Below, in pieces: positions 1-64,000 of a stretch of DNA of 64,000 nucleotides. Under the pieces are notes generated by a model. That model did not search any database. It was not told the origin of the DNA and saw nothing but the letters and a program-made list of their open reading frames with translations. The stretch is from Peptoniphilus stercorisuis. GTDB lineage: Bacteria > Bacillota > Clostridia > Tissierellales > Peptoniphilaceae. The position numbers were made by a program, and so were the translations under genes. Where the stretch lies: assembly GCF_017874395.1 (NCBI RefSeq), contig NZ_JAGGLJ010000004.1, positions 62,001-126,000 on the forward strand. The letters run 5' to 3'. How positions within the stretch are numbered: the stretch's first letter is position 1; each line of letters opens with the position of its first letter.

Positions 1-923
1 TTAGAAGTATATAATAATTCTAAAGGATTTTTAACAGTTTTAGTAATCATTAGATTTCTAAAATGAAGTATTAAATCACTTATTAGATTTGAAATATCCT
101 TTCCACTTTTGTAAATCTCCTCAAGAGTTATCAATGCATTATCTATATCATAATTTATTAAATGAGAAGATAGTGTAAATAATATTTCATCAGTTGATAT
201 TCCCAAAATATCTGTAGCTAATTTATAATCAATATTATCTTCTCCATAAGACAAACATTGATCTAAAAGAGATAAAGCATCTCTCATTGCTCCATCTGAA
301 TTATTAGCAATTAACTTATAAACCTCTTCATCACAGGTTTTATTTTCAAGCTCAGTTATTTTTTTAAGATTTTCTACTATTATATCAGGTGAAATTCTCT
401 TAAAATTAAATCTTTGAGTTCTAGATAAAATAGTTTGTGGAATTTTTTCTGGTTCTGTTGTTGCAAGTATAAATATTAAATGTCTAGGTGGTTCTTCTAA
501 TATTTTTAAAAGTGCATTAAATGCTCCCTTAGAAAGCATATGAACTTCATCTATTATATAAACTTTATATTTACTTGTTGATGGTGGATATATTACTTTT
601 TCCTTTAATTCTCTTATATCATCAACACCATTATTTGATGCAGCATCCATTTCAACTACATCCATAATTCTATCTTCTAGAATCCCCTTACAGCTTGGGC
701 ATTCATTACATGGATTTCCATCTACTTCATTTGGGCAATTTATCCCACGAGCAAATATTTTTGCAGCAGATGTCTTTCCAGTTCCCCTTGTTCCTGAAAA
801 AAGATAGGCATGAGAAGTTTCCCCACTTGCTATTTGGTGTTTTAGTGCAGATGTAATATGATCTTGTCCAACAAGTTCATCAAAAGTTTTAGATCTATAT
901 TTTCTATATAGTGCTTGATACAT
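1..923 (-). CDS. dnaX: DNA polymerase III subunits gamma and tau (partial, runs off left edge)
   Basis: Clamp-loader ATPase of the replicative polymerase. The reading frame opens at an ATG at 921-923 (N-terminus MYQALYRKYR) and stays open to base 1, so the C-terminus is outside the window. About 307 codons are visible. They include the Walker A motif GTRGTGKTS near residue 45, a four-cysteine zinc module (GINCPN, then CNECPSC), the DEVH Walker B segment and the sensor segment ATTEPEKIP. These are diagnostic for DnaX. An AGGAGTTGAAGTAA-like ribosome site lies just before the ATG. No SRP RNA, which sits near dnaX in some Firmicutes, is present upstream. Identity is secure; only the length is unknown. 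Confidence 0.97.
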   Translation of the reverse strand, partial: MYQALYRKYRSKTFDELVGQDHITSALKHQIASGETSHAYLFSGTRGTGKTSAAKIFARGINCPNEVDGNPCNECPSCKGILEDRIMDVVEMDAASNNGVDDIRELKEKVIYPPSTSKYKVYIIDEVHMLSKGAFNALLKILEEPPRHLIFILATTEPEKIPQTILSRTQRFNFKRISPDIIVENLKKITELENKTCDEEVYKLIANNSDGAMRDALSLLDQCLSYGEDNIDYKLATDILGISTDEILFTLSSHLINYDIDNALITLEEIYKSGKDISNLISDLILHFRNLMITKTVKNPLELLYTS

Positions 924-1120
924 TTACTTCAACTCCTCTATTTATTATAACAAAATTAAAGAAAATAAGAATAGATTTTCAAATACTAATAATATTAAAT
1001 AAGTAATATAGAACTAATGTTTTCTTTAATTCCCTTACATTTAACATTTAATACACATAATTTTCACAGATGAGCTATATAGTATAAACATACTAATTAT
1101 TAATGGGAGGTATATTATTA

Positions 1121-1408
1121 ATGAAAAATCTTAAAAAAGTTCTTAGTGTTGCAACTGTTGGTGTTATGATGTTTGGACTAGTTGCTTGTGGAAATAAAGA
1201 AGCTGCTAACAATGCTCCAGCTAACAATAACACAGCTGTAGAAGAAGCTGCTAACAATGCTGAAGAAGCTGCTAACAACGCAGAAGAAGCTGCTAACAAC
1301 GCTAAAGAAGAAGAAGCAAACGCTAAAGAAGAAGAAGCTAATGCTAAAGAAGAAGAAGCTAACGCTGCTGAAGAAGAAGCTGCTAACGCTGAAGAAGAAG
1401 CAAAATAA
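1121..1408 (+). CDS. Small lipoprotein with 7-residue Ala/Glu/Asn repeats
   Basis: A 95-residue protein. The ATG at 1121 is chosen because GGGAGG lies 11 bases upstream; an in-frame ATG at 1103 would precede the ribosome site. Residues 1-23 form a lipoprotein signal ending in the lipobox LVAC, so the mature protein would be lipid-anchored at the outer face of the membrane. The rest is almost wholly repeat: EEAANNA units followed by KEEEANA units, each seven residues long. A strict heptad rich in Ala and Glu suggests a long helix or coiled coil, in general style like Braun-type lipoproteins, though no homology is claimed. The gene stands alone with its own terminator. Function unknown. Confidence 0.85.
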   Translation: MKNLKKVLSVATVGVMMFGLVACGNKEAANNAPANNNTAVEEAANNAEEAANNAEEAANNAKEEEANAKEEEANAKEEEANAAEEEAANAEEEAK

Positions 1409-1440
1409 TTTAGCTTAAAATTTAATTTTAATAGAAATTT

Positions 1441-1466
1441 AGGGGAGCTCGTGCTCTCCTTTTTTC
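1441..1466 (+). terminator. Intrinsic terminator after the heptad lipoprotein
   Basis: AGGGGAGC, loop TCGT, GCTCTCCT, then a run of T. An 8-bp stem with one G-T wobble, 33 bases after the lipoprotein stop. Confidence 0.85.
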
Positions 1467-1569
1467 ATATTATTATTAATAATATTGTAATTTTTTATTA
1501 AACTTTACAAATATTAAATATGTTATACTTATAGTAGTTTTAATAATTTATACAAAGAAGGTGACTTAA

Positions 1570-3147
1570 GTGTTTTGTCCCAATTGTGGAAATGAAATAC
1601 CACAAAATAGCAACTATTGCCCAGTTTGTGGTAAAAAATTAAAAGATGTTAAAATATCTATCACTCCTATTAATACTGATGAAAATAAAGATACTAATAA
1701 ATCTCTTGATGACAATAACAAAGATGCTACTAGAATCTTTAAACCTATTGGTACTATTGATGGAATTGATAATACAGACGAAATAAAAGATATTATAAAA
1801 GCTGTTGATGAAAAAATTTCTGAAAACATACACAAATATGAGACCAGTTCTTTTTCAAAAAGCGAACTTAATTTAGACAAAAAAGCTGATTCTAAAATCG
1901 ATAAAAAAACCTCTTCTAAAAAAGAAGATAAAAAAGAAAATAAAACCAGCTCAAAACAAAAAAACGAAACTTTAGAAGAAAATAAAAATACTAAAGAAAA
2001 TACTCCTTTAGTTGAGAAATCCTTTACTAAAAAAGAAATAGAAGAAACTCCAAAGAAAAAAAAGAATTTAAAGGAATTATGGAATAATTTTATAAATGAA
2101 GATGATGATAAGTTCTCTATATTCTCCTCTTTTAGTGAAGAACAAGATAAAAATACTAAAGAAGATAAAATTGAAATTTCAACTAGCGCCAATACCTCAA
2201 ATACATCTGATACTTATATGGAAAACACAATGGGTATTCCTAAAATTGAAATTGAAAAAAAATTAAAAGAATCAGGATTTAAAGAAGACATAAAAAAAGA
2301 TAATACTAAATCTAAAAAACTTCCTGAAAAAGAAAAAGAACAAAAAGCAAATAAAAAAAATAGTAAAAAAGAAGATAAAAAAACTAAAGACAAAGTAGTT
2401 GAAAAAACAAAATTAGAAGATCCAAAAGAAAAACTTAGTCATAAGAGTTTTACTGATCAAGTTAATGAGGAACTGAAAAAATTAGAAAATCAAAAAGATA
2501 CAAATGATAATTCTAAAAAAGACAGTTCTAAATCAGAAAATCAAAAAGAAGATAAAAAAGTTGAAATAAATAATCCAACAAGACTTAAATTTTATAATTT
2601 TATGGATTTAGTTTCATCTAAACTTGATAAAGTAAATTCAAAAGTTGTATCTGATGGCAAAAGATCTTTTATGATTACATTGATTATAGGTATTATTCTT
2701 TCCTTTGTACCTATTATTATGGGATATAAAAGAATATCCTTTACACTTATATTACTTTTAGTTTTTAAATTACTATTTAATATTTTAGAGTTTTATGTAC
2801 CATTAAATATTACAACAGAAAAAGTGTGGGTTGAAACAAGTGAGGATGAAGTTAAATATTTTGCTTTTATAAATTGGTTTATATGCCAAGTTTTCCTATT
2901 TGTATCCTTTGTATTGTCACCTTGGGATGGAGGATTATTTACATTTAATCTTCTTCCAGCACTGACACCACTACCTATTGCCACTATTATATTGTTTTTA
3001 ATGGCTATTACTATTACTCTTGCTCAGTATTGGAATCAACTTAAATATGAAAATAAAACCAACTTTATTGGCTGGTATTCAATATCTTTTATATTAATTC
3101 ATTTCGTATCGAAATTATTTTTTGTTTTAACAAATTTTATGTATTAA
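1570..3147 (+). CDS. Zinc-ribbon, Lys-rich, multi-spanning membrane protein
   Basis: A 525-residue protein starting at GTG, with AAGAAGGTGA about six bases upstream. Residues 1-22 are a zinc ribbon (CPNCG then CPVCG). Residues ~25-345 are strongly Lys/Glu/Asn/Ser-rich and look disordered. Residues ~370-525 hold about five hydrophobic segments, including IGIILSFVPIIMG and a final segment ending VLTNFMY. This zinc_ribbon_2 plus linker plus membrane plan is widespread in Firmicutes, usually without known function. The linker could bind nucleic acid or anionic envelope polymers, but that is speculation. It is a single-gene unit with its own terminator, convergent with the T-box transcript from the other strand. 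Confidence 0.85.
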   Translation: MFCPNCGNEIPQNSNYCPVCGKKLKDVKISITPINTDENKDTNKSLDDNNKDATRIFKPIGTIDGIDNTDEIKDIIKAVDEKISENIHKYETSSFSKSELNLDKKADSKIDKKTSSKKEDKKENKTSSKQKNETLEENKNTKENTPLVEKSFTKKEIEETPKKKKNLKELWNNFINEDDDKFSIFSSFSEEQDKNTKEDKIEISTSANTSNTSDTYMENTMGIPKIEIEKKLKESGFKEDIKKDNTKSKKLPEKEKEQKANKKNSKKEDKKTKDKVVEKTKLEDPKEKLSHKSFTDQVNEELKKLENQKDTNDNSKKDSSKSENQKEDKKVEINNPTRLKFYNFMDLVSSKLDKVNSKVVSDGKRSFMITLIIGIILSFVPIIMGYKRISFTLILLLVFKLLFNILEFYVPLNITTEKVWVETSEDEVKYFAFINWFICQVFLFVSFVLSPWDGGLFTFNLLPALTPLPIATIILFLMAITITLAQYWNQLKYENKTNFIGWYSISFILIHFVSKLFFVLTNFMY

Positions 3148-3148
3148 G

Positions 3149-3171
3149 AAAAGCCCATTTGGGCTTTTTTA
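3149..3171 (+). terminator. Terminator after the zinc-ribbon membrane protein
   Basis: AAAAGCCC, short loop, GGGCTTTTTT directly after the stop codon at 3145-3147. Confidence 0.85.
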
Positions 3172-3179
3172 TTTTGCAT

Positions 3180-3208
3180 AAAAAAATAACACGCATGTGC
3201 GTGCTATT
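3180..3208 (-). terminator. Terminator facing the T-box transcript
   Basis: On the minus strand AAATAGCACGCA, loop CA, TGCGTGTTATTT followed by T residues forms a 12-bp stem with one mismatch and a U-tract. It would stop any transcript that reads through the upstream T-box terminator about 75 bases earlier, before it invades the convergent gene. Confidence 0.7.
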
Positions 3209-3281
3209 TCTTAGTAGAATATTTAGTATAAGATTAAAAAATAATACTTATCGTAATTTAATTAGTGGCTCAATGTACAAT

Positions 3282-3525
3282 AAAAAAAGTCTCTTTTTGT
3301 AAAAACAAAAAGAGACGTATAATCCGCGGTACCACTCTAATTGATGATTGCTCATCCTCTTAAAACTTTTATCGAAGTTAACCGTCAATAGCTTGTATAT
3401 ACTCACTATTAAATCTCCATAGTCCTAGTTCATATTTCCTTAATATATTGGTTCTCACCTATCCCAATTCTCTTTAATATCTTAAAAATACTACTTCCTA
3501 TTTCATTGATTAAAATTTATAACTA
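3282..3525 (-). ncRNA. T-box leader RNA with no downstream gene
   Basis: The minus strand carries the invariant T-box core AGAGTGGTACCGCGG (complement of 3324-3338). It is followed by a terminator stem (3289-3316, GTCTCTTTTTG paired with CAAAAAGAGAC) and a U-tract (3282-3288). Upstream lie a stem I with an AGTA turn, the apical GGTGAGAACC segment and a specifier-loop strand reading GAACUAGG. A lower stem GUAGU/ACUAU encloses that loop. The specifier codon could be CUA (Leu) or ACU (Thr); I cannot settle it by eye. T-boxes sense uncharged tRNA and normally precede aminoacyl-tRNA synthetase or amino-acid genes. Here no minus-strand gene follows: only about 75 bases, then a second terminator and the convergent gene. 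Confidence 0.9.
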
Positions 3526-3531
3526 TCTAAA

Positions 3532-3560
3532 AGTATAAACCCTTTAATTAATTTTGTCAA
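3532..3560 (-). promoter_or_regulatory. Consensus sigma-A promoter of the orphan T-box
   Basis: Minus-strand TTGACA (3555-3560), 17-base spacer, TATACT (3532-3537). Transcription would start near 3525, at the 5' end of the T-box stem I. The promoter lies just after the rib-operon HAD gene, so the T-box is an independent transcription unit. Confidence 0.8.
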
Positions 3561-3567
3561 CATTATT

Positions 3568-4212
3568 TTAAATAATATCTAAAATTTCTTTTATATCATC
3601 AATTCTATAATTTGCATTATTTCCTTCTTCTTCTTTTCCATAACCATAATTACAAAATATTGATTTTATATTATTATAATCAGCTGATAGCATATCATGA
3701 AATCTATCACCTACAAATATATAATCACCTTTATATTTATCGATTACATTTTCTAAAATTTTTTCTTTTGGAATATAATCAAATTCTTCAGATGTATAAA
3801 ATCTAGTTACATATTTATCTAGGTTAAATCTTTTAATAGCATTATCTCTATATTTATTCATACAATTACTAATTAAAATAATTGTTTTGTTATCTTCTTT
3901 TAATTTACTAAATACTTCTTCAGTTCCCTTGAATAGAGTCGTCTTTTTCGCTAAAATATCAGATTCCAATCTTAAACCTATACTATTCATAAGTTTTTCC
4001 CTTTGTTCCTTTGGAAGATCTGGCATAAATTCTCTCCACATATCTGTTGGACTATATCCTAAATATTTCCTAGACTCTTCTTTTGTAATGCTCTTTGATA
4101 TTCCAGCTAAAATACATGTATCTTCTAAGATCTTGTGATAAGTATCTGCTACATTATGAATAGTACCATCAAAATCTAAAAATACAGTGTTAATCTCTTC
4201 AAGTTTATCCAT
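3568..4212 (-). CDS. HAD-superfamily phosphatase ending the riboflavin operon
   Basis: About 214 residues. The ATG at 4212 (overlapping the ribH stop) follows TTAGGAG; a TTG one codon earlier is an alternative. HAD motifs are visible: DFDGT (motif I, nucleophile Asp), LISN (motif II), a Lys in IPKEKI (motif III) and VGDRFHDM (motif IV). The helical cap between motifs I and II is of the phosphoglycolate-phosphatase type. It is translationally coupled to ribH as the last gene of ribD-ribE-ribBA-ribH. Riboflavin synthesis needs a phosphatase that dephosphorylates 5-amino-6-(5-phosphoribitylamino)uracil between RibD and RibH, and HAD proteins do this in other bacteria. The position makes this a good candidate. 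That assignment is inference; HAD substrates cannot be read from sequence. Confidence 0.85.
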
Positions 4213-4672
4213 CAATTAATTCTCCTAAATTTGCAAGTTCTATTGCCCCTAGTGCAACTTCATAACCCTTGTTACCACTTTTAGTTCCTGCTCTTTCAAT
4301 AGCTTGTTCTATTGAATTAGTTGTAAGAACTCCAAATAATACTGGCACATTCTCCTCAAGTGAAATACTTGCTACACCCTTAGATACTTCTGCACATACA
4401 TAATCAAAATGTGGTGTTGCACCTCTAATTACAGCTCCCAAACATATTATAGCATCATAAGATCCTTTTTTGGCACATTTCTTAGCAATATATGGTATTT
4501 CAAAAGCACCCGGAACCCAAATTACATCAATTTCTTCATCCTTTGCACCATGTCTTGTTAAACAATCTATACTTCCTTCTAAAAGTTTATTTGTAATAAA
4601 TTCATTAAATCTAGCTACAATAATTGCATATTTTTTGCCTTCTGTTATTAGTTTTCCATTATATATATTCAT
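4205..4672 (-). CDS. ribH: 6,7-dimethyl-8-ribityllumazine synthase
   Basis: 155 residues, the usual family length. It condenses 5-amino-6-ribitylaminouracil with 3,4-dihydroxy-2-butanone 4-phosphate to lumazine, the penultimate step to riboflavin; family members form pentamers or 60-mer capsids. Visible hallmarks are the N-terminal [18 protein letters not shown], the [16 protein letters not shown] phosphate-binding stretch, and [19 protein letters not shown] with the conserved GNKG. It lies 11 bases after ribBA and overlaps the HAD gene, so it is read from the FMN-riboswitch-controlled transcript. Confidence 0.97.
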
Positions 4673-4683
4673 TTTTTATCTCC

Positions 4684-5886
4684 TTATACAAATTCTTCTA
4701 ATAGATGATTCATTTTTTCTTTTTTAGTTCTTAAATAAAACTCATCTTCTTTATGGGATTTAATTTCAATAGATTCTCTTTTTGTAATCTTAATACCATA
4801 TTCCTCAAGTTTATATATCTTGTCTGAATTATTAGTTAAAAGTCTTATTTCTTTTACTCCTAAATCTTGTAAAATTTGAGCTCCTGTGTGATATTCTCGT
4901 AAATCCTCAGCAAATCCAAGTTTTAAATTGGCCTCAACAGTATCATATCCCTGTTCTTGAAGCTCATAAGCCTTTAACTTATTTATAAGACCTATTCCTC
5001 TACCCTCTTGTCTCATATATAAAAGTATTCCTCTACCCTCTTTATTTATAAGTTCCATTGCCTTATGAAGTTGATCTCCACAATCACATCTTAAAGATCC
5101 AAAAGTATCACCTGTTAAACACTCTGAATGAACTCTACAAAGAATATCTTTTCCATCACTTATATCTCCCTTTACAAGAGCAATATGGTGTTCCTTTGTA
5201 ATTTGATCTACATATCCATAAGCCTTAAAATCGCCATATTTAGTAGGCATATTTGCATGAGATACACATTTTACTAATTTTTTATTTTGTTTAATATATT
5301 TTTTTAAATCTTCTATTGTAATAAATGTCAAATTATGTTCTTTAGCTAATTCTAGAAGTTCTGTTTTTCGCATCATATGACCATCTTCAGCCATTATTTC
5401 ACAACATATTCCAACTTCATTTAAACCTGCAAGTTTTAATAAATCAACAGTTGCCTCAGTATGACCTTCTCTAACAAATATTCCTTTTTCTTTTGCAATA
5501 AGAGGAAACATATGTCCAGGTCTTCTAAAATCTTCAGGTTTTGAATTAGAATCTGCAAGTTTCATTGCAGTAAGAGATCTCTCATAAGCAGATATTCCTG
5601 TAGTTGTATCAATATGATCTACTGTAACTGTAAAAGCAGTTTCATGATTGTCTGTATTTTTTTCTACCATTTCTCCAAGTTCTAATCTACTTGCAACACT
5701 TTTACTCATAGGCATACAAATCAAACCCTTACCATACTTAGCCATGAAATTTATATTTTCTGGTGTTGCAAACTCAGCTGCACATATAAAATCCCCTTCA
5801 TTTTCTCTATCAGGATCATCTGTTACAACTATAATTTTTCCATTTCTTAAATCCTCTAACGCTTCTTCAATTCTGTTAAATTTCAT
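4684..5886 (-). CDS. ribBA: Bifunctional 3,4-dihydroxy-2-butanone 4-phosphate synthase / GTP cyclohydrolase II
   Basis: 400 residues. The N-terminal half (about 1-200) is DHBP synthase, with the acidic [10 protein letters not shown] loop at 23-32 and [11 protein letters not shown] near 139-149. The C-terminal half is GTP cyclohydrolase II, with zinc ligands Cys256, Cys267 and Cys269 in [15 protein letters not shown] and the catalytic RQEGRGIGL. It supplies both branches of riboflavin synthesis, from ribulose-5-phosphate and from GTP. It lies eight bases after ribE in the rib operon. All key residues are present. Confidence 0.97.
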
Positions 5887-5894
5887 ATTTCCTC

Positions 5895-6545
5895 CTAAAA
5901 GCCATTTTCCGCTAAAAAATCTAAAGATAAAGAACTTACTTTTTCGTCTTTACTTTTATCTCCATTTAAAAATCTATCAATGTATTTCCCAATAATATCT
6001 ATCTCTAAATTTACTATATCCCCTATTTTTAAATCATTAATTATCGTTTCTTTTAAAGTATGTGGAATAATTGAAACCTCAAAATAATCCTCTTTTAAAT
6101 CACTAATCGTAAGACTTACTCCACTAATTGTAATAGAGCCTTGTTTAACTAACTTATTTAATAAATTTTCTTTAGCTTTTATAGAATAAACCTTAGACAA
6201 ATCCTCATCTCGAATATTAGCTATTTCGCCTATTCCATCTACATGACCTTGAACAATATGTCCTCCAAGTCTATCTTTTAAAGATAAAGCTCTTTCTAAA
6301 TTAACCTTACTAGAAATATCTAAATTATATAAATCAGTCTTTCTTATAGTTGATTCAATTGCATCTACTGTAAAAGAATATTTGTCAAAATCTGTTACAG
6401 TAAGGCAAACTCCATTAGTACAAATACTATCACCAAGTTTAATATCCTCTAAAACCTTATTTGCAGATATAGTTAAACTTAATGAATTTGAATTTTTTTT
6501 AATATTTTTAATAATTCCCACTTCTTCAACTATTCCTGTAAACAT
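5895..6545 (-). CDS. ribE: Riboflavin synthase, alpha chain
   Basis: 216 residues from the ATG at 6545, which gives the canonical start [10 protein letters not shown] and has GGAG nine bases upstream; in-frame ATGs just upstream are less likely. It dismutates two lumazines to riboflavin plus a ribitylaminouracil. The two internal repeats expected of the family are seen: NGVCLTV in the first and [10 protein letters not shown] in the second, with [13 protein letters not shown] between. The start overlaps the end of ribD by 20 bases, indicating translational coupling. Confidence 0.96.
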
Positions 6546-7635
6546 TTTCAACATCTCCAATTACTAAAATATCTCTATCAATTTTTTCAATAGAAGTAAT
6601 ATTTATATTAAATCCATCTTTTATTCTCTCTATACCATCTCCCTCAACAGAGGTCTTAGCATCTTTCCCACCAATAATCATAGGCGCTATATAAAAATAC
6701 ACTCTATTAACTAAATTTTCCTTAAGCATAGAATAATTAAGATTTCCTCCACCTTCTAAGAGAATACTTGATATATCTTTTTCATATAAAACTTTTAATA
6801 TTTCACTTAAATCTACTTTATTATCTTTTTCATTTACTATAATAACTTCTACATTTTCTTTATCTTTTAATAAATTATATTTTTCCAAATCATAATATTT
6901 TGTAGTAAATATAATTGTTTTTGCAGAAGATTTTATATTTAAAACCTTTGAATCTATTGGAATTCTAAGCTTTGAATCCACTATTATCCTAACAGGATCT
7001 CTAAGATTATCTATTCTAGTATTTAAACTTGGATCATCTTTTAAAATAGTATTTATACCAACTAATATTCCATCTAAATACCCTCTAAGCATTCTGCCTG
7101 ATTTTCTACTCTCACTTGATGTTATCCATTTTGAATCACTAGTTTTTGTTGCAATCTTGCCATCTAAGCTCATTGCTGATTTTAAAACTACATAGGGCAT
7201 TTTATTTTTTATACTATGAAAAAATACTCTATTTAAATCATTACACTCTTTTTCTAAAACTCCTGTAACAACTTCAATTCCTGCTTTTTTAAGCTTTTTA
7301 ATTCCATTTACCTTAGGGTTTATATCTCTACTTCCTATAACAACTTTTTTTATTTTATTTTTTATTATTAAATCACAACAGGCATTTCTCTTACCAATAT
7401 GAGAACAAGGTTCTAGCGTTACATATAAAGTACTTCCATAAACACTTTCTACTGCATTATTTATTGCATCTTCCTCAGCATGTTCACCTCCAAAATACTT
7501 ATGATATCCTTCTCCTATGATTGTATTGTTTTTAACAATCACAGCTCCCACTAAGGGATTTGTCTTTGTATTTCCTCTTGCTAATCTTGCAAGATTAATT
7601 GCTTTATTCATAAAATAAATATCTTTATTTTCCAT
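6526..7635 (-). CDS. ribD: Bifunctional diaminohydroxyphosphoribosylaminopyrimidine deaminase / reductase
   Basis: 369 residues. It carries out the second and third steps of the GTP branch of riboflavin synthesis. The N-terminal zinc deaminase has HAEED at 52-56 and PCSHIGKRNAC with zinc cysteines 77 and 86. The C-terminal reductase has KSAMSLDGKIAT and ILLEGGGNLNYSML. It is the first gene of the operon, with its start just behind the riboswitch terminator. A GGTGATTT ribosome site immediately precedes the ATG. Confidence 0.96.
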   Translation of the reverse strand: MENKDIYFMNKAINLARLARGNTKTNPLVGAVIVKNNTIIGEGYHKYFGGEHAEEDAINNAVESVYGSTLYVTLEPCSHIGKRNACCDLIIKNKIKKVVIGSRDINPKVNGIKKLKKAGIEVVTGVLEKECNDLNRVFFHSIKNKMPYVVLKSAMSLDGKIATKTSDSKWITSSESRKSGRMLRGYLDGILVGINTILKDDPSLNTRIDNLRDPVRIIVDSKLRIPIDSKVLNIKSSAKTIIFTTKYYDLEKYNLLKDKENVEVIIVNEKDNKVDLSEILKVLYEKDISSILLEGGGNLNYSMLKENLVNRVYFYIAPMIIGGKDAKTSVEGDGIERIKDGFNINITSIEKIDRDILVIGDVENVYRNS

Positions 7636-7645
7636 AAATCACCAT

Positions 7646-7672
7646 AAAAAAAGAACCCATTTTCAGGGTTCT
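7646..7672 (-). terminator. Expression-platform terminator of the FMN riboswitch
   Basis: Minus-strand GAACCCTGAAAATGGGTTC followed by seven T, 11 bases before the ribD start. FMN binding upstream would favour this stem, giving transcriptional control. Confidence 0.85.
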
Positions 7673-7721
7673 CTAAGTAACTATATAATTACGCACAAAA
7701 ATATGCATAAAAATAAAACTT

Positions 7722-7821
7722 CTTCCATCCAGACTTTACTGTCGGTCTTGGAATTACACCAAGTCAACCCTTAGGCTCGCGGACTATAACCGCCGGTTAG
7801 GAATTTCACCTTACCCTGAAG
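7722..7821 (-). ncRNA. FMN riboswitch (RFN element)
   Basis: The minus strand reads from CTTCAGGGTAAGGTGAAATT through AACCGGCGGTTATAGTCCGC and GACTTGGTG to CAGTAAAGTCTGGATGGAAG, the conserved segments of the RFN aptamer. It lies upstream of ribD, with a terminator between, and controls the rib operon by FMN. Confidence 0.97.
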
Positions 7822-7854
7822 TATTAATAATCGTTTTCTTAAGTTGTTAAATCA

Positions 7855-7883
7855 ATCTTAAGATAAAGTTAATAATTTGTCAA
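7855..7883 (-). promoter_or_regulatory. Probable promoter of the rib operon
   Basis: Minus-strand TTGACA (7878-7883), 17-base spacer, TAAGAT (7855-7860), ending some 33 bases before the FMN aptamer. Confidence 0.65.
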
Positions 7884-7911
7884 CTACTTTTTTTATTTTT
7901 ATAAGACTTTT

Positions 7912-8730
7912 TTATTCTTCTAAATTTCTCATAGCTTTTAACCCACCTTCATAAAGTGCATGGAAATGATTTGTTGGACCATGACCTTTTCCTATTTCTA
8001 ATGAATTTTCTATTGCCATATTTATATATTTTTTAGCTCTTTTTATAGATTCCTCCATTGAATATCCTAAAGATAAATTAGAAGCAATAGCAGATGAAAG
8101 TGTACATCCTGTTCCATGAGTATTTTTTGTATTTATTCTTTTACCTTCAAAATTATAAAAAATTCCATTTGAATATAATACATCAGTTACATCATCAAGG
8201 CTATGACCTCCTTTAATTAAAACATTTTTGCAACCTTTTTCGTTTATTATTTTTGCAGCCTTTTTCATATCATCTCTATTTTTTATTTCTATTCCTGCAA
8301 TTTTTTCTGCCTCTGGAATATTTGGCGTCAATAGGTCTGCTATTGGAAGAATATTTTTTATTAATGCATCTATTGAATTTTCATCCATTAATGGACATCC
8401 ATTTTTTGCATACATAACTGGATCTACTACAATATTTTTAGGTTTATATTTTTTTATTCCCTTTGCAACAGCTTTCATACATTCCTCATTTGAAAGCATT
8501 CCAATTTTTACTGCATCTGTTCCAATATCTTCATAAATTGCATCAATTTGAGCTAGTATATTTTTTGTAGAAATATTTTCTATATCTATTACTCTACTTG
8601 TATTTTCTGCAACTACTGAAACTATTACACTCATTGCAAATACACCATGTGCCGACATTGTCTTTAAGTCTGCTTGAACTCCTGCTCCACCACTACAATC
8701 TGATCCTGCAATTGTCAAAACTTTTTTCAT
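7912..8730 (-). CDS. thiD: Hydroxymethylpyrimidine / phosphomethylpyrimidine kinase
   Basis: 272 residues from the ATG at 8730, which has AAGGAGG upstream; an open frame continues to 8790 but has no ribosome site. It phosphorylates HMP and HMP-P for thiamine synthesis, or salvages HMP when thiamine genes are few. Family motifs are present: LTIAGSDCSGGAGVQADLKT at the N-terminus, VVDPVMYAKNG, and the GTGCTLSSAIASNLSLG anion-hole segment. The gene is alone on its transcript behind a TPP riboswitch; no thiE, thiM or thiC is nearby. Confidence 0.95.
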   Translation of the reverse strand: MKKVLTIAGSDCSGGAGVQADLKTMSAHGVFAMSVIVSVVAENTSRVIDIENISTKNILAQIDAIYEDIGTDAVKIGMLSNEECMKAVAKGIKKYKPKNIVVDPVMYAKNGCPLMDENSIDALIKNILPIADLLTPNIPEAEKIAGIEIKNRDDMKKAAKIINEKGCKNVLIKGGHSLDDVTDVLYSNGIFYNFEGKRINTKNTHGTGCTLSSAIASNLSLGYSMEESIKRAKKYINMAIENSLEIGKGHGPTNHFHALYEGGLKAMRNLEE

Positions 8731-8748
8731 TTTTTCCTCCTTATAAAT

Positions 8749-8777
8749 AAAAAAAGTGCTCCAAAAGAAGCACTTTA
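8749..8777 (-). terminator. Expression-platform terminator of the TPP riboswitch
   Basis: Minus-strand AAAGTGCT, eight-base loop, AGCACTTT then more T, between the TPP aptamer and the thiD ribosome site. Confidence 0.85.
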
Positions 8778-8790
8778 AACTCAAATTCAA

Positions 8791-8868
8791 ACGCTCCCTA
8801 CGTAGGTATTAACCAACAGGTTCAAAGGGTCAGGCTATGCCTTCTCAACTATTATAAGTTCCCCTGCA
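8791..8868 (-). ncRNA. TPP riboswitch (THI element)
   Basis: On the minus strand the aptamer runs from GCAGGGGAAC through the thi-box segment TGACCCTTTGAACCTGTTGG to TAATACCTACGTAGGGAGCG. It precedes thiD and matches the class in order and spacing. The first conserved segment reads GTTGAGAAGGC, close to the usual CTGAGA. Confidence 0.95.
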
Positions 8869-8942
8869 ATATTTAATTATTATAGTAATATACTATCATT
8901 AATTTATTTTTTTAACAATCTATATAATAAATTTTAAAAATA

Positions 8943-8967
8943 AAAAAGACCAGATTATCTGGCCTTT
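8943..8967 (-). terminator. Terminator of the small membrane protein gene
   Basis: Minus-strand AAGGCCAGATAATCTGGTCT with a run of T, 13 bases after the stop codon. Confidence 0.85.
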
Positions 8968-8979
8968 AGATATGTATAT

Positions 8980-9252
8980 TTAATTCATTGGAATTACCCC
9001 TAAAAAAAGTCCTACCACTGGAATTAAAATATCAATAAATTGTCTTAATTCAAAATAACTATCTCTTTTTTTACTTTTTCCATCTAACCATAAAATTTTG
9101 CCCATTTGTAATACAAGAATAACTGCAAGCAATAAGTTGCAAGTTGCTCTTAAATTATATCCTAAAAAATTAGGATTTATTATGTATAACATTATAATAA
9201 GTACAGATAGACAAAAATAAAAGACATGGAGTTCTTTAATTTTAAGTCTCAT
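8980..9252 (-). CDS. Small membrane protein of unknown function (90 aa)
   Basis: The ATG at 9252 is preceded by AAAGGGGGATACAT. Three hydrophobic segments are visible: ~10-27 (FYFCLSVLIIMLYII), ~36-50 (TCNLLLAVILVLQM) and ~72-88 (IDILIPVVGLFLGVI). They are separated by short polar loops, one of them basic (LDGKSKKRD). I recognise no family. It is a single-gene unit with its own terminator, between thiD and an empty stretch. Confidence 0.7.
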   Translation of the reverse strand: MRLKIKELHVFYFCLSVLIIMLYIINPNFLGYNLRATCNLLLAVILVLQMGKILWLDGKSKKRDSYFELRQFIDILIPVVGLFLGVIPMN

Positions 9253-9624
9253 ATGTATCCCCCTTTTCCCTTAATTTAATATTACGACAATTATACGTTT
9301 TCATCAAGACTAATTTTAAGAATTTATGAAAAGGATATTTTATTCTTATAATATATTTATCACAAAAAAGAAAACTTAAACCTTTTTAGGCATTTTCTTT
9401 ACTTATATAGTGTTATTAATGCATTTTAGTATAAAATTTCTTAAATTAATTAAATATCGACAAATATTAATATTTTTAATAATTCTATTTAAAATACTTA
9501 TATATTTTAATGAAAAGGCTATTATTAATATAATATACTTCGGACTAATACCTAAAATTCATTTATTAGCCCTAATATAAATCTTCTAAAACTCCTATGA
9601 AAGATTATTTTTTACAAATCAATA
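9253..9624. other. Intergenic stretch without recognised features
   Basis: About 370 bases, very AT-rich. I see no open frame with a ribosome site and no riboswitch signature. AAAGAAAACTTAAACC/GGCATTTTCTTT at 9368-9400 could pair weakly, without a clear terminator. Nothing is annotated here. Confidence 0.6.
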
Positions 9625-10281
9625 TTATAAATATTTACTAGCTTCTTTTATTGATAAAGTTGATAAATTTTCTCTATTTTCATCTATAAATTCTCTTACA
9701 AAGGCACTATTATATTTACTATAATCTCTTAAAGCCCAGCCAATTGCTTTATTTATAAAAAACTCATTGCCATTTAAATTATTTAAAATATTTCGCTCTA
9801 AAAACTCTTCATTTGTTTTATCTTTTCTATGAAGTTGATATATTATAGACACTCTTCTTATCCATAAATTACCATCTCTACTCCATTTTCCCATTGCTGT
9901 ATTTGTATTTTTATCTATATCTACAATTTTAGAAATAAGCCTTGGAAAGTTATCTACACTGTCCCACCAAGATTTTGATTTTATTAATTTATATAATTTA
10001 TCCAAATCTTCATATTTAAGATAATTTTTCATATTATTTAAATAATCAGTTGCAATATATTGAAATTCTCTTTGTTCTTCTTTCCACAATATTTCCACAA
10101 AATCCCAATCTATTTTTCTACTAGTTTTAAGTTCCTTAAAATATTCTTTTTCCAGAGCATATCTAAGTGGAGCATTTATTCCTAAAAACTCAAACTTTCC
10201 CCTCATATAAGCACTCATTTTTTCTGACTTATTTAAGTTTTCATATGTTTTAATACTATTTATAAATTCATAATGGTTCAT
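9625..10281 (-). CDS. AlkD-like DNA alkylation repair protein
   Basis: 218 residues, the normal length for the HEAT-like-repeat AlkD family of DNA glycosylases, which remove 3-methyl- and 7-methylpurines without base flipping. Seen here are KSWWDSVDNF (the Trp and the Asp correspond to the catalytic region of AlkD), GNLWIRRVSIIYQL and FINKAIGWALRDYSKY. It begins directly after the acetyltransferase stop (TAA-ATG), so the two are co-translated. Substrate specificity is inferred from family only. Confidence 0.88.
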   Translation of the reverse strand: MNHYEFINSIKTYENLNKSEKMSAYMRGKFEFLGINAPLRYALEKEYFKELKTSRKIDWDFVEILWKEEQREFQYIATDYLNNMKNYLKYEDLDKLYKLIKSKSWWDSVDNFPRLISKIVDIDKNTNTAMGKWSRDGNLWIRRVSIIYQLHRKDKTNEEFLERNILNNLNGNEFFINKAIGWALRDYSKYNSAFVREFIDENRENLSTLSIKEASKYL

Positions 10282-10734
10282 TTAATCACCTATTTCACAT
10301 TTGAGATATATCATATCTTTTAATTTTACACCACATTCAATTATTTCATCTTCATAATTATCTATAAAAAAATCTTCAATTATCTTATACTTTTTAAATC
10401 CAGCTTTTTCATAAAATGGTATAGTTAGTGGACTATCTCCTGTGCCTACTATTAAATAATCATATTCATCTTTAAAGTTTTCTATAATATAATCTATTAA
10501 CATTTTTCCATATCCATTTTTTTGATAAAATTTATCTATTGCCAAATTTTTTATTTCAAGTGTCTCATTATCAATTTCTATTATAAGTATCCCTCCAACT
10601 ACTTTGTTATTTTTTTTTAAGATAAACATCTTTCCTTTATTAATATATTTATCTACCATCTTCTCTTCTTCGTCCGCTAATAGAAGAAGCTCCTTATACA
10701 GCTTTCTATTTTCTTTTATTTCTTTTATTTGCAT
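10282..10734 (-). CDS. GNAT-family N-acetyltransferase
   Basis: 150 residues. The GNAT acetyl-CoA site appears as LAIDKFYQKNGYGKMLIDYI, followed by IPFYEKAGFKKYKII. The fold is complete. The acceptor substrate is unknown. It is the upstream partner of the AlkD-like gene with no spacer between them. Confidence 0.85.
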   Translation of the reverse strand: MQIKEIKENRKLYKELLLLADEEEKMVDKYINKGKMFILKKNNKVVGGILIIEIDNETLEIKNLAIDKFYQKNGYGKMLIDYIIENFKDEYDYLIVGTGDSPLTIPFYEKAGFKKYKIIEDFFIDNYEDEIIECGVKLKDMIYLKCEIGD

Positions 10735-10796
10735 TTTTTACCTCAAAAAAATAAGACTTAATTTCTACTAAGTCTATTTTATCATAATTACTTTTA

Positions 10797-11093
10797 TTAA
10801 TTGCTAAAAAATTTATCTAGCTTTATCTTTTCCTTATCAGTTGCCACAACTCTTGCAACTCCAATATTTTCCCCTAATATAGTAGATATTTTTTCAATAT
10901 TATCCTCTGAAAAAGCCCCACAAGTTTCTACAGCACCTACTCCATCATCTTTTAGTTTATAAGCTAGCTTATAAGCTTCATCTATATTATTTACTGTATA
11001 AATATAGCTCATCATATTTTCAGATTCAAATACAGCCCTATCATCTAAAATATTGTAATCTCCCATTAATATAAATGCATATTTTTTCTTCAT
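10797..11093 (-). CDS. Small conserved protein, resembles the DUF6506 family
   Basis: 98 residues. The features KYAFILMGDY at the start, YIYTVNNIDEAYKLAYKL, and DDGVGAVETCGAFSEDN followed by IGVARVV fit my recollection of the DUF6506 family. No function is known. The single Cys in ETCGAF is the only candidate active residue that stands out. It begins seven bases after the sigma-factor stop, so it is probably in the same transcript. Confidence 0.7.
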   Translation of the reverse strand: MKKKYAFILMGDYNILDDRAVFESENMMSYIYTVNNIDEAYKLAYKLKDDGVGAVETCGAFSEDNIEKISTILGENIGVARVVATDKEKIKLDKFFSN

Positions 11094-11100
11094 TTCGCCC

Positions 11101-12075
11101 TCAATATAAATATTCCTTAATTAATTTTGCCCTATAAGGTTTTTTTAATTTGTCTAAAGCATCCTTTTCTATTTGTCTAATTCTTTCTCTTGTTAAATTA
11201 TATTCTGCACCTATTTCCTCTAAAGTCTCAACTTTCTCACCAATAAGCCCAAATCTCTTTTTAACTATATTCTTTTCTTTTTTTGTTAAAGTTGATAGCA
11301 CTTTTTCTAAATCTCTTCTTAATAAATTATTTGAAACAATTTCAAAAACATCTTCATTTTTACTATCAGCTACTAAATTTAGAAGTTCAGTTTTTTCTGA
11401 TATACTCTGTCCATTATCTCCATATACTGATAAATTTAATGATGATGAATTTAAAATATCATTATATATTCTATTTAAATTATTAATTTCTTCAATGCTA
11501 AAACCAGTATATTTTGTCAATAATTTTAATTTTTCAGAATAACTTATATCTAAAAATTCAACTTCATTTATTTCTCTTCTAAGTCTATTAATATTTTCAA
11601 AGACATGAGTAGGAATTCTTATTGTAAATCCATCGTTCTCTATCTTCCTCATAATACCTTGATCTATCCAATGTGTTGCATATGTAGAAAATTTATATCC
11701 TAAATTTACATCAAATTTTTTTGCTGCTGTAATCATTCCAATGGATCCTTCTTGAAATAAATCTTCATATTCTAAATCTTGTCTATATGTATTTTTATAC
11801 TTTTCAACTCTACTATAAATTAATTTTTGATTTTTATTAATTAATATCTCAAGAGCATTTTCATTTCCCTTTTGATATACGATTACAAGTTCTTCATTAT
11901 TTAATGCATACAAGTCCTTATCTTTTATATTAAACCTATCTTTATCTCTTATTTTTTTAGTCTCTACATTGTCTCTTTCATAAAATTCTTTAAAAAAATA
12001 ATCAAAATTATAATCTAAATCACTATCTATATAATTTAGTTTTTGATCTGTATAGTCCATTAATTTCTGTCTCAT
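11101..12075 (-). CDS. RpoD-like (group 2) RNA polymerase sigma factor
   Basis: 324 residues from the ATG at 12075 (preceded by GAGGTGG). A TTG 36 bases further upstream extends the frame but lacks a ribosome site. Sigma region 2 runs from ENALEILINKNQKLIYSRV through LFQEGSIGMITAAKKFD and GYKFSTYATHWIDQGI. Region 3 begins RIPTHVFENINRLRREI. Region 4 has TKKEKNIVKKRFGL and the helix-turn-helix TLEEIGAEYNLTRERIRQIE. Region 1.1 is absent, and the N-terminal ~85 residues are unlike primary sigma factors. It is therefore an alternative vegetative-type factor rather than RpoD. Two AAAACGTT motifs occur upstream, near 12105 and 12163; their role is unknown. Confidence 0.85.
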   Translation of the reverse strand: MRQKLMDYTDQKLNYIDSDLDYNFDYFFKEFYERDNVETKKIRDKDRFNIKDKDLYALNNEELVIVYQKGNENALEILINKNQKLIYSRVEKYKNTYRQDLEYEDLFQEGSIGMITAAKKFDVNLGYKFSTYATHWIDQGIMRKIENDGFTIRIPTHVFENINRLRREINEVEFLDISYSEKLKLLTKYTGFSIEEINNLNRIYNDILNSSSLNLSVYGDNGQSISEKTELLNLVADSKNEDVFEIVSNNLLRRDLEKVLSTLTKKEKNIVKKRFGLIGEKVETLEEIGAEYNLTRERIRQIEKDALDKLKKPYRAKLIKEYLY

Positions 12076-12215
12076 ACTCCACCTCAGCAATATATTGTAT
12101 AACGTTTTCAAATATATTATAGCTCTCTTAAAATCTCAAGTTTTAATAATATTTTTTGCAGTAAAACGTTTTTCATATACAATATAATAACAGATTTTTT
12201 AGAATTTAACAAATC

Positions 12216-12240
12216 AAAAAAGAAGCCCTAAAGCTTCTTA
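12216..12240 (-). terminator. Terminator after the ProX-like gene
   Basis: Minus-strand AAGAAGC, loop TTTAGG, GCTTCTT plus T-run, five bases after the stop codon. Confidence 0.85.
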
Positions 12241-12244
12241 AAAT

Positions 12245-12739
12245 TTATTCAGGTATTTTTATTATTTTATATTCATATCCTAGTTCTTCTGTAAATTTAA
12301 TCATATCCTTTTTAGATATAAAAACTGTTATTGTATTTACATTAGCATGAAATGTAAATATTTCTTCATTTATAACATCTTCATCAAAAATAATTTTAAT
12401 ATCCTTATCCTCATTATTTATTAAACCAAAAAGAGAAACGACACCAGGTTCAAGTTTCATCTTTTCCATTAATAACTCATCAGAACAAAATCCAAGTCCC
12501 TTATCTTCAAGAATTTTTTCAAGAGCTTTCATATTAACTCTTTTTTCATCATCCATTACAATTAAATATAAATTTTTCTTTTTCCTATTCTTTAAAAATA
12601 ATGTCTTAGTTCTTACTCCCTCATGTCCTTCAATATATTCATCAGCTTTTTCAGTAGTTGTAGCTGCTTTATGCTCAACTATTTTGTAATTGATATTAAG
12701 TTTTTCTAATTTTTCAAAAACCTCTTCAGAATTATTCAT
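12245..12739 (-). CDS. ProX/YbaK-type aminoacyl-tRNA deacylase
   Basis: 164 residues from the ATG at 12739 (AAAGGAG upstream). Members of this family clear mischarged tRNA, typically Ala-tRNAPro. The fold marks are KTLFLKNRKKKNLYLIVM, with the conserved Lys, then PGVVSLFGLIN and FHANVNTITVFIS. The length and motifs fit the stand-alone ProX (PrdX-like) group better than the editing domain of ProRS. It follows a lipoprotein gene by 23 bases. In some Clostridia PrdX sits with proline reductase genes; none is here. Confidence 0.85.
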   Translation of the reverse strand: MNNSEEVFEKLEKLNINYKIVEHKAATTTEKADEYIEGHEGVRTKTLFLKNRKKKNLYLIVMDDEKRVNMKALEKILEDKGLGFCSDELLMEKMKLEPGVVSLFGLINNEDKDIKIIFDEDVINEEIFTFHANVNTITVFISKKDMIKFTEELGYEYKIIKIPE

Positions 12740-12762
12740 AAAATCTCCTTTCAAATAAAATA

Positions 12763-13353
12763 CTAATTTAATTTTTTAGATACTGATATAAAATTAGACA
12801 TCATCACATCAAATAATTCATCTGAAGGGTTGTCTATATACCATTTACCGTCTTTTTTAATACACTCTATATCTATTATTGCATCAACATATAAAGGCTC
12901 TATTTCCTTGATTTTTTTATTTAAAATATCATTTAAAATTTTACTATTTTCTTCCTCACTAATATTTCCATCAGAAAAATTCTCATTAATATATTCAAAA
13001 TATTCATTTAAAGTTTTTCTAATAATCTTTGTTCCATCAATATATTTAAAATAAACTTTTGCAGTAACTATATCTTTATCTTTCTTTACATCTTTAATTT
13101 CATATGTAATATTTTTTGCATTGTTTTTTAAATAACTAAGAAATGATTTTTCTATTTGATTTTCAATATTTAAATTATCTTTATTCTCACTATTTACTTT
13201 ATCTGGATTTACATAACTAAAAACTTTCTCTAAATCAAATTCTTGCATTGCTACTGTAAAATTATCAAGCATCTCCTCAGGACCATCTTTATTACAAGAT
13301 ACTATAAATAATAAAAATAAAACTGAAATTATTATATACTTCTTATTTTTCAT
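12763..13353 (-). CDS. Lipoprotein of unknown function
   Basis: 196 residues with a signal peptide and lipobox FIVSC at 17-21, so it is probably anchored outside the cell membrane. The mature part resembles the NTF2/DUF4878-DUF5105 type of small extracytoplasmic domain (EEMLDNFTVAMQEFDLEKVFSYVNPD). The family call is tentative and no function is known. It leads the two-gene unit with the deacylase. Confidence 0.75.
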   Translation of the reverse strand: MKNKKYIIISVLFLLFIVSCNKDGPEEMLDNFTVAMQEFDLEKVFSYVNPDKVNSENKDNLNIENQIEKSFLSYLKNNAKNITYEIKDVKKDKDIVTAKVYFKYIDGTKIIRKTLNEYFEYINENFSDGNISEEENSKILNDILNKKIKEIEPLYVDAIIDIECIKKDGKWYIDNPSDELFDVMMSNFISVSKKLN

Positions 13354-13406
13354 TTATCTTCTCTCCTTCATTATAAATATATCTCTATTCATTATATTTT
13401 AAACAT

Positions 13407-13436
13407 AAAAAAGAAGCTACCTAAGTAGCTCCTTCT
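13407..13436 (-). terminator. Terminator of the uxuA-dct operon
   Basis: Minus-strand GAAGGAGCTAC, loop TTAG, GTAGCTTC plus T-run, directly after the uxuA stop. Confidence 0.8.
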
Positions 13437-13437
13437 T

Positions 13438-14520
13438 TTATTTATTTAACTTGTCCATTTTTTCAATAGCTTCTAGTAAACCATTTAAATATGTTAATCC
13501 TAAAGCTCTATCATATAATCCATATCCAGCTCTTCCCTTTTCATCCCAAATCATTCTTCCATGATCTGGTCTTATATATCCGTCAAAGTCTGTATCATAT
13601 AATGCTCTTACTATTTCAAACATATCTAAATTTCCATCACTTGAAAGATGAGAAGCTTCTCTAAACTTCTTTTCTCCTAGATATTTTACATTTCTTATAT
13701 GCATACAAGCAATTTTTTTCTTTTCTCCAAAATATCTTATAACGGATGGAATATCATTTTCTGGATTAGATCCTAAACTACCAGTACAAACACATAGACA
13801 ATTTGATGGTGAATCAACTAATTTTACAATTCTATCTAATTGTTCCTTTGTATGAGCTATTCTTGGAATACCAAATACAGGCCAAGCTGGATCATCTGGA
13901 TGAACAGCCATCTTAATTCCAACTTCCTCACATGTTGGAATAATTCCTTCTAAGAAATATTTATAATTTTCTAAAAGTTTTTCTTCATCAACTGATTTAT
14001 ACTTTTCTAATACATCTTCTAGCTCTGCAAGTCTTTCTGGCTCCCATCCAGGTAGTGAAAAACCACCTGCTGTTTTCATAGTATTTTCAACTAATTTTTG
14101 AGGAGTCATACCTTCTAATTCTTTGTGATCATAATATAATGAATTAGAACCATCTTCATCAATTTCTCTTGCAAGATCTGTTCTTAACCAGTCAAATACA
14201 GGCATAAAATTATAAACTATAACCTTTACTCCATTTTTAGCAAGATTTCTTATTGATTTTTTATAATTTTCAATATATTCATCTCTAGTTGCAAGTCCAA
14301 GTTTAATATCTTCGTGAACATTTACACTTTCAATAACTTCAATTTCAAGACCTGCATCATTTACTTCTTTTACATATTTTGCAAATTTTTTCTCGTCCCA
14401 AACTTCTCCTGCTTCAAAATCATCCATCATTCCCATAATTCCTGAGCAATTTGGAATTTGTTTTATATATTTTAAAGGTATTGGATCTGAATCTCCATAC
14501 CATCTAAATGTCATTTTCAT
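13438..14520 (-). CDS. uxuA: Mannonate dehydratase
   Basis: 360 residues, the family length. It dehydrates D-mannonate to 2-keto-3-deoxygluconate (KDG). Recognisable are [14 protein letters not shown] at the N-terminus, [10 protein letters not shown], the metal-site segments [14 protein letters not shown] and CMHIRNVKY, and [11 protein letters not shown] near the C-terminus. It is the last gene of a six-gene minus-strand operon (dctP-dctQ-dctM-dehydrogenase-uxuB-uxuA), with a terminator right behind it. Confidence 0.96.
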
Positions 14521-14524
14521 ATAA

Positions 14525-16114
14525 TTACCTCACATACTTTTCTAAAGTTTTTCTTATTGAACCTTTACCAGCACTTAATTCTTTAAAATATTGTATTATT
14601 AAATTACTAAGGCCTACCTCTTCAAGATTTACTCCAAAAATCATTTCATTTCTCAATAAATCTTTTAACTCTTCAGTTTCTTTAAAATCTCCAACTTTAA
14701 TATCTTTTAAAGTATTAGTTAACTCTTCTAGTAAAGGATCTGAACTTCTTTCAAATTCTTCTAGATTGTCATCTACTCCTAATAGATATCTTAGCCATCC
14801 AGCTAATGCTAGTGGAATAAATTTTAAATCTGATACTTTTTTATCCTCTGAGTTATAATATGATTTTATTGTTTCTCCAAATCTAATTGGAATTTTTTGT
14901 GAAGTATCTGTTGCTATTCTTTGTGGTGTATCTGGTATATATGGATTAGGAAGTCTAACTTCTATAACCTCATCAATAAAATCTTTTGGATTTAAAATCA
15001 AAGGATCTACAACTACTTTTAAAGCCTCATTGTATCCAATTTCTTTAATTAAACCAACAAGCTCTTTATCTTTCATTTCATCTGATATACTTTCATAAGA
15101 AAGCATACATCCATATACTGCAAGAGTTGTATGCAGTGGATTTAAACAAGTTGTAACTTTCATTTTTTCCACTTTATTTACTGTTTCTCTTGATGTCATA
15201 TATACTCCAACCTCTTCAAGTGGAGCTCTTCCATTTGGAAATTTATCCTCTATAACTAAATACTCAGCTTCCTCTGAATTTACAAATGGAGCTATATAAG
15301 TGTGTTTTTCAGTTATAACAGGAGATATATTCTCAAATCCCTTTTCATTTAAATATTTTTCAATAACCTCAGCCGGTCTAGGAGTTATTTTATCAATCAT
15401 AGACCATGGAAAAGATACTTTTTCTTCATTATTTAAATAATCCAAGAACTCTTTTTCAACAAATCCATTTTCAACCCATTTTTCTACAATTTCTATTATA
15501 GAACTAGATAATTTCTCTCCATTATGTGAACAATTATCTAGACTTAAAACTGCAATAGGTAAAGAATTTTCTTTAAATCTCTCATATAATAATCTTGCAA
15601 CAAGACTCATAATATGTTTTGGATTTTCAATTCCCTTTTCAATATCCTCTTTCACAATATCTAAAAACTCCCCATTTGGTTTATAAATATTGTATCCCTT
15701 TTCAGTAATTGTAAAACTGATTATTTGTAAAGATTTGTTTTTTACTATTTCAACTAATCTATTAAAATCATTATTGATTTTTAATGCTTCTGATAAATTA
15801 GCTATTAAATTATTTTCAAAATCTCCATCTTTATTTAAAGTTATAGACAAAGTTAAATTATCATAAGGCTTATATATCTTATCAATAATTTCATAATCAA
15901 AACTTTCAGCCACATTTATACCTGTATCTACAAGGCCTTTATTTAACATATCTTGATCAAGTCTTGCAATATAACCTCTAAATATATTTCCAGCACCAAA
16001 GTGTAACCATGTAGGATTTTTTATAGTATTTTCTCTTACTTCTAAAACATCATACTCTGGAACCTTATCGCATAAACTTTTTATACTTTCTAAATTTTCT
16101 ATATTTAATTTCAA
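14525..16114 (-). CDS. uxuB: Fructuronate reductase (mannitol dehydrogenase family)
   Basis: About 529 residues if translation starts at the TTG at 16114, spaced correctly behind AAAGGTGA; a GTG at 16123 lies inside that ribosome site. It is a long-chain polyol dehydrogenase that reduces D-fructuronate to D-mannonate with NADH. Seen are [15 protein letters not shown] (nucleotide-binding), [23 protein letters not shown] and [17 protein letters not shown]. Pairing with uxuA supports fructuronate over mannitol or tagaturonate, but tagaturonate is not excluded by sequence. Confidence 0.9.
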
Positions 16115-16125
16115 ATTTATCACCT

Positions 16126-17145
16126 TTAATTAAATGTTAGAACTACTTTAATTGCATTTGTTTTTGGATCCATAAAAGTTTCAAATGCTTTTTCATATTC
16201 TTCTGCTACAAATTCATGAGTAACAAATAACTTTAATAAATCTTTTTTCTCATGAAGATATGAAGTTACTATTGGAAACTTATTATTTTGTAGTCTTGTT
16301 CCTGATACAGAAATTTCTTTTTGATTTAATGTTTTATAATTCACAGGTATATCATCAAATCCAAAAGCTAAAGGTACAATTCTAGAAGCAGGTGATAAGT
16401 ATTCTATAGCTTCTTTAATTACCCCATGAACTCCTGTTGTATCTATTAATACATTAGCACCTTCATTATTTGTTAATTCCATAATTTTATCTTTTAAATT
16501 TTCTTTTGATGGATTTATTAACACTTCAGCACCAAATTTCTTTGCCATTTCCAATCTATATTCATTAATTTCAGAAACAATACATTTAGCACCCTTTTTA
16601 GTAGCAATATCAACTGCTAAAAGTCCCATAGGTCCTGCTCCAGTTATTAAAACCCAATCTCCTTCTTGAACATTAGCTCTTTGAGTACATTGTTCTGCGA
16701 TTGTATATGGTTCTGCTGTTGCTGCTTCAGCAAAAGTTAATGAATCATCTACTTTATGCCATTTACTTTTGTCTGTTACTAAATATTCACAGAATCCACC
16801 ATCTCTATGAACTCCATAAACTTCTAAATCCTTACAGACATTATATCGACCTTGTTTACAAGCATAACATTCACCACAAAATTCAACAGGTTCAAGCACA
16901 ACTTTATCCCCAGGTTTAAAATTAGATACATTAGATCCTACTTCTTCAATTTCTCCAGAAACTTCATGGCCTATTATTCTAGGATATGTTGCAAAAGGAT
17001 TTTTTCCTTTCAAAATACCAACATCTGAACCACAAATTCCAAACGCTCTAACTTTTACTAATACTTGATCTTTTGATTCTATTTTTGGTTTTTCAATTTC
17101 AACCATTTCAATTTTATTAGGTTCTTTTACTTGTATTGCTTTCAT
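16126..17145 (-). CDS. Zinc-dependent polyol dehydrogenase, candidate L-gulonate 5-dehydrogenase
   Basis: 339 residues from the ATG at 17145 (MKAIQVKEPN, with AAAAAGGTG six bases upstream). It is a medium-chain dehydrogenase. Catalytic-zinc features are GICGSDVGILKG and GHEVSGEIEEVG; the structural-zinc loop is CGECYACKQGRYNVC; the nucleotide site is VLITGAGPMGLLAVDIA. The family includes sorbitol, galactitol-phosphate and L-gulonate 5-dehydrogenases. Its place beside uxuB and uxuA suggests oxidation of L-gulonate to D-fructuronate, which UxuB would then reduce. The specificity is inference from context. Confidence 0.82.
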   Translation of the reverse strand: MKAIQVKEPNKIEMVEIEKPKIESKDQVLVKVRAFGICGSDVGILKGKNPFATYPRIIGHEVSGEIEEVGSNVSNFKPGDKVVLEPVEFCGECYACKQGRYNVCKDLEVYGVHRDGGFCEYLVTDKSKWHKVDDSLTFAEAATAEPYTIAEQCTQRANVQEGDWVLITGAGPMGLLAVDIATKKGAKCIVSEINEYRLEMAKKFGAEVLINPSKENLKDKIMELTNNEGANVLIDTTGVHGVIKEAIEYLSPASRIVPLAFGFDDIPVNYKTLNQKEISVSGTRLQNNKFPIVTSYLHEKKDLLKLFVTHEFVAEEYEKAFETFMDPKTNAIKVVLTFN

Positions 17146-17175
17146 TTTCATCACCTTTTTTCTATTAACTAAATA

Positions 17176-18453
17176 TTAACTCATTAACCCCGGTAAAAAA
17201 GTAGTAATTGCTGGGACATATGAAACTAATAATAAAACACCTAAAACTACTAACATAAATGGCATATTTGCCTTTATGGCTTTTCCCATGGATATCTTTC
17301 CTATTTGAGCTGCAGTTGTTAAACATAATCCTACTGGAGGTGTTATTAAACCTATCATTAAGTTTAATATTGCCATTATAGAAAAATGAACTGGATCCAT
17401 TCCTATTTGCACAGCAACTGGTAATAGCACTGGAACCATAATTATTATAGCCGCAATAGACTCCATAAACATACCAACAAATAAAAGAACAATATTCATA
17501 ATTAATATTACTAATATTTTATTTTGAGTTATGTTTAAAATTCCACTAGCAATATTTTGTGGAACTCTTTCACTTGTTAATATCCACGCAAAAAGATTTG
17601 CTATTCCTACTAAAACAATAACAGATCCAGCTGATATTACTGTATCTCTAAATATTGCAGGAATATCTTTTAATTTAATTTCTTTATATATAAATATACC
17701 AACAACAAAAGCATAAAGAACTGTTACTACAGATGCTTCTGTTGGTGTAAAGATACCACTTAAAATACCAACCATTAATATTATAGGCATTAATAGAGCC
17801 CATATAGCTTGTTTTATTGTAGTAACTTTTTCTTTTCCACTTACCTTTTCATGTTTTGGATAATTTCTTTTTTTCGAAATTACATATGTTGGTATTACAA
17901 ATCCTATTCCTAAAATAATTCCTGGTATAATTCCTCCAACAAATAATTTTGCAATAGATAAATTTGTTAGTGTTCCAGCTATAACCATTGGTACACTTGG
18001 AGGTATTATTGGTCCAACAACTGAAGTTGATGCTGTAATCGCAACTGCAAAATCAGCATCATATCCTTCATCTTTCATTGAAGGTATAAGCATAGATCCT
18101 AATGATGCTACATCAGCTAGAGCCGTTCCTGATATACCTGCAAATAAAACAGAAGCCAATATATTTATATAAGCTAAAGCTCCTCTTATATGTCCTACAA
18201 AAACATTACAAAAAGCAACAATTCTTTTAGTAATTCCTCCTGTATTCATTAAATTACCTGCTAGTATAAATGATGGTATACAAACTAAAGTAAAAGAATC
18301 CATACCAGCATACATTTTTTCAACTACTATATTAAAGGGTATTCCTGCTAAGACTAAATAAACTAACGATGAAACTCCTAAAGAATAAGCTATAGGAACT
18401 CTAATAAATAGTAATATCAAAAATATTATAAACATTATTAATACATTATTCAT
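17176..18453 (-). CDS. dctM: TRAP transporter large permease (DctM type)
   Basis: 425 residues with about a dozen hydrophobic segments. It is the ion-coupled translocating subunit of a tripartite TRAP importer. Typical stretches are PIAYSLGVSSLVYL, CIPSFILAGNLMNTGGI, GISGTALADVASLGS, VVGPIIPPSVPMVIAG and the C-terminal GLITPPVGLCLTTAAQIG. It overlaps dctQ by eight bases. The substrate is probably the sugar acid handled by the neighbouring enzymes. Confidence 0.94.
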   Translation of the reverse strand: MNNVLIMFIIFLILLFIRVPIAYSLGVSSLVYLVLAGIPFNIVVEKMYAGMDSFTLVCIPSFILAGNLMNTGGITKRIVAFCNVFVGHIRGALAYINILASVLFAGISGTALADVASLGSMLIPSMKDEGYDADFAVAITASTSVVGPIIPPSVPMVIAGTLTNLSIAKLFVGGIIPGIILGIGFVIPTYVISKKRNYPKHEKVSGKEKVTTIKQAIWALLMPIILMVGILSGIFTPTEASVVTVLYAFVVGIFIYKEIKLKDIPAIFRDTVISAGSVIVLVGIANLFAWILTSERVPQNIASGILNITQNKILVILIMNIVLLFVGMFMESIAAIIIMVPVLLPVAVQIGMDPVHFSIMAILNLMIGLITPPVGLCLTTAAQIGKISMGKAIKANMPFMLVVLGVLLLVSYVPAITTFLPGLMS

Positions 18454-18955
18454 TTACTATATCCTCCGGTTCAAAATCTTTTAACGCATTATCTGAATCT
18501 TTAAATAATTTTATTAATTTTAATGTTGAATAAAATAAAGAAAATATTCCTAATAAAAAAACAGAGCTATGATGTATAAACATAGGCCAATGTAATGCTG
18601 GAGATACTGATCTTTTTCCTAAAACAACAAATTTATATCCACTAAATATTACAACAATGTTAAATAATGCTATTAATGCAAAAATAAGAAAATAGCATAT
18701 CTTTTTAACTTTTAATGGAAACTTCTCATAAACTAAGTCAACATCCGCAAAAGAATTATATTTAAGTGATAAAGGAGCTCCTAAACAAATAATAAATATA
18801 AATATAAAGCGTGTAAGTTCTTCAGTCCAACTTAATGTAAGAGATGGAATATATCTTGCACCTATTTGTAATAATACAACTAATATCATAGCCATATATA
18901 AACAAACTGTTATAAAAGATAAAATTTTATCTAATATTTTATCTATTTTTTTCAC
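18446..18955 (-). CDS. dctQ: TRAP transporter small permease (DctQ type)
   Basis: 169 residues. The GTG at 18955 sits six bases behind AGGTG; a GTG at 18964 would lie within the ribosome site. Four membrane spans are visible, with the DctQ mark LTLSWTEELTRFIFIFIICLGAPLSLKYNSFADVD-like segment between spans one and three. It is the middle gene of the TRAP set, downstream of a hairpin that may lower its expression relative to dctP. Confidence 0.92.
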   Translation of the reverse strand: MKKIDKILDKILSFITVCLYMAMILVVLLQIGARYIPSLTLSWTEELTRFIFIFIICLGAPLSLKYNSFADVDLVYEKFPLKVKKICYFLIFALIALFNIVVIFSGYKFVVLGKRSVSPALHWPMFIHHSSVFLLGIFSLFYSTLKLIKLFKDSDNALKDFEPEDIVNE

Positions 18956-18977
18956 TAACTTCACCTCATAAAAATTT

Positions 18978-19002
18978 AAGAAAACTGCTTAGCAGTTTTC
19001 TT
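18978..19002 (-). terminator. Attenuating hairpin between dctP and dctQ
   Basis: AAGAAAACTGC, loop TTA, GCAGTTTTCTT: an 11-bp perfect stem in the 54-base gap, followed on the minus strand by an A/T stretch. Such intra-operon stems often give a surplus of the binding protein over the permeases, by partial termination or mRNA protection. The T-tract is imperfect. Confidence 0.6.
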
Positions 19003-19009
19003 ACTTTAA

Positions 19010-20017
19010 TTAAATTTCTTCACCCATTTTTACTATATCTTCGTAAACTGTGTATGAATCTTCATCAAAATATGATTTTATTGCTGGTTCCATTGCAGCT
19101 CTAAATGCTTCTTTATCTACATCTTCATTTATAATCATACCTTTTTCTTCACATTTGTTTTTAAAATCATCTCTAGTTTCAAAATATAAGTTATTTATAT
19201 ATTCTTGAGTTTCTGAAGCAGCTTCTAATACTTGCTCTTGCATTTCTTCTGATAATGCTTCAAACTGTTTATCTCCAACTACAAAAAATAAATATCCTAT
19301 AACATGTTCTGTTTCGTTAACATATTTTTGAACTTCATAAAAACTAGAATTAAAAATCATATCATATGGATTTTCTTGAGCATTGATAACCCCTTGGTTT
19401 AAAGCAGTAAATACTTCATTAAGAGCCATTACGTTTACATTTGCTCCTACTGCTTCCCAACACTTAATTGCTAATGGTGTATTTGATAATCTTAATTTTA
19501 ATCCTCTTGCCTCTTCAGGTGTACTTACCATTTTATTAGATGTTAAGTTTCTTGGAGTTCTTAGTTGATACATTAAAGGTTTAAATCCACTTTCTTGAAT
19601 TTGACCTTTAATTTTAGCTCCTGTTTCACTATCTAAAACCTTCTCAATATGTTCTTCGTTTTTATAAGCATAAGGAGCTGCTAATAAGTCTGCAAGTGGT
19701 GCCCAATTTGCCATTGATTCTCCAGAAATTGTCATATCAACTGTTCCAGATAAAATTCCATTTAATGCTTCCATTTCAGATCCTAATTCTGAGTTTGGAT
19801 AAATGTCAATTATTAACTTACCATCTGTTTTTTCTTCCACTTTTTTTGCAAATTCTTTAGCACCTAAATTCCAATTATGGTCTTCAGTTACGATATCACT
19901 TAACTTCCAAACTATTGGTTTATCACTTGTTGCTTCTTTTGTACTATTTCCACAACCTACTAAACCTAATGCTAATGAACATGCAAGCCCTACTAATGCT
20001 AACTTCTTAAATTTCAT
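19010..20017 (-). CDS. dctP: TRAP transporter solute-binding protein (DctP type)
   Basis: 335 residues. A lipoprotein signal with lipobox LVGCG at ~19-23 tethers it to the cell surface. The DctP fold shows WKLSDIVTEDHNWNLGAKEF at the N-terminus, GTVDMTISGE, and LKLRLSNTPLAIKCWEAVGANV followed by EVFTALNQGVINAQENP. The Arg and Asn of these segments bind the substrate carboxylate in the family. It is the first gene of the operon, behind a promoter overlapped by a palindrome. A hexuronate or aldonate substrate is inferred. Confidence 0.94.
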   Translation of the reverse strand: MKFKKLALVGLACSLALGLVGCGNSTKEATSDKPIVWKLSDIVTEDHNWNLGAKEFAKKVEEKTDGKLIIDIYPNSELGSEMEALNGILSGTVDMTISGESMANWAPLADLLAAPYAYKNEEHIEKVLDSETGAKIKGQIQESGFKPLMYQLRTPRNLTSNKMVSTPEEARGLKLRLSNTPLAIKCWEAVGANVNVMALNEVFTALNQGVINAQENPYDMIFNSSFYEVQKYVNETEHVIGYLFFVVGDKQFEALSEEMQEQVLEAASETQEYINNLYFETRDDFKNKCEEKGMIINEDVDKEAFRAAMEPAIKSYFDEDSYTVYEDIVKMGEEI

Positions 20018-20158
20018 TTTTACCCCCTGTATTTTGTTTTTTATTTTAAAATAAAGAGTTTACATAACAAATTATTTAAAATATCTTTGTATGTAAGAAA
20101 ATTTCACTAAATAATATTGTCTAAATTTTATCCCGCTTTGTGAAACCCTTTACCTTAA

Positions 20159-20176
20159 TATGATACAAATATCATA
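20159..20176. promoter_or_regulatory. Palindromic operator, probably for the adjacent GntR regulator
   Basis: TATGATACAAATATCATA: 7-bp perfect inverted arms around CAAA. On the minus strand it begins exactly at the -10 hexamer of the TRAP operon promoter. A GntR/FCD regulator gene lies divergently 146 bases away. Binding there would block the polymerase. The assignment of protein to site is inference. Confidence 0.6.
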
Positions 20177-20199
20177 TCTGAAATATTAGTTTTTTTCAA
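20171..20199 (-). promoter_or_regulatory. Promoter of the TRAP-uxu operon
   Basis: Minus-strand TTGAAA (20194-20199), 17-base spacer, TATGAT (20171-20176). It leaves a leader of about 145 bases before dctP. That leader contains a TTGTGAAAC motif (20138-20146) also found twice upstream of kdgA. Confidence 0.6.
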
Positions 20200-20321
20200 T
20201 GATATTTTAGATTTTAATTAGAATATTATTAAATATTTTCACTTATCTGTAATTCTTGAAAAAATAAAACTATTAACTTACAATTATTATAAATCGATAC
20301 TTAAAAATAAAGGAGATTTAA

Positions 20322-20987
20322 ATGGAAAATAAATCATTATCTATAAATACCTCAGAAAAAATACTAGATTATATTATAAAAAATAATCTAAAACCCTTGG
20401 ATAAACTTCCAAACGAATATGAATTGATGGACCTATTCAATGTTGGAAGAAATACTATTAGAGAATCATTGAAAATATTAAGTTCTAGAAATATTATAGA
20501 TATCAAACAAGGATCTGGAACTTATGTTTCAGAAAAAGTTGGTATTTCAGATGACCCTTTAGGTTTTTTACTTATTTCTGATAAAGATAAGTTAATTAAA
20601 GATATTTTTGAATTTAGAAGTATTATTGAACCTGAAATAGCTGAAATGGCTGCATTAAATGCAACTGAAGACGATATAAATGAACTAGAATCTATTTTAA
20701 GTGAAATGTCTACTAAGATTGAAAAAAAAGAAGATTTTTTAATTTCCGATCAAAATTTTCATATTAAATTAGCACAAATCAGCAATAATTTAATTATAGA
20801 AAATCTAATTCCTGTTCTTTCAGCTGGTATGAAAATTTTTTCAGAAGAAGTTTTTGAAACTGAATACAAACAAACATTAAAATCACATAAAGAATTATTT
20901 AACGCAATAAAATCTAATAACCCTAGAGCTGCTAGAGAAACTATGACATTTCATCTTCTATTTAATAAAGAAAGATTTTTTAAATAG
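20322..20987 (+). CDS. GntR-family regulator (FadR/FCD subgroup)
   Basis: 221 residues. The winged helix-turn-helix (about 8-75) shows LPNEYELMDLFNVGRNTIRE and IIDIKQGSGTYVS. The all-helical FCD effector domain follows with the metal-binding pattern FRSIIEPEIAEMAA, DQNFHIKLA, SHKELFNAI and MTFHL. FCD regulators commonly sense sugar acids. It is divergent from the TRAP operon and upstream of the FAD-oxidoreductase trio. Probably a repressor released by the transported acid or its product; that role is inferred. Confidence 0.88.
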   Translation: MENKSLSINTSEKILDYIIKNNLKPLDKLPNEYELMDLFNVGRNTIRESLKILSSRNIIDIKQGSGTYVSEKVGISDDPLGFLLISDKDKLIKDIFEFRSIIEPEIAEMAALNATEDDINELESILSEMSTKIEKKEDFLISDQNFHIKLAQISNNLIIENLIPVLSAGMKIFSEEVFETEYKQTLKSHKELFNAIKSNNPRAARETMTFHLLFNKERFFK

Positions 20988-21089
20988 TAATATACATCCT
21001 ATGTTTTTATATTTAATTTTATATTTAATTGAATTTATTCTACAAAACTGATAATATATGATATATATTTTAAAAAAGGTGGGATGACT

Positions 21090-22547
21090 TTGAAAGATAA
21101 TTTTATTTTTGATTTTGCTATAATTGGTGCTGGTGTAGTAGGAAATGCCATAGCTCGAGAATTATCAAAATATAATTTAAAAATTGCAGTTATTGAAAAA
21201 AACTATGATGTTTGTTTTGAAACAAGCGGAAGAAATTCCGGAGTTATACATGCTGGTTTTTCATATGATACTGGTAGTTTAAAAAACAAACTATGTGTTC
21301 AAGGAAATGAAGAATTTGATGAAGTCTCAAAAATTTTAGATGTTCCATTTAAAAGATGTGGAAAATTATTAGTAGGACACACTGAAGAAGATTTTAATCA
21401 ACTAAAAAAAATTATGCAACAAGGAAAAAATAATCAAGTTCAAGGAATGAAATTAATAAATGAAACTGAAATTAATAAACTAGTTCCTGATGCTGTTGGT
21501 AAATATGGTATTTATTCAAAAAATAGTGGAATTGTAGATCCTTTTATCTACACTATTGCCCTAGCAGAAAGTGCTGCTATTAATTCCGTAAATTATTTTT
21601 TCGATACAAAAGTAATTAACATAAAATATTTAGATTCAGAGCAAATATATTGCATTAAAACAAGCAAATCTACAATAAATTCCAGATGGATTATTAATTC
21701 CGCTGGTTTGAATTGTAATGAAATTTCAAACTTAGTAGGTATAAATTATAATGTAATTGGTTCTAAAGGAGAGTATATTGTTTTAAATAAAAAATCTGGA
21801 AATAAATTGCCTATGCCTATTTATCCAGTTCCAAATAATACTTACATGGGCATACATGTTACTAATACAACTGATGGAAATGTTTTAGTTGGTCCAGATG
21901 CAGAAAATGTTTGTTGTTCTTCTAATTATCCAACACATAAAGATAACATTGATAATTTAGCTAAAAATGCAAATAAAATTTGGCCTTTAGTCAATAGAAA
22001 AGATTATATAAGAACATATTCAGGTATTTTACCTAAAAAAACCAGTAGTACTGGCAATATTGAAGATTTTACTATTAAAATTGAAGACGATACTACTCCA
22101 AATTTTATTAATTTAATAGGAATAGAATCCCCAGGTCTTACTGCTGCTTTACCTATAGGTAGATATGTTGTTAATTTAATAAAAGAAAAAGAAAATCTAA
22201 CTTCTAATAAGAATTTTATCCCTCATAGAAAAGGAATTAGAAAATTTTCAGAAATGTCTTATGCAGAACAAAAAATCGCTATTTCTCAAAATAAGGACTA
22301 TGGCGAAATAGTTTGTAGATGTCAAAAAGTATCTAAAGCAGAAATTATACAGGCTATTAATAATCCATTAAATATATCTACTGTTTCATCTATTAAATAT
22401 CGAACAAAATCTATGATGGGACAATGTCAAGGTGGATATTGTCAAATGAGAATTACTAATTTAATTGAAGAAATTAAAAATATACCTGCAGAAAATATTA
22501 AATATCAAGGTGAAAATTCTAATATGTTTATAGGGAAAATTAGATAG
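21090..22547 (+). CDS. FAD-dependent oxidoreductase, GlpA-like, with C-terminal BFD [2Fe-2S] domain
   Basis: About 485 residues. The TTG at 21090 is six bases behind AAGGTGGG; an ATG at 21084 overlaps that site. The Rossmann FAD motif is FAIIGAGVVGNAIARELS, and the substrate-domain mark is SGRNSGVIHAGFSYDTGS, as in glycerol-3-phosphate and 2-hydroxyglutarate dehydrogenases. At the C-terminus, CRCQKVSKAEI and GQCQGGYC give the four cysteines of a BFD-type iron-sulfur domain. It is followed by an NAD-linked flavoprotein and a DUF1667 gene, the usual anaerobic GlpA-type trio. Here it lies in a sugar-acid regulon with no glycerol kinase, so the substrate may be another hydroxyacid or sugar derivative. 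Confidence 0.85.
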   Translation: MKDNFIFDFAIIGAGVVGNAIARELSKYNLKIAVIEKNYDVCFETSGRNSGVIHAGFSYDTGSLKNKLCVQGNEEFDEVSKILDVPFKRCGKLLVGHTEEDFNQLKKIMQQGKNNQVQGMKLINETEINKLVPDAVGKYGIYSKNSGIVDPFIYTIALAESAAINSVNYFFDTKVINIKYLDSEQIYCIKTSKSTINSRWIINSAGLNCNEISNLVGINYNVIGSKGEYIVLNKKSGNKLPMPIYPVPNNTYMGIHVTNTTDGNVLVGPDAENVCCSSNYPTHKDNIDNLAKNANKIWPLVNRKDYIRTYSGILPKKTSSTGNIEDFTIKIEDDTTPNFINLIGIESPGLTAALPIGRYVVNLIKEKENLTSNKNFIPHRKGIRKFSEMSYAEQKIAISQNKDYGEIVCRCQKVSKAEIIQAINNPLNISTVSSIKYRTKSMMGQCQGGYCQMRITNLIEEIKNIPAENIKYQGENSNMFIGKIR

Positions 22548-22556
22548 GAGGATACT

Positions 22557-23789
22557 ATGAAAATTTATGATGCAATAATTATTGGTGGTGGCCCAGCTGG
22601 ACTGGCTAGTGCCATTAAATTATATGATTTAGGCATTGAGAATATTTTAATTATAGAACGCGAACAATATTTAGGCGGTATTTTAAATCAATGTATCCAT
22701 GATGGTTTTGGGCTTAAAAGGTTTAAAAAATCTCTAACAGGACCTGAATATGCAGAAATATTTATAAATGAATTGAATAAGAGAAATATTAATTATGTTA
22801 CAAATTCTATGGTTATAGATATTAAAAATAATAAAGAAGTTACAATTTCTTCTATTGATGGAGTATATAAAGTTAAATCTAAAGCTATTTTATTATGTAT
22901 GGGATGTAGAGAAAGAACTAGAGAAATGTTAACTATTCCTGGAACAAGACCTTCTGGTGTTTTTACTGCTGGTGTAGCACAAAGTTATATTAATATTCAT
23001 AATAGAATGATTGGAAAAAATATAATTATATTAGGTTCTGGAGATATAGGACTTATAATGGCAAGACGCCTAACTTTAGAAGGCGCTAATGTTAAAATGG
23101 TTTTAGAAATAAATAACCATCCATCTGGTTTAGTTAGAAACATTGAACAATGTTTAAATGATTATAATATTCCTTTATATTTAAATAAAACTATTTCCTA
23201 CATACATGGAAAAGATCGTATTTGTGGAGTTACAATATCTGATGTTGATAATAATGGAGTAGTAATTAAAAACAGTTATAAGTTTATTGAATGTGATACT
23301 TTAGTCTTATCAGTTGGCCTTATTCCTGAAAATGATTTATCTGAAAATGCAGGAATTATACTAGATGCAAAAACTAATGGACCTATTATTGATAATAACT
23401 ACGAAACAAATATTAATGGCATATTTGCTTCTGGTAATGTTCTTCATGTTCACGATTTAGTTGATAATGTTTCTTTAGAGTCTGAAAATATGGCTAAATC
23501 TGTTTATAACTATATACATGAACTTAATAGTACATCTAAACTTATCGAAATTAAAAAAAATAAAAATATTTCTTATATCTTGCCTCAAAAAGCTAACTTA
23601 AACTATGATATTAACCTTTCACTAAGAGTTAATAAACCATTTAAAAAAGCTAAAATAGATATTGTACAATCTAATAAAGTTATTAAATCTTTAAATTACA
23701 ATAAATTAATACCTGCACAAATGATACAGATAAAAATAAACAAAAATGATTTCATATCTAATGATAATTTGGAGGTATTTATAATATGA
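22557..23789 (+). CDS. FAD/NAD(P)-dependent oxidoreductase, partner of the GlpA-like enzyme
   Basis: 410 residues. It has two nucleotide-binding motifs, IIIGGGPAGLASAIKL (FAD) and IILGSGDIGLIMARRL (pyridine nucleotide), and LLCMGCRERTREML in the middle. FASGNVLHVHDLVDNVSLES near the end is typical of the NAD(FAD)-dependent dehydrogenase found beside anaerobic glycerol-3-phosphate dehydrogenase-like enzymes. It probably passes electrons between the partner flavoprotein and NAD or another carrier. An AGGAGG site precedes it; it overlaps the next gene by four bases. Confidence 0.85.
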   Translation: MKIYDAIIIGGGPAGLASAIKLYDLGIENILIIEREQYLGGILNQCIHDGFGLKRFKKSLTGPEYAEIFINELNKRNINYVTNSMVIDIKNNKEVTISSIDGVYKVKSKAILLCMGCRERTREMLTIPGTRPSGVFTAGVAQSYINIHNRMIGKNIIILGSGDIGLIMARRLTLEGANVKMVLEINNHPSGLVRNIEQCLNDYNIPLYLNKTISYIHGKDRICGVTISDVDNNGVVIKNSYKFIECDTLVLSVGLIPENDLSENAGIILDAKTNGPIIDNNYETNINGIFASGNVLHVHDLVDNVSLESENMAKSVYNYIHELNSTSKLIEIKKNKNISYILPQKANLNYDINLSLRVNKPFKKAKIDIVQSNKVIKSLNYNKLIPAQMIQIKINKNDFISNDNLEVFII

Positions 23790-24142
23790 AAAAAACAATA
23801 AATTGCATTATTTGTCCTAATAGCTGTGAAATGACTATTGATTATAATGGCTCGAAAATTTCTTCTATCGAAGGACACTCTTGTTTAAAAGGAGAAGAAT
23901 ATGCTTATAAGGAATTATTTAACCCTATGAGAACAGTTTGTTCTTCAGTTATTTCTTCAAACAAAAAAGATTTATTAGTCAGTGTAAAAACTTCGTCACC
24001 AATACCTAAAAGTTTAATTTTTAAAGCTATGGAAGAAATCAAAAAAGTAAAAATTAATACACCTATTAATTCTGGAGATATTATTATAAAAAATTTCTTA
24101 AATTTAGAATGTGATTTAATATCTACTAGAACAATTAAATAA
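23786..24142 (+). CDS. DUF1667 protein, small cysteine-motif subunit of the oxidoreductase trio
   Basis: 118 residues. The N-terminus reads INCIICPNSCEMTI followed later by GHSCLKGEEYA: a four-cysteine set likely binding an iron-sulfur cluster. NPMRTVCSSV and SSPIPKSLIFKAMEEIKKV are DUF1667 hallmarks. It accompanies GlpA-like and NAD-oxidoreductase genes in many anaerobes and is presumed an electron-transfer subunit. Overlapping start with its neighbour implies coupled synthesis. Confidence 0.88.
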   Translation: MKKTINCIICPNSCEMTIDYNGSKISSIEGHSCLKGEEYAYKELFNPMRTVCSSVISSNKKDLLVSVKTSSPIPKSLIFKAMEEIKKVKINTPINSGDIIIKNFLNLECDLISTRTIK

Positions 24143-24144
24143 AT

Positions 24145-24178
24145 AAAAAAGTGCATTCAAATTGAATGCACTTTTTTA
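24145..24178. terminator. Bidirectional terminator between the oxidoreductase trio and kdgK
   Basis: AAGTGCATTCAA, ATT, GAATGCACTT with A and T runs on both sides. It serves the plus-strand trio and the minus-strand kdgK operon. Confidence 0.85.
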
Positions 24179-24221
24179 TGTTACATCTATATATATTTAA
24201 GAGAAATTCTGTAAGTCTAAA

Positions 24222-25244
24222 TTATCTTTGTACTCTTCCTGATGCATCTCCATCTACTAAAGTTTGAACTTCTTCTTTACTCATTAAGTTAAAGTCACCC
24301 TTTACTGTATGTTTTAATGCTGATGCTGCTACTGCAAATTCTAGTGCATCTTTTGAAGATTTTCCTTCTAATAGTCCTGTTATTAATCCTGATGCAAAGG
24401 AGTCTCCTCCTCCTACTCTGTCAGTAATTCTTACATCATATTTTCTTGAATGGTAAAATTCTTTTCCATCATATATACATGCACTCCATCCATTGTCTGA
24501 AGCACTATATGATTCTCTTAATGTACTAGCAACTACTTTAAATCCAAATTCTTCTTTCATTTCTTTAAAAATTTGTTCATATCCTGAAACATCTAGTTTT
24601 CCACTTGTTACATCAAGTCCCTTTGGAGTAAATCCAAGACATAGTGATGCATCTTCTTCATTTCCAATACATACATCTACATATTGCATTAAATCTTTCA
24701 TTACTGCTTGAGCTTCTTCTGGAGTCCAAAGTTTTTTTCTGTAGTTTAAATCAATACTAACTGTAACTCCATTTTTCTTAGCTGAAATCATTGCAGCTTT
24801 TGTAAGTTCTGCACCTTTTTTACTAATTGCTGGAGTTATTCCTGAAATATGGAACCATTTTGCATCTTTAAAGATTTTATCAAAATCAAATTCTTCTACA
24901 TCAGCTTCTGCAATTGAACTATTTGATCTATCATAGATAACTTTTGATGGTCTCATTGAAGCTCCTGTTTCAGAAAAGTATATTCCAACTCTTTCTCCAC
25001 CACGAACTATATAATCAGTATTAACGCCATATCTTCTTAGTTCATTTACTGCTGATTGTCCTATTTCATGTTTTGGAAGTTTTGTTACAAAATATGATTC
25101 ATGGCCATAGTTTGCAAGACTTACTGCAACATTCGCTTCGCCACCACCATATATAGCATCAAAGGATTCTGCTTGAACAAATCTTTCATAACCTGGAGTT
25201 GATAATCTTAACATTATTTCTCCCATTGTTACAACTTTACTCAT
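24222..25244 (-). CDS. kdgK: 2-keto-3-deoxygluconate kinase (PfkB family)
   Basis: 340 residues. It phosphorylates KDG to KDPG. PfkB signs are GGGEANVAVSLANYGHES near the N-terminus and the C-terminal anion-hole motif DRVGGGDSFASGLITGLLEG, with catalytic Asp in GGGD. FHISGITPAIS and VSIDLNYRKKLW are typical of KdgK-type sugar kinases. The start overlaps the kdgA stop, so the two are co-translated. Confidence 0.92.
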   Translation of the reverse strand: MSKVVTMGEIMLRLSTPGYERFVQAESFDAIYGGGEANVAVSLANYGHESYFVTKLPKHEIGQSAVNELRRYGVNTDYIVRGGERVGIYFSETGASMRPSKVIYDRSNSSIAEADVEEFDFDKIFKDAKWFHISGITPAISKKGAELTKAAMISAKKNGVTVSIDLNYRKKLWTPEEAQAVMKDLMQYVDVCIGNEEDASLCLGFTPKGLDVTSGKLDVSGYEQIFKEMKEEFGFKVVASTLRESYSASDNGWSACIYDGKEFYHSRKYDVRITDRVGGGDSFASGLITGLLEGKSSKDALEFAVAASALKHTVKGDFNLMSKEEVQTLVDGDASGRVQR

Positions 25245-25867
25245 TTTCTTGCCTCCTTAATGTTTTTAACAAAAGTTTTTGCTTTTTCTATTATTTCTTC
25301 TGAAGTTCCCTTTACAAGGCTTGAACCTGCACCTACTGCATATGCTCCATTTGCAATCCATTCTGCAACATTATCTGCATCTACTCCACCTGTTGGCATT
25401 AAATTTACATGTGGAAGTGGTCCATGTATGGCCTTGAAGTATTTAGGTCCAAATGCTGATCCTGGGAATATTTTAATTACATCTACTCCATATTTTAGAG
25501 CTTCTGTTATTTCTGTTGGTGTCATACATCCTGGCATGTATGGAACTTGATATAGATTACATAGCATTGCAACTTCTTTATCAAAAGATGGTGAAACTAT
25601 AAATTTAGCTCCATTCATAATTGCAATTCTTGCTGTTACTGGATCAAGTACTGTTCCTGCTCCTATTAGAGCTGTTTCTGGAAGTTCATCTTGAAGTCTT
25701 TTTAATACTTCTTCTGCTCTTGGTACTGTAAAAGTAATTTCAAGAACATCTACTCCACCTTCAACACATGCTTTTGAAAAGCCTAATGCTTCTTCTACGT
25801 CTTTTCCACGAATTACAGCAACAATTCCTAATTCTTTTATTTTACTTAATGTTTCTATTTTAGACAT
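25241..25867 (-). CDS. kdgA: KDPG aldolase (bifunctional 4-hydroxy-2-oxoglutarate aldolase)
   Basis: 208 residues from the ATG at 25867, which has GGAGGG five bases upstream; the longer frame to 25897 lacks a ribosome site. A class I aldolase that splits KDPG into pyruvate and glyceraldehyde-3-phosphate. Seen are VVAVIRGKDVEEALGFSKA, VLEITFTVPRAEE with the catalytic Glu, FIVSPSFDKEV, PGCMTPTEI and the Schiff-base Lys in GVDVIKIFPG. It is the first gene of the kdgA-kdgK operon. Confidence 0.94.
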   Translation of the reverse strand: MSKIETLSKIKELGIVAVIRGKDVEEALGFSKACVEGGVDVLEITFTVPRAEEVLKRLQDELPETALIGAGTVLDPVTARIAIMNGAKFIVSPSFDKEVAMLCNLYQVPYMPGCMTPTEITEALKYGVDVIKIFPGSAFGPKYFKAIHGPLPHVNLMPTGGVDADNVAEWIANGAYAVGAGSSLVKGTSEEIIEKAKTFVKNIKEARK

Positions 25868-25897
25868 TTTATCCCTCCATATATTCCTATGTATCAT

Positions 25898-25928
25898 ATT
25901 GTGAAACTCAATATTGTATTGCGAAACT
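25898..25928. promoter_or_regulatory. Two repeated ATTGYGAAACT motifs in the kdgA leader, candidate IclR (KdgR) site
   Basis: ATTGTGAAACT (25898-25908) and ATTGCGAAACT (25918-25928) are spaced exactly 20 bases, on one face of the helix, just downstream of the kdgA promoter. A third copy of TTGTGAAAC lies in the TRAP operon leader. KdgR sites in enterobacteria contain TGAAAC/GTTTCA half-sites, and an IclR gene is 300 bases away. Binding is inferred. Confidence 0.5.
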
Positions 25929-25936
25929 TTAAATAA

Positions 25937-25965
25937 ATTGTATCTAATAACAATTTACAAGTCAA
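25937..25965 (-). promoter_or_regulatory. Promoter of kdgA-kdgK
   Basis: Minus-strand TTGACT (25960-25965), 17-base spacer, TACAAT (25937-25942). Start would be near 25930, placing the paired GAAAC motifs at the beginning of the transcript. Confidence 0.6.
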
Positions 25966-26011
25966 GTCAATATTTAAAATATATATAATTATTCATAATA
26001 CAGCTTTTAAT

Positions 26012-26050
26012 AATCCCACAATGTGATACACTATATTATATTATGGGATT
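26012..26050. promoter_or_regulatory. Inverted repeat AATCCCA...TGGGATT between kdgA and the IclR gene
   Basis: AATCCCA (26012-26018) and TGGGATT (26044-26050) with 25 bases between. It lies in the 334-base divergent region; the rest of the region is AT-rich with no open frame. It could be an operator for the IclR gene, or only a weak hairpin. Low confidence. Confidence 0.3.
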
Positions 26051-26201
26051 AAAGTTTAATTATATATTATTACTATTATTATGTAAATGTATTGCTTTTA
26101 ACTTATTAAATGTTTAACTAATTAAATTTTAAATGAATTCTATTATAGTAATAGTAAGTATGATAAAATATATAAAATCAATTAATTAGATAGGTGATAA
26201 T

Positions 26202-26963
26202 ATGGCAGAAAAAATCCAATCAATAGCAAGAGCGTTTTCAATACTTGAATCTTTTAGAGATTATCCTGATGGCGCATCAGTTACTCAACTTAGTAAAGAT
26301 ACAGACCTTCATAAATCAACAGTACATAGAATTCTTGGTACTTTATTAGATCTTGGTTATATCGAAAAAGATAAAGACAATAAATATTTAATATCTTATA
26401 AATTATATGATCTTGGAAATATTAAACTAAAAAACACTAACTTCATAGAAATATCTCATGGATATATGAAAGAATTATCTGAAGAAGTTAATGAAGTTGT
26501 TCATTTAGTTATAAAAGATGATATATATACTGTTTATGTTGATAAAGTTGAAGCAAATAATTCAATTACAATGGCTTCTCATGTTGGAACTAGAAATCAT
26601 TTAATTTATACATCTGTTGGCAAGGCTATGCTTGCTCCTCTTTCTGATGATGAAATAAAAGATATTTGGGACAGAACCCCTAAAGTTAAGAAAACAGAAA
26701 AGACTATTTTAAATTTTGATGATTTTATGCAAAATATTCAGGAAGTTAGAAATACTAATATTGCAAGAGATGCAGAAGAAAATGAAGACGGCATATATTG
26801 TATAGGTACTGCACTTTATGATTCTACTGGAAATGTTGCTGGAGCTATTAGCATTACAGGTCCTACTTTTAGAATGACCGATAAATTAGGAACTGAACTT
26901 TATGAGAAACTTCTTAAAACTTCTTATAATATTTCTAGAGATTTAGGATATGTTCAAAAATAA
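26202..26963 (+). CDS. IclR-family transcriptional regulator (KdgR-like)
   Basis: 253 residues. The N-terminal winged helix has IARAFSILESFRDYPDGASV, then DLHKSTVHRILGTLLDLGYIEKD. The C-terminal effector domain has SHVGTRNHLIYTSVGKAMLAPL and GAISITGPTFRM. It is divergent from kdgA-kdgK. IclR proteins of this type (KdgR) respond to KDG or related compounds. The GAAAC repeats upstream of kdgA are candidate sites. The start follows GATAGGTGATAAT. Confidence 0.88.
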   Translation: MAEKIQSIARAFSILESFRDYPDGASVTQLSKDTDLHKSTVHRILGTLLDLGYIEKDKDNKYLISYKLYDLGNIKLKNTNFIEISHGYMKELSEEVNEVVHLVIKDDIYTVYVDKVEANNSITMASHVGTRNHLIYTSVGKAMLAPLSDDEIKDIWDRTPKVKKTEKTILNFDDFMQNIQEVRNTNIARDAEENEDGIYCIGTALYDSTGNVAGAISITGPTFRMTDKLGTELYEKLLKTSYNISRDLGYVQK

Positions 26964-26994
26964 AAAAGAGATGAATTAATTCATCTCTTTTTTT
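26963..26994. terminator. Bidirectional terminator between the IclR and ABC-F genes
   Basis: AAAGAGATGAATTAATTCATCTCTTTTTT, nearly a perfect palindrome, overlapping the last codons of the ABC-F gene on the minus strand. Confidence 0.85.
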
Positions 26995-28604
26995 ATTTTA
27001 TTTATATTTTTTAATATTTCATCATATTCTCTATTTAATTTTTCTTTTTCTTCTTTTTTTATTTCCATAGATAATTTTCCAATTATTTCAGACATTTTAC
27101 TTTCTAAAATCATTAAATTATAATTATCATATTTTTTGTTTAAGGATTTTATATAAGAACTATAATTCCCCATATGCTTATTAATCTTTTTATCCTTAAT
27201 TATTAATAGTTCATCTGCAATATTATCTACAAAAGTTTTATCATGTGAAACAAATATTATTGCTCTATCATAATTCATTAAAGCTTCCTCTATTACTTCA
27301 ATACTATTTATATCTAAATGATTTGTAATTTCATCAAGTATTAATATATTTATATCTTCAAGTATTATTTTACAAAGAGAAATCTTTACTCTTTCTCCAC
27401 CACTTAATATTGAAGCTTTTTCATTTACCTTTTCATCTTTTATTAAAAATCGTCCAAGAACTTTTCTAACTGTATTCTCATCATAAATAGAATTTTCCAT
27501 TACATTTTCAAGTATGCTTTTATCATAATCTAAAATACTCATATCTTGATTAAAATATCCAATTTTTAATTTTGTACTAATTTTTAAATCACTGCTTCTG
27601 TTTACTATCATATTTATCAATGTAGACTTTCCGCTTCCATTTTCTCCAATTATAGCTGTTTTTTTATTGTTATGAATTTGAAAACTTGCATCTTTAAATA
27701 TTATTTTATCTTTAAAAGATTTATTTATATTTTTTCCATCTACTAATATTTTTGCATAAACCTTAGATTTTTCATTAATCTCAAGTTTTATTTCTTCTAC
27801 TTCTTTAGGCTTTTCAACTATTTCTAATTTTTCTATTCTAGTCTCTAGAGATTTAACAAATTTATCTACTTTAGCCTTGTTTTTTTGTCCACCCATTCTG
27901 TGAAGTCTTGATTCGGAATTTCCCATTCTTTTAGGAGTCTTTCTAATATTTTTTGATTGTTCCTTTGATTTTGCTACTACTTTTTTAAGCCTGTCTTTTT
28001 CTTTTTCATAGGACTCATATAAAAACTCCTGTCTCTGTATCTCTTCTTCTTTAATACTTAAATATTTCGAATAATTTCCATCATATAATTTTACTTCTTT
28101 ATTTTCTATCTCGATAATTTTATTACATACATTGTCTAAAAATTCTCTATTGTGAGAAATTATAAGCATTGTTTCTTCTTTTTCTTTAAAAGCCTTAGTC
28201 AATATCTTTATACCATTTATATCTAAATTATTCGTCGGCTCATCTACTAAATATAAATTCCCTTTTGAATTTAATAAATCAGCTATTTTAAATTTAGTTT
28301 TCTCTCCACCTGATAAATACTTATTATATTTAGAAGGAACTTTTAAAATAGATGCAGATTTTTTTGAAATTTCTGTATTTGTAATTCCTTCAATTTGCTT
28401 TAAATACTCTACTTTTATATTTTTATCTAATAAAATATCTCCACTATAATCTTCTATTCCTGCAATCATATTTAATAATGTTGTTTTTCCTGAACCATTT
28501 GTTCCAACTATTCCAACTTTATCATATTTATTTATTTTTAAATCTTCTATATTAAATATTTCCCTATTTCCAAAAGATTTACTTACTTCTTTAAAAATAA
28601 TCAT
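26976..28604 (-). CDS. ABC-F protein, probable antibiotic-resistance ribosome-protection factor
   Basis: 542 residues with two ABC domains and no membrane spans. Domain 1 has VGTNGSGKTTLLNM, the signature LSGGEKTK and VDEPTNNLD. Domain 2 has IGENGSGKSTLIN, LSGGERVK and LDEITNHLD. The interdomain linker (about 190-265) is long, basic and helical, with KEQSKNIRKTPKRMGNSESR and HRMGGQKNKAKV. This resembles Vga/Lsa/VmlR/CplR-type factors that displace lincosamides, pleuromutilins and streptogramin A. The leader peptide and SD-embedding terminator upstream match antibiotic-induced control. Which drug is involved cannot be told by sequence. Confidence 0.9.
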   Translation of the reverse strand: MIIFKEVSKSFGNREIFNIEDLKINKYDKVGIVGTNGSGKTTLLNMIAGIEDYSGDILLDKNIKVEYLKQIEGITNTEISKKSASILKVPSKYNKYLSGGEKTKFKIADLLNSKGNLYLVDEPTNNLDINGIKILTKAFKEKEETMLIISHNREFLDNVCNKIIEIENKEVKLYDGNYSKYLSIKEEEIQRQEFLYESYEKEKDRLKKVVAKSKEQSKNIRKTPKRMGNSESRLHRMGGQKNKAKVDKFVKSLETRIEKLEIVEKPKEVEEIKLEINEKSKVYAKILVDGKNINKSFKDKIIFKDASFQIHNNKKTAIIGENGSGKSTLINMIVNRSSDLKISTKLKIGYFNQDMSILDYDKSILENVMENSIYDENTVRKVLGRFLIKDEKVNEKASILSGGERVKISLCKIILEDINILILDEITNHLDINSIEVIEEALMNYDRAIIFVSHDKTFVDNIADELLIIKDKKINKHMGNYSSYIKSLNKKYDNYNLMILESKMSEIIGKLSMEIKKEEKEKLNREYDEILKNINKIKKEMN

Positions 28605-28728
28605 AAAAAAACCTCCCTTAAATTTAAGAGAGGATAGAACACTTATACATAAAAACTAAACCTTCTTATTAAAATAAAAAGATTTAAATAATATATTAAA
28701 TGTATTTATAACACTATCCACTCTTTAA
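28605..28728 (-). promoter_or_regulatory. Attenuator leader of the ABC-F gene
   Basis: On the minus strand TTAAAGAGTGGATAG (28714-28728) can pair with CTATCCTCTCTTAA (28624-28637) as an antiterminator. CCTCTCTTAA (28624-28633) can instead pair with TTAAGGGAGG (28612-28621), forming a terminator stem with seven T (28605-28611). The ribosome site GGGAGG lies in the 3' arm of that stem and the gene's ATG follows the U-tract at once. A ribosome held on the leader peptide would cover the terminator's 5' arm and allow read-through and translation. Confidence 0.75.
28624..28650 (-). CDS. ABC-F leader peptide MYKCSILS
   Basis: An eight-codon frame ATG...TAA with AAGAAGG ten bases upstream. Its last codons and stop lie in the 5' arm of the terminator stem. 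Drug-stalled leader peptides of this kind regulate ABC-F genes in Listeria and Bacillus. Translation is inferred from the ribosome site and position. Confidence 0.6.
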   Translation of the reverse strand: MYKCSILS

Positions 28729-28831
28729 TAAAAAAACATACAACTATTCTAGGATATAAAATTTCCTATTTAGTTATTTTTTCTAAAAAAATGGATTAAT
28801 AAATCATTGTTATAAAATACACTCCTTCTAT

Positions 28832-28860
28832 ATTATTTGAATTCATATTGATATTAACAA
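28832..28860 (-). promoter_or_regulatory. Possible promoter of the ABC-F leader
   Basis: Minus-strand TTGTTA (28855-28860), 17-base spacer, AATAAT (28832-28837). It is about 100 bases upstream of the antiterminator arm; other choices are possible in this AT-rich sequence. Confidence 0.35.
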
Positions 28861-28868
28861 AATAAATA

Positions 28869-30185
28869 TTACTTGTCAATGAACTTTTTATTTTTAAATA
28901 GTAAAGTAACACTTATTAATGCAACTATAAAATCTGTTAGCACAAAAGATAACCACACACCATTCATTCCTAAAATATTACTTAAGAAAATTACCATAGG
29001 TATTATTATTAAAAATCCACGACAAATAGATATTAAAAAAGCCTTTTTAGATTTTTCTATAGCTGAAAAATATGCTGTCAAAACTATATTTATACCTGTA
29101 AAGAAAAATCCAATAAAATATATTCTAAGTCCTTTTATTGCAATATTTAAAAGTTTAATATTGTTTTCACTATTAAATATATTTATTAAGTTTTCTGAAA
29201 ATATAAATGTATTTAAATATACTAATGTAGAAAGCCCAATAGATGTTATTATTGAATACTTTAGTATTTTATTTAACTCAAATATGTCTTTTTTACCATA
29301 AGCTCTACTTGTAAGTGGCTGAATACCTTGTGCTATTCCTGTAAATATTGCAATTACAATTAATGCAAGATTTGCAACTACTCCATAGGCTGCTACTCCA
29401 ATATTTCCACTTATTTTAAGTATTACAAGATTAAATGTAATTAATACAATTCCTGATGAGACTTCATTTATAAAAGATGAAAGCCCTAAAGAAAAAATAT
29501 TTTTTATTTCTTTTAATTTTAATTTACATTTTACAAAATTAAATGTATTACTTTTATTAAAATAGTGAATTGATAAAACCATTATACTTATTACAGGAGC
29601 AAGGCCTGTTGCAAGTGCAGCACCAAACATTCCACCTTTTAATGGAAACATAAATATATAATCAAGTATTATATTTGAAAAACTACCTATTAACATACCT
29701 GCCATTGCAAGTTTTGGAGCACTGTCATTTCTAACAAAGGCAAGTAGTATATTATTTAATATAAAAAATGGAGCAAAACTAAATATTACTTTTAAATAGG
29801 TACTAGAATAATCAATAGTACTGCTATCTGCTCCAAGTATAAAACTAATTTCTCTTGAAAAAACTTGTCCTATTATTAAGAATATAATTCCAATTAGAAT
29901 CCCTATTTTTACTGCAATTGTAAAAGTTTCATTTGCATCTTTTTGATTGTTTTTTGATCTTTTAAATATATAGGATGTTGCTGCTCCTATTCCAATCATA
30001 AGTCCAGTTCCATGAATTAAACTATATAATGAAATAGAAAAATTAAGTGCTGCAAGACCAGTTGAACCTAAGGCCTTTGATACAAAAAATGTATCCGCTA
30101 AAATATAAAATGACAGACCTATCATTCCAATTACATTTAAGCTTACATATTTAATAAATTTTTTTAATATATTGTTTTTTCCCAT
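28869..30185 (-). CDS. MATE-family efflux transporter
   Basis: 438 residues with twelve hydrophobic segments in two similar halves. Visible marks are IGLSFYILADTFFVSKALGS and GLMIGIGAATSYIFKRSKNN in the first half, and AAYGVVANLALIVIAIFTGIAQGIQPLTSRAYG in the second. It is a cation-coupled exporter of drugs or metabolites. The AGGGAGG site precedes the ATG at 30185. A leader RNA with terminator controls it. Confidence 0.92.
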   Translation of the reverse strand: MGKNNILKKFIKYVSLNVIGMIGLSFYILADTFFVSKALGSTGLAALNFSISLYSLIHGTGLMIGIGAATSYIFKRSKNNQKDANETFTIAVKIGILIGIIFLIIGQVFSREISFILGADSSTIDYSSTYLKVIFSFAPFFILNNILLAFVRNDSAPKLAMAGMLIGSFSNIILDYIFMFPLKGGMFGAALATGLAPVISIMVLSIHYFNKSNTFNFVKCKLKLKEIKNIFSLGLSSFINEVSSGIVLITFNLVILKISGNIGVAAYGVVANLALIVIAIFTGIAQGIQPLTSRAYGKKDIFELNKILKYSIITSIGLSTLVYLNTFIFSENLINIFNSENNIKLLNIAIKGLRIYFIGFFFTGINIVLTAYFSAIEKSKKAFLISICRGFLIIIPMVIFLSNILGMNGVWLSFVLTDFIVALISVTLLFKNKKFIDK

Positions 30186-30203
30186 GTTTTCCTCCCTTAT
30201 ATT

Positions 30204-30300
30204 AAAAAAAGGTGCCTAAATATTCCTTCAGTGACCTATTGGAATACTTAAACACCCTAAAACTCTACTCGGTAGCAAAATATTAGTGCATATGCTATTG
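30204..30300 (-). ncRNA. Unassigned leader RNA with terminator upstream of the MATE gene
   Basis: From a start near 30300 the minus strand gives about 45 bases containing a small hairpin (CTAC, loop CGA, GTAG). A long terminator follows: GGTGTTTAAGTATTCC paired with GGAATATTTAGGCACC (30211-30256), then seven T (30204-30210). I could not match the short upstream part to the FMN, TPP, purine, SAM, preQ1, guanidine, fluoride or ZTP classes. It is therefore called only as a terminator-controlled leader. Confidence 0.6.
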
Positions 30301-30306
30301 TTTTTG

Positions 30307-30335
30307 ATTATAGCAAAGTTTTTTTATTTTTACAA
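30307..30335 (-). promoter_or_regulatory. Promoter of the MATE gene
   Basis: Minus-strand TTGTAA (30330-30335), 17-base spacer, TATAAT (30307-30312). Confidence 0.75.
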
Positions 30336-30353
30336 TATTATTTTCTATAAATA

Positions 30354-31574
30354 CTATGCTATTATTGTACTTCCATCTTCTTTTAAATATATTTGAAGTG
30401 GTGCTTTATGATTTGCAAATCTTGTTGGTGATAGTGAATATGCATAGCTACCTGCATTTGTAACTATAACTAAGTCTCCTATATTAGCCTTTGGAAGATT
30501 TATATTTTTTGCTAAAACATCTGTTGATGTACATAAACTTCCTGCAAGAACTACTTCTTCAAGATTTTTATTATCTCCTTCAGGAATTAAAAATTCAAAA
30601 GCATCTCTTCTTGTAAATAATGGCTCAAAAGAAGGTATTTCAACATCTGAATCTAAGTAATTCATTAAAAATTCAGCAAGTGATGGTCTTAAAAATCCAT
30701 TTAATCCTTTTTCAGCAACTAAATATTTAACACCCATAGATTCTTTTATATCTACTATTTTAGTTACAAATTCTCCTGCTTCACAGATGATAAATCTACC
30801 ACTTTCTATAATTAATCTTGCATTTAAATCTTTATTATACTTCTCTACAATTCTAGAGCATTCTACTGAAAGTTTATCAAAATCTAGTGGGTTTTCTTCT
30901 GTCTTAGAATAAACTATTCCAATTCCTCCACCAAAATCTATAAAGTCCATATTAAAATCTAGCTCATCTTTGCAAAATACTGCAAGTTTAAATACTGTTT
31001 CATAATAGTCAGAAAGTCTTTTATAATCAAGAATTTGACTTCTTAAATGAACATGTATTCCAGATACTTTAATATTTTCTAGACTATTTATAAAATCTTT
31101 ATTTTCAATTAAAGAATCTTCATCTACTCCAAATTTACTGCTAGACTTACCATTAAAATTCATATTAATTCTAAGTCCAACTTCTAAATTTTTATTTTGT
31201 TCCTTAGCTACTTCATTTATAATTTCTAATTCATGATAACTATCAGCTACAATTATAGCTTTATCAATTGTTTGTTCAATATCTTTTTTTTGTTTTCCAG
31301 GTGTAGAATAGATAATTTTATCTTTTGAAAGTCCCATTTCTACACTTAATAGCACTTCTTCAGCTGATGCTGCATCAGATCCTATGTTTTTTGATGTTAA
31401 AAATTCCAATATTGGTTTTAATGGGTTTGCCTTTACAGAATAAAAAAATTCAAATTGTGGTAATTTTTCGTAAAGAGTTTCTACTTGTCTTTTTATGACT
31501 TTTTCATTATAAATATAAAATGAATTGTCATGTTCTCTCATTAGGCCTTTAAGTAAATCTAAATTATTTTGCAT
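30354..31574 (-). CDS. Fold-type III PLP-dependent decarboxylase (Orn/DAP/Arg decarboxylase 2 family)
   Basis: 406 residues. The PLP lysine is in FFYSVKANP (Lys48). IHVHLRSQ, the phosphate-binding DFGGGIGIVY and a C-terminal substrate loop GSLCTSTDVLAK follow. In diaminopimelate decarboxylase this last motif is usually CESGD, so the substrate may differ. AYSLSPTRFANHKAP near the end is family-like. No lysine, polyamine or siderophore operon surrounds it. An amino-acid decarboxylase of unassigned substrate is the safe call. Confidence 0.82.
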   Translation of the reverse strand: MQNNLDLLKGLMREHDNSFYIYNEKVIKRQVETLYEKLPQFEFFYSVKANPLKPILEFLTSKNIGSDAASAEEVLLSVEMGLSKDKIIYSTPGKQKKDIEQTIDKAIIVADSYHELEIINEVAKEQNKNLEVGLRINMNFNGKSSSKFGVDEDSLIENKDFINSLENIKVSGIHVHLRSQILDYKRLSDYYETVFKLAVFCKDELDFNMDFIDFGGGIGIVYSKTEENPLDFDKLSVECSRIVEKYNKDLNARLIIESGRFIICEAGEFVTKIVDIKESMGVKYLVAEKGLNGFLRPSLAEFLMNYLDSDVEIPSFEPLFTRRDAFEFLIPEGDNKNLEEVVLAGSLCTSTDVLAKNINLPKANIGDLVIVTNAGSYAYSLSPTRFANHKAPLQIYLKEDGSTIIA

Positions 31575-31738
31575 AAATTATACTCTCCTTAATTATAGTT
31601 CACATAAGTGACTTTAAAGTTATTTGAATTAACCATCTTTTTTCCCAAGAAATTATTAAAATGCAAAAAACTGCAATATTAACTAAATTATATCACATTA
31701 AATAAATAATATATTAAAAAGAATTAATAGCTAATATA

Positions 31739-32494
31739 TTAAAAAACTTCACTAATTATCTTTATATAAAATAGAGCTAATACAATAAGTATAATTGGTC
31801 TTACTGATTTTGAACCATTTGTAATAAAAACCTTAGTCCCTAAATAATTTCCAAGAATACTAAATAGTCCTGCTACTAATCCTAGAGGAATTAACACTTT
31901 TCCATTTAGGAAAAATATTGTAAGAGCAGTTAAATTTGTAGTAAGATTAATCGCTTTAGTAATACCAGCTGATGAATTTAAACTCATCTTAGCAACACCT
32001 GTTAGAAGAAGTATTAAAAAAGTTCCAGTTCCAGGACCATAAAATCCATCATACATTCCCACAAAAAACGATATTGGTATAGATATTAATATAGTCTTTT
32101 TAACAGAATAAGCATCTCCTCCTCCTTCTAAGTCCTTTGTTTTAAAAACATAAAAGGCTGTAATTGGAAGAATAAAAAGCATTAATATTTTAAAAATTCT
32201 ATCATCAGTTAAAAGTGCTAATTTTGCTCCAATTGAAGATCCTAAAAGAGCAAATATAATTGTAAATATTGCATGATTTAATTTTATAAAGCCTTTTTTT
32301 GCAAATCTATATGTTGTAAGAATAGTTCCCATAGCAGAGCTTAATTTATTAGTTCCTATTGCAAAATGAACAGGAAAACCAGCAAGCATATAAGCTGGAA
32401 GAGAAATAAGCCCTCCTCCACCTGCTATTGAATCTACAAAACCTGCTAAAAAAACTAAAGGACATACTATTAAAAATTGCATAAATGTAGTCAT
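31739..32494 (-). CDS. TSUP-family (TauE/SafE) anion permease
   Basis: 251 residues with about eight hydrophobic segments. Family marks are FVDSIAGGGGLISLPAYML with the following IGTNKLSSAMGT, and the second-half repeat GMYDGFYGPGTGTFLI. Members move sulfite, sulfonates or related organic anions. No sulfur gene is adjacent, so the substrate is open. Confidence 0.9.
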   Translation of the reverse strand: MTTFMQFLIVCPLVFLAGFVDSIAGGGGLISLPAYMLAGFPVHFAIGTNKLSSAMGTILTTYRFAKKGFIKLNHAIFTIIFALLGSSIGAKLALLTDDRIFKILMLFILPITAFYVFKTKDLEGGGDAYSVKKTILISIPISFFVGMYDGFYGPGTGTFLILLLTGVAKMSLNSSAGITKAINLTTNLTALTIFFLNGKVLIPLGLVAGLFSILGNYLGTKVFITNGSKSVRPIILIVLALFYIKIISEVF

Positions 32495-32526
32495 TTTTTA
32501 CTCCTTTATTATCTCTATTTTGTTTA

Positions 32527-34941
32527 TTATAATTCTATTAAATTTCCTCCAAGCATACTTGCAGTATTTGGATCACAAGTTGTAAATATTATTTGATTTG
32601 ACTTTGCAAAATCCTTAATTAAATTGACAGATTCTTCTTTTCTTTCTGGATCTAAATCTACAAGACAATCATCTAATACTACATAGCCATATTTTTCATC
32701 AAAAATATAATTTAGAATTGAAAATCTAAGAGCAAGTGTAACAGCATCATAAGTTCCTGCAGATAGAAGCTCTAAAGGAATACTTCCATCTTCCTTCTTT
32801 AAATCAATATTAAAGTCATCATCAATATTTGAATTTATAAAACTATCTTTTGTAATTATCTGAAGCAGTCTCTTAAATTCCTTAACTAAAGGCTCCATTG
32901 GATTATTATCTAAATCTTCTTTTACCTCATAAAATATATCTTTTATTTCAAGAAGTTTTTTTCCTTTATTTAAAAGTTTAATAAAGCTTTTTTCACTATC
33001 TAAATATGCTTTTTTAAGCTCTTCATAAGTTTCATCAAGTAAATTATTTTTAGCATTATAGTAATTATCATTTAAATTTTCTAAGATTCCCTGACCTCTT
33101 GATAGAGCAGATCTTAAAGAGTATAATCTATTTCTAAACTCATCAGTTGATGAAAATCTTTCAGGAAGAGGTTTTAAATTTTCTAGTTCATCTTTTTTAT
33201 TTTTATAAGTAAACTTTATTTCTATTAATAAATCTATTAAATTAGCTTCACTTTTATATTCAGAAGTCCACTTTTCAATATTTTGTTCAGAAGTTTTAAT
33301 ATTTGATAATATTTCAATTTTTTCATTATTTAAATTTTCTAATTCTTTATTTATTTCATCAATATTTAAAGATGTATTTATATCCTTTAAATTAAAAAGT
33401 TCTTTTTCTAAATCTTCTAATATTTCTTCTCCAATTAAAATACTTATATTTTCTTCTAAAGATTTAAGCTCTAATTTTTTATTTTTTCTTGACTCATAAT
33501 CTTTCCTAGCATCTGAAATACTATCTATATCTAAAGATTTTAATTTTTCCTTAAACTCTTCTACTAGTACTTTATAATTTTTAGACAATTCTTCAAAATC
33601 TAATTCTCCAGTTTTAATTTCAATTTCAAATTCATTATTATAATTAATATTTATAATTCCATTTGCTTCAAAAGTTTCATCTACTTTTATTTTTTCACTT
33701 TCTAAAAAATCCTTTGAAATGAATATATTCTCACTTTTTGATTTTTTTACAAGAGCTATTATTTTACCTGCTTTTATTTCAGTTTCCTTAGTTAAAATAT
33801 CACTATTTAATTTTTCTAGTAAATCCAAATCTTCTTTTGTTATATCCTTTATATTTAATAGTTCTTCTTCTGTATTTTTTATTTCACTTTTTATAGAATT
33901 TATTTTATCTAATTTCTCTTCTATATATTTTTTTCTATTTATACTTTCAATTTGAGATTTTTCATTATTTAATTTAGCTAAACTTTCATTAACTCTTTCC
34001 AAATCTCTATTAAAAAACTTAAGACTTTCTGATGTCTTTGGCCACTCTAAATATACATTTGATAATATATATAAATCTTTTTTTACAGAATTTAATTCAC
34101 TTTCTATAATTGATCTTTTATTTACATCTTCTTCAATTAATTCAAGTTCATCTTTTTCCTTTTCAACTTTATCCTTATCGTCTTTTAAAGTTTTTATATC
34201 TTGGCAAATTTCTTCAAAGTTTTTTTCAGATATATTTGCCTCTTCCATTTTTACTTTTAATTCTTCTTTTTCATAATACTTTTTAATAATTTCTCCAAGA
34301 CCTACTTTATACTGATTATTTACACCTTTATTATTTTCAGGGTAATTTTTTTCAATATCCCATTTTTTATAGAGATATTCTATTTCAGCCATTAGGTTTT
34401 CCTCTATTTTATCTATTGAAACTCCATCAAGCTCCATTAATGTTTTTCTTAAAAGATCACTTATTTCATTTGTAGTTTCTTTATCTTCTATAATATTATT
34501 AATTGCTGCTTTTAAATCTTTTTGTTTTGCAAAAACTATATTACTATAAGTGCTTTCTCCAAAGGACAAAATATCTAAAAGTTCTTTATTAATTGTTTTT
34601 TCATCTTTTAAAATTTTATTATTTGGAGTTTTAAGTATTATATTTTCATTACTTCCCCACTCTTTGGAAATCTCATATTCTCCCTCTTTGGTTTCAAGTA
34701 CAACTTTTCCATCAATAGAGTCTCCTCCACTTATTGGCATAAAGTAAGAATGGAAATTTTTATCCTTATTATTATTCATTTTAAGTTTTATATTTTTAAA
34801 TAAAGTAGAGTGTATTCCATGAATTACTGTGCTTTTTCCAGATTCATTTGGCCCTAAAATAACATTTATTCCCTTATTAAATTCAAGCTTTACATCTTTA
34901 AGACCTGCAAATCTCTCTGCTTCATAGGATTTTATATACAT
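32527..34941 (-). CDS. SbcC/YhaN-like SMC-type ATPase
   Basis: 804 residues. Walker A is GPNESGKSTVI near residue 30. The signature LLSAGTYDAVTLALRFS and Walker B YVVLDDCLVDLDPE lie in the last ~90 residues, with long coiled coils in between. It is shorter than SbcC/Rad50, and I see no CxxC zinc hook in the middle. That is closer to the YhaN group that pairs with YhaO in Bacillus. The gene ends two bases from its metallophosphoesterase partner, with which it likely forms a DNA-end-processing complex. Confidence 0.87.
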   Translation of the reverse strand: MYIKSYEAERFAGLKDVKLEFNKGINVILGPNESGKSTVIHGIHSTLFKNIKLKMNNNKDKNFHSYFMPISGGDSIDGKVVLETKEGEYEISKEWGSNENIILKTPNNKILKDEKTINKELLDILSFGESTYSNIVFAKQKDLKAAINNIIEDKETTNEISDLLRKTLMELDGVSIDKIEENLMAEIEYLYKKWDIEKNYPENNKGVNNQYKVGLGEIIKKYYEKEELKVKMEEANISEKNFEEICQDIKTLKDDKDKVEKEKDELELIEEDVNKRSIIESELNSVKKDLYILSNVYLEWPKTSESLKFFNRDLERVNESLAKLNNEKSQIESINRKKYIEEKLDKINSIKSEIKNTEEELLNIKDITKEDLDLLEKLNSDILTKETEIKAGKIIALVKKSKSENIFISKDFLESEKIKVDETFEANGIININYNNEFEIEIKTGELDFEELSKNYKVLVEEFKEKLKSLDIDSISDARKDYESRKNKKLELKSLEENISILIGEEILEDLEKELFNLKDINTSLNIDEINKELENLNNEKIEILSNIKTSEQNIEKWTSEYKSEANLIDLLIEIKFTYKNKKDELENLKPLPERFSSTDEFRNRLYSLRSALSRGQGILENLNDNYYNAKNNLLDETYEELKKAYLDSEKSFIKLLNKGKKLLEIKDIFYEVKEDLDNNPMEPLVKEFKRLLQIITKDSFINSNIDDDFNIDLKKEDGSIPLELLSAGTYDAVTLALRFSILNYIFDEKYGYVVLDDCLVDLDPERKEESVNLIKDFAKSNQIIFTTCDPNTASMLGGNLIEL

Positions 34942-34943
34942 TT

Positions 34944-36044
34944 CTACCTCCTTATTAACTCATAGGCTATTTGAAGAGCTTCTTCATCATCTATTAGTTT
35001 ATTTAAAAATTCATAGGGAAAAGATCCCCTAGTAAATTCTTTTTCTATAGTCTCTTTAGTAATCTTTTCCTTTAAATTAAAATCTTCAATAGCTAAACTA
35101 AAAACTCCAGACTCAAGCTCTCTATAAAAATCACTTAAAGAGTTATATAAATCTTTATTTAAACTACCACTTAAATTTAATCTAATTATTTTATGTTCAG
35201 GATTATTTTCAAATACAAATTTTTCTATATTTTCAAGATCTTCCTTTGAGTCTATTTCAAAATCTTTATCAATAAATCTATATTTACCAGTTATAATTCT
35301 TTTTGCAAATATATTATCATTATCTACTTCTATAAAAAATGCAGAACCCTCGTCTTTATAGTCCATACCATCTGGCTCAGGTGTTCCTGCATTATAAATT
35401 TGATTGTTTTTTATTTCATCTACATAGGGATATCTCACATGAGTATGACCTATTAACCATAAATCCACAGGAATATCTTCAAGTTCTCTTTTTGACATAT
35501 AATAATAATTTCCTTCAATATCTGCAGACAATCCCTCTAAAGCACCATGAGCTATTCCTATATGATGTTTTTTATTTTCTACTAAACCATTTTCTTTAAT
35601 CCAGTTAATACTATTTTCACTAGAATGCTTATTGTGACAAGGCGCAGGATATATTGCAATATCTAAATCATAATCATCTAATAAATAAGGTCTTTTTTCA
35701 TTAAGTAAAATTATTTTATCCCCTGAAATATCTACAAAATATCTCCATAGATCATTAATTCCATTGTCATAATCATGATTTCCAGGAAGAACTAAAACTG
35801 CCTCTCCATTAAATTTATTTAAAATATCTACTACTTTTTTAATATCACCTTTATTTATATTAATTGCATTAAATAAATCTCCTGCAATTACAAAAATATT
35901 ACACTCTAATTCATTTGACTTATTTATCATATTTTCAAGAGATAAAAATCTAGCATCAATTAGTAATTCTCTGACATTATCTCCATAATTATTAAATTTC
36001 ATACCAATATGTATATCACCTGTGTGAAATATTTTAATTGACAT
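34944..36044 (-). CDS. SbcD/YhaO-like metallophosphoesterase
   Basis: 366 residues. The calcineurin-type metal site is complete: TGDIHIG (Asp10, His12), IFVIAGDLFN, VLPGNHDYDNG, GIAHGALEG and LIGHTHVRYP. In this family it is the nuclease subunit that works with an SbcC-type ATPase; here the ATPase gene follows after two bases. A DNA repair or end-processing role is inferred from the pairing. Confidence 0.87.
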   Translation of the reverse strand: MSIKIFHTGDIHIGMKFNNYGDNVRELLIDARFLSLENMINKSNELECNIFVIAGDLFNAININKGDIKKVVDILNKFNGEAVLVLPGNHDYDNGINDLWRYFVDISGDKIILLNEKRPYLLDDYDLDIAIYPAPCHNKHSSENSINWIKENGLVENKKHHIGIAHGALEGLSADIEGNYYYMSKRELEDIPVDLWLIGHTHVRYPYVDEIKNNQIYNAGTPEPDGMDYKDEGSAFFIEVDNDNIFAKRIITGKYRFIDKDFEIDSKEDLENIEKFVFENNPEHKIIRLNLSGSLNKDLYNSLSDFYRELESGVFSLAIEDFNLKEKITKETIEKEFTRGSFPYEFLNKLIDDEEALQIAYELIRR

Positions 36045-36158
36045 AATTTACCTCCATAAATACAAATTCTTTTATATAATAATTATAGCATAATTAAATA
36101 AATCAATTTTAATCTATTAATTAAATAAAAGATTAAATTTCTTTCTAATAGAATAAAT

Positions 36159-36185
36159 AAAAAACCACCTAATTATAGATGGTTT
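36159..36185 (-). terminator. Terminator of the HxlR gene
   Basis: Minus-strand AAACCATCTATAATTAGGTGGTT then T-run, overlapping the stop codon. Confidence 0.8.
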
Positions 36186-36492
36186 AAGCATTTACAAAAT
36201 ATTTATTTTCTAAGTCTTCTAGATGATAAAAAATATGAACTAAATCAGCTCCAAACTCTTTAAGATAATAAGCAGTTCCTTCATTTTCATCAAATCTTTT
36301 TTCTATTACATTTCTATCTGATAATATAGATAACTTTCTATTTAACTCAGTATTGCTCATAAATGGAATACTATTTGAAATCTCACTATATCTATGATTG
36401 TTTAAATTAATTGACTTTAAAATTTCTGGAACCCATCTTAGTTTTATTAGGTCCTGAACTACTTCAAAGCCACTTGCAATTTTATTTTCCAT
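36184..36492 (-). CDS. HxlR-family transcriptional regulator
   Basis: 102 residues from the ATG at 36492 (GGGAGG upstream). A single winged helix-turn-helix: LIKLRWVPEILKSI, HRYSEISNSIPFMSNTELNRKL and LSDRNVIEKR, with a C-terminal dimer helix. The lone N-terminal Cys of redox-sensing members is absent, so it may not sense electrophiles directly. An 18-base sequence just upstream recurs in the dps promoter. Confidence 0.85.
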   Translation of the reverse strand: MENKIASGFEVVQDLIKLRWVPEILKSINLNNHRYSEISNSIPFMSNTELNRKLSILSDRNVIEKRFDENEGTAYYLKEFGADLVHIFYHLEDLENKYFVNA

Positions 36493-36515
36493 AAAACCTC
36501 CCACAAACAAATTCA

Positions 36516-36533
36516 TCTCTTTTTGTTACTTAT
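36516..36533 (+). repeat. 18-bp motif upstream of hxlR, copy 1
   Basis: TCTCTTTTTGTTACTTAT, found again at 40374-40391 before dps. It lies 24 bases before the HxlR start, read on the opposite strand to that gene. A shared operator is possible. Confidence 0.5.
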
Positions 36534-36567
36534 ATTTTATCATAAATCTTTATCTGAGCAAATTATA

Positions 36568-36599
36568 TAAAAATAGAGATATATTAAAATATCCCTATC
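36568..36599 (-). terminator. Terminator of the GldA-like gene
   Basis: Minus-strand AGATAGGGATAT, loop, ATATATCTCTAT plus T-run, just after the stop at 36607. Confidence 0.65.
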
Positions 36600-36606
36600 T
36601 TTAATT

Positions 36607-37689
36607 CTATGCAATTGATCTTCCATAACTGTCTGCATCTTTCATTGCTTGAATAAATTTTTCCTTTGAAAATGGAAATGCCGCTTTTTTCCATTCAGTA
36701 GTACTTGGAGCAGCTTCTGCCATTTCTATTAGATTATCTTCTATTATATCTATATCTGCTAATGTAGTTGGTAGTCCTATTTTTTTATTAAAGGCTGCAA
36801 TTGTTTCAAGGCCCTTTTGATTTTTTGCATAGGCATGAAGGACCATTACTCCAAAGGCAACAACTTCTCCATGAGAATATTCTTTTTTGCGATGTATATT
36901 TGTTGAAGTATTATAAAATATATGGGCTAAGGAAGAATTATAATAATATTCTGGTTGATTTGTTAAATTTGAAACATATCCTGTTGATACTAAAATATTC
37001 ATAGCAATCTCTTCAATTGCTATTGTATTTTTTTTATTTTTACAATCTTCAACAGCTTGCTCACCATATTTTATAAAAGACTCTTCACAACTTTTACTTA
37101 ATGTTAAACCTGTCTTTGCTGTATGATTTAATTCTAGTCCCTTTGTAGCATATTCTACTTCTGGTTGTTTACTTAGTCCATCACCTATTCCTGCCCATAT
37201 ATATTTTGTAGGAGCTTCAGCAATTATACTTGTTTCAACAAACATATGAGCTGGTGCAGGAACATTTTCATAATGAGAAAAACTCTTATCATCATTATAT
37301 ACTACTGCGATTGCTGTAACTGCTGCACAATTTGAACATATTGTTGGAAATGTAAATGTATTTTTATTTGCTATATTTGCAAGGACTTTTCCTGTATCAA
37401 GAGCCTTACCACTACCTACTGTAAAAATAACATCTGCATTTTGGACTTCTTCTTTATCTAAAAGTTTATTTACATTTGTCATAGAACATTCAGTACCATA
37501 AATAAATATTCCAGTTATTTCTATATCTGATCCTTTTAATGCTTCTACTATTTTATTAGAAGCTGCATTTAATGCTTTTTTTCCGCCTATTATTACAACT
37601 TTTTTATAATTATACTCTTCACATATTTTTGCTAGTTCTGGATATCCACTTTTCGCTACACTATAGTTACTCATTTTTATTGTTTTCAT
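36607..37689 (-). CDS. Iron/zinc alcohol dehydrogenase, glycerol-dehydrogenase-like
   Basis: 360 residues of the type III (GldA-like) group. Present are VVIIGGKKALNAA, DVIFTVGSGKALDTGKVLA (the GGG-type nucleotide loop, here GSGKA) and the metal ligands in AGIGDGLSKQPEVEY, SLAHIFYN and YSHGEVVAFGVMV. Such proteins oxidise glycerol or reduce small ketones and aldehydes with NAD(H); members differ and the substrate is not assigned. Confidence 0.85.
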   Translation of the reverse strand: MKTIKMSNYSVAKSGYPELAKICEEYNYKKVVIIGGKKALNAASNKIVEALKGSDIEITGIFIYGTECSMTNVNKLLDKEEVQNADVIFTVGSGKALDTGKVLANIANKNTFTFPTICSNCAAVTAIAVVYNDDKSFSHYENVPAPAHMFVETSIIAEAPTKYIWAGIGDGLSKQPEVEYATKGLELNHTAKTGLTLSKSCEESFIKYGEQAVEDCKNKKNTIAIEEIAMNILVSTGYVSNLTNQPEYYYNSSLAHIFYNTSTNIHRKKEYSHGEVVAFGVMVLHAYAKNQKGLETIAAFNKKIGLPTTLADIDIIEDNLIEMAEAAPSTTEWKKAAFPFSKEKFIQAMKDADSYGRSIA

Positions 37690-37726
37690 TTTTTCCCTCT
37701 TTTCAACTATATGCTAATTAAAGTAT

Positions 37727-38788
37727 CTATTTTACTATTTTTCTCCAATTGTATTTATCTTCTATATTTCCCCATTGAATACCTGTCAATGTGTCATAAA
37801 GTTTTTTAGTTAATTCTCCAGTTTCAAAATCATTAATCTCAACTTTATCTCCCTTATAGAATAATTCACCAATAGGAGAAATTACTGCAGCTGTACCTGT
37901 TCCCCAGGCTTCTTTTAGTTCTCCACTTTTACCTTTTTCTATTAATTCATCTATTTCAATTTTTCTTTCTTCAACTTTATATCCCCAACTTTTTAGCAAA
38001 CTTATTATCGAATCTCTTGTAACACCTGCTAATACAGTTCCCTCTATTGGAGCTGTAATAACAGTATCATTTACTAAAAACATTGCATTCATAGATCCTA
38101 CTTCTTCAACATACTTACGATGTACTCCATCTAACCAAAGCACTTGAGTGTATCCTAGTTTTTGTGCCTTTACTTGACCTGCCAAACTTCCTGCATAATT
38201 TCCACCACATTTTACAAAACCAGTTCCACCAACAGTAGTTCTTGTAAGTTCATCTTCTACATATATTTTTACTGGATTTACTCCTTGAGGATAGTATGCT
38301 CCAACAGGACATAATACAATCATAAATCTATAAGAATCTGCTTCATCTACTCCAAGACCACTTTGATTTGCATACATAAAAGGTCTAATATATAAAGATT
38401 CCCCTTCACCTGTTGGAATCCAACTTTTTTCAACTTTAACAATTTCAGAAATTGCTTCTATAAACATATCCTCTGGCACCTCTGGCATACACATACGTCT
38501 ATTTGAATTTGCAAATCTTCTAGCATTCATTTCAGGTCTAAATAAATAAACATTATCATCTTTTCCCATATAGGCCTTTAACCCTTCAAAAGTTTCTTGA
38601 GCATAATGTAATACCATAGCAACAGGATCTATTACCATTGGTCCATAGGGTATAATCCTTTCATCATACCAACCCTTATCTCTACTCCAGTCCATTACAA
38701 ACATATGATCTGTAAAGTTTTTTCCAAATCCTAAAGCACCTTCTGGTTTTTCTTTTAAGTTTTTTGCTCTTTCAATTCTTATATTCAT
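37727..38788 (-). CDS. ilvE: Branched-chain amino acid aminotransferase
   Basis: 353 residues, the length of the long BCAT form. Fold-type IV PLP enzyme: VLHYAQETFEGLKAY, SLYIRPFMYA, FVKCGGNYAGSL with the PLP-binding Lys, and VEEVGSMNAMFL. It interconverts Leu, Ile and Val with their keto acids, for synthesis or Stickland-type catabolism. It follows the T-box-controlled permease by 18 bases and probably shares its control. Confidence 0.95.
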   Translation of the reverse strand: MNIRIERAKNLKEKPEGALGFGKNFTDHMFVMDWSRDKGWYDERIIPYGPMVIDPVAMVLHYAQETFEGLKAYMGKDDNVYLFRPEMNARRFANSNRRMCMPEVPEDMFIEAISEIVKVEKSWIPTGEGESLYIRPFMYANQSGLGVDEADSYRFMIVLCPVGAYYPQGVNPVKIYVEDELTRTTVGGTGFVKCGGNYAGSLAGQVKAQKLGYTQVLWLDGVHRKYVEEVGSMNAMFLVNDTVITAPIEGTVLAGVTRDSIISLLKSWGYKVEERKIEIDELIEKGKSGELKEAWGTGTAAVISPIGELFYKGDKVEINDFETGELTKKLYDTLTGIQWGNIEDKYNWRKIVK

Positions 38789-38806
38789 ATTTAGCTCTCC
38801 TATCAG

Positions 38807-39985
38807 TTAAACTGTTTCATTAATAAAATTCTCTAAGTTGTCTTTTTCCTTACCAAATGTTCTATTTTTATAAACTCCAACTGTTAATAATGGAACTATT
38901 ACTACTGCTATTGCTAAATATCCACAGTAGCCATATCCATATTTAATAATATTTGTCAAACCAACCATTGAAATAATCATTGAAAGGCATATTATGAAAG
39001 CTGCAACAATAGCTCTTTTTTTAGTTGAACTTTCTATTTTTTCTAAAATTTTTATATTTTCAAATCTTGCTACAAATCCAAAAGTCGTTGTAACTCCAGT
39101 AGATAATAGACAAAGCACTAAACATATTCCATATATTACAAATAAAAAATTTAGTCCAATTTCTTTAATTATTAATACTGTTGGTAAAGTTACTCCAGAT
39201 TCTATATTTAAATAAAAACTTTTCCATGAAGATAACATTATTACTGATAATATTAAAGCTATAGTATTTATTAAAAATGAAAATCTCATAGATTCTTTTA
39301 CTTCTTCTCTATTTTTTAAAACTTTCCCACAAACAATCATTGTCGGTAAAGTTACACATTGAAATCCTGCATATACAAAGGCATTTTTAATTGCCATTGA
39401 AACTTTTGAATATCCAAATCCCATAAAATCTACAGTAAAAACATTAAAAATATTTTCTCCTTTAAAACTACCTATTAAATAAATTCCTACTGCACTAATT
39501 AATATAACTACTCCCATAACCGTACTTACTTTTCTTACTAAATCAGCTCCAAACATTGTCAAAGCTAAAATTATAATTCCAACTATAATTACATAAAATT
39601 TATAATTAACTGGTATATATTCTTGTAAAGCACTTGCCGCACCTGATATTGCCGCTGCAATAGCCATTATTACCATAATATAAAAAAATATTTCAAAAAA
39701 TATAACTAATTTATCAAAGGGGTGAAATAATGTTTTGAACAAATCTTTATATGAACTTAATCCATGATCATTAAACATTATCATTGCCTCTCGCATTGTC
39801 ATTGTTAATAAAAACATAGCAATAATTACACTGAGCAGACTTGCCCAACCTAAATTAATAAAATAAGTATTTGCTTGATTCCCTGTTGCAAAACCTCCAC
39901 CAGCATGTGCGGAAAATAAAACCATACCTACTGATATTGCAGAGAACATTGCTTTGTTTTTTGCTTTCTTCTTTGATTTGTCCAT
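38807..39985 (-). CDS. YkvI-like amino-acid permease under T-box control
   Basis: 392 residues from the ATG at 39985 (GGAGGT six bases upstream); the frame is open to 40015 inside the leader terminator. Around eleven hydrophobic spans are seen, with an N-terminal FSAHAGGGFATGNQANTY and VYAGFQCVTLPTMIVCGKVL. This matches the YkvI family of putative amino-acid transporters. The T-box upstream and ilvE downstream suggest a branched-chain amino acid. Substrate inferred. Confidence 0.82.
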   Translation of the reverse strand: MDKSKKKAKNKAMFSAISVGMVLFSAHAGGGFATGNQANTYFINLGWASLLSVIIAMFLLTMTMREAMIMFNDHGLSSYKDLFKTLFHPFDKLVIFFEIFFYIMVIMAIAAAISGAASALQEYIPVNYKFYVIIVGIIILALTMFGADLVRKVSTVMGVVILISAVGIYLIGSFKGENIFNVFTVDFMGFGYSKVSMAIKNAFVYAGFQCVTLPTMIVCGKVLKNREEVKESMRFSFLINTIALILSVIMLSSWKSFYLNIESGVTLPTVLIIKEIGLNFLFVIYGICLVLCLLSTGVTTTFGFVARFENIKILEKIESSTKKRAIVAAFIICLSMIISMVGLTNIIKYGYGYCGYLAIAVVIVPLLTVGVYKNRTFGKEKDNLENFINETV

Positions 39986-40016
39986 TTTCTTACCTCCATT
40001 TTTTATTTTAGGCAAT

Positions 40017-40277
40017 AAAAAAGCCTCTCGCCTCTTAATTGCCTATAGCAAAAGAGACGAAAGGCTGAAAGCTTCCGCGGTACCACTCTTCTTCATCTTT
40101 ATGATGCTCCTCGATCCAATAATGAATAGCTCTGTAACGGGAGCTCCCGTTTATCCCTACTTAATTTCAAGATAACCATTTAATGACTAGTTCAACGACT
40201 TTATCTAAATACTTCACACCACCCAGTATCTCTCTTTATAGATTCATCATCATCTACTGCTTCATTTCTTTATGTTT
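40017..40277 (-). ncRNA. T-box leader of the ykvI-ilvE operon
   Basis: Minus strand carries AGAGTGGTACCGCGG (complement of 40075-40089). The terminator stem is AAGAGGCGAGAGGCT paired with AGCCTTTCGTCTCTT, with U-tract at 40017-40022. Stem I has the apical GGGTGGTGTGA and a specifier-loop strand GAACUAGUC between the helices AUCUA/UAGAU and GAUGAU/GUCAUU. CUA (Leu), ACU (Thr) or GUC (Val) could be read as specifier. The downstream permease and ilvE favour a branched-chain amino acid. Confidence 0.92.
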
Positions 40278-40283
40278 TATAAA

Positions 40284-40312
40284 ACTATAGCAGAGTAAAG
40301 TTTTTTTTGCAA
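40284..40312 (-). promoter_or_regulatory. Promoter of the ykvI-ilvE T-box transcript
   Basis: Minus-strand TTGCAA (40307-40312), 17-base spacer, TATAGT (40284-40289). Confidence 0.75.
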
Positions 40313-40373
40313 GCCTTTTTTAAAAAATTATTTTTAAAAATTTTATATTCTTAATAATTAACAAACATATTTG

Positions 40374-40391
40374 TCTCTTTTTGTTACTTAT
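40374..40391 (+). repeat. 18-bp motif upstream of dps, copy 2
   Basis: Identical to 36516-36533. Here it lies 10 bases before a TATAAT (40401-40406) that could be the dps -10 element, so a protein bound to it would affect dps transcription. Confidence 0.5.
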
Positions 40392-40449
40392 TTTCCGTAA
40401 TATAATCTATTTAACGAAAGCAAATAGTATAAAAAATAAGGAGGATTTT

Positions 40450-40884
40450 ATGAAACATATTAATTTATTACAAAAATATTTAGCTAATTTAAACCTATTA
40501 AATGTTAAATTTCACAATATTCACTGGAATATAGTTGGAAAGAAATTTATGGAAATTCACAACTTTACAGAGACAATATACGACAAATTTTTTGAAAATA
40601 TAGATGAAGTTGCAGAACTTTTAAAAATGAAAGAAAACTATCCTCTTTCAACAATGAAAGAATATTTAGAAAATACAGATTTAGAAGAAATTCAAGCTCG
40701 TGATTTCACAGCTGATGAAGCACTTAAAATAATTAAATCTGATTTTGAATATATGAAAAATCAAGCAATTGAAATTAGAAACTTAGCAGACGAAGAAAAT
40801 GATTTTGAAACAGTTGCAATGTTTGAAGGTTTTATATCTGAATACAGTAAAAATATTTGGTTTTTAAATTCAATAATGAAATAA
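40450..40884 (+). CDS. dps: Dps-family DNA-binding ferritin-like protein
   Basis: 144 residues from the ATG at 40450 (AAGGAGG upstream). A four-helix Dps: LNVKFHNIHWNIVGKKFMEIH holds the ferroxidase-site histidines, YDKFFENIDEVAELLKM the acidic partners, and ADEENDFETVAMFEGFI the last helix. Dodecamers of this family oxidise and store iron and protect DNA from peroxide. It stands alone with its own promoter and terminator. Confidence 0.92.
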   Translation: MKHINLLQKYLANLNLLNVKFHNIHWNIVGKKFMEIHNFTETIYDKFFENIDEVAELLKMKENYPLSTMKEYLENTDLEEIQARDFTADEALKIIKSDFEYMKNQAIEIRNLADEENDFETVAMFEGFISEYSKNIWFLNSIMK

Positions 40885-40885
40885 A

Positions 40886-40914
40886 TAAAACACCTGCTTA
40901 GCAGGTGTTTTTTA
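40886..40914. terminator. Bidirectional terminator between dps and the FUSC gene
   Basis: AAAACACCTGC, loop TTA, GCAGGTGTTTTTT. Confidence 0.88.
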
Positions 40915-41976
40915 TATTTTAATTACTTCCTCATTAAAATCAATCTTTAAAGAAACTATATAATCAAATACCGTTGAAAAAATAATAAGAAATATTACAG
41001 CAAATATATTGTCTATTATACGAGTAAATATTGCAATATCTCTACCATATACTGCCATTGCAAGACTTAATGCACCTAGAGCATTAAATACAGTTTGATA
41101 TTTATAACTTGTTGCAAAACCTACTAATAAGCCACCAAATATTCCTATAAAAGGATATAATTGTTTCGGCAAAATTAAAACTATTATATAAAATAATAAT
41201 GATCCTAAAATAGTCCCAAATAATCTATTTAATATCTTTTCTCTTCTCATTTCACTAAAAGGTGTAAGTAAGGACATAGTTGCTATTCCAACCCACATAA
41301 TCTTATTAAGTCCAAGTTTTTCTCCAATATACATTGAGCTTGAAACTAAGACTGCAAGTTTTATTTTCCATAGATTTTCTTTTATATTTAATTTAAATTC
41401 AAGTACTAAATCTTTTATGCTTTTGTTTAATTCCTTATCTTTGTGATTTCTATATAGACATAGACTCACCCAAAGACCACCTATTAAAAGCCCTACAACT
41501 CTATTTAAATATATATCTCCCTTTACAAAGGATCCATATAATAATAAATAAGATAAAACAATAGTTGCATGATTATAAAATTCAACTTTATAACATCCTA
41601 AAAATAAAAGTATAAATATAGATAATATATTTATTAAAAGTCCTATAATACCTCCATATAAATTTGCAAAATATGGAAAAATAGAAAATATAATAAAAAA
41701 TATCAAAATAGAAAATCTACTTTGATTAATATTATATCCCATATGTATTTGCCTAAAAGTAAGTAAAAATAATACTATAACTACTCCAGCTACTCCATTT
41801 TCATTTCCAAATATTTTTGTAAAAACACCTACAAAAACTGTGCAAAATAAAACAGTTAAAAATACCTTTAAAACATAAATATTTATATGTTTTAACTTTT
41901 CCTTTTTTGTCTTTGATAAATTTATTAAATCCTTTGAACCCTTTGCACTTAATTGCAGTTCACTGTATAAATTCAT
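40912..41976 (-). CDS. FUSC-family membrane protein
   Basis: 354 residues with two blocks of about five hydrophobic segments. The second block has VLVSSSMYIGEKLGLNKIMWVGIATMSLL followed by RREKILNRLFGTILGSLL, typical of the aromatic-acid-exporter/FUSC-like fold. Probably exports a toxic organic acid. It overlaps marR by four bases and shares its operator. Confidence 0.85.
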   Translation of the reverse strand: MNLYSELQLSAKGSKDLINLSKTKKEKLKHINIYVLKVFLTVLFCTVFVGVFTKIFGNENGVAGVVIVLFLLTFRQIHMGYNINQSRFSILIFFIIFSIFPYFANLYGGIIGLLINILSIFILLFLGCYKVEFYNHATIVLSYLLLYGSFVKGDIYLNRVVGLLIGGLWVSLCLYRNHKDKELNKSIKDLVLEFKLNIKENLWKIKLAVLVSSSMYIGEKLGLNKIMWVGIATMSLLTPFSEMRREKILNRLFGTILGSLLFYIIVLILPKQLYPFIGIFGGLLVGFATSYKYQTVFNALGALSLAMAVYGRDIAIFTRIIDNIFAVIFLIIFSTVFDYIVSLKIDFNEEVIKI

Positions 41977-42410
41977 CTATTCATCTCCTTATTCTTAAAA
42001 TTACTTAATTTTATTAAATTTATTAATTTTTCAAATTCATTATCTCCAATAGCATCTTTAATCTTTAATAATGGATCTAAATAATATAAATATACATTTT
42101 TTGTTTCTTCAATTCCCTCATTAGTAAGTTTTAAATAATATACTCTTTTATCTTCTTCTGATCTTTCTTTTTTTAATAAACCCTTTTTTATAAGTCTATT
42201 AATAAGCCTACTTACTGCAGGTTTTGAAAGATTCATACTATTACATAATTCTAAAGATGTAATATTTTTTGACATATTAACTCTAGACAATAGGTCTAAT
42301 TCCTGCATAGATACAACCTTTCCTTCAATATTTCTTTGAGATATATTATTACAGAAAATTCTTAATTCTTGCATATTTTTTAACATTTCAATTAATTTTT
42401 CATTATCCAT
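41973..42410 (-). CDS. MarR-family regulator of the FUSC exporter
   Basis: 145 residues. The winged helix shows LELCNSMNLSKPAVSRLINRLIKKGLLKK and SEEDKRVYYLKLTNEG. It is first in a two-gene operon with the FUSC gene, with a perfect palindrome covering its own -10 region, the standard plan for a ligand-released autorepressor. Confidence 0.9.
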   Translation of the reverse strand: MDNEKLIEMLKNMQELRIFCNNISQRNIEGKVVSMQELDLLSRVNMSKNITSLELCNSMNLSKPAVSRLINRLIKKGLLKKERSEEDKRVYYLKLTNEGIEETKNVYLYYLDPLLKIKDAIGDNEFEKLINLIKLSNFKNKEMNR

Positions 42411-42423
42411 ATATTCTCCCCTT

Positions 42424-42450
42424 AATATAGTTTACATTGATAACTATATT
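42424..42450. promoter_or_regulatory. Probable MarR operator
   Basis: AATATAGTT (42424-42432), nine-base spacer, AACTATATT (42442-42450): perfect 9-bp inverted arms overlapping the -10 and start region of marR. Confidence 0.75.
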
Positions 42451-42476
42451 TTAATATTTTTCTTTTCCATTGTCAA
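42448..42476 (-). promoter_or_regulatory. Promoter of marR-FUSC
   Basis: Minus-strand TTGACA (42471-42476), 17-base spacer, TAAAAT (42448-42453). Confidence 0.75.
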
Positions 42477-42574
42477 TTTCCCTTTAAAATTTATCTTATA
42501 GATTTATAAGAATAACTATAATATAATTAGTTAAATGAATATATTTATTAAAATTCATTCTTTAAGGAGGATAA

Positions 42575-43195
42575 ATGAAAACAATATTTATTGTAATTCT
42601 AATTGGTTATTTCATAGGATGTTTTCAAACATCTTATTTTATAGGAAAAATATTCAAAAAAACTGATATTAGAACTTTAGGAAATAAAAATGCAGGAGCA
42701 TCAAATATAACTATTGCTTTTGGTTGGAAATATGGTCTATTTGTTGCAATTACTGATATTTTAAAGCCAATTATATCTATATTTATTATTAGACTTATGT
42801 TTTTTAAGACAATTAACGAATCTGATTTAATGTTTTTAATATATTTAAATGGACTATTTGTAATTCTTGGACACAACTATCCCTTTTTCTTAAACTTTAA
42901 AGGAGGTAAGGGAACTGCTTCTCTAATTGGTCTTCTTTTTGCAATTAATATTAAATTTGGACTTATTGGACTTTTAACTATGATTATTGTAAGTTTTGCA
43001 ACAGATTATATAGTCCTTGGAACTATATCTCTTACTTTAATATTTTTATTTGGGACAATATTTTTAAATTTTAATATTTACTGCATTTATATTGCTTTAT
43101 TTATTACAATTCTTGGAATTTATAAACATATTCCAAATATTAAAAACATTATAAATAAAAAAGAACCTGGTCTTAGAAAGTCTTTAAAAAAATAG
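42575..43195 (+). CDS. plsY: Acyl-phosphate glycerol-3-phosphate acyltransferase (PlsY)
   Basis: 206 residues, an integral membrane enzyme making lysophosphatidic acid from acyl-phosphate. The conserved motifs are IGCFQTSYFIGK, GNKNAGASNITIAFGWKYG and LGHNYPFFLNFKGGKGTAS. It may be a second copy, since plsY is usually elsewhere beside der or parE. It is 13 bases upstream of an MFS gene and probably co-transcribed. Confidence 0.9.
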   Translation: MKTIFIVILIGYFIGCFQTSYFIGKIFKKTDIRTLGNKNAGASNITIAFGWKYGLFVAITDILKPIISIFIIRLMFFKTINESDLMFLIYLNGLFVILGHNYPFFLNFKGGKGTASLIGLLFAINIKFGLIGLLTMIIVSFATDYIVLGTISLTLIFLFGTIFLNFNIYCIYIALFITILGIYKHIPNIKNIINKKEPGLRKSLKK

Positions 43196-43208
43196 ATAGG
43201 AGATTTCT

Positions 43209-44537
43209 ATGAATGAAAAAAGTAATCTTAGTATAAAAACACAGATTTTTTATGGTCTTGGTGTAAGTTATGCTATTCTCGATCAAATATTTGTACAATG
43301 GGTTTTATACTATTATTTGCCACCTGAGTCCTCTGGATTAAAACCCTTAATCGCTCCAATCTTTATTACTATAACTCTTATTATTTCAAGATTTATAGAT
43401 ATGATTTTTGATCCACTAGTAGGGTACTTATCAGACAATTTCAAATCACCCTATGGACGAAGAATACCCTTTATTGCAATGGGAGCTATTCCTCTTGTAA
43501 TATGTACAATTGCATTTTTTTATCCTATTTTTATAAAATCAACTCCTGTTTATCTAACACTAATAGGATCTTTATTTTTTATATTTTATAGTGTTGTAGG
43601 AGCTCCCTATAATGCACTTATTCCAGAAATATCAAAAAGTAAAATTGACAGATTAAATCTATCAACATGGCAAGCTCTATTTAGACTAATTTATACAGCA
43701 ATAGCTATGATTACACCAGGAATACTAATAAAATACTTTGGTGGTAATAATACAGAACTTGGAATTAGAAAAATGGTAATATTTTTAAGTTTATTTTCTC
43801 TAATTGGAATGTATATAACTGTCTTTGGAATAAAAGAACCTAGAAGAGATTTTAAATCTAATGAAAAAGATTTAAACTTTTTTAAATCAATAAAAATTAT
43901 TTTTAAAAATAAATCCTTTGTATTTTATTTATTTGGACTTTTATTTTTCTTTACAGGATTTAACACTTTAAGAACATCTATAAATTATTATGTAGAAGAT
44001 ATAATGTTACTTGGAAAGACAGATATAACTATTATTTCTGCAATACTCTTTGGAACATCAGCAATATTTTTTTATCCAACTAATAAATTATCCAGAAAAT
44101 TTGGATATAAAAAAGTAATGCAAAGCTCCTTAATTCTATTAATTGTATTATCACTTTTATTATTTAATCTAGGTAAAATAGTACCAAATAAATTTGGATA
44201 TATAATATTTGCCCTAATTGGAATTTCAATATCAGGATCAGCTTTTATATTTCCACCAGCAATGCTTAGTGAAATAATAAATAAAATAAATATGAAAGAA
44301 AATACATCAATGGAAGGGCTTTATTTTGGAATACAGGGCTTTTTCTTAAAATTCGCCTTTTTAATATCAGTTGGAATAGTTCCAATACTATTAGTTTCAG
44401 GAGAAAGTATTGAATTTTCTAAAATTTTTATAAATGAAGCATCAGTAGTTCAAAAATCTGGAATTTATAGCACTACACTTTTTTCTACAATCTCCTTTGC
44501 AATATCACTTTTATTTTACTCACTTTATAAAGAATAA
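43209..44537 (+). CDS. MFS transporter of the GPH (glycoside-pentoside-hexuronide) type
   Basis: 442 residues with twelve spans. The GPH mark is ISRFIDMIFDPLVGYLSDNFKSPYGRRIPFIAMG, and SVVGAPYNALIPEIS follows. Members are cation symporters for glycosides or hexuronides; some act on lipids or other solutes. Pairing with plsY gives no clear substrate. Confidence 0.87.
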   Translation: MNEKSNLSIKTQIFYGLGVSYAILDQIFVQWVLYYYLPPESSGLKPLIAPIFITITLIISRFIDMIFDPLVGYLSDNFKSPYGRRIPFIAMGAIPLVICTIAFFYPIFIKSTPVYLTLIGSLFFIFYSVVGAPYNALIPEISKSKIDRLNLSTWQALFRLIYTAIAMITPGILIKYFGGNNTELGIRKMVIFLSLFSLIGMYITVFGIKEPRRDFKSNEKDLNFFKSIKIIFKNKSFVFYLFGLLFFFTGFNTLRTSINYYVEDIMLLGKTDITIISAILFGTSAIFFYPTNKLSRKFGYKKVMQSSLILLIVLSLLLFNLGKIVPNKFGYIIFALIGISISGSAFIFPPAMLSEIINKINMKENTSMEGLYFGIQGFFLKFAFLISVGIVPILLVSGESIEFSKIFINEASVVQKSGIYSTTLFSTISFAISLLFYSLYKE

Positions 44538-44569
44538 AAGACCAAAGATAAAATCTTTGGTCTTTTTTA
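44536..44569. terminator. Terminator after the GPH transporter
   Basis: AAAGACCAAAGAT, loop AAA, ATCTTTGGTCTTTTTT. Also serves the convergent minus-strand operon. Confidence 0.88.
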
Positions 44570-44598
44570 TATTAATTCTTTAATGATTATTTTAATTT

Positions 44599-45468
44599 TT
44601 AAGATTTTGTAATACCAATAAATACTCCACCTATTACCACTAATAATAGTCCTAAAAGTACATATATTAATTCCTTTTTAGTCTTTTTTTCTTTTAATAT
44701 TACAAGTCCTCCAATTGTTGCAATAACAACATTCATCTGTGTTAAAGTAAATCCTACTGAAAGACCATTTATTTCATTTGAGATCATAAGAGTAATATTT
44801 GCAATAGCAAATATAGCTCCAGTTATTATATGTTTTATAGAATTTTTAGTAAATAATTTTTCTTTATAATTTCTTTTTGAAAGTAAATAAGAACCAACTA
44901 ATACTCCTAATCCCTGTGGAATTAATGCATCCCATATATTTATATTTGCCACTTTTAAAATAACTGTATATAACACAAATCCCACTGATGATAATATTAA
45001 GGTTATTATTCCCTTTTTTAAATTACTTTTTTTAATATTTTCTTCTTTTTTTTCTTCAAAAGTAGTCATAGAAACTCCTATTATTATTAATATAATAGCA
45101 ATTATTCCAAGAATATGTTGAAATGTACTACTCCACTCTTTAAAGTACAAAACACCTACTAATGTAGCTCCTATTAATTGTGTTCCCGTTGAAATAGGAG
45201 TTCCTTTAGATATTCCAACTAAAGAAAATCCCCTAATCTGATTTATTAACCCATAACTTAAAGCAAGTCCATCTACAAAAGATATTAAAATTAAAGTAGA
45301 ACTTAAATTATTTGGTCTTTTAAAAATTGAAATAAATAATGCTACTAGAAAAATCCCAAGTCCCATTCCAACTACTTTTTCTTCAGACTTACCAGAGAGT
45401 TTAGTCATAATGATTGGCTGTATTCCCCACATAAGTGCAGGAATTAATCCAAATAAAATATTTTTCAA
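44599..45468 (-). CDS. GRP-family (GlcU/RbsU-like) sugar permease
   Basis: 289 residues from a TTG at 45468 (GAGG eight bases upstream). Ten hydrophobic spans of the drug/metabolite-transporter type, with GLIPALMWGIQPIIMTKLSG, GFSLVGISKGTPISTGTQLIG and NGLSVGFTLTQMNVVIATIGGL typical of the glucose/ribose porter family. It is the last gene of the TrmB-controlled operon. Confidence 0.85.
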   Translation of the reverse strand: MKNILFGLIPALMWGIQPIIMTKLSGKSEEKVVGMGLGIFLVALFISIFKRPNNLSSTLILISFVDGLALSYGLINQIRGFSLVGISKGTPISTGTQLIGATLVGVLYFKEWSSTFQHILGIIAIILIIIGVSMTTFEEKKEENIKKSNLKKGIITLILSSVGFVLYTVILKVANINIWDALIPQGLGVLVGSYLLSKRNYKEKLFTKNSIKHIITGAIFAIANITLMISNEINGLSVGFTLTQMNVVIATIGGLVILKEKKTKKELIYVLLGLLLVVIGGVFIGITKS

Positions 45469-45492
45469 TACTTAATCCTCACTTATTTAATA

Positions 45493-46488
45493 TTATAGAT
45501 TAATAATATTTCCAATATTTTTTTGCTTTGCAAAGTCATAGATTTTTTTAGCTGCCATAATATCTAATACAGCATTTCCAGTAGTTTCAAAAAATGTTAT
45601 TTCTTCATCATTTTCTCGACCAAGCGTTTTTCCTAATATTAATTCTCCAAGTTCACCTGTAACTTTTTCAATATTAAAATCTCCACTTTAAACTATTTGA
45701 ACAAAATCTCCACTTTCAACAATTGCATCTTTAGTATCAATATAAATTTTATCTGATTTGAAAATTAATTCACTGTCTATCTCTGCCATTTCAGGAGTAT
45801 AAGATCCTACACCATTTACATGAGTTCCTTTTTTTACCCATTCTCCATTAAAAGTTTTATTTCTTGCAGTTGTTACAGATGTAATAATATCTGATTTTTT
45901 AATTACCTCTTCTAAATCTAAAGCTTCTTTTATTTCTACATTATATTTTTTAGAATATTTATTATTCATCTCTTGTACAAATTTTTTTCTATTTTCTTCA
46001 GAAATATCAAATATATATACTTCTTCTATATATCTAATTGCAAGGACTCCTTCTAGTTGTAATTCTGCTTGTCCTCCAGCTCCAATTATTGTAAAAATCT
46101 TACTGTCTTTTCTAGCTAATAAATCAGTTGCAGCACCAGAAATAGCACCAGTTCTAAGCTGAGTTAAATAAGTTCCGTCCATAATGCTTACAGGAAATCC
46201 AGTTTCATCATCTATTAAAAGCATAACTGATGGTACTGAGCTAATTCCTTTTTTTATATTATCTTTATATACACTTACAATTTTTATTCCAAGAGCATCT
46301 TCTGATGACAAATATCCTGGCATATATAAACTTTGTCCATTGTGTTTTTCTATATTTAAATTAGTTCTTAAAGGCACATTTGATAATCCCTTAGAATATT
46401 CTCTTAATGCAATTTTATTTACCTCTATAACTTCTTTTATATTAATTACTTCTTTCATTTCTTCTTTATTTAAAGCTAAAATTTCCAT
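45493..46488 (-). pseudogene. Ornithine cyclodeaminase/mu-crystallin family gene, interrupted by an in-frame TAA
   Basis: The frame from the ATG at 46488 reads 266 residues with SMDGTYLTQLRTGAISGAA, TIIGAGGQAELQLEGVLA and GVGSYTPEMAEIDSE, all family marks. It then meets TAA at 45688-45690. The same frame continues for 64 codons (SGDFNIEKVTGELGEL, GRENDEEITFFETTG) to a true stop at 45493, giving the family's normal length of about 330. The sequence AGTGGAGATTTT occurs on both sides of the stop, 26 bases apart. A single nonsense change fits best. The truncated protein lacks the C-terminal lid region. Substrate unknown (ornithine, alanine or related imines). Confidence 0.85.
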
Positions 46489-46506
46489 ATTTTCCCCTTT
46501 TAGATA

Positions 46507-47307
46507 TTAACTATAAATATCTCTAATTTCTTTCATATCCTTACCATACTCACTAATAAGCTCACTTCTAAACTTATCTATTAATTTTAGACAATAGGCA
46601 TCGTGTTTTACATATTCCTTTGCAAAAAATGATAAAAATTTATTTCTTGTATATACTCCCGATACATCTTTATCTGAAAGTATTCCCCCATAAAGAAAAA
46701 TTTCATCATCTGCTATTACACTTATCCATCTATTAGACATATCCTCAAGTCGCTCCATTTCAAAACCATGAGCAAAATACTTTTTAAGATTTGTCTTATA
46801 TTTTTGATTTTTGTCATATAAAATTACTACACTTTTTTCTATTTCATCAATTTTTTTATTTATACTATTTGTTAAATCCTCATTTAATTCTTCAGACCAA
46901 ATTTGTATATATAGAGAATTTTTTGCATTTGAAATAATTTCTTCAAATTTTAAAATCAAACTATTATAATCCTCTATCTCCCAAATTTCCTCATCATCAT
47001 TTATTAATGGAATGTTTTTTACTAATTCTTCAAAGGAATTTAAAGTATTATTTAGAGATTTTCTAGATAAATTTATTAATTCATCTGGTGAAATAGCTCT
47101 ATATAAATTCACTTTTTCTGTACTATTTATTTCGATTACTCCTCTGCTTAGCATAGTTTCTAAGTGATTATATATTTTTGATCTTGGAATACCTGAATAT
47201 TTACTTATTTCATATCCTGTACTCTTTCCATATTTTAATAAAGTTATATATATTTTTGCTTCATTTTCACTAAAGTTCATTTCTTTTAATTTATTAATAA
47301 TAGACAT
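46507..47307 (-). CDS. TrmB-family transcriptional regulator
   Basis: 266 residues from the ATG at 47307 (GGAGG upstream). The N-terminal helix-turn-helix has FSENEAKIYITLLKYGKSTGYEISKYSGIPRSKIY-type sequence. The C-terminal part is the PLD-like TrmB effector domain (SLYIQIWSEELNE, DDEIFLYGGILS). TrmB proteins sense sugars or other small solutes. It leads an operon with the cyclodeaminase-family gene and the GRP permease, behind a palindrome that overlaps its own promoter. Confidence 0.88.
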   Translation of the reverse strand: MSIINKLKEMNFSENEAKIYITLLKYGKSTGYEISKYSGIPRSKIYNHLETMLSRGVIEINSTEKVNLYRAISPDELINLSRKSLNNTLNSFEELVKNIPLINDDEEIWEIEDYNSLILKFEEIISNAKNSLYIQIWSEELNEDLTNSINKKIDEIEKSVVILYDKNQKYKTNLKKYFAHGFEMERLEDMSNRWISVIADDEIFLYGGILSDKDVSGVYTRNKFLSFFAKEYVKHDAYCLKLIDKFRSELISEYGKDMKEIRDIYS

Positions 47308-47324
47308 TTTAACCTCCAAAATAA

Positions 47325-47351
47325 ATAGTAGTTCCCTTTAGTAACTACTAT
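47325..47351. promoter_or_regulatory. Probable TrmB operator
   Basis: ATAGTAGTT (47325-47333), nine-base spacer, AACTACTAT (47343-47351). Perfect 9-bp inverted arms that begin in the -10 box and cover the start site, pointing to autorepression. Confidence 0.75.
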
Positions 47352-47375
47352 ACAAATTTATATTATTTTTGTCAA
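47347..47375 (-). promoter_or_regulatory. Promoter of the TrmB operon
   Basis: Minus-strand TTGACA (47370-47375), 17-base spacer, TATAGT (47347-47352). Confidence 0.8.
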
Positions 47376-47389
47376 TTCATTTTTACAAA

Positions 47390-47423
47390 ATAAAAAAGAC
47401 TAAAGTTTTCACCTTAGTCTTTT
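47390..47423 (-). terminator. Terminator of the PhnA-like gene
   Basis: Minus-strand AAAAGACTAAGG, loop, CTTTAGTCTTTTTT, nine bases after the stop. Confidence 0.85.
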
Positions 47424-47431
47424 AATTTATC

Positions 47432-47773
47432 CTATGCTTTTTTCACAACTTCTGATTTTAAATTCATAGGTCCAAATCCTGGAATTTTACATCCAATATC
47501 ATGTCCATCTACTTCTTCTTGAAGTACTATGGATTTTACTTTTGTACCTTGCTTAAGAGGTTTTGATTCACCTTTTACTTTTAAATCTTTAATAATTACT
47601 ACATCATCACCATCTTTAAGCTCATTTCCAACAGAATCTCTAACTACTTTTTTCTCTGCTGCCTTTTCCATTTCAAGTTTTGTCCATTCATGAAAACACT
47701 CTGGACAAACAAATAAATGACCATCTTCATATGTATACTCACTGTTACATTTTGGGCAATTTGGTAAACTCAT
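47432..47773 (-). CDS. PhnA/YjdM-family zinc-ribbon protein
   Basis: 113 residues. The N-terminal ribbon has [15 protein letters not shown] and [10 protein letters not shown], followed by [23 protein letters not shown] and [21 protein letters not shown]. The family carries the name PhnA, but its members are not shown to break phosphonates. Role unknown; common single gene in bacteria. Confidence 0.92.
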
Positions 47774-47852
47774 TTAATCACACTCCTTAACAATAGTATA
47801 CACGAAAATAATAAAAAGTCATTAATATTCATTTTTTATATAAATATATTAA

Positions 47853-48284
47853 TTAAATTAATTTTAAATTATCTACAATATTTTCACTTTCAATTTTTTT
47901 AATACTATATTTCATACTTAAAAATATTATAATAAATACAAATAATATTCCTATTATTAAACTTTTATAGGGCAGTATATAATCTATTTCTAAACCAGAA
48001 AAAACTAATCCCCTATATATTAAAATAGACACTATTATAGAAAATATAATTGAATAAAATAAAGATTTAATAGAGTAAAAAACAGCTTCAAAATTCATCA
48101 TTTTTCTAAAGGATTTATCTCCCATTCCAATAGATTTTAACATTGAAAGTTCTCTTCTTCTAAGATTAATATTTGTTGATATAGTATTAAATACATTTGC
48201 AATAGCAGTTAATCCAATCATTATAACAAATACATAGGTAAAAATATTTATTATAATTATAGTTATTTTTCCTATAAAAGTCAT
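47853..48284 (-). pseudogene. Fragment of an FtsX-like ABC transporter permease
   Basis: 143 residues corresponding only to the C-terminal three-span part of an FtsX/MacB permease (INLRRRELSMLKSIGMGDKSFRKMM is the typical cytoplasmic loop). No ribosome site precedes the ATG. Neither the N-terminal half nor an ABC ATPase lies upstream; instead azlD is there. It looks like the remnant of a deleted transporter operon. Confidence 0.75.
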
Positions 48285-48347
48285 AAAGATAAAAAAACTA
48301 TATTTATAAGATAACTTAAATAAATATAGTTTAAAATATGTATTAAA

Positions 48348-48674
48348 TTAAAAAACTACTTGTATAAGAAACATATATAAAATAGTACCACCAGCTATAG
48401 ATATTAGCATCTTTCTTTTCCATATATGAATACTTATTATAAACACAATAGAAATAAGTTCTGGTATTCCATGACTTCCCGTTAAAATACTTATATCTTT
48501 TAAAGAATATACTACAAGCATTCCAAGAACTGCTGGAGGAAGCACAGTGCCTAAATATTTTATAAATTTTGGTGTTTCTTTACTTGGTGGAAATAAAATA
48601 AATGGCAAAAATCTCGTAATAATTGTTCCTAAAACTATCATTGAAATCGTTATTATTCTTTGAATAAATGTCAT
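48348..48674 (-). CDS. azlD: AzlD-family branched-chain amino acid export subunit
   Basis: 108 residues with three to four spans. [37 protein letters not shown]-type sequence is the AzlD mark. With AzlC it exports branched-chain amino acids. Its start overlaps the azlC stop by four bases. Confidence 0.9.
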
Positions 48675-49381
48675 TGTACTTCACCGACTTTCTCTAGAGA
48701 ATCTTTTAATATAGTAAAAAATAATAATATTAATATCATTGCAGGAACCATAAACTTTGTACCTTTGAAAATTATCAAACAAACTAAAGAAATTACAAGT
48801 CCTAAAATAGAACTAAAATGATTTTCTTCCTTAAGCCATTGTTCAAGAAAAATAACAAGAAATAAAGCTGTCATTACAAATTCAATTCCCTCTGTACTAA
48901 AGGGAATAATAGATCCAAATAGACCTCCAAGAGTAGCACCAGATACCCAGTATATATGATTAAGTAAAGTTACAAAAAACATAAACCAACCTTTGTTTAT
49001 TCCATCAGGAGCATCAGTCATACAATTTATAGAAAAAGTCTCATCACACATTCCAAAAATAAGATAATATCTTTTAAAACCATCTACATTATACTTATCA
49101 AGCATTGAAAGACCATAAAATAAATGTCTAGCATTAATCATAAGAGTTAAAAACAAAACATTTAATGGATTAAAAGCACTAAGAAGCCAACCAACAGCTG
49201 CAAATTCAACAGAACCACCAAAAATAGTAATGCTCATAAACATTGGATATAAAAAAGAAAAACCAGAAACATTCATATAAATCCCATAAGCCATTCCCAA
49301 AAACATAAATCCAGCTAAAATAGGTATTGTAAAAGGAAATGCCGCTTTAAATGCATTTGTAATAGTCTTTTTCCTATTCAT
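48671..49381 (-). CDS. azlC: AzlC-family branched-chain amino acid permease
   Basis: 236 residues, about seven spans. [36 protein letters not shown] and [11 protein letters not shown] are family signatures. Main subunit of the two-gene exporter with AzlD, which it overlaps. Confidence 0.92.
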
Positions 49382-49500
49382 TTTTTATCACTCTTTCTAT
49401 GTATAAATTTTTTAAAAAATCATCTCACTTGTCGCTTTATTACTTTATTATAGCTTATCAATATTTTATTATAAAATCAAATAACTTGTTTTTTCTTAAT

Positions 49501-49534
49501 AAAAAAAGTAACTAAGATTTCCTTAATTACTTTT
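49501..49534 (-). terminator. Terminator of the TIR-HNH unit
   Basis: Minus-strand AAGTAATTAAGG, loop AAAT, CTTAGTTACTT plus T-run, 60 bases after the HNH stop. Confidence 0.75.
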
Positions 49535-49593
49535 ACAAAATCATTTAAATATTATAATTCCTTTTGTATTACATATTAAAACTATCCTATTTT

Positions 49594-50118
49594 TTATTTT
49601 ATATATATATCTTTATTGTACTTATTTATTGATATTCTTAAAACTCCTGCTATAGTTGCTGCATTTAAATATGGATGCCCGAAATGATAAGTTGTTTTTT
49701 TAATTTCCTCTTCAATTAAATTTTTAAATTTTTGTTCATCATAAATTTTTCGTTGTTTTATTTCCTCTTCAATAGAAACAGAATAAATTCTATTATATTC
49801 TTCAATTCCTCTATCTATCCAAAAAGTATCATATAATGATGTTTTATAAGCAAATATCCAATCCCACATTATATCTTTATCAAAACCATTTGGATTTTCT
49901 ATATGACATCTTTTACATAATAAAACTAAATTTTCTGGTGAATCTTCTCCACCTAAGGAATCTGGAATAATATGACATCTTTCAAGTGGTACTTTATATC
50001 CACATCTCCAACACCTCTCATGTGCTTCTGTAAAATCAACACTTAAATTAGATTCATCTATTTTATTAAACCAATAATTAACAATTTCTTTTTTAGTAGT
50101 CTTAATATTTTTTCTCAT
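49594..50118 (-). CDS. HNH endonuclease-domain protein
   Basis: 174 residues. Zinc-coordinated HNH fold: ERCWRCGYK, the catalytic ERCHIIPDSLGGED, then NLVLLCKRCH. All metal and catalytic residues are present. The rest is helical with HFGHPYLNAATIAGVLRI near the end. It is 22 bases downstream of the TIR gene on the same strand with a common terminator. Stand-alone HNH proteins of this kind occur widely, so a joint function with TIR is a hypothesis. Confidence 0.82.
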   Translation of the reverse strand: MRKNIKTTKKEIVNYWFNKIDESNLSVDFTEAHERCWRCGYKVPLERCHIIPDSLGGEDSPENLVLLCKRCHIENPNGFDKDIMWDWIFAYKTSLYDTFWIDRGIEEYNRIYSVSIEEEIKQRKIYDEQKFKNLIEEEIKKTTYHFGHPYLNAATIAGVLRISINKYNKDIYIK

Positions 50119-50140
50119 ATGAATTTCTCCATAATTTAAA

Positions 50141-50854
50141 TTATTTAAAGGCTTGAACTAATAAATCAAAACCTTTACTATAATCTTCTCTAAAATCCGC
50201 ATATTTTTTCACCTTAAGAAATTCTGGTATTTCACAATCATTTAACAAAACTGGAATGACTTTTACTTTATTATTTTCTATTTCATTCCAATACATAGTT
50301 TGCCATTCCGCTTGAACCCATTTTGATTCAACTGAATTTGGTGATAGTAAAACTATAATGTAATCAGCTACTGATAATGCTTTTTGTATTTTCTCAGGTA
50401 TTGACTGTCCAACTTTAATATCCCAAGTATCTATCCATGGATCATGTCCAAGTTCTGCTAAATCTACATATAAAGTATTGGCATAGATTCTGTCCAAAGA
50501 TGAATATGAAATAAAAATCTTTAATCCATTTTTTGTAGAAAATCTTGACTTAATATGTCGTTCATAAAAAAGAGTTTTAGCATAAACTAATTCTTCTAAA
50601 AGTTCTAATCTTTCATTTTTAGAATTAGTTTTATTAATTTCACTATATAAAATTTCTAGTCTAATTGCTAAATCTCTCATAGTAATTTTATCTGTAACAC
50701 ATTCTATTGGAACTAAATCAGAATTCATACACAATAACATATCTCCCCAATAAACAACAGCACATTCAATATCATCTTCATCAATGTCATCATCATAATA
50801 TCCTATTCGCCCTTTATATTTACCATCAATACACTTCACTGGTCCATAATACAT
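50141..50854 (-). CDS. TIR-domain protein with N-terminal SH3/KOW-like domain
   Basis: 237 residues. Residues 110-237 are a TIR domain: LKIFISYSSLDR (box 1), WIDTWDIKVGQSIPEKIQKAL, YIIVLLSPNSVESKWVQAEW with the Glu (residue 183) expected of NAD-consuming TIR enzymes. Residues 1-50 (VKCIDGKYKGRIGYY, AVVYWGDMLL) resemble a small beta-barrel of SH3/KOW type. A helical link follows. Bacterial TIR proteins often act in phage defence by degrading NAD or making signal nucleotides. No known partner (ThsA, SAVED, pAgo) is adjacent; an HNH gene is. Confidence 0.85.
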   Translation of the reverse strand: MYYGPVKCIDGKYKGRIGYYDDDIDEDDIECAVVYWGDMLLCMNSDLVPIECVTDKITMRDLAIRLEILYSEINKTNSKNERLELLEELVYAKTLFYERHIKSRFSTKNGLKIFISYSSLDRIYANTLYVDLAELGHDPWIDTWDIKVGQSIPEKIQKALSVADYIIVLLSPNSVESKWVQAEWQTMYWNEIENNKVKVIPVLLNDCEIPEFLKVKKYADFREDYSKGFDLLVQAFK

Positions 50855-50929
50855 ATATACACCTACTTTCCAATAAATAAATTAAGCATTCACAACTAAA
50901 TTATATCAAAGATTTTTCTAAAATATAGT

Positions 50930-51679
50930 CTATTCCTTAAATAGTCTCTTGATATAACTTACATCAACTAAATTCACAGTTTTAAACTCACCCTTATAAA
51001 ACACAGCATAATTATTAAAAACACAAGGCATATTCTTAGCATCCTTAAGTGTATTTACTTCTACTAAAGATACTAAAATATTTTCTAATTTGCAGTATTC
51101 TTTAATTTTTTCAATATTTTGATATATAAAAGGACATTGCATACTGTAATAAATTGTAAGATTTTCATTATCAATTTTTTCACTTTTAGCATTTTCTAAA
51201 AATTTCGGATTATTTCCATCAAAAGAAAGCGCAAGAAGTTCATATCCATTTTCTGTTGTGTCTACTGCTTTAAATCCAAACTTTTTTGCAAAAGACTTAT
51301 CCGAAAGCCAAGCTTTTTGTTTTTTTGCACTTAACATACATATTCCAGACTTATTATTTTTCTTAGCATCATCAATGCAGTAATTCATAAGAGACTCTCC
51401 ATATCCCTTTTTCTTATAAATTCCATCCACCCACAGGCAATATATATAATAATAATTTTCACCATCTATAGGAACCCAAGCTTTTTCTAATGGAGCATAT
51501 TCAATAAATACAGGAGCCTTTACATCTAGTTTTCTAAATATATGACCTTCTTTTAATCTATTAAAGATCCAAGTCTTTTTTGCCTCAATACCTACATGTG
51601 GTTTTCTACTTCTAATTATGCAGCTTATATGTTCATCTGCAATATTTTTAGTATTTAAATTTATAAAATTCCCGGACAT
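50930..51679 (-). CDS. GNAT acetyltransferase with C-terminal YoaP domain
   Basis: 249 residues. GNAT part: YYYIYCLWVDGIYKKKGYGESLMNYCIDD-type acetyl-CoA site, then AKKFGFKAVDTTENGYELLAL. The C-terminal ~80 residues (LTIYYSMQCPFIYQNIEKIKEYC, VNTLKDAKNMPCVFNNYAVFY) have a thioredoxin-like Cys and match the YoaP domain layout. Substrate unknown. Confidence 0.83.
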   Translation of the reverse strand: MSGNFINLNTKNIADEHISCIIRSRKPHVGIEAKKTWIFNRLKEGHIFRKLDVKAPVFIEYAPLEKAWVPIDGENYYYIYCLWVDGIYKKKGYGESLMNYCIDDAKKNNKSGICMLSAKKQKAWLSDKSFAKKFGFKAVDTTENGYELLALSFDGNNPKFLENAKSEKIDNENLTIYYSMQCPFIYQNIEKIKEYCKLENILVSLVEVNTLKDAKNMPCVFNNYAVFYKGEFKTVNLVDVSYIKRLFKE

Positions 51680-51789
51680 TTTAAACCCCTTTTTTTTAAT
51701 ATTTTATGATTAAAATCTTTTGAAAAAATCATTTTAAATTTTTTATTAATTAAATTTAATTAAACTTATTTACTATTATTTAAACTTTA

Positions 51790-52035
51790 CTATATATTTT
51801 TATAAGTCGTTTTCAAAGAATCACGAATCATTTCGTTAATTTTCATAACACTTAGAGGTGTTATATTATTAAAATTAACTTTGTCTTCAAATATCTTTTT
51901 TAGTTCTCCCGATGAATCTTCTCCATACTTAGATAGTAAAATAAGTGCTCTATCACCTTTTTGACTATCATCTTCAAACTCTATATTTTCAATGTCTGTT
52001 TCATAAATATATTTAATTAGTTCTTTAATTTCCAT
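51790..52035 (-). CDS. Small hypothetical protein (81 aa)
   Basis: The ATG at 52035 follows AGAAGGAGTTAAAGT. The sequence is acidic and helical with no membrane span (MEIKELIKYIYETDIENIEF at the start). Family not recognised. The strong ribosome site and codon use support a real gene. Confidence 0.6.
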   Translation of the reverse strand: MEIKELIKYIYETDIENIEFEDDSQKGDRALILLSKYGEDSSGELKKIFEDKVNFNNITPLSVMKINEMIRDSLKTTYKNI

Positions 52036-52232
52036 ACTTTAACTCCTTCTACATATTTAAATTTACTTATTCTTTTCTCATTATATCAAAAATAGGCCAA
52101 GATACTTTAACTATTTAGTACCTTAACCTATTTTTAAATATCTATTTAATTATACATTTTATTTTTATCTCTATATCATTATGAATTCTGACTTTATCAA
52201 TTATTCTTTAAACTAAACCTAATCTATTACAT

Positions 52233-52268
52233 AAAAAAACGGCCCAGACTTTTATATCTGAACCGTTA
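52233..52268 (-). terminator. Terminator of the VanZ-52.3 kb operon
   Basis: Minus-strand AACGGTTCAGA, loop, TCTGGGCCGTT plus T-run. The 267 bases between 52036 and 52302 hold nothing else recognised. Confidence 0.85.
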
Positions 52269-52302
52269 AAATTATCTACTCATAAATTAGTTAAACTTTA
52301 AA

Positions 52303-52656
52303 TCAATCTATAATCATATATATTTTTCTCATATATACTAAGTATTTTTCGTTATCTTTAAACAAAATAAAAGAATTAATTAAATCACTATTTTTATCAA
52401 CCATAGAGACATTTCCTAATTTTTGAAAATTATGAACATCTTCTTTATTTACAACGGTAAATGAATAGTCATTTTCTTTTCTACCAATTTTATTTAAATC
52501 TTTTTCATCAACTTCTGAACTTAAAAAACTTTCCATCTTACTAAAATCTTTTAAATTTTCACTAATCTTAGTACTCTTACTATATTTAAATTGATATATA
52601 AATATAGCAAGAGAAGAAACAACTAGCAATAATACAATTAAAACTCTTCTATTCAT
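52303..52656 (-). CDS. Membrane-anchored protein of unknown function (117 aa)
   Basis: One N-terminal span (VLIVLLLVVSSLAIFIYQF) after MNRR, then about 95 polar residues, probably outside the cell. No lipobox. I recognise no family. It starts 16 bases after the VanZ-like stop, so it is co-transcribed. Confidence 0.7.
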   Translation of the reverse strand: MNRRVLIVLLLVVSSLAIFIYQFKYSKSTKISENLKDFSKMESFLSSEVDEKDLNKIGRKENDYSFTVVNKEDVHNFQKLGNVSMVDKNSDLINSFILFKDNEKYLVYMRKIYMIID

Positions 52657-52672
52657 TTTATAAAGTTCCCTT

Positions 52673-53161
52673 CTAATTTATATAATTACAATTTTTTACC
52701 ACAAACTCAGTAATAATTTTATAAAATAAATATCCAAAGACTGCCCCTAATACATTTAGTATAATATCATCTACATCAAATTCACCAAGTCCAGTTAAAA
52801 GCTGAGTACATTCAAAGCTTAAATTTAAAATAAATGAACTTATTATTATAGGTTTAAATTTACTAATTCTATTTGTTAGTAATGGCATTAAAAAACTAAA
52901 GGGCATAAAGGCAATAATATTTCCTAATAAGTTTTTTACTGAAATTCTAATATTTTTACTATTAAATAAATATTCAAAAATACTTTTAAATGGCATAAAA
53001 TTACCATGTTCTATTCTAAATCTCAATGAAGATAACTTAAAATCTTTCAAAATCGTCTTTATCATAGGTAGTGGATATTTAAAAAGTATGACTTTTATTA
53101 AAAAAACTAAATATATAGCAAATAAAACAAAAACTATCTTCTTTCTTTTTCTAATATTCAT
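52673..53161 (-). CDS. VanZ-like membrane protein
   Basis: 162 residues from the ATG at 53161 (AGGAG five bases upstream). VanZ marks: NFMPFKSIFEYLF, NLLGNIIAFMPFSFLMPLL, LSFECTQLLTGLGEFDVDDIILNVLGAVFGYL. VanZ itself gives low-level teicoplanin resistance; most homologues have no assigned role. Confidence 0.88.
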   Translation of the reverse strand: MNIRKRKKIVFVLFAIYLVFLIKVILFKYPLPMIKTILKDFKLSSLRFRIEHGNFMPFKSIFEYLFNSKNIRISVKNLLGNIIAFMPFSFLMPLLTNRISKFKPIIISSFILNLSFECTQLLTGLGEFDVDDIILNVLGAVFGYLFYKIITEFVVKNCNYIN

Positions 53162-53197
53162 TCTTACTCCTAAATTTCTACACAATTCTCTTTCCAA

Positions 53198-53403
53198 TAT
53201 TATTATGAACTAAAAAATTACTTTTACTTTCTAATCAATATTACTACATTCTCCACATGCAACGACCTGTCAGGATTGATGTTTTTTACAGTTCCTTACT
53301 TTTACTAGTGTATTCTGGTATTCTCTAGTCTTGGTGGTAGTCGGGAATAAGTCTATTACTATATTTGGAGTATAGGTAGGTGGGAATATGTCGATAAATA
53401 ATA
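53198..53403. other. Composition boundary, probable left end of the mobile element
   Basis: No gene is supported here. From about 53250 rightward the sequence is clearly richer in G and C (for example 53311-53390, with TAGTCTTGGTGGTAGTCGGG) than the host DNA to the left. The next six genes and the recombinases share that character. I could not identify an att core. Confidence 0.45.
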
Positions 53404-53829
53404 TTAATCTAATACTGACAACCTTTTCAACCAACTTAACATAGGACCTTCTTTTAAACACCATAATAAAGAACCCTCACTAAATCTTTCACCCCTAATT
53501 ACCCCCATTATCAAAGCAAGAATACACTTGCTATCCAGTAATAGAGTATCCATTTCACTCATTGATTTTAAATTCCATTCAATATTATTCTCTCTTAAAA
53601 TGGATTGGTAATTTGTCAATTCGTATTCTGGATGACTATCAGAAAACTTATAAAAATCCTCTATGAAATTATATATAAGTTCATCATAACTCAGAAAGGG
53701 TGCTTGCATTGGATCTTCTGAAGTTCCACTACTCTTTTTATCAAATATCCACTCTCCAAAACTCTCGAGTTCCTGAATGTTTTCTATGTATTTAGTTAAT
53801 GCATTAAATTTATTTTCTATTGTTCTCAC
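53404..53829 (-). CDS. DUF6508-like hypothetical protein, element cargo
   Basis: 141 residues from a GTG at 53829 (AAGGTG upstream). FLSYDELIYNFIEDFYKFSDSHPEY, then DTLLLDSKCILALIMGVIRGERFSEGSLLWCLKEGPMLSWL-type sequence, resembles the DUF6508 family; the match is from memory and tentative. Last gene of the six-gene cargo operon, two bases after its neighbour. Confidence 0.65.
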   Translation of the reverse strand: MRTIENKFNALTKYIENIQELESFGEWIFDKKSSGTSEDPMQAPFLSYDELIYNFIEDFYKFSDSHPEYELTNYQSILRENNIEWNLKSMSEMDTLLLDSKCILALIMGVIRGERFSEGSLLWCLKEGPMLSWLKRLSVLD

Positions 53830-53831
53830 CC

Positions 53832-54164
53832 CTACACCTTAAATTCCCTACGATACCAGTCATGTAAATCATCTGTCGTATGAATTTTTTCAGCTATAAT
53901 CTTTCCATTAGTTACATTCTTATAAAACTTCTCTTTAAAATATTCAATGGTCAAAAGTTTAAATTCCTATACTCCAGGTTCATGTCCTTTAGAAATAAAT
54001 TTAAATCCATGCTCATCTTCATGAGTAACCTCACCAACAATCATATGCCCCCTATCGGTATCAAAAAACCTTATATGATCTTTGTACATATGTACATCCA
54101 TGGCTATGCTAGAAAAATCATCATCATTTGTCATTTTCAAAACATAGATTGCTTTTCTATCCAT
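53832..54164 (-). pseudogene. Small cargo gene interrupted by an in-frame TAG
   Basis: From the ATG at 54164, 65 residues (MDRKAIYVLKMTNDDDFSS, FISKGHEPGV) end at TAG (53967-53969). The same frame then continues for 44 codons (EFKLLTIEYFKEKFYKNVTN, IHTTDDLHDWYRREFKV) to TAG at 53832, two bases before the next gene. The gap-free spacing of the operon is only restored if the two parts are one gene of 110 residues. A Tyr codon changed to TAG would explain it. Family not recognised. Confidence 0.6.
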
Positions 54165-54175
54165 TTTAAATTCCC

Positions 54176-54748
54176 CTATCTAAAGTCCTTGCCACTTACC
54201 CATTTCATAAGATTACAAAATTTATCCCACTCCTTGGGAAAACTATTATCTCCATTAATTTTTCTTATTTTTGAAGCTTGCTCTATTTCAATATTCCATT
54301 GAGTACCATCTAAGATATCAAGGTCAACATATCTGTTCTTCCAGTTCAATAAGTTTACTACTTTTAGTCCTTCCACAAACCTTTCTAATGTAGCTTTTCT
54401 TATTGTTTTTGAATAAGAAGAGTCCTCTGGATCAAGTAAAAAATTCCAACTTAGTTTCCTAGAATTAAAATCAATATCTATTTCATAGTAACCTTGAAAA
54501 TAGCCGCCAACTGAAGCCTTTATTCCTCTTATATCTCCATATGCCTTATCAATAGCCTCTCTTTTATTCCATTCATTTTTACAATCATTGCAGTAATATT
54601 CTGGATTTGTATCAGTAATGAGACAGCCTCCCAGTTTTATTTTGCCTTGTGCTTCCATAAACAAAGCTTCTCCTGTTGGTTCACCATACAGTATTCTTAT
54701 CACACTCCGAGAACCACACTTAGGGCATTTTCGATAATTTATTGCCAT
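54176..54748 (-). CDS. Zinc-ribbon protein of unknown function, element cargo
   Basis: 190 residues. The N-terminus has CPKCGSRSVIRILYGEPTGEA and YYCNDCKNEW, a four-cysteine ribbon. The remaining 130 residues contain a Trp-rich beta segment (YYEIDIDFNSRKLSW) and a helix. No family recognised. It lies 18 bases after the DUF4268 gene and 11 before the broken small gene. Confidence 0.72.
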   Translation of the reverse strand: MAINYRKCPKCGSRSVIRILYGEPTGEALFMEAQGKIKLGGCLITDTNPEYYCNDCKNEWNKREAIDKAYGDIRGIKASVGGYFQGYYEIDIDFNSRKLSWNFLLDPEDSSYSKTIRKATLERFVEGLKVVNLLNWKNRYVDLDILDGTQWNIEIEQASKIRKINGDNSFPKEWDKFCNLMKWVSGKDFR

Positions 54749-54766
54749 TTCATCACTCCTTTTTCG

Positions 54767-55876
54767 CTACTTTTGAAACACTTCCTTTAAAATTCCTTTC
54801 ATAGTTTTTTCAAACTTAATCATATTTGAAGTTAAAAAATCTATCATTTGTGGCCAGTCTTCTTCATTAAATACATTTACATCTCTTAGCCAATAAGCAA
54901 TTCTACTTGCTTTGCCATCATCCCGCCTTTGCCAATCGAATTTATCTCCAAAAGATGATTCAAGTTTTTCCTTATATGTATATATATTGTCAAAGATCTC
55001 CTTGTTTTCTTCTTGTGTTCCTCTATTAATCCATAGTTCAATTCTTGCATAATTTCCTGTTACTACAAAGCTATAAGCCAACCCTGTATAGCCACATCCA
55101 CAACTTAACCAGTTATCTTTAGACGGGCTAACATTTTTATATAGATCTGACTTTTCATTCATTTCCTGAAGTACCTGTGTCCAAAAATCTAACCTAACAG
55201 TATGTCTGGTTTGCTTCTTTTCTCGATTTATTAATTCTTCCTGCTTCTTATTTGCAATCTTAATTAAGTAATCCTCAGCATCTATTATTGGTATGATTTG
55301 CTCCGTATCAAGGAGAATTTGACCGCCTAATTCATAAGGAGTAACTTTAATACATTTGATTTTAATATTGTGATCTAATAGCCACATAGCTGTTGATGTA
55401 ACTTCTTTTCTAAAATTAGCAGCTATCATAATAATCCTTTGATCATCACTGTTTAGTTCAACTTCACTAAAATCTTCAATATCTAAAAAATCACAGATAA
55501 GTTTTTCAGAATGGTCACTTTTCCCTTGTAGGTCTAAGTATTTTTGAAAGATATCTTTAATGTCGTTTTTTGTAAGACTAGAACAATAGGATGCATATTT
55601 GAGAGATTGCCACACGACATCTCTACCACTATCATCTAGTTTATTTTCAATAATAACAAGATTACCATTTTCATCTAAGGCTAATAAATCTAGTCTTTCT
55701 TTCGTGTCATCAAAACCAGCGAATTCCTTCTGAATTATTAATAGTCTCTCTCCTAGGATATCTGTGTTTTTACTTATCCACTCTTGAAGGTGCTTTCTTT
55801 CCTTAAATTCTAGTTCTTGAAATGTTTTTTTGCTTAAGGAAATAGCCTCATTTTTTTCTTTATCTATTAAGAACAT
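54767..55876 (-). CDS. NucS-like PD-(D/E)XK nuclease with DUF4268 domain, element cargo
   Basis: 369 residues from the ATG at 55876 (AGGAGGGG upstream). The N-terminal nuclease core reads ERLDLLALDENGNLVIIENKLDDSGRDV: the D...ENK pattern of PD-(D/E)XK enzymes, followed by VVWQSLKYASYC. The C-terminal ~140 residues (RLDFWTQVLQEMN, ARIELWINRG, DWQRRDDGKASRIAYWL) fit DUF4268. Proteins of this type are annotated as hypothetical or endonuclease-like and often sit in mobile islands. A DNA-cleaving, possibly anti-phage role is inferred. Confidence 0.8.
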   Translation of the reverse strand: MFLIDKEKNEAISLSKKTFQELEFKERKHLQEWISKNTDILGERLLIIQKEFAGFDDTKERLDLLALDENGNLVIIENKLDDSGRDVVWQSLKYASYCSSLTKNDIKDIFQKYLDLQGKSDHSEKLICDFLDIEDFSEVELNSDDQRIIMIAANFRKEVTSTAMWLLDHNIKIKCIKVTPYELGGQILLDTEQIIPIIDAEDYLIKIANKKQEELINREKKQTRHTVRLDFWTQVLQEMNEKSDLYKNVSPSKDNWLSCGCGYTGLAYSFVVTGNYARIELWINRGTQEENKEIFDNIYTYKEKLESSFGDKFDWQRRDDGKASRIAYWLRDVNVFNEEDWPQMIDFLTSNMIKFEKTMKGILKEVFQK

Positions 55877-55886
55877 TAGACCCCTC

Positions 55887-56456
55887 CTATATTTCAATCA
55901 TAAAATATTTTTTATTATCTTCTAATGATTGCCACTTAAAATTGTATTGCCCTTTTAACACTATAGATTCTTTTCCTTTCATGGCACCAGTAGGCTTATA
56001 TATTTCTCCATAAACTCGATACTCTTCTCTAAAGTACCTATAGATCCCTTGATTACTTCTTCCTTCGTAAAATGGCCTATTAGATACAAGTACTACTACA
56101 GCCGTTTTAGTAAACCCACTTTCCTTTAATTCCTCCATGAACTTTATATCTTTAACAAAGGAATACATCTGCTCTGGGTACTGCCCGTTTAAAGGATGCT
56201 TTAGCTCAATAGCATATCTTTCAGATTTATCTTCATTGAAAACTGAGATATCTATTTCTTTCTTAATGGTTACCTTACCTTTTGAAAAATAGGACACATT
56301 TCTTTCAAACTGAATTTTATAACCTTCTAATTCTCTTCTTAGAAATATGCCTAATTCATGCTGAAAACTAAATTCATTGTATATTTCAATCTCTTCTGCT
56401 TCTATGTAAAAGAAGAACCTTTCAACTAAACTCTTTAAATCAAGCAATATACCCAC
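55887..56456 (-). CDS. Putative PD-(D/E)XK restriction-type nuclease, element cargo
   Basis: 189 residues. The core KKEIDISVFNEDKSERYAIELKHP gives the E-D-x-ELK arrangement of restriction-type folds. Other segments are helical (FSFQHELGIFLRREL) or beta (KTAVVVLVSNRPFYEG). No methyltransferase is adjacent. It is 10 bases upstream of the NucS-like gene; the two may act together. Confidence 0.7.
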   Translation of the reverse strand: MGILLDLKSLVERFFFYIEAEEIEIYNEFSFQHELGIFLRRELEGYKIQFERNVSYFSKGKVTIKKEIDISVFNEDKSERYAIELKHPLNGQYPEQMYSFVKDIKFMEELKESGFTKTAVVVLVSNRPFYEGRSNQGIYRYFREEYRVYGEIYKPTGAMKGKESIVLKGQYNFKWQSLEDNKKYFMIEI

Positions 56457-56479
56457 CCCCTTAAGTTAACAGTTCTCTT

Positions 56480-56716
56480 TTAAAACTTCATATATTTCTG
56501 TTGGTTTGATGAAGTCTTTTCTATAGCTTTTATACTTTTTCCATCCATTTTATTTACTTGATTAAGAAACAAAGTCCCTAATAACAACCTATCTTTCCTT
56601 GGTATGCGATTCCAAATATAGCCTTTAAAAAGCTCTTTAACTAAAAACATTTCACCTTCATTTAAGTTTTCTGTTTCCTTTATTGCTTCATCCAATAATT
56701 TATTTACATCCGCCAT
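56480..56716 (-). CDS. DUF1413-family small protein
   Basis: 78 residues. LNEGEMFLVKELFKGYIWNRIPRKDRLLLGTLFLNQV-type sequence is the DUF1413 mark. These small proteins are frequent in Clostridia mobile elements. First gene of the cargo operon, 23 bases before the nuclease. Confidence 0.85.
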   Translation of the reverse strand: MADVNKLLDEAIKETENLNEGEMFLVKELFKGYIWNRIPRKDRLLLGTLFLNQVNKMDGKSIKAIEKTSSNQQKYMKF

Positions 56717-56793
56717 GTTGTCCGCTCCTTATTAATCATTTTATCAACAATATTGTTAATAATATTATATAGACAAAACTTCAGATATTCAAT

Positions 56794-56838
56794 AGAAAAA
56801 CCGCCATTCCAAGGAATATATCCCCAGTTGGCGGTCTT
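56794..56838 (-). terminator. Terminator of the recombinase operon
   Basis: Minus-strand AGACCGCCAACTGG, loop, TTGGAATGGCGGT followed by T residues. Confidence 0.75.
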
Positions 56839-56851
56839 TGTATATCTTCTC

Positions 56852-58417
56852 TTATACCTCTATTTCTGCACCTGATTTAAACTCTACTGTAAGCTTATCA
56901 TCAAAAACTGTTACCTTATCAATCAGCATTCTTACCAGCCTTTCATCATATTCTTCTAGTAGGCCATCTTGCTCATTTAAGAACTTCTCCATTTCCTCCA
57001 GTTTTTGTTTAGATCCTTTTCTTTCAGCCTCCTCAGTTAAAGCCCTATGCCTTTCTTCCCTAAGCCTATAAATCTTTCCAGCTACATCATTATAATCTTC
57101 TTTGGCATTGGCTTTTTGAAGCAGTTCCTTTTGTAACTCTAGCATCTTTTTATCTATCTTCTCTACAGCTTCATTGCTGGTTTCAAATACTACTGTTTCT
57201 ATGTTCTTCTTTAGTTGAGGTAAAAAATCATTATTCTGCCCTAGCAATATATTAATTGCTTCTACAGTCTTTTCATATAGGATATCTTCTCCCACTGTCC
57301 TGGCATTACATGATAAGCCTGTACTCTCAAGTCTGCTCACACATCTCCAGACAATTGATTTCTTTCCACTATTGTTCCAATGAACCCTGCGAAAGATTTC
57401 ACCACATTCCCCACAAAAGACAATCTGTGAAAAGGCGTGGCTTGAACTAAAGTTTCTTCTTTTACCGCTTGAGCTTATATGGCCCCTGCTTCGGCGGACA
57501 AGTTCTTCTTGGACTTGCATATATATTTCACGTGGTATAATTGCTTCGTGGTTATTTTCAACATAGTATTGAGGAACTATCCCGTTATTTTTTACCCTCT
57601 TCTTTGTTAGAAAGTCTACGGTATAGGTTTTTTGTAGAAGTGCATCCCCTATATATTTTTCATTACTAAGAATTTTTCTAATGGAGCTGGTATGCCATCT
57701 TTTACCTCCTGCACCTGTAAGCACTCCGTCAGCTTCTAACCCTTTTTTAATCTTATCCATAGAAGAGCCTTCAAGATATTCTCTGTAAATCCTTTTAATA
57801 ATTTCAGCTTCTTCTGGTACAATAACCAGTTTTTTATTTTCGTCCTTTGTGTAGCCTAAGAACCTAGAACAGTTGACCATAACTTGGCCTTGCTGGTATC
57901 TGTACTGGTAGCCCAGTTTAACATTCTGACTTAGAGATTGGCTTTCTTGCTGTGCTAATGATGCCATTATTGTTATCATTATTTCACCCTTAGCATCCAG
58001 GGTATTAATATTTTCTTTCTCAAAATAAACTGCTACATTTTTATCTTTAAGTTTCCTGATGTAATGTAAGCAGTCTAGGGTGTTCCTGGCAAACCTACTG
58101 ATTGATTTGGTAATGATCATGTCAATTTTTCCTGCCATACACTCATCAATCATTTTATTAAATTCTTCTCGTTTTTTAGTGTTTGTCCCGCTTATACCAT
58201 CATCAGCAAAAATACCTGCAAATGCCCATTCATTATTCTTTTTAATAAATTCAGTATAGTGCTCTATTTGCACATCGTAGCTGCTGGACTGTTCTTCGCT
58301 ATCTGTAGAAACTCGGCAATATGCAGCTACCCTAAGTTTAGGTACTTCATCTTTATTACTGTTATTACCAGCTCGCTTCATTGCTGGAATAATAACTACA
58401 TTCCTATTAGGTATCAT
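56852..58417 (-). CDS. Large serine recombinase
   Basis: 521 residues. The resolvase catalytic domain has [13 protein letters not shown] with nucleophile Ser37, then [17 protein letters not shown] and [13 protein letters not shown] recombinase domain, a zinc-ribbon ([11 protein letters not shown]) and a C-terminal coiled coil follow. It is last of three overlapping recombinase genes. Such enzymes integrate or excise phages and conjugative elements at short att cores. Confidence 0.95.
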
Positions 58418-58844
58418 TTGAACACTCCTTTCTTCTTATTAAGCCATAAACATATTCAGCTTGAGCAAAAGGGTCTTCATAATCTTCATCTATAGAACCT
58501 ATAGTAAAATCAAACTCTTGCTCTGGCTTTTCTTGCTCTTTACTTCCATAAATTCTGCCTAGCTTCCTGGCTCTTTTTTGCCTTTCAATTTCCGCCTGTT
58601 CAAATACTTCTTTGTCAACTATGGCTGGGTAAAATCCATCCCCTAGATACTTTTTGTTTCTTAGCATATTTCCTGCCGTCCCATGGTAAGCATTAATACC
58701 TGCCTTCTTAGCTGCAGCACTTAAGGATAATCCAGATAAATACTCCTTAAAAAAGGCTTGTATCCTATTAGCTTTTTCCTCATCAATAAAAGCTGCACCA
58801 TCTTCTATCTTGTATCCATAAGGTGTATGTCCCATAAACCTCAC
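58407..58844 (-). CDS. Short recombinase-domain protein lacking the catalytic domain
   Basis: 145 residues. It has only the second domain of large serine recombinases: [20 protein letters not shown], then [27 protein letters not shown]. The Ser-containing resolvase domain is missing. It overlaps both neighbours by a few bases, as in other recombinase trios, and may be a DNA-binding or directionality partner rather than a broken gene. Confidence 0.87.
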
Positions 58845-60400
58845 ATCCTTTCCCTAAGTGTAATTCCACACTTTAAAACAAAGCCTATCTCTTCTCTTGA
58901 AAAAACTATAATTCTATCCACATGCTGAGTAAAAGTTTCATCATCAAAAGCTGTTAACATAGCCGTTTTGTTTGTATATTTTATTAGGTTGCTAACTTCT
59001 TGTCCTTTTGATAATTCTCCATTCAAGTCTTGAATTAGACCTTCTTTTTCTTCTATAAGGTTGTCTTCTTACATTTGAAGTTCATTCTTTTCCTTGTTAA
59101 AAAGAGCAGGCTCTAAATATTTCTTTGCCATAAGGCTTACTAGTAAATCTTGTTGCTTTCTATTGCTTTCAATTTGTTTTTCTAGAGTCTCAATCTTTGA
59201 AAGGTTGCCTGATTTGCTCATTATTTTAAGTTTATTAAGGAGAGGTTTTAAAATAAAATCTTTGCCAAAGATTAACTTATTCATCATGGTTATAAAAGCA
59301 TTTTTTATATCCTTATCCCTGATAAAGAGCATGGAACATTCCTCTTTATGCGTCAGATGTGTATTACAAGTCCAAGCCACATATCTGATTTTGCCTGTAG
59401 AATGGATTCTTCTTTTAAAAGTCCCTCCGCATTCGGAGCAAATTATCTTACTTGAAAAGCTGTACCTGTTTTGATATTTTGAATTCCTTTTTTCAATTCC
59501 TTTCTCCCTTGCTCTTTGTTCCAAGATTAAAGCAGCCTTTTCAAAATCCTCTCTGCTTATAATTGCCTCGTGATGATCTTGAATAAAGTACTTATTTTTC
59601 TCTCCATAGTTGGTACGTCTATTAAAATTACTATCTGTATATGTTTTCTGCAAAAGAGCGTCACCTACATATTTTTCATTTACTAAAATTCCACGAATAG
59701 TAGTCCCTGACCATTTGCCGCCTCTTTTAGAAGGAATGTTTCTATTATTAAGTGCATTGGCTATTTTCCCAGTTCCCTTACCAGCTAAAGCCTGACTAAA
59801 AATGTACTTTACCATTTCAGCCTGCTCTTTATTTACTACCATTTGGCCATCTATATTTTCATAGCCGTATGGTGGATATGAAATTTTAAAAGTTCCATTT
59901 TGAAATCGTTTCTGGACTGCCCATTTATTGTTTTCTGAAATAGATGTTGACTCACTCTCCGCTAGGCTACTTAAGATAGAAAGCATTAGTTCACTTTCCA
60001 TGGACTGGGTGTTAATATTTTCTTTTTCAAAATATATAAATACTCCAATTTCGACCAACCTTCTAACCATCTCCAAGCAATCCGTAGTATTCCTTGCAAA
60101 TCTGCTAATAGATTTTGTTACTATTAAGTCTATCTTCTTATTTTCACAGTCAGATATTAGCTTTTGTAGTCCTTCCCTATTCTCCTTTTTTGTGCCACTA
60201 ATGCCCTCATCGTAGTAAACACCTAAATACTCCCATTCAGGATTAGCTTTTATATGTTTTTCATAATGAGTTGTCTGTGCTTTTAGGCTTTCAAGTTGTT
60301 CATCACTATCTGTAGATACTCTACAATAAGCAGCAACCCTTAATTTGGGATTAGCAAACGGATCTGGTCTATTTGCTTCAATTTTTGTTATCTTTCTCAT
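58841..60400 (-). pseudogene. Large serine recombinase interrupted by an in-frame TAA near its C-terminus
   Basis: The ATG at 60400 follows AGGAGGTGA. Catalytic features are intact: [13 protein letters not shown] (Ser29), [29 protein letters not shown], and a zinc ribbon (ICSECGGTFKRR). The frame stops at TAA 59069-59071 after KNELQM. It then runs on, same frame, for 75 codons (EDNLIEEKEGLIQDLNGE, HVDRIIVFSREEIGFVLKCG), which is the expected C-terminal end of this family. The whole would be 519 residues. The catalytic and main DNA-binding parts would still be made, so activity is uncertain. Confidence 0.85.
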
Positions 60401-60461
60401 TGTCTCACCTCCTCTTTGGTAGGTCACATGTTACCGTTAAAACCCTTATATATCAACGATT

Positions 60462-60656
60462 TCAGGGCATTATCTTCACTAAAATAGGTGAGAAAATTTC
60501 ACGATTTAGTTCAGTAATTTTGTTAAATTCCACCTCGTCTATTAGCCCCATATTAAGCATCTTTTTTAAGATTTTTTCAGCCTGTGAATAGTTAAATTCT
60601 CCTTTTAGTTGTTTCTCTGTTATTTTCACTGTATTAATTTGCTCAATTTCTTTCAT
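60462..60656 (-). CDS. SHOCT-like small protein at the head of the recombinase operon
   Basis: 64 residues with NYSQAEKILKKMLNMGLIDEVEFNKI, a short C-terminal SHOCT-type helical motif, and ELNREIFSPILVKIMP. Genes like this often precede recombinase trios. An AGGAGGTAATGCC site precedes the ATG. Confidence 0.75.
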   Translation of the reverse strand: MKEIEQINTVKITEKQLKGEFNYSQAEKILKKMLNMGLIDEVEFNKITELNREIFSPILVKIMP

Positions 60657-60722
60657 ATGGCATTACCTCCTACTTAATAGCCACAGGAAAGGCTAAAAGT
60701 TGAGGTTTTTTAAAAAGAACAT

Positions 60723-60760
60723 AAAAAAAGTGCCTGCAGGAAAATATCCCACAGGCTTTT
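60723..60760 (-). terminator. Stranded terminator of the amidase gene
   Basis: Minus-strand AAAAGCCTGTGGG, loop, CCTGCAGGCACTTTTTTT. It follows the 60763-60787 copy of the amidase 3' end and would have been the amidase terminator before the cassette entered. Confidence 0.7.
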
Positions 60761-60762
60761 GT

Positions 60763-60787
60763 ATATTAATCATATTTTATAAAGGCA
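60763..60787. repeat. 25-bp direct repeat, left copy (amidase 3'-end remnant)
   Basis: Identical over all 25 bases to 63197-63221. On the minus strand it encodes the last seven codons and stop of the amidase (AFIKYD plus TAA), but nothing upstream matches here. It marks the left border of the 2.4-kb insert. Confidence 0.85.
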
Positions 60788-60825
60788 CTAATCACTAGTA
60801 AAGAGTGGAGAATATTAGATGTTCA

Positions 60826-61464
60826 CTAAATCAGTAAAGTAATTATTCTGTTATTAATTTCAATCAGTCCTTCATCCTTCATGTTTTTTAATTCACGAAA
60901 TAAAGAAGGCCTTTGAACACCAAGATGATCTGCAAGTTGTTTTTTACTTATGGGAAGATAGATTGTTTTAGAATTCTGAATATTGGCTTGAGCAGACAGG
61001 TAGTTTGTGAGATTTTCTCTTAAAGATTTTTGGGTGTATATTGCAATTTTTCTATTAAGACCTTGTGAGTTGGAAGATAAAATTTTTATAAACTCTATTG
61101 CAAAAAGCTGATCTTTCAACAATGTGTCTACAGCAGATTTGGGGATATATATCAGACTAGTTTCCTCTATACTATAAATATTTAAAGGATATTTGTTGTT
61201 ATCACCAAACAAAAGATTAGCACCTACTACACCACCACTAGTAAATTCAAATACAGTTGTTTCTGAACCATGACTAGTTAAAGAGTAAGCAACAAGCTTG
61301 CCTGATAGAATTACATCTATTCCAGAACAAACTTCGTTTTGGTCATGAACAGTTTTACCCTTATTATAAATTCTATTTTGAAGATTATAGATTCCAATTA
61401 CATTTTTTAAAAGCAAAGTATCCACATTTCTAAAGAGTGATATATTCTTTAATATATTAATCAT
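60826..61464 (-). CDS. Crp/Fnr-family transcriptional regulator
   Basis: 212 residues. The cNMP-type sensor domain occupies ~10-125 (VILSGKLVAYSLTSHGSETTVFEF, GGVVGANLLFG). The helix-turn-helix is ISKKQLADHLGVQRPSLFRELKNM. No N-terminal cysteine cluster is present, so it is not an FNR-type oxygen sensor; an inducer other than cAMP is likely in Clostridia. It is divergent from the cupin-permease genes across a 121-base gap that contains ACATAG-GTGT-CTATTGT (61501-61517), a possible site. Confidence 0.9.
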   Translation of the reverse strand: MINILKNISLFRNVDTLLLKNVIGIYNLQNRIYNKGKTVHDQNEVCSGIDVILSGKLVAYSLTSHGSETTVFEFTSGGVVGANLLFGDNNKYPLNIYSIEETSLIYIPKSAVDTLLKDQLFAIEFIKILSSNSQGLNRKIAIYTQKSLRENLTNYLSAQANIQNSKTIYLPISKKQLADHLGVQRPSLFRELKNMKDEGLIEINNRIITLLI

Positions 61465-61585
61465 AAGTCCCCCTTTTTATTTTAATTATAGCAAAAAGAA
61501 ACATAGGTGTCTATTGTATTTAGTTTTATGATGGTAAGATTGAAATATAAAATTTAATTTTAAAATAATAAAGGAGAGATTTAGA

Positions 61586-61900
61586 ATGATAGAAAAAACA
61601 TTTAATTTATCAAAAAGCAATGAAAAAGTAGTAGAAAAAGTTATATTCGATGAAAATATACATTATCTACACATGGTTTTTAATAAGAATGAAGGTCTAC
61701 CAGAGCATTATTCAAACTCTAATGTCTATATGACTGTTATAAGAGGAGTTCTATCTATAGCTTTAGATGAACAAGAAGCTCATGAATACAGCTACAATAC
61801 CTTATTAAAGATTCCAGAGGGGACAAAAATGAATGTAAAAAATCTTCATAAAGAAACACTAGAAATCATTGTTGTAAAAGCACCAGCACCAAAAGCTTAG
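61586..61900 (+). CDS. Cupin-domain protein
   Basis: 104 residues, one small beta-barrel (LPEHYSNSNVYMTVIRGVLSI, LLKIPEGTKMNVKNLHKETLEIIVV). Only part of the usual His metal set is visible, so a catalytic role is uncertain; it may bind a ligand. Preceded by AAAGGAGAG. First of three plus-strand genes. Confidence 0.85.
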   Translation: MIEKTFNLSKSNEKVVEKVIFDENIHYLHMVFNKNEGLPEHYSNSNVYMTVIRGVLSIALDEQEAHEYSYNTLLKIPEGTKMNVKNLHKETLEIIVVKAPAPKA

Positions 61901-61916
61901 AAGGAGGGCGATAAAA

Positions 61917-62399
61917 GTGGACATATTTACAATTGTTTTATGGTTAATTACTCTTATTTTTCTTTTCATATCCTTTAAAAAGGATGGTGCTAAAACGAAA
62001 AAGGCTTTAAAAATGGCACTTAATATGGGAAAAGGTATGGCCATAAGCATTTTTTCTATTATTTTAGCAATAGGTCTAATCCTAACATTTTTACCCCCTA
62101 CAGAAATTGCAAGCTTTGTAAGCAAGCAGTCTCTTTTTCTGGCAACTGTTGGTTCGGCTTTACTTGGAACAATTACCCTCGTTCCAGCATTTATAGCCTT
62201 TCCTTTGATAGGAACTTTAGTAGATGCAGGAGTAGGTACTGTCCCTTCAGTAGCTTTCTTGACTACTCTTACCATGGTTGGACTTGTTACATTTCCACTG
62301 GAAAAAAAGGAGTTTGGTACTAAATTCACCTTAGTTCGTAACGGCTTTAGCTTTGTTTTTGCAATAGTTATTGCACTTGTAATGGGGGTAATTATATGA
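61917..62399 (+). CDS. Half-permease, first subunit
   Basis: 160 residues from a GTG at 61917 (GAAGGAGGG upstream). Four to five spans with GKGMAISIFSIILAIGLILTF and the conserved TLVPAFIAFPLIGTLVDAGVG. It looks like the N-terminal half of a PF03773-type permease (the ArsP/YraQ kind) split into two genes. Start of the second half overlaps by four bases. Substrate unknown. Confidence 0.78.
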   Translation: MDIFTIVLWLITLIFLFISFKKDGAKTKKALKMALNMGKGMAISIFSIILAIGLILTFLPPTEIASFVSKQSLFLATVGSALLGTITLVPAFIAFPLIGTLVDAGVGTVPSVAFLTTLTMVGLVTFPLEKKEFGTKFTLVRNGFSFVFAIVIALVMGVII

Positions 62400-63112
62400 A
62401 CATAATTAAAAAAGCAAAAGATAATTTATTTTTTATACTAGTTCTTCTTGTATACCTTTTAATAAGTATTTTTAAGCCAACAATGGCCTTTGAGTCAGTC
62501 AAAAATAGTGCTTATTATATAAAAGAAATGTTAATAATAATGCCTGTAATTTTTGTTTTAACAGCCCTTTTAGATTTATGGGTTCCTAAGGATAAGATAA
62601 TGCAACTTTTAGGAAAGGAAGCAAAGGGAAAAGGGTTAGTCTTATCATTTATAATTGGTAGCATTTCAGCAGGTCCTATTTATGCTGCCTTCCCAATGTC
62701 AATAATGCTTCATAAAAAAGGAGCTTCTATAAGAAATATTGTAGTTATTTTAAGCTCTTGGGCTGTAATTAAGATACCAATGCTTTTAAACGAGGCAAAA
62801 TTCCTAGGTCCTAAGTTTATGATCATACGTTGGGTTCTAACTGTTTTAGCTATAATCATATTTTCTTGGATTGCTGATAAAATAATAAAAGATGAAGATA
62901 TTCCGAATAAGGAAGAAGTAAAAGTTGGTATAGAAATTAATAAAAAGGCTTGTATTGGATGTAGCTTATGTGTTAAAACTTACCCTGAAGTATTTAAAAT
63001 GGATGGGAAAAAAGCTTTTGTTAAGGATTATGATGAAGATACAGTAAATAAGGAAAAACTTAATGAAGCAGTAAGGGTTTGCCCAGTTAAGGCAATTGAA
63101 AGTGATTTATAG
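62396..63112 (+). CDS. Half-permease fused to a C-terminal 4Fe-4S ferredoxin domain
   Basis: 238 residues. The first ~170 have about five spans and the permease motif GSISAGPIYAAFPMSIMLHKKGASIRNI-type, with SSWAVIKIPML. The last ~60 are a ferredoxin: CIGCSLCVKTYPEVF and VRVCPVKAIE, giving CxxCxxC...CP for one cluster. A transporter with a built-in electron carrier suggests redox-coupled transport or cluster-based sensing. Function not assigned. Confidence 0.82.
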   Translation: MNIIKKAKDNLFFILVLLVYLLISIFKPTMAFESVKNSAYYIKEMLIIMPVIFVLTALLDLWVPKDKIMQLLGKEAKGKGLVLSFIIGSISAGPIYAAFPMSIMLHKKGASIRNIVVILSSWAVIKIPMLLNEAKFLGPKFMIIRWVLTVLAIIIFSWIADKIIKDEDIPNKEEVKVGIEINKKACIGCSLCVKTYPEVFKMDGKKAFVKDYDEDTVNKEKLNEAVRVCPVKAIESDL

Positions 63113-63136
63113 ATTCATCAAATTAAAACCATGAAT

Positions 63137-63177
63137 AAAGACCATGCCTAGATTTTAATCTAGACAGCATGGCCTTT
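63137..63177. terminator. Terminator of the permease operon
   Basis: AAAGACCATGCCTAGAT and ATCTAGACAGCATGGCCTTT form a long stem with a short TTTA loop. Confidence 0.8.
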
Positions 63178-63196
63178 ATCATTGTGTAGTAAATAA

Positions 63197-63221
63197 ATAT
63201 TAATCATATTTTATAAAGGCA
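63197..63221. repeat. 25-bp direct repeat, right copy (within the amidase 3' end)
   Basis: Perfect match to 60763-60787, containing the amidase stop codon (63200-63202) and its last codons. Confidence 0.85.
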
Positions 63222-63907
63222 TCAGCAAATCCAACCTTTTTAGCTTTTGCTAGTTGAGTTTCAGCATTAGCTTTAATGGAATAGGCCCCTATTTGGACTC
63301 TATAGAGTTTCTTTGTAGCGGGGGTAATAGTAGCAGGCTTACTTTCCCCAACTAATAATTTCTTAACATCTGCCCTAAAAGTATCCATACTTTTACCGTG
63401 CTTTGGAAACCAATTTCTAGGGTCGCTGTGGTTACTGGCTATTCCTTTTTGATGTCCTTCATAGTGTCCAATGATATCTTTTTCAGTAAGCTTATATAAC
63501 TTACAAAGATGCACACATAGCTCCACAGCTTTTTTATAAACCTTATTGAAATAAGAAGCATCATTTAGGTTATCCTCGCAGATTTCAAAGCCAATGTGGG
63601 TATCATTTGCCTTGCCACCTGCATGCCATCCCCTATGATCCCAAGGCAGGGTTTGATAAGTGGCGATAGAGCCATCAGCAAGTTTTCCGATAAATCCATG
63701 GACACAAACCTGCCTACCATCTGGGCGTGGCTGATTCCAATGGTTATTGTATTGGTTCTTTCCTAAAAGGCCATCATCTGGACCAACATATCTTTTAAGA
63801 TTAGGATTATTGGCACCTGTAGAATGAACCATAATTCCTTTTGGAGTGATTGTTTTTCCCGCTTTATAGCATTCATTATTTACAAAGATTAGTTCTCTTA
63901 AATTCAT
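63200..63907 (-). CDS. N-acetylmuramoyl-L-alanine amidase with C-terminal SPOR-like domain (phage-type endolysin)
   Basis: 235 residues. Amidase_2 zinc site: GIMVHSTGANN (His28), WHAGGKANDTHIGFEICED and GHYEGHQKGIASNHSDPRNWF. The last ~40 residues (LYRVQIGAYSIKANAETQLA) are a SPOR-type repeat. It cuts the amide bond between muramic acid and peptide. The start overlaps the stop of the holin gene (TAATG), the standard phage lysis pair. Confidence 0.93.
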   Translation of the reverse strand: MNLRELIFVNNECYKAGKTITPKGIMVHSTGANNPNLKRYVGPDDGLLGKNQYNNHWNQPRPDGRQVCVHGFIGKLADGSIATYQTLPWDHRGWHAGGKANDTHIGFEICEDNLNDASYFNKVYKKAVELCVHLCKLYKLTEKDIIGHYEGHQKGIASNHSDPRNWFPKHGKSMDTFRADVKKLLVGESKPATITPATKKLYRVQIGAYSIKANAETQLAKAKKVGFADAFIKYD

Positions 63908-64000
63908 TACTCATTTCCTCCTTTATTATGCAATTGTGCTAAGATATCTTTTAATTTTTCAGGGATAGGAAGTCCTAATCTTGCAGCATTTTCGAGCATA
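63907..64000 (-). CDS. Phage holin, C-terminal part (runs off right edge)
   Basis: The last 30 residues (LENAARLGLPIPEKLKDILA, QLHNKGGNE) are visible. This tail is typical of phage-lysis/TcdE-like holins. The stop codon shares one base with the amidase start. The rest lies beyond the window. Confidence 0.75.
   Translation of the reverse strand, partial: MLENAARLGLPIPEKLKDILAQLHNKGGNE

Follow-up and report, generated by a model that had tools for sequence, protein, structure and literature searches.

What is a complete T-box doing where there is no gene for it to regulate? To our knowledge, T-boxes have been treated as cis regulators only. In the window (the whole stretch of DNA analysed, 64,000 nucleotides of Peptoniphilus stercorisuis, whose genome belongs to the Anaerosphaera group of the Peptoniphilaceae), the minus strand from 3560 to 3180 carries a promoter, a full T-box, a terminator (T1), a spacer of ~72 nt and a second terminator (T2). 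What lies beyond is a convergent gene on the other strand (Table 1).

Architecture of the element and its predicted tRNA

The leader matched the Rfam T-box model over its full length, and its score passes the gathering cut-off for RF00230 (93 bits). Of 14 promoter-like sites detected in the region scanned, this promoter ranked first. T1 is a hairpin with a 12-pair stem (3316-3289, -15.6 kcal/mol) followed by a U-run, and it has GTCTCT in common with the antiterminator, so that the two structures are predicted, from sequence only, to be mutually exclusive. Between T1 and T2 and just past T2, we found no Shine-Dalgarno (SD) sequence with a start codon. The possibility that the read-through RNA encodes a short peptide was rejected, as the frames there span 10-19 codons, lack an SD sequence and are not common to the gene-less copies described below. 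A first-pass annotation had described a complete T-box with this promoter and its own terminator, a second terminator about 75 bases on, and no ribosome site or start before the convergent gene; all of this stands. Sub-threshold Rfam matches near 3144-3239 (ncr1015, STnc370 and others) were treated as chance, and a search of plasmids gave no match.

Table 1. Features of the gene-less T-box element and its neighbours in the window
Feature	Position	Strand	Basis
Promoter TTGACA-N17-TATACT	3532..3560	-	consensus scan, 11/12 positions
T-box leader RNA RF00230	3308..3515	-	108.3 bits, E 5.6e-23
Stem I, with AGUA/GAA loop E motif and AGAGA ... GGUGAGA apical motif	3415..3507	-	alignment to RF00230 and 17 other Arg T-boxes
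Specifier codon AGG (Arg)	3424..3426	-	invariant across 18 aligned Arg T-boxes
Stem II	3387..3410	-	ATAG/CTAT in window; AGAG/CTCT and CAGG/CCTG in two counterparts
Stem III	3343..3357	-	pairs retained in 3/3 gene-less copies
T-box/antiterminator AGAGTGGTACCGCGG...CGTCTCT, UGGU bulge	3311..3338	-	sequence alignment
Terminator T1 and U-run	3282..3316	-	GTCTCT common to antiterminator
Second terminator T2	3180..3209	-	hairpin 3209-3184 and U-run ending ~3180; -14.8 kcal/mol
Convergent zinc-ribbon membrane protein gene (neighbour)	1570..3147	+	Pfam Zn_Ribbon_1 PF13240
HAD hydrolase gene, last of upstream rib operon (neighbour)	3568..4215	-	Pfam HAD_2 PF13419

The convergent zinc-ribbon gene has its own plus-strand terminator at 3147-3170. 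It adjoins a small lipoprotein-like open reading frame with Ala/Glu/Asn-rich repeats (1103-1408, plus strand), and a similar frame occupies the same place in the Peptoniphilaceae MAG G004 (L090:2955-3251). On the other side of the element, the rib operon is led by an FMN riboswitch; there is no terminator in 3532-3568 on the minus strand, and transcription of rib may therefore continue into the T-box.

To which tRNA would this leader respond? The first-pass annotation had left the specifier codon to be fixed. An alignment of 15 gene-linked arginine T-boxes with the three gene-less copies (18 in all) settles it as AGG. A leucine specifier, CUA, considered at first by comparison with the window's T-box at 40050-40279, was rejected, because its first two bases are not conserved and AGG is invariant. 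The genome encodes one tRNA-Arg with the anticodon CCU (ARAGORN), which ends in ACCA, complementary to the UGGU bulge; specifier, anticodon and discriminator agree. Given the invariant AGG and this fit to the bulge, the tRNA sensed by the element is predicted to be tRNA-Arg(CCU).

Within the family, the nearest relatives are Peptoniphilaceae leaders of argG or arginine transporter operons. These share with the element the AGG specifier, stems I-III, the UGGU bulge and the antiterminator/terminator, with up to ~70% identity between the element and gene-linked leaders. However, they precede argG or a transporter, whereas the window element precedes nothing. By every sequence criterion tested the element is a T-box, but it has no gene to regulate in cis.

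Occurrence of gene-less T-boxes in the genus

We compared five genomes of the genus: the window genome, Anaerosphaera aminiphila DSM 21120, A. multitolerans, Peptoniphilus mikwangii and the MAG G004. The window genome has 18 T-box matches, the other 17 of which precede genes for amino-acid metabolism, transport or tRNA charging. Across the five genomes there are 79 matches (one being the second module of a tandem argG leader), and exactly three are gene-less, defined as having no gene within ~120 nt downstream. These lie in the window genome, A. aminiphila and P. mikwangii, and both a gene and an SD sequence are absent downstream in all three. The A. aminiphila and P. mikwangii copies scored 101.5 and 112.5 bits against RF00230, compared with 98.7 and 107.2 bits for the genus's own argG leaders. 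Both have promoters matching at 11/12 positions (TTGACA-N16-TATTAT in A. aminiphila, L087; TTGACA-N17-TATACT in P. mikwangii, L088), and both have T1 followed by a T2-like hairpin.

The three copies have neighbours in common pairwise. In A. aminiphila the T-box is flanked by the zinc-ribbon gene, as in the window, and on its other side by a divergent gshA-like gene. The P. mikwangii copy is likewise divergent from gshA; it has no same-strand gene for ~700 nt and no convergent gene. A repeated TTTTGTCATTTCGAC-like stretch occupies the DNA between this T-box and the next gene (L088, ~6400-7000). In the homologous intervals of A. multitolerans (zinc-ribbon gene to gshA) and MAG G004 (zinc-ribbon gene to HAD) the T-box is absent, and the element is therefore dispensable.

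No minus-strand gene downstream, of the kind that the first-pass annotation had set against its own reading, was found in the four relatives. Among the five genomes argG is present only in A. aminiphila and A. multitolerans, where it occupies a different locus, next to a yaaA-like gene; genus g30 has the same arrangement. In other genera, a T-box core was found within 1.5 kb of gshA at none of 27 loci, and no T-box was found at zinc-ribbon loci. The idea that other genera still have the lost gene next to gshA or the zinc-ribbon gene was rejected, as no T-box core was found there.

Conservation and decay

Is the element a conserved RNA or a leader in decay? In a tree of the zinc-ribbon protein, the window genome groups with G004, A. 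aminiphila and A. multitolerans form a second pair, and P. mikwangii stands alone; therefore, the element is present in all three lineages of the genus. The T-box tree groups the three gene-less copies, with weak support (48/76). Gene-linked Arg T-boxes have 56 conserved positions, of which the window copy keeps 54, the A. aminiphila copy 52 and the P. mikwangii copy 53; the probability of such retention at 50% per site is <1e-11. Four-fold sites, meanwhile, are saturated: their identity is 0.436 in dnaX (window to A. aminiphila) and 0.42 in gshA (A. aminiphila to P. mikwangii), and ~41% is expected by chance from composition. In the stems of the three copies 92.5% of cells pair. Seven pairs have changes on both sides, a count that none of 500 shuffles reached, and in stem II three pairs are changed on both sides. 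The T1-T2 spacer is not conserved, and the read-through product contains no recognisable module.

This pattern would indicate selection on the RNA, provided that a single, early event removed the gene. Three separate losses, all of them recent, would look no different; these are less likely, because a gene is missing there from every genome of the genus and because no T-box was found beside gshA (the 27 loci) and the zinc-ribbon gene in other genera. Recent decay following gene loss appears unlikely given the shared neighbours, the presence in three lineages, the retention of 52-54 of 56 positions despite saturation, and the compensatory changes in the stems. The proposal that a regulated gene was lost recently, raised in the first-pass annotation as its alternative, fares poorly against a gene-less T-box in three diverged species.

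A broader form of this explanation is that the T-box once led an arginine gene here (argG, art or similar), that this gene disappeared, perhaps through several parallel losses, and that an element with no present function remained. It would fit with the lack of argG in the window genome and P. mikwangii, with the closest T-boxes leading argG or arginine transporter genes, and with two of the five genomes being entirely without the element. However, it does not account for three copies that remain intact, with compensatory changes, at this divergence. It is also at odds with the absence of a gene at this place from all five genomes, with the position of argG in A. aminiphila and A. multitolerans at another, older place, and with the empty gshA and zinc-ribbon loci of other genera. 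We regard a functionless remnant as unlikely, albeit a reading that deserves to be kept in view.

Candidate roles of the RNA

What, then, might maintain the element? The T-box could persist only because T1 and T2 end the upstream rib operon, since the minus strand was found to lack a terminator from the HAD stop codon (3568) to the T-box promoter. T1 and T2 may indeed also serve in this way in the window genome. This cannot apply in A. aminiphila and P. mikwangii, where the gene upstream of the T-box, gshA, points away from it, and it leaves the conserved stem I, specifier and antiterminator unexplained. As the reason for the element's persistence, we consider it improbable.

The convergent arrangement in the window and A. 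aminiphila suggests another role, in which the read-through RNA made on arginine starvation acts against the zinc-ribbon gene. Antisense-oriented T-boxes are predicted elsewhere: a computed survey counted 107 among 15,851, without enrichment (PMC9943018). Antisense action is unlikely here, because the zinc-ribbon gene has its own terminator, the predicted ends (~3180 on the minus strand, ~3175 on the plus strand) abut without overlap, and in P. mikwangii no gene converges on the T-box. T2 would stop the read-through RNA, although some transcription may run through T2. Moreover, no link of the zinc-ribbon protein to arginine was seen, and A. multitolerans and G004 retain its gene while lacking the T-box. 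The amino-acid-dependent antisense control proposed in the first-pass annotation did not hold up, and we rate it as very improbable. A hairpin like T2 follows the zinc-ribbon gene in A. multitolerans, which lacks the T-box; for this reason T2 may belong to the zinc-ribbon gene as a bidirectional terminator, and the view that T2 is conserved strictly as part of the T-box unit is weakened.

The reading that we favour, with moderate confidence, is that the element encodes a conserved free-standing noncoding RNA, responsive to tRNA-Arg and derived from an argG/art-type T-box leader. With charged tRNA-Arg, transcription would stop at T1 to give a product of roughly 240 nt; formation of the antiterminator with uncharged tRNA-Arg would extend it to T2, roughly 340 nt. 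No protein is encoded by either predicted RNA, so the element most likely yields a noncoding RNA that varies with arginine supply in its length and perhaps in its activity. With less confidence, and by analogy with SreA and Rli55 in Listeria, one of the two RNAs might act in trans, by base pairing or by titrating tRNA or protein. The tRNA-sensing small RNA that had been one suggestion of the first-pass annotation has become the favoured one, given that the T-box is intact, carries a promoter and terminators of its own and lacks a gene in three lineages. A stronger claim, which we advance tentatively, is that this is a regulatory small RNA gated by tRNA-Arg(CCU): the first T-box to give up its gene, kept by selection as a free-standing RNA that controls other genes, or titrates uncharged tRNA-Arg, in trans.

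Riboswitches that gate RNAs in this manner have precedents in other classes. The SAM riboswitch of ubiG-mccB-mccA in Clostridium acetobutylicum gates an antisense RNA (PMC9943018), and in Listeria SreA, AspocR and Rli55 are noncoding or antisense RNAs gated by SAM or cobalamin riboswitches (PMC8079631). The antisense-acting riboswitches (the SAM riboswitch of ubiG-mccBA and the cobalamin riboswitch of AspocR) resemble the element in facing a convergent gene without a downstream gene of their own. In contrast to them, the window transcripts are predicted not to overlap, one copy of the element has no convergent gene, and the ligand would be tRNA-Arg. Rli55 is gated by B12 and sequesters EutV, and SreA is a terminated SAM riboswitch acting in trans (PMC8079631). 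Both have a short terminated and a longer read-through form, as predicted for the element, and Rli55, like the element, contains no coding sequence. They differ in that the element's ligand would be a tRNA and no ANTAR-like module was found in it; SreA, unlike the element, still leads an operon. The orphan c-di-GMP-I riboswitch between CD2517 and CD2517.1 in Clostridioides difficile (PMC11477304) is likewise without a known regulated function, but belongs to another riboswitch class.

A literature search, within a limited collection, revealed no earlier description of a conserved T-box that lacks a gene. If the gene-less T-box has indeed stayed intact across saturated divergence, a tRNA sensor can persist as an independent RNA product, and three culturable or sequenced species are on offer for seeking tRNA-charging signals relayed by a small RNA.

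The gene-linked arginine leaders also vary in layout. The argG leaders of A. multitolerans (L021/L093) and A. aminiphila (L024/L092) have one stem I followed by two or three tandem T-box/antiterminator-terminator modules, and the same layout occurs at L039, L047, L051 and L157 (genus g38). Genus g36 (L172-L176) has back-to-back Arg-type T-boxes a few hundred bases apart, one leading argG and the other an arginine-type ABC transporter. In the argG leaders L163 and L166 of genus g30, an insert starting GACCTAAC separates the T-box terminator from argG, the start codon of which lies several hundred bases off.
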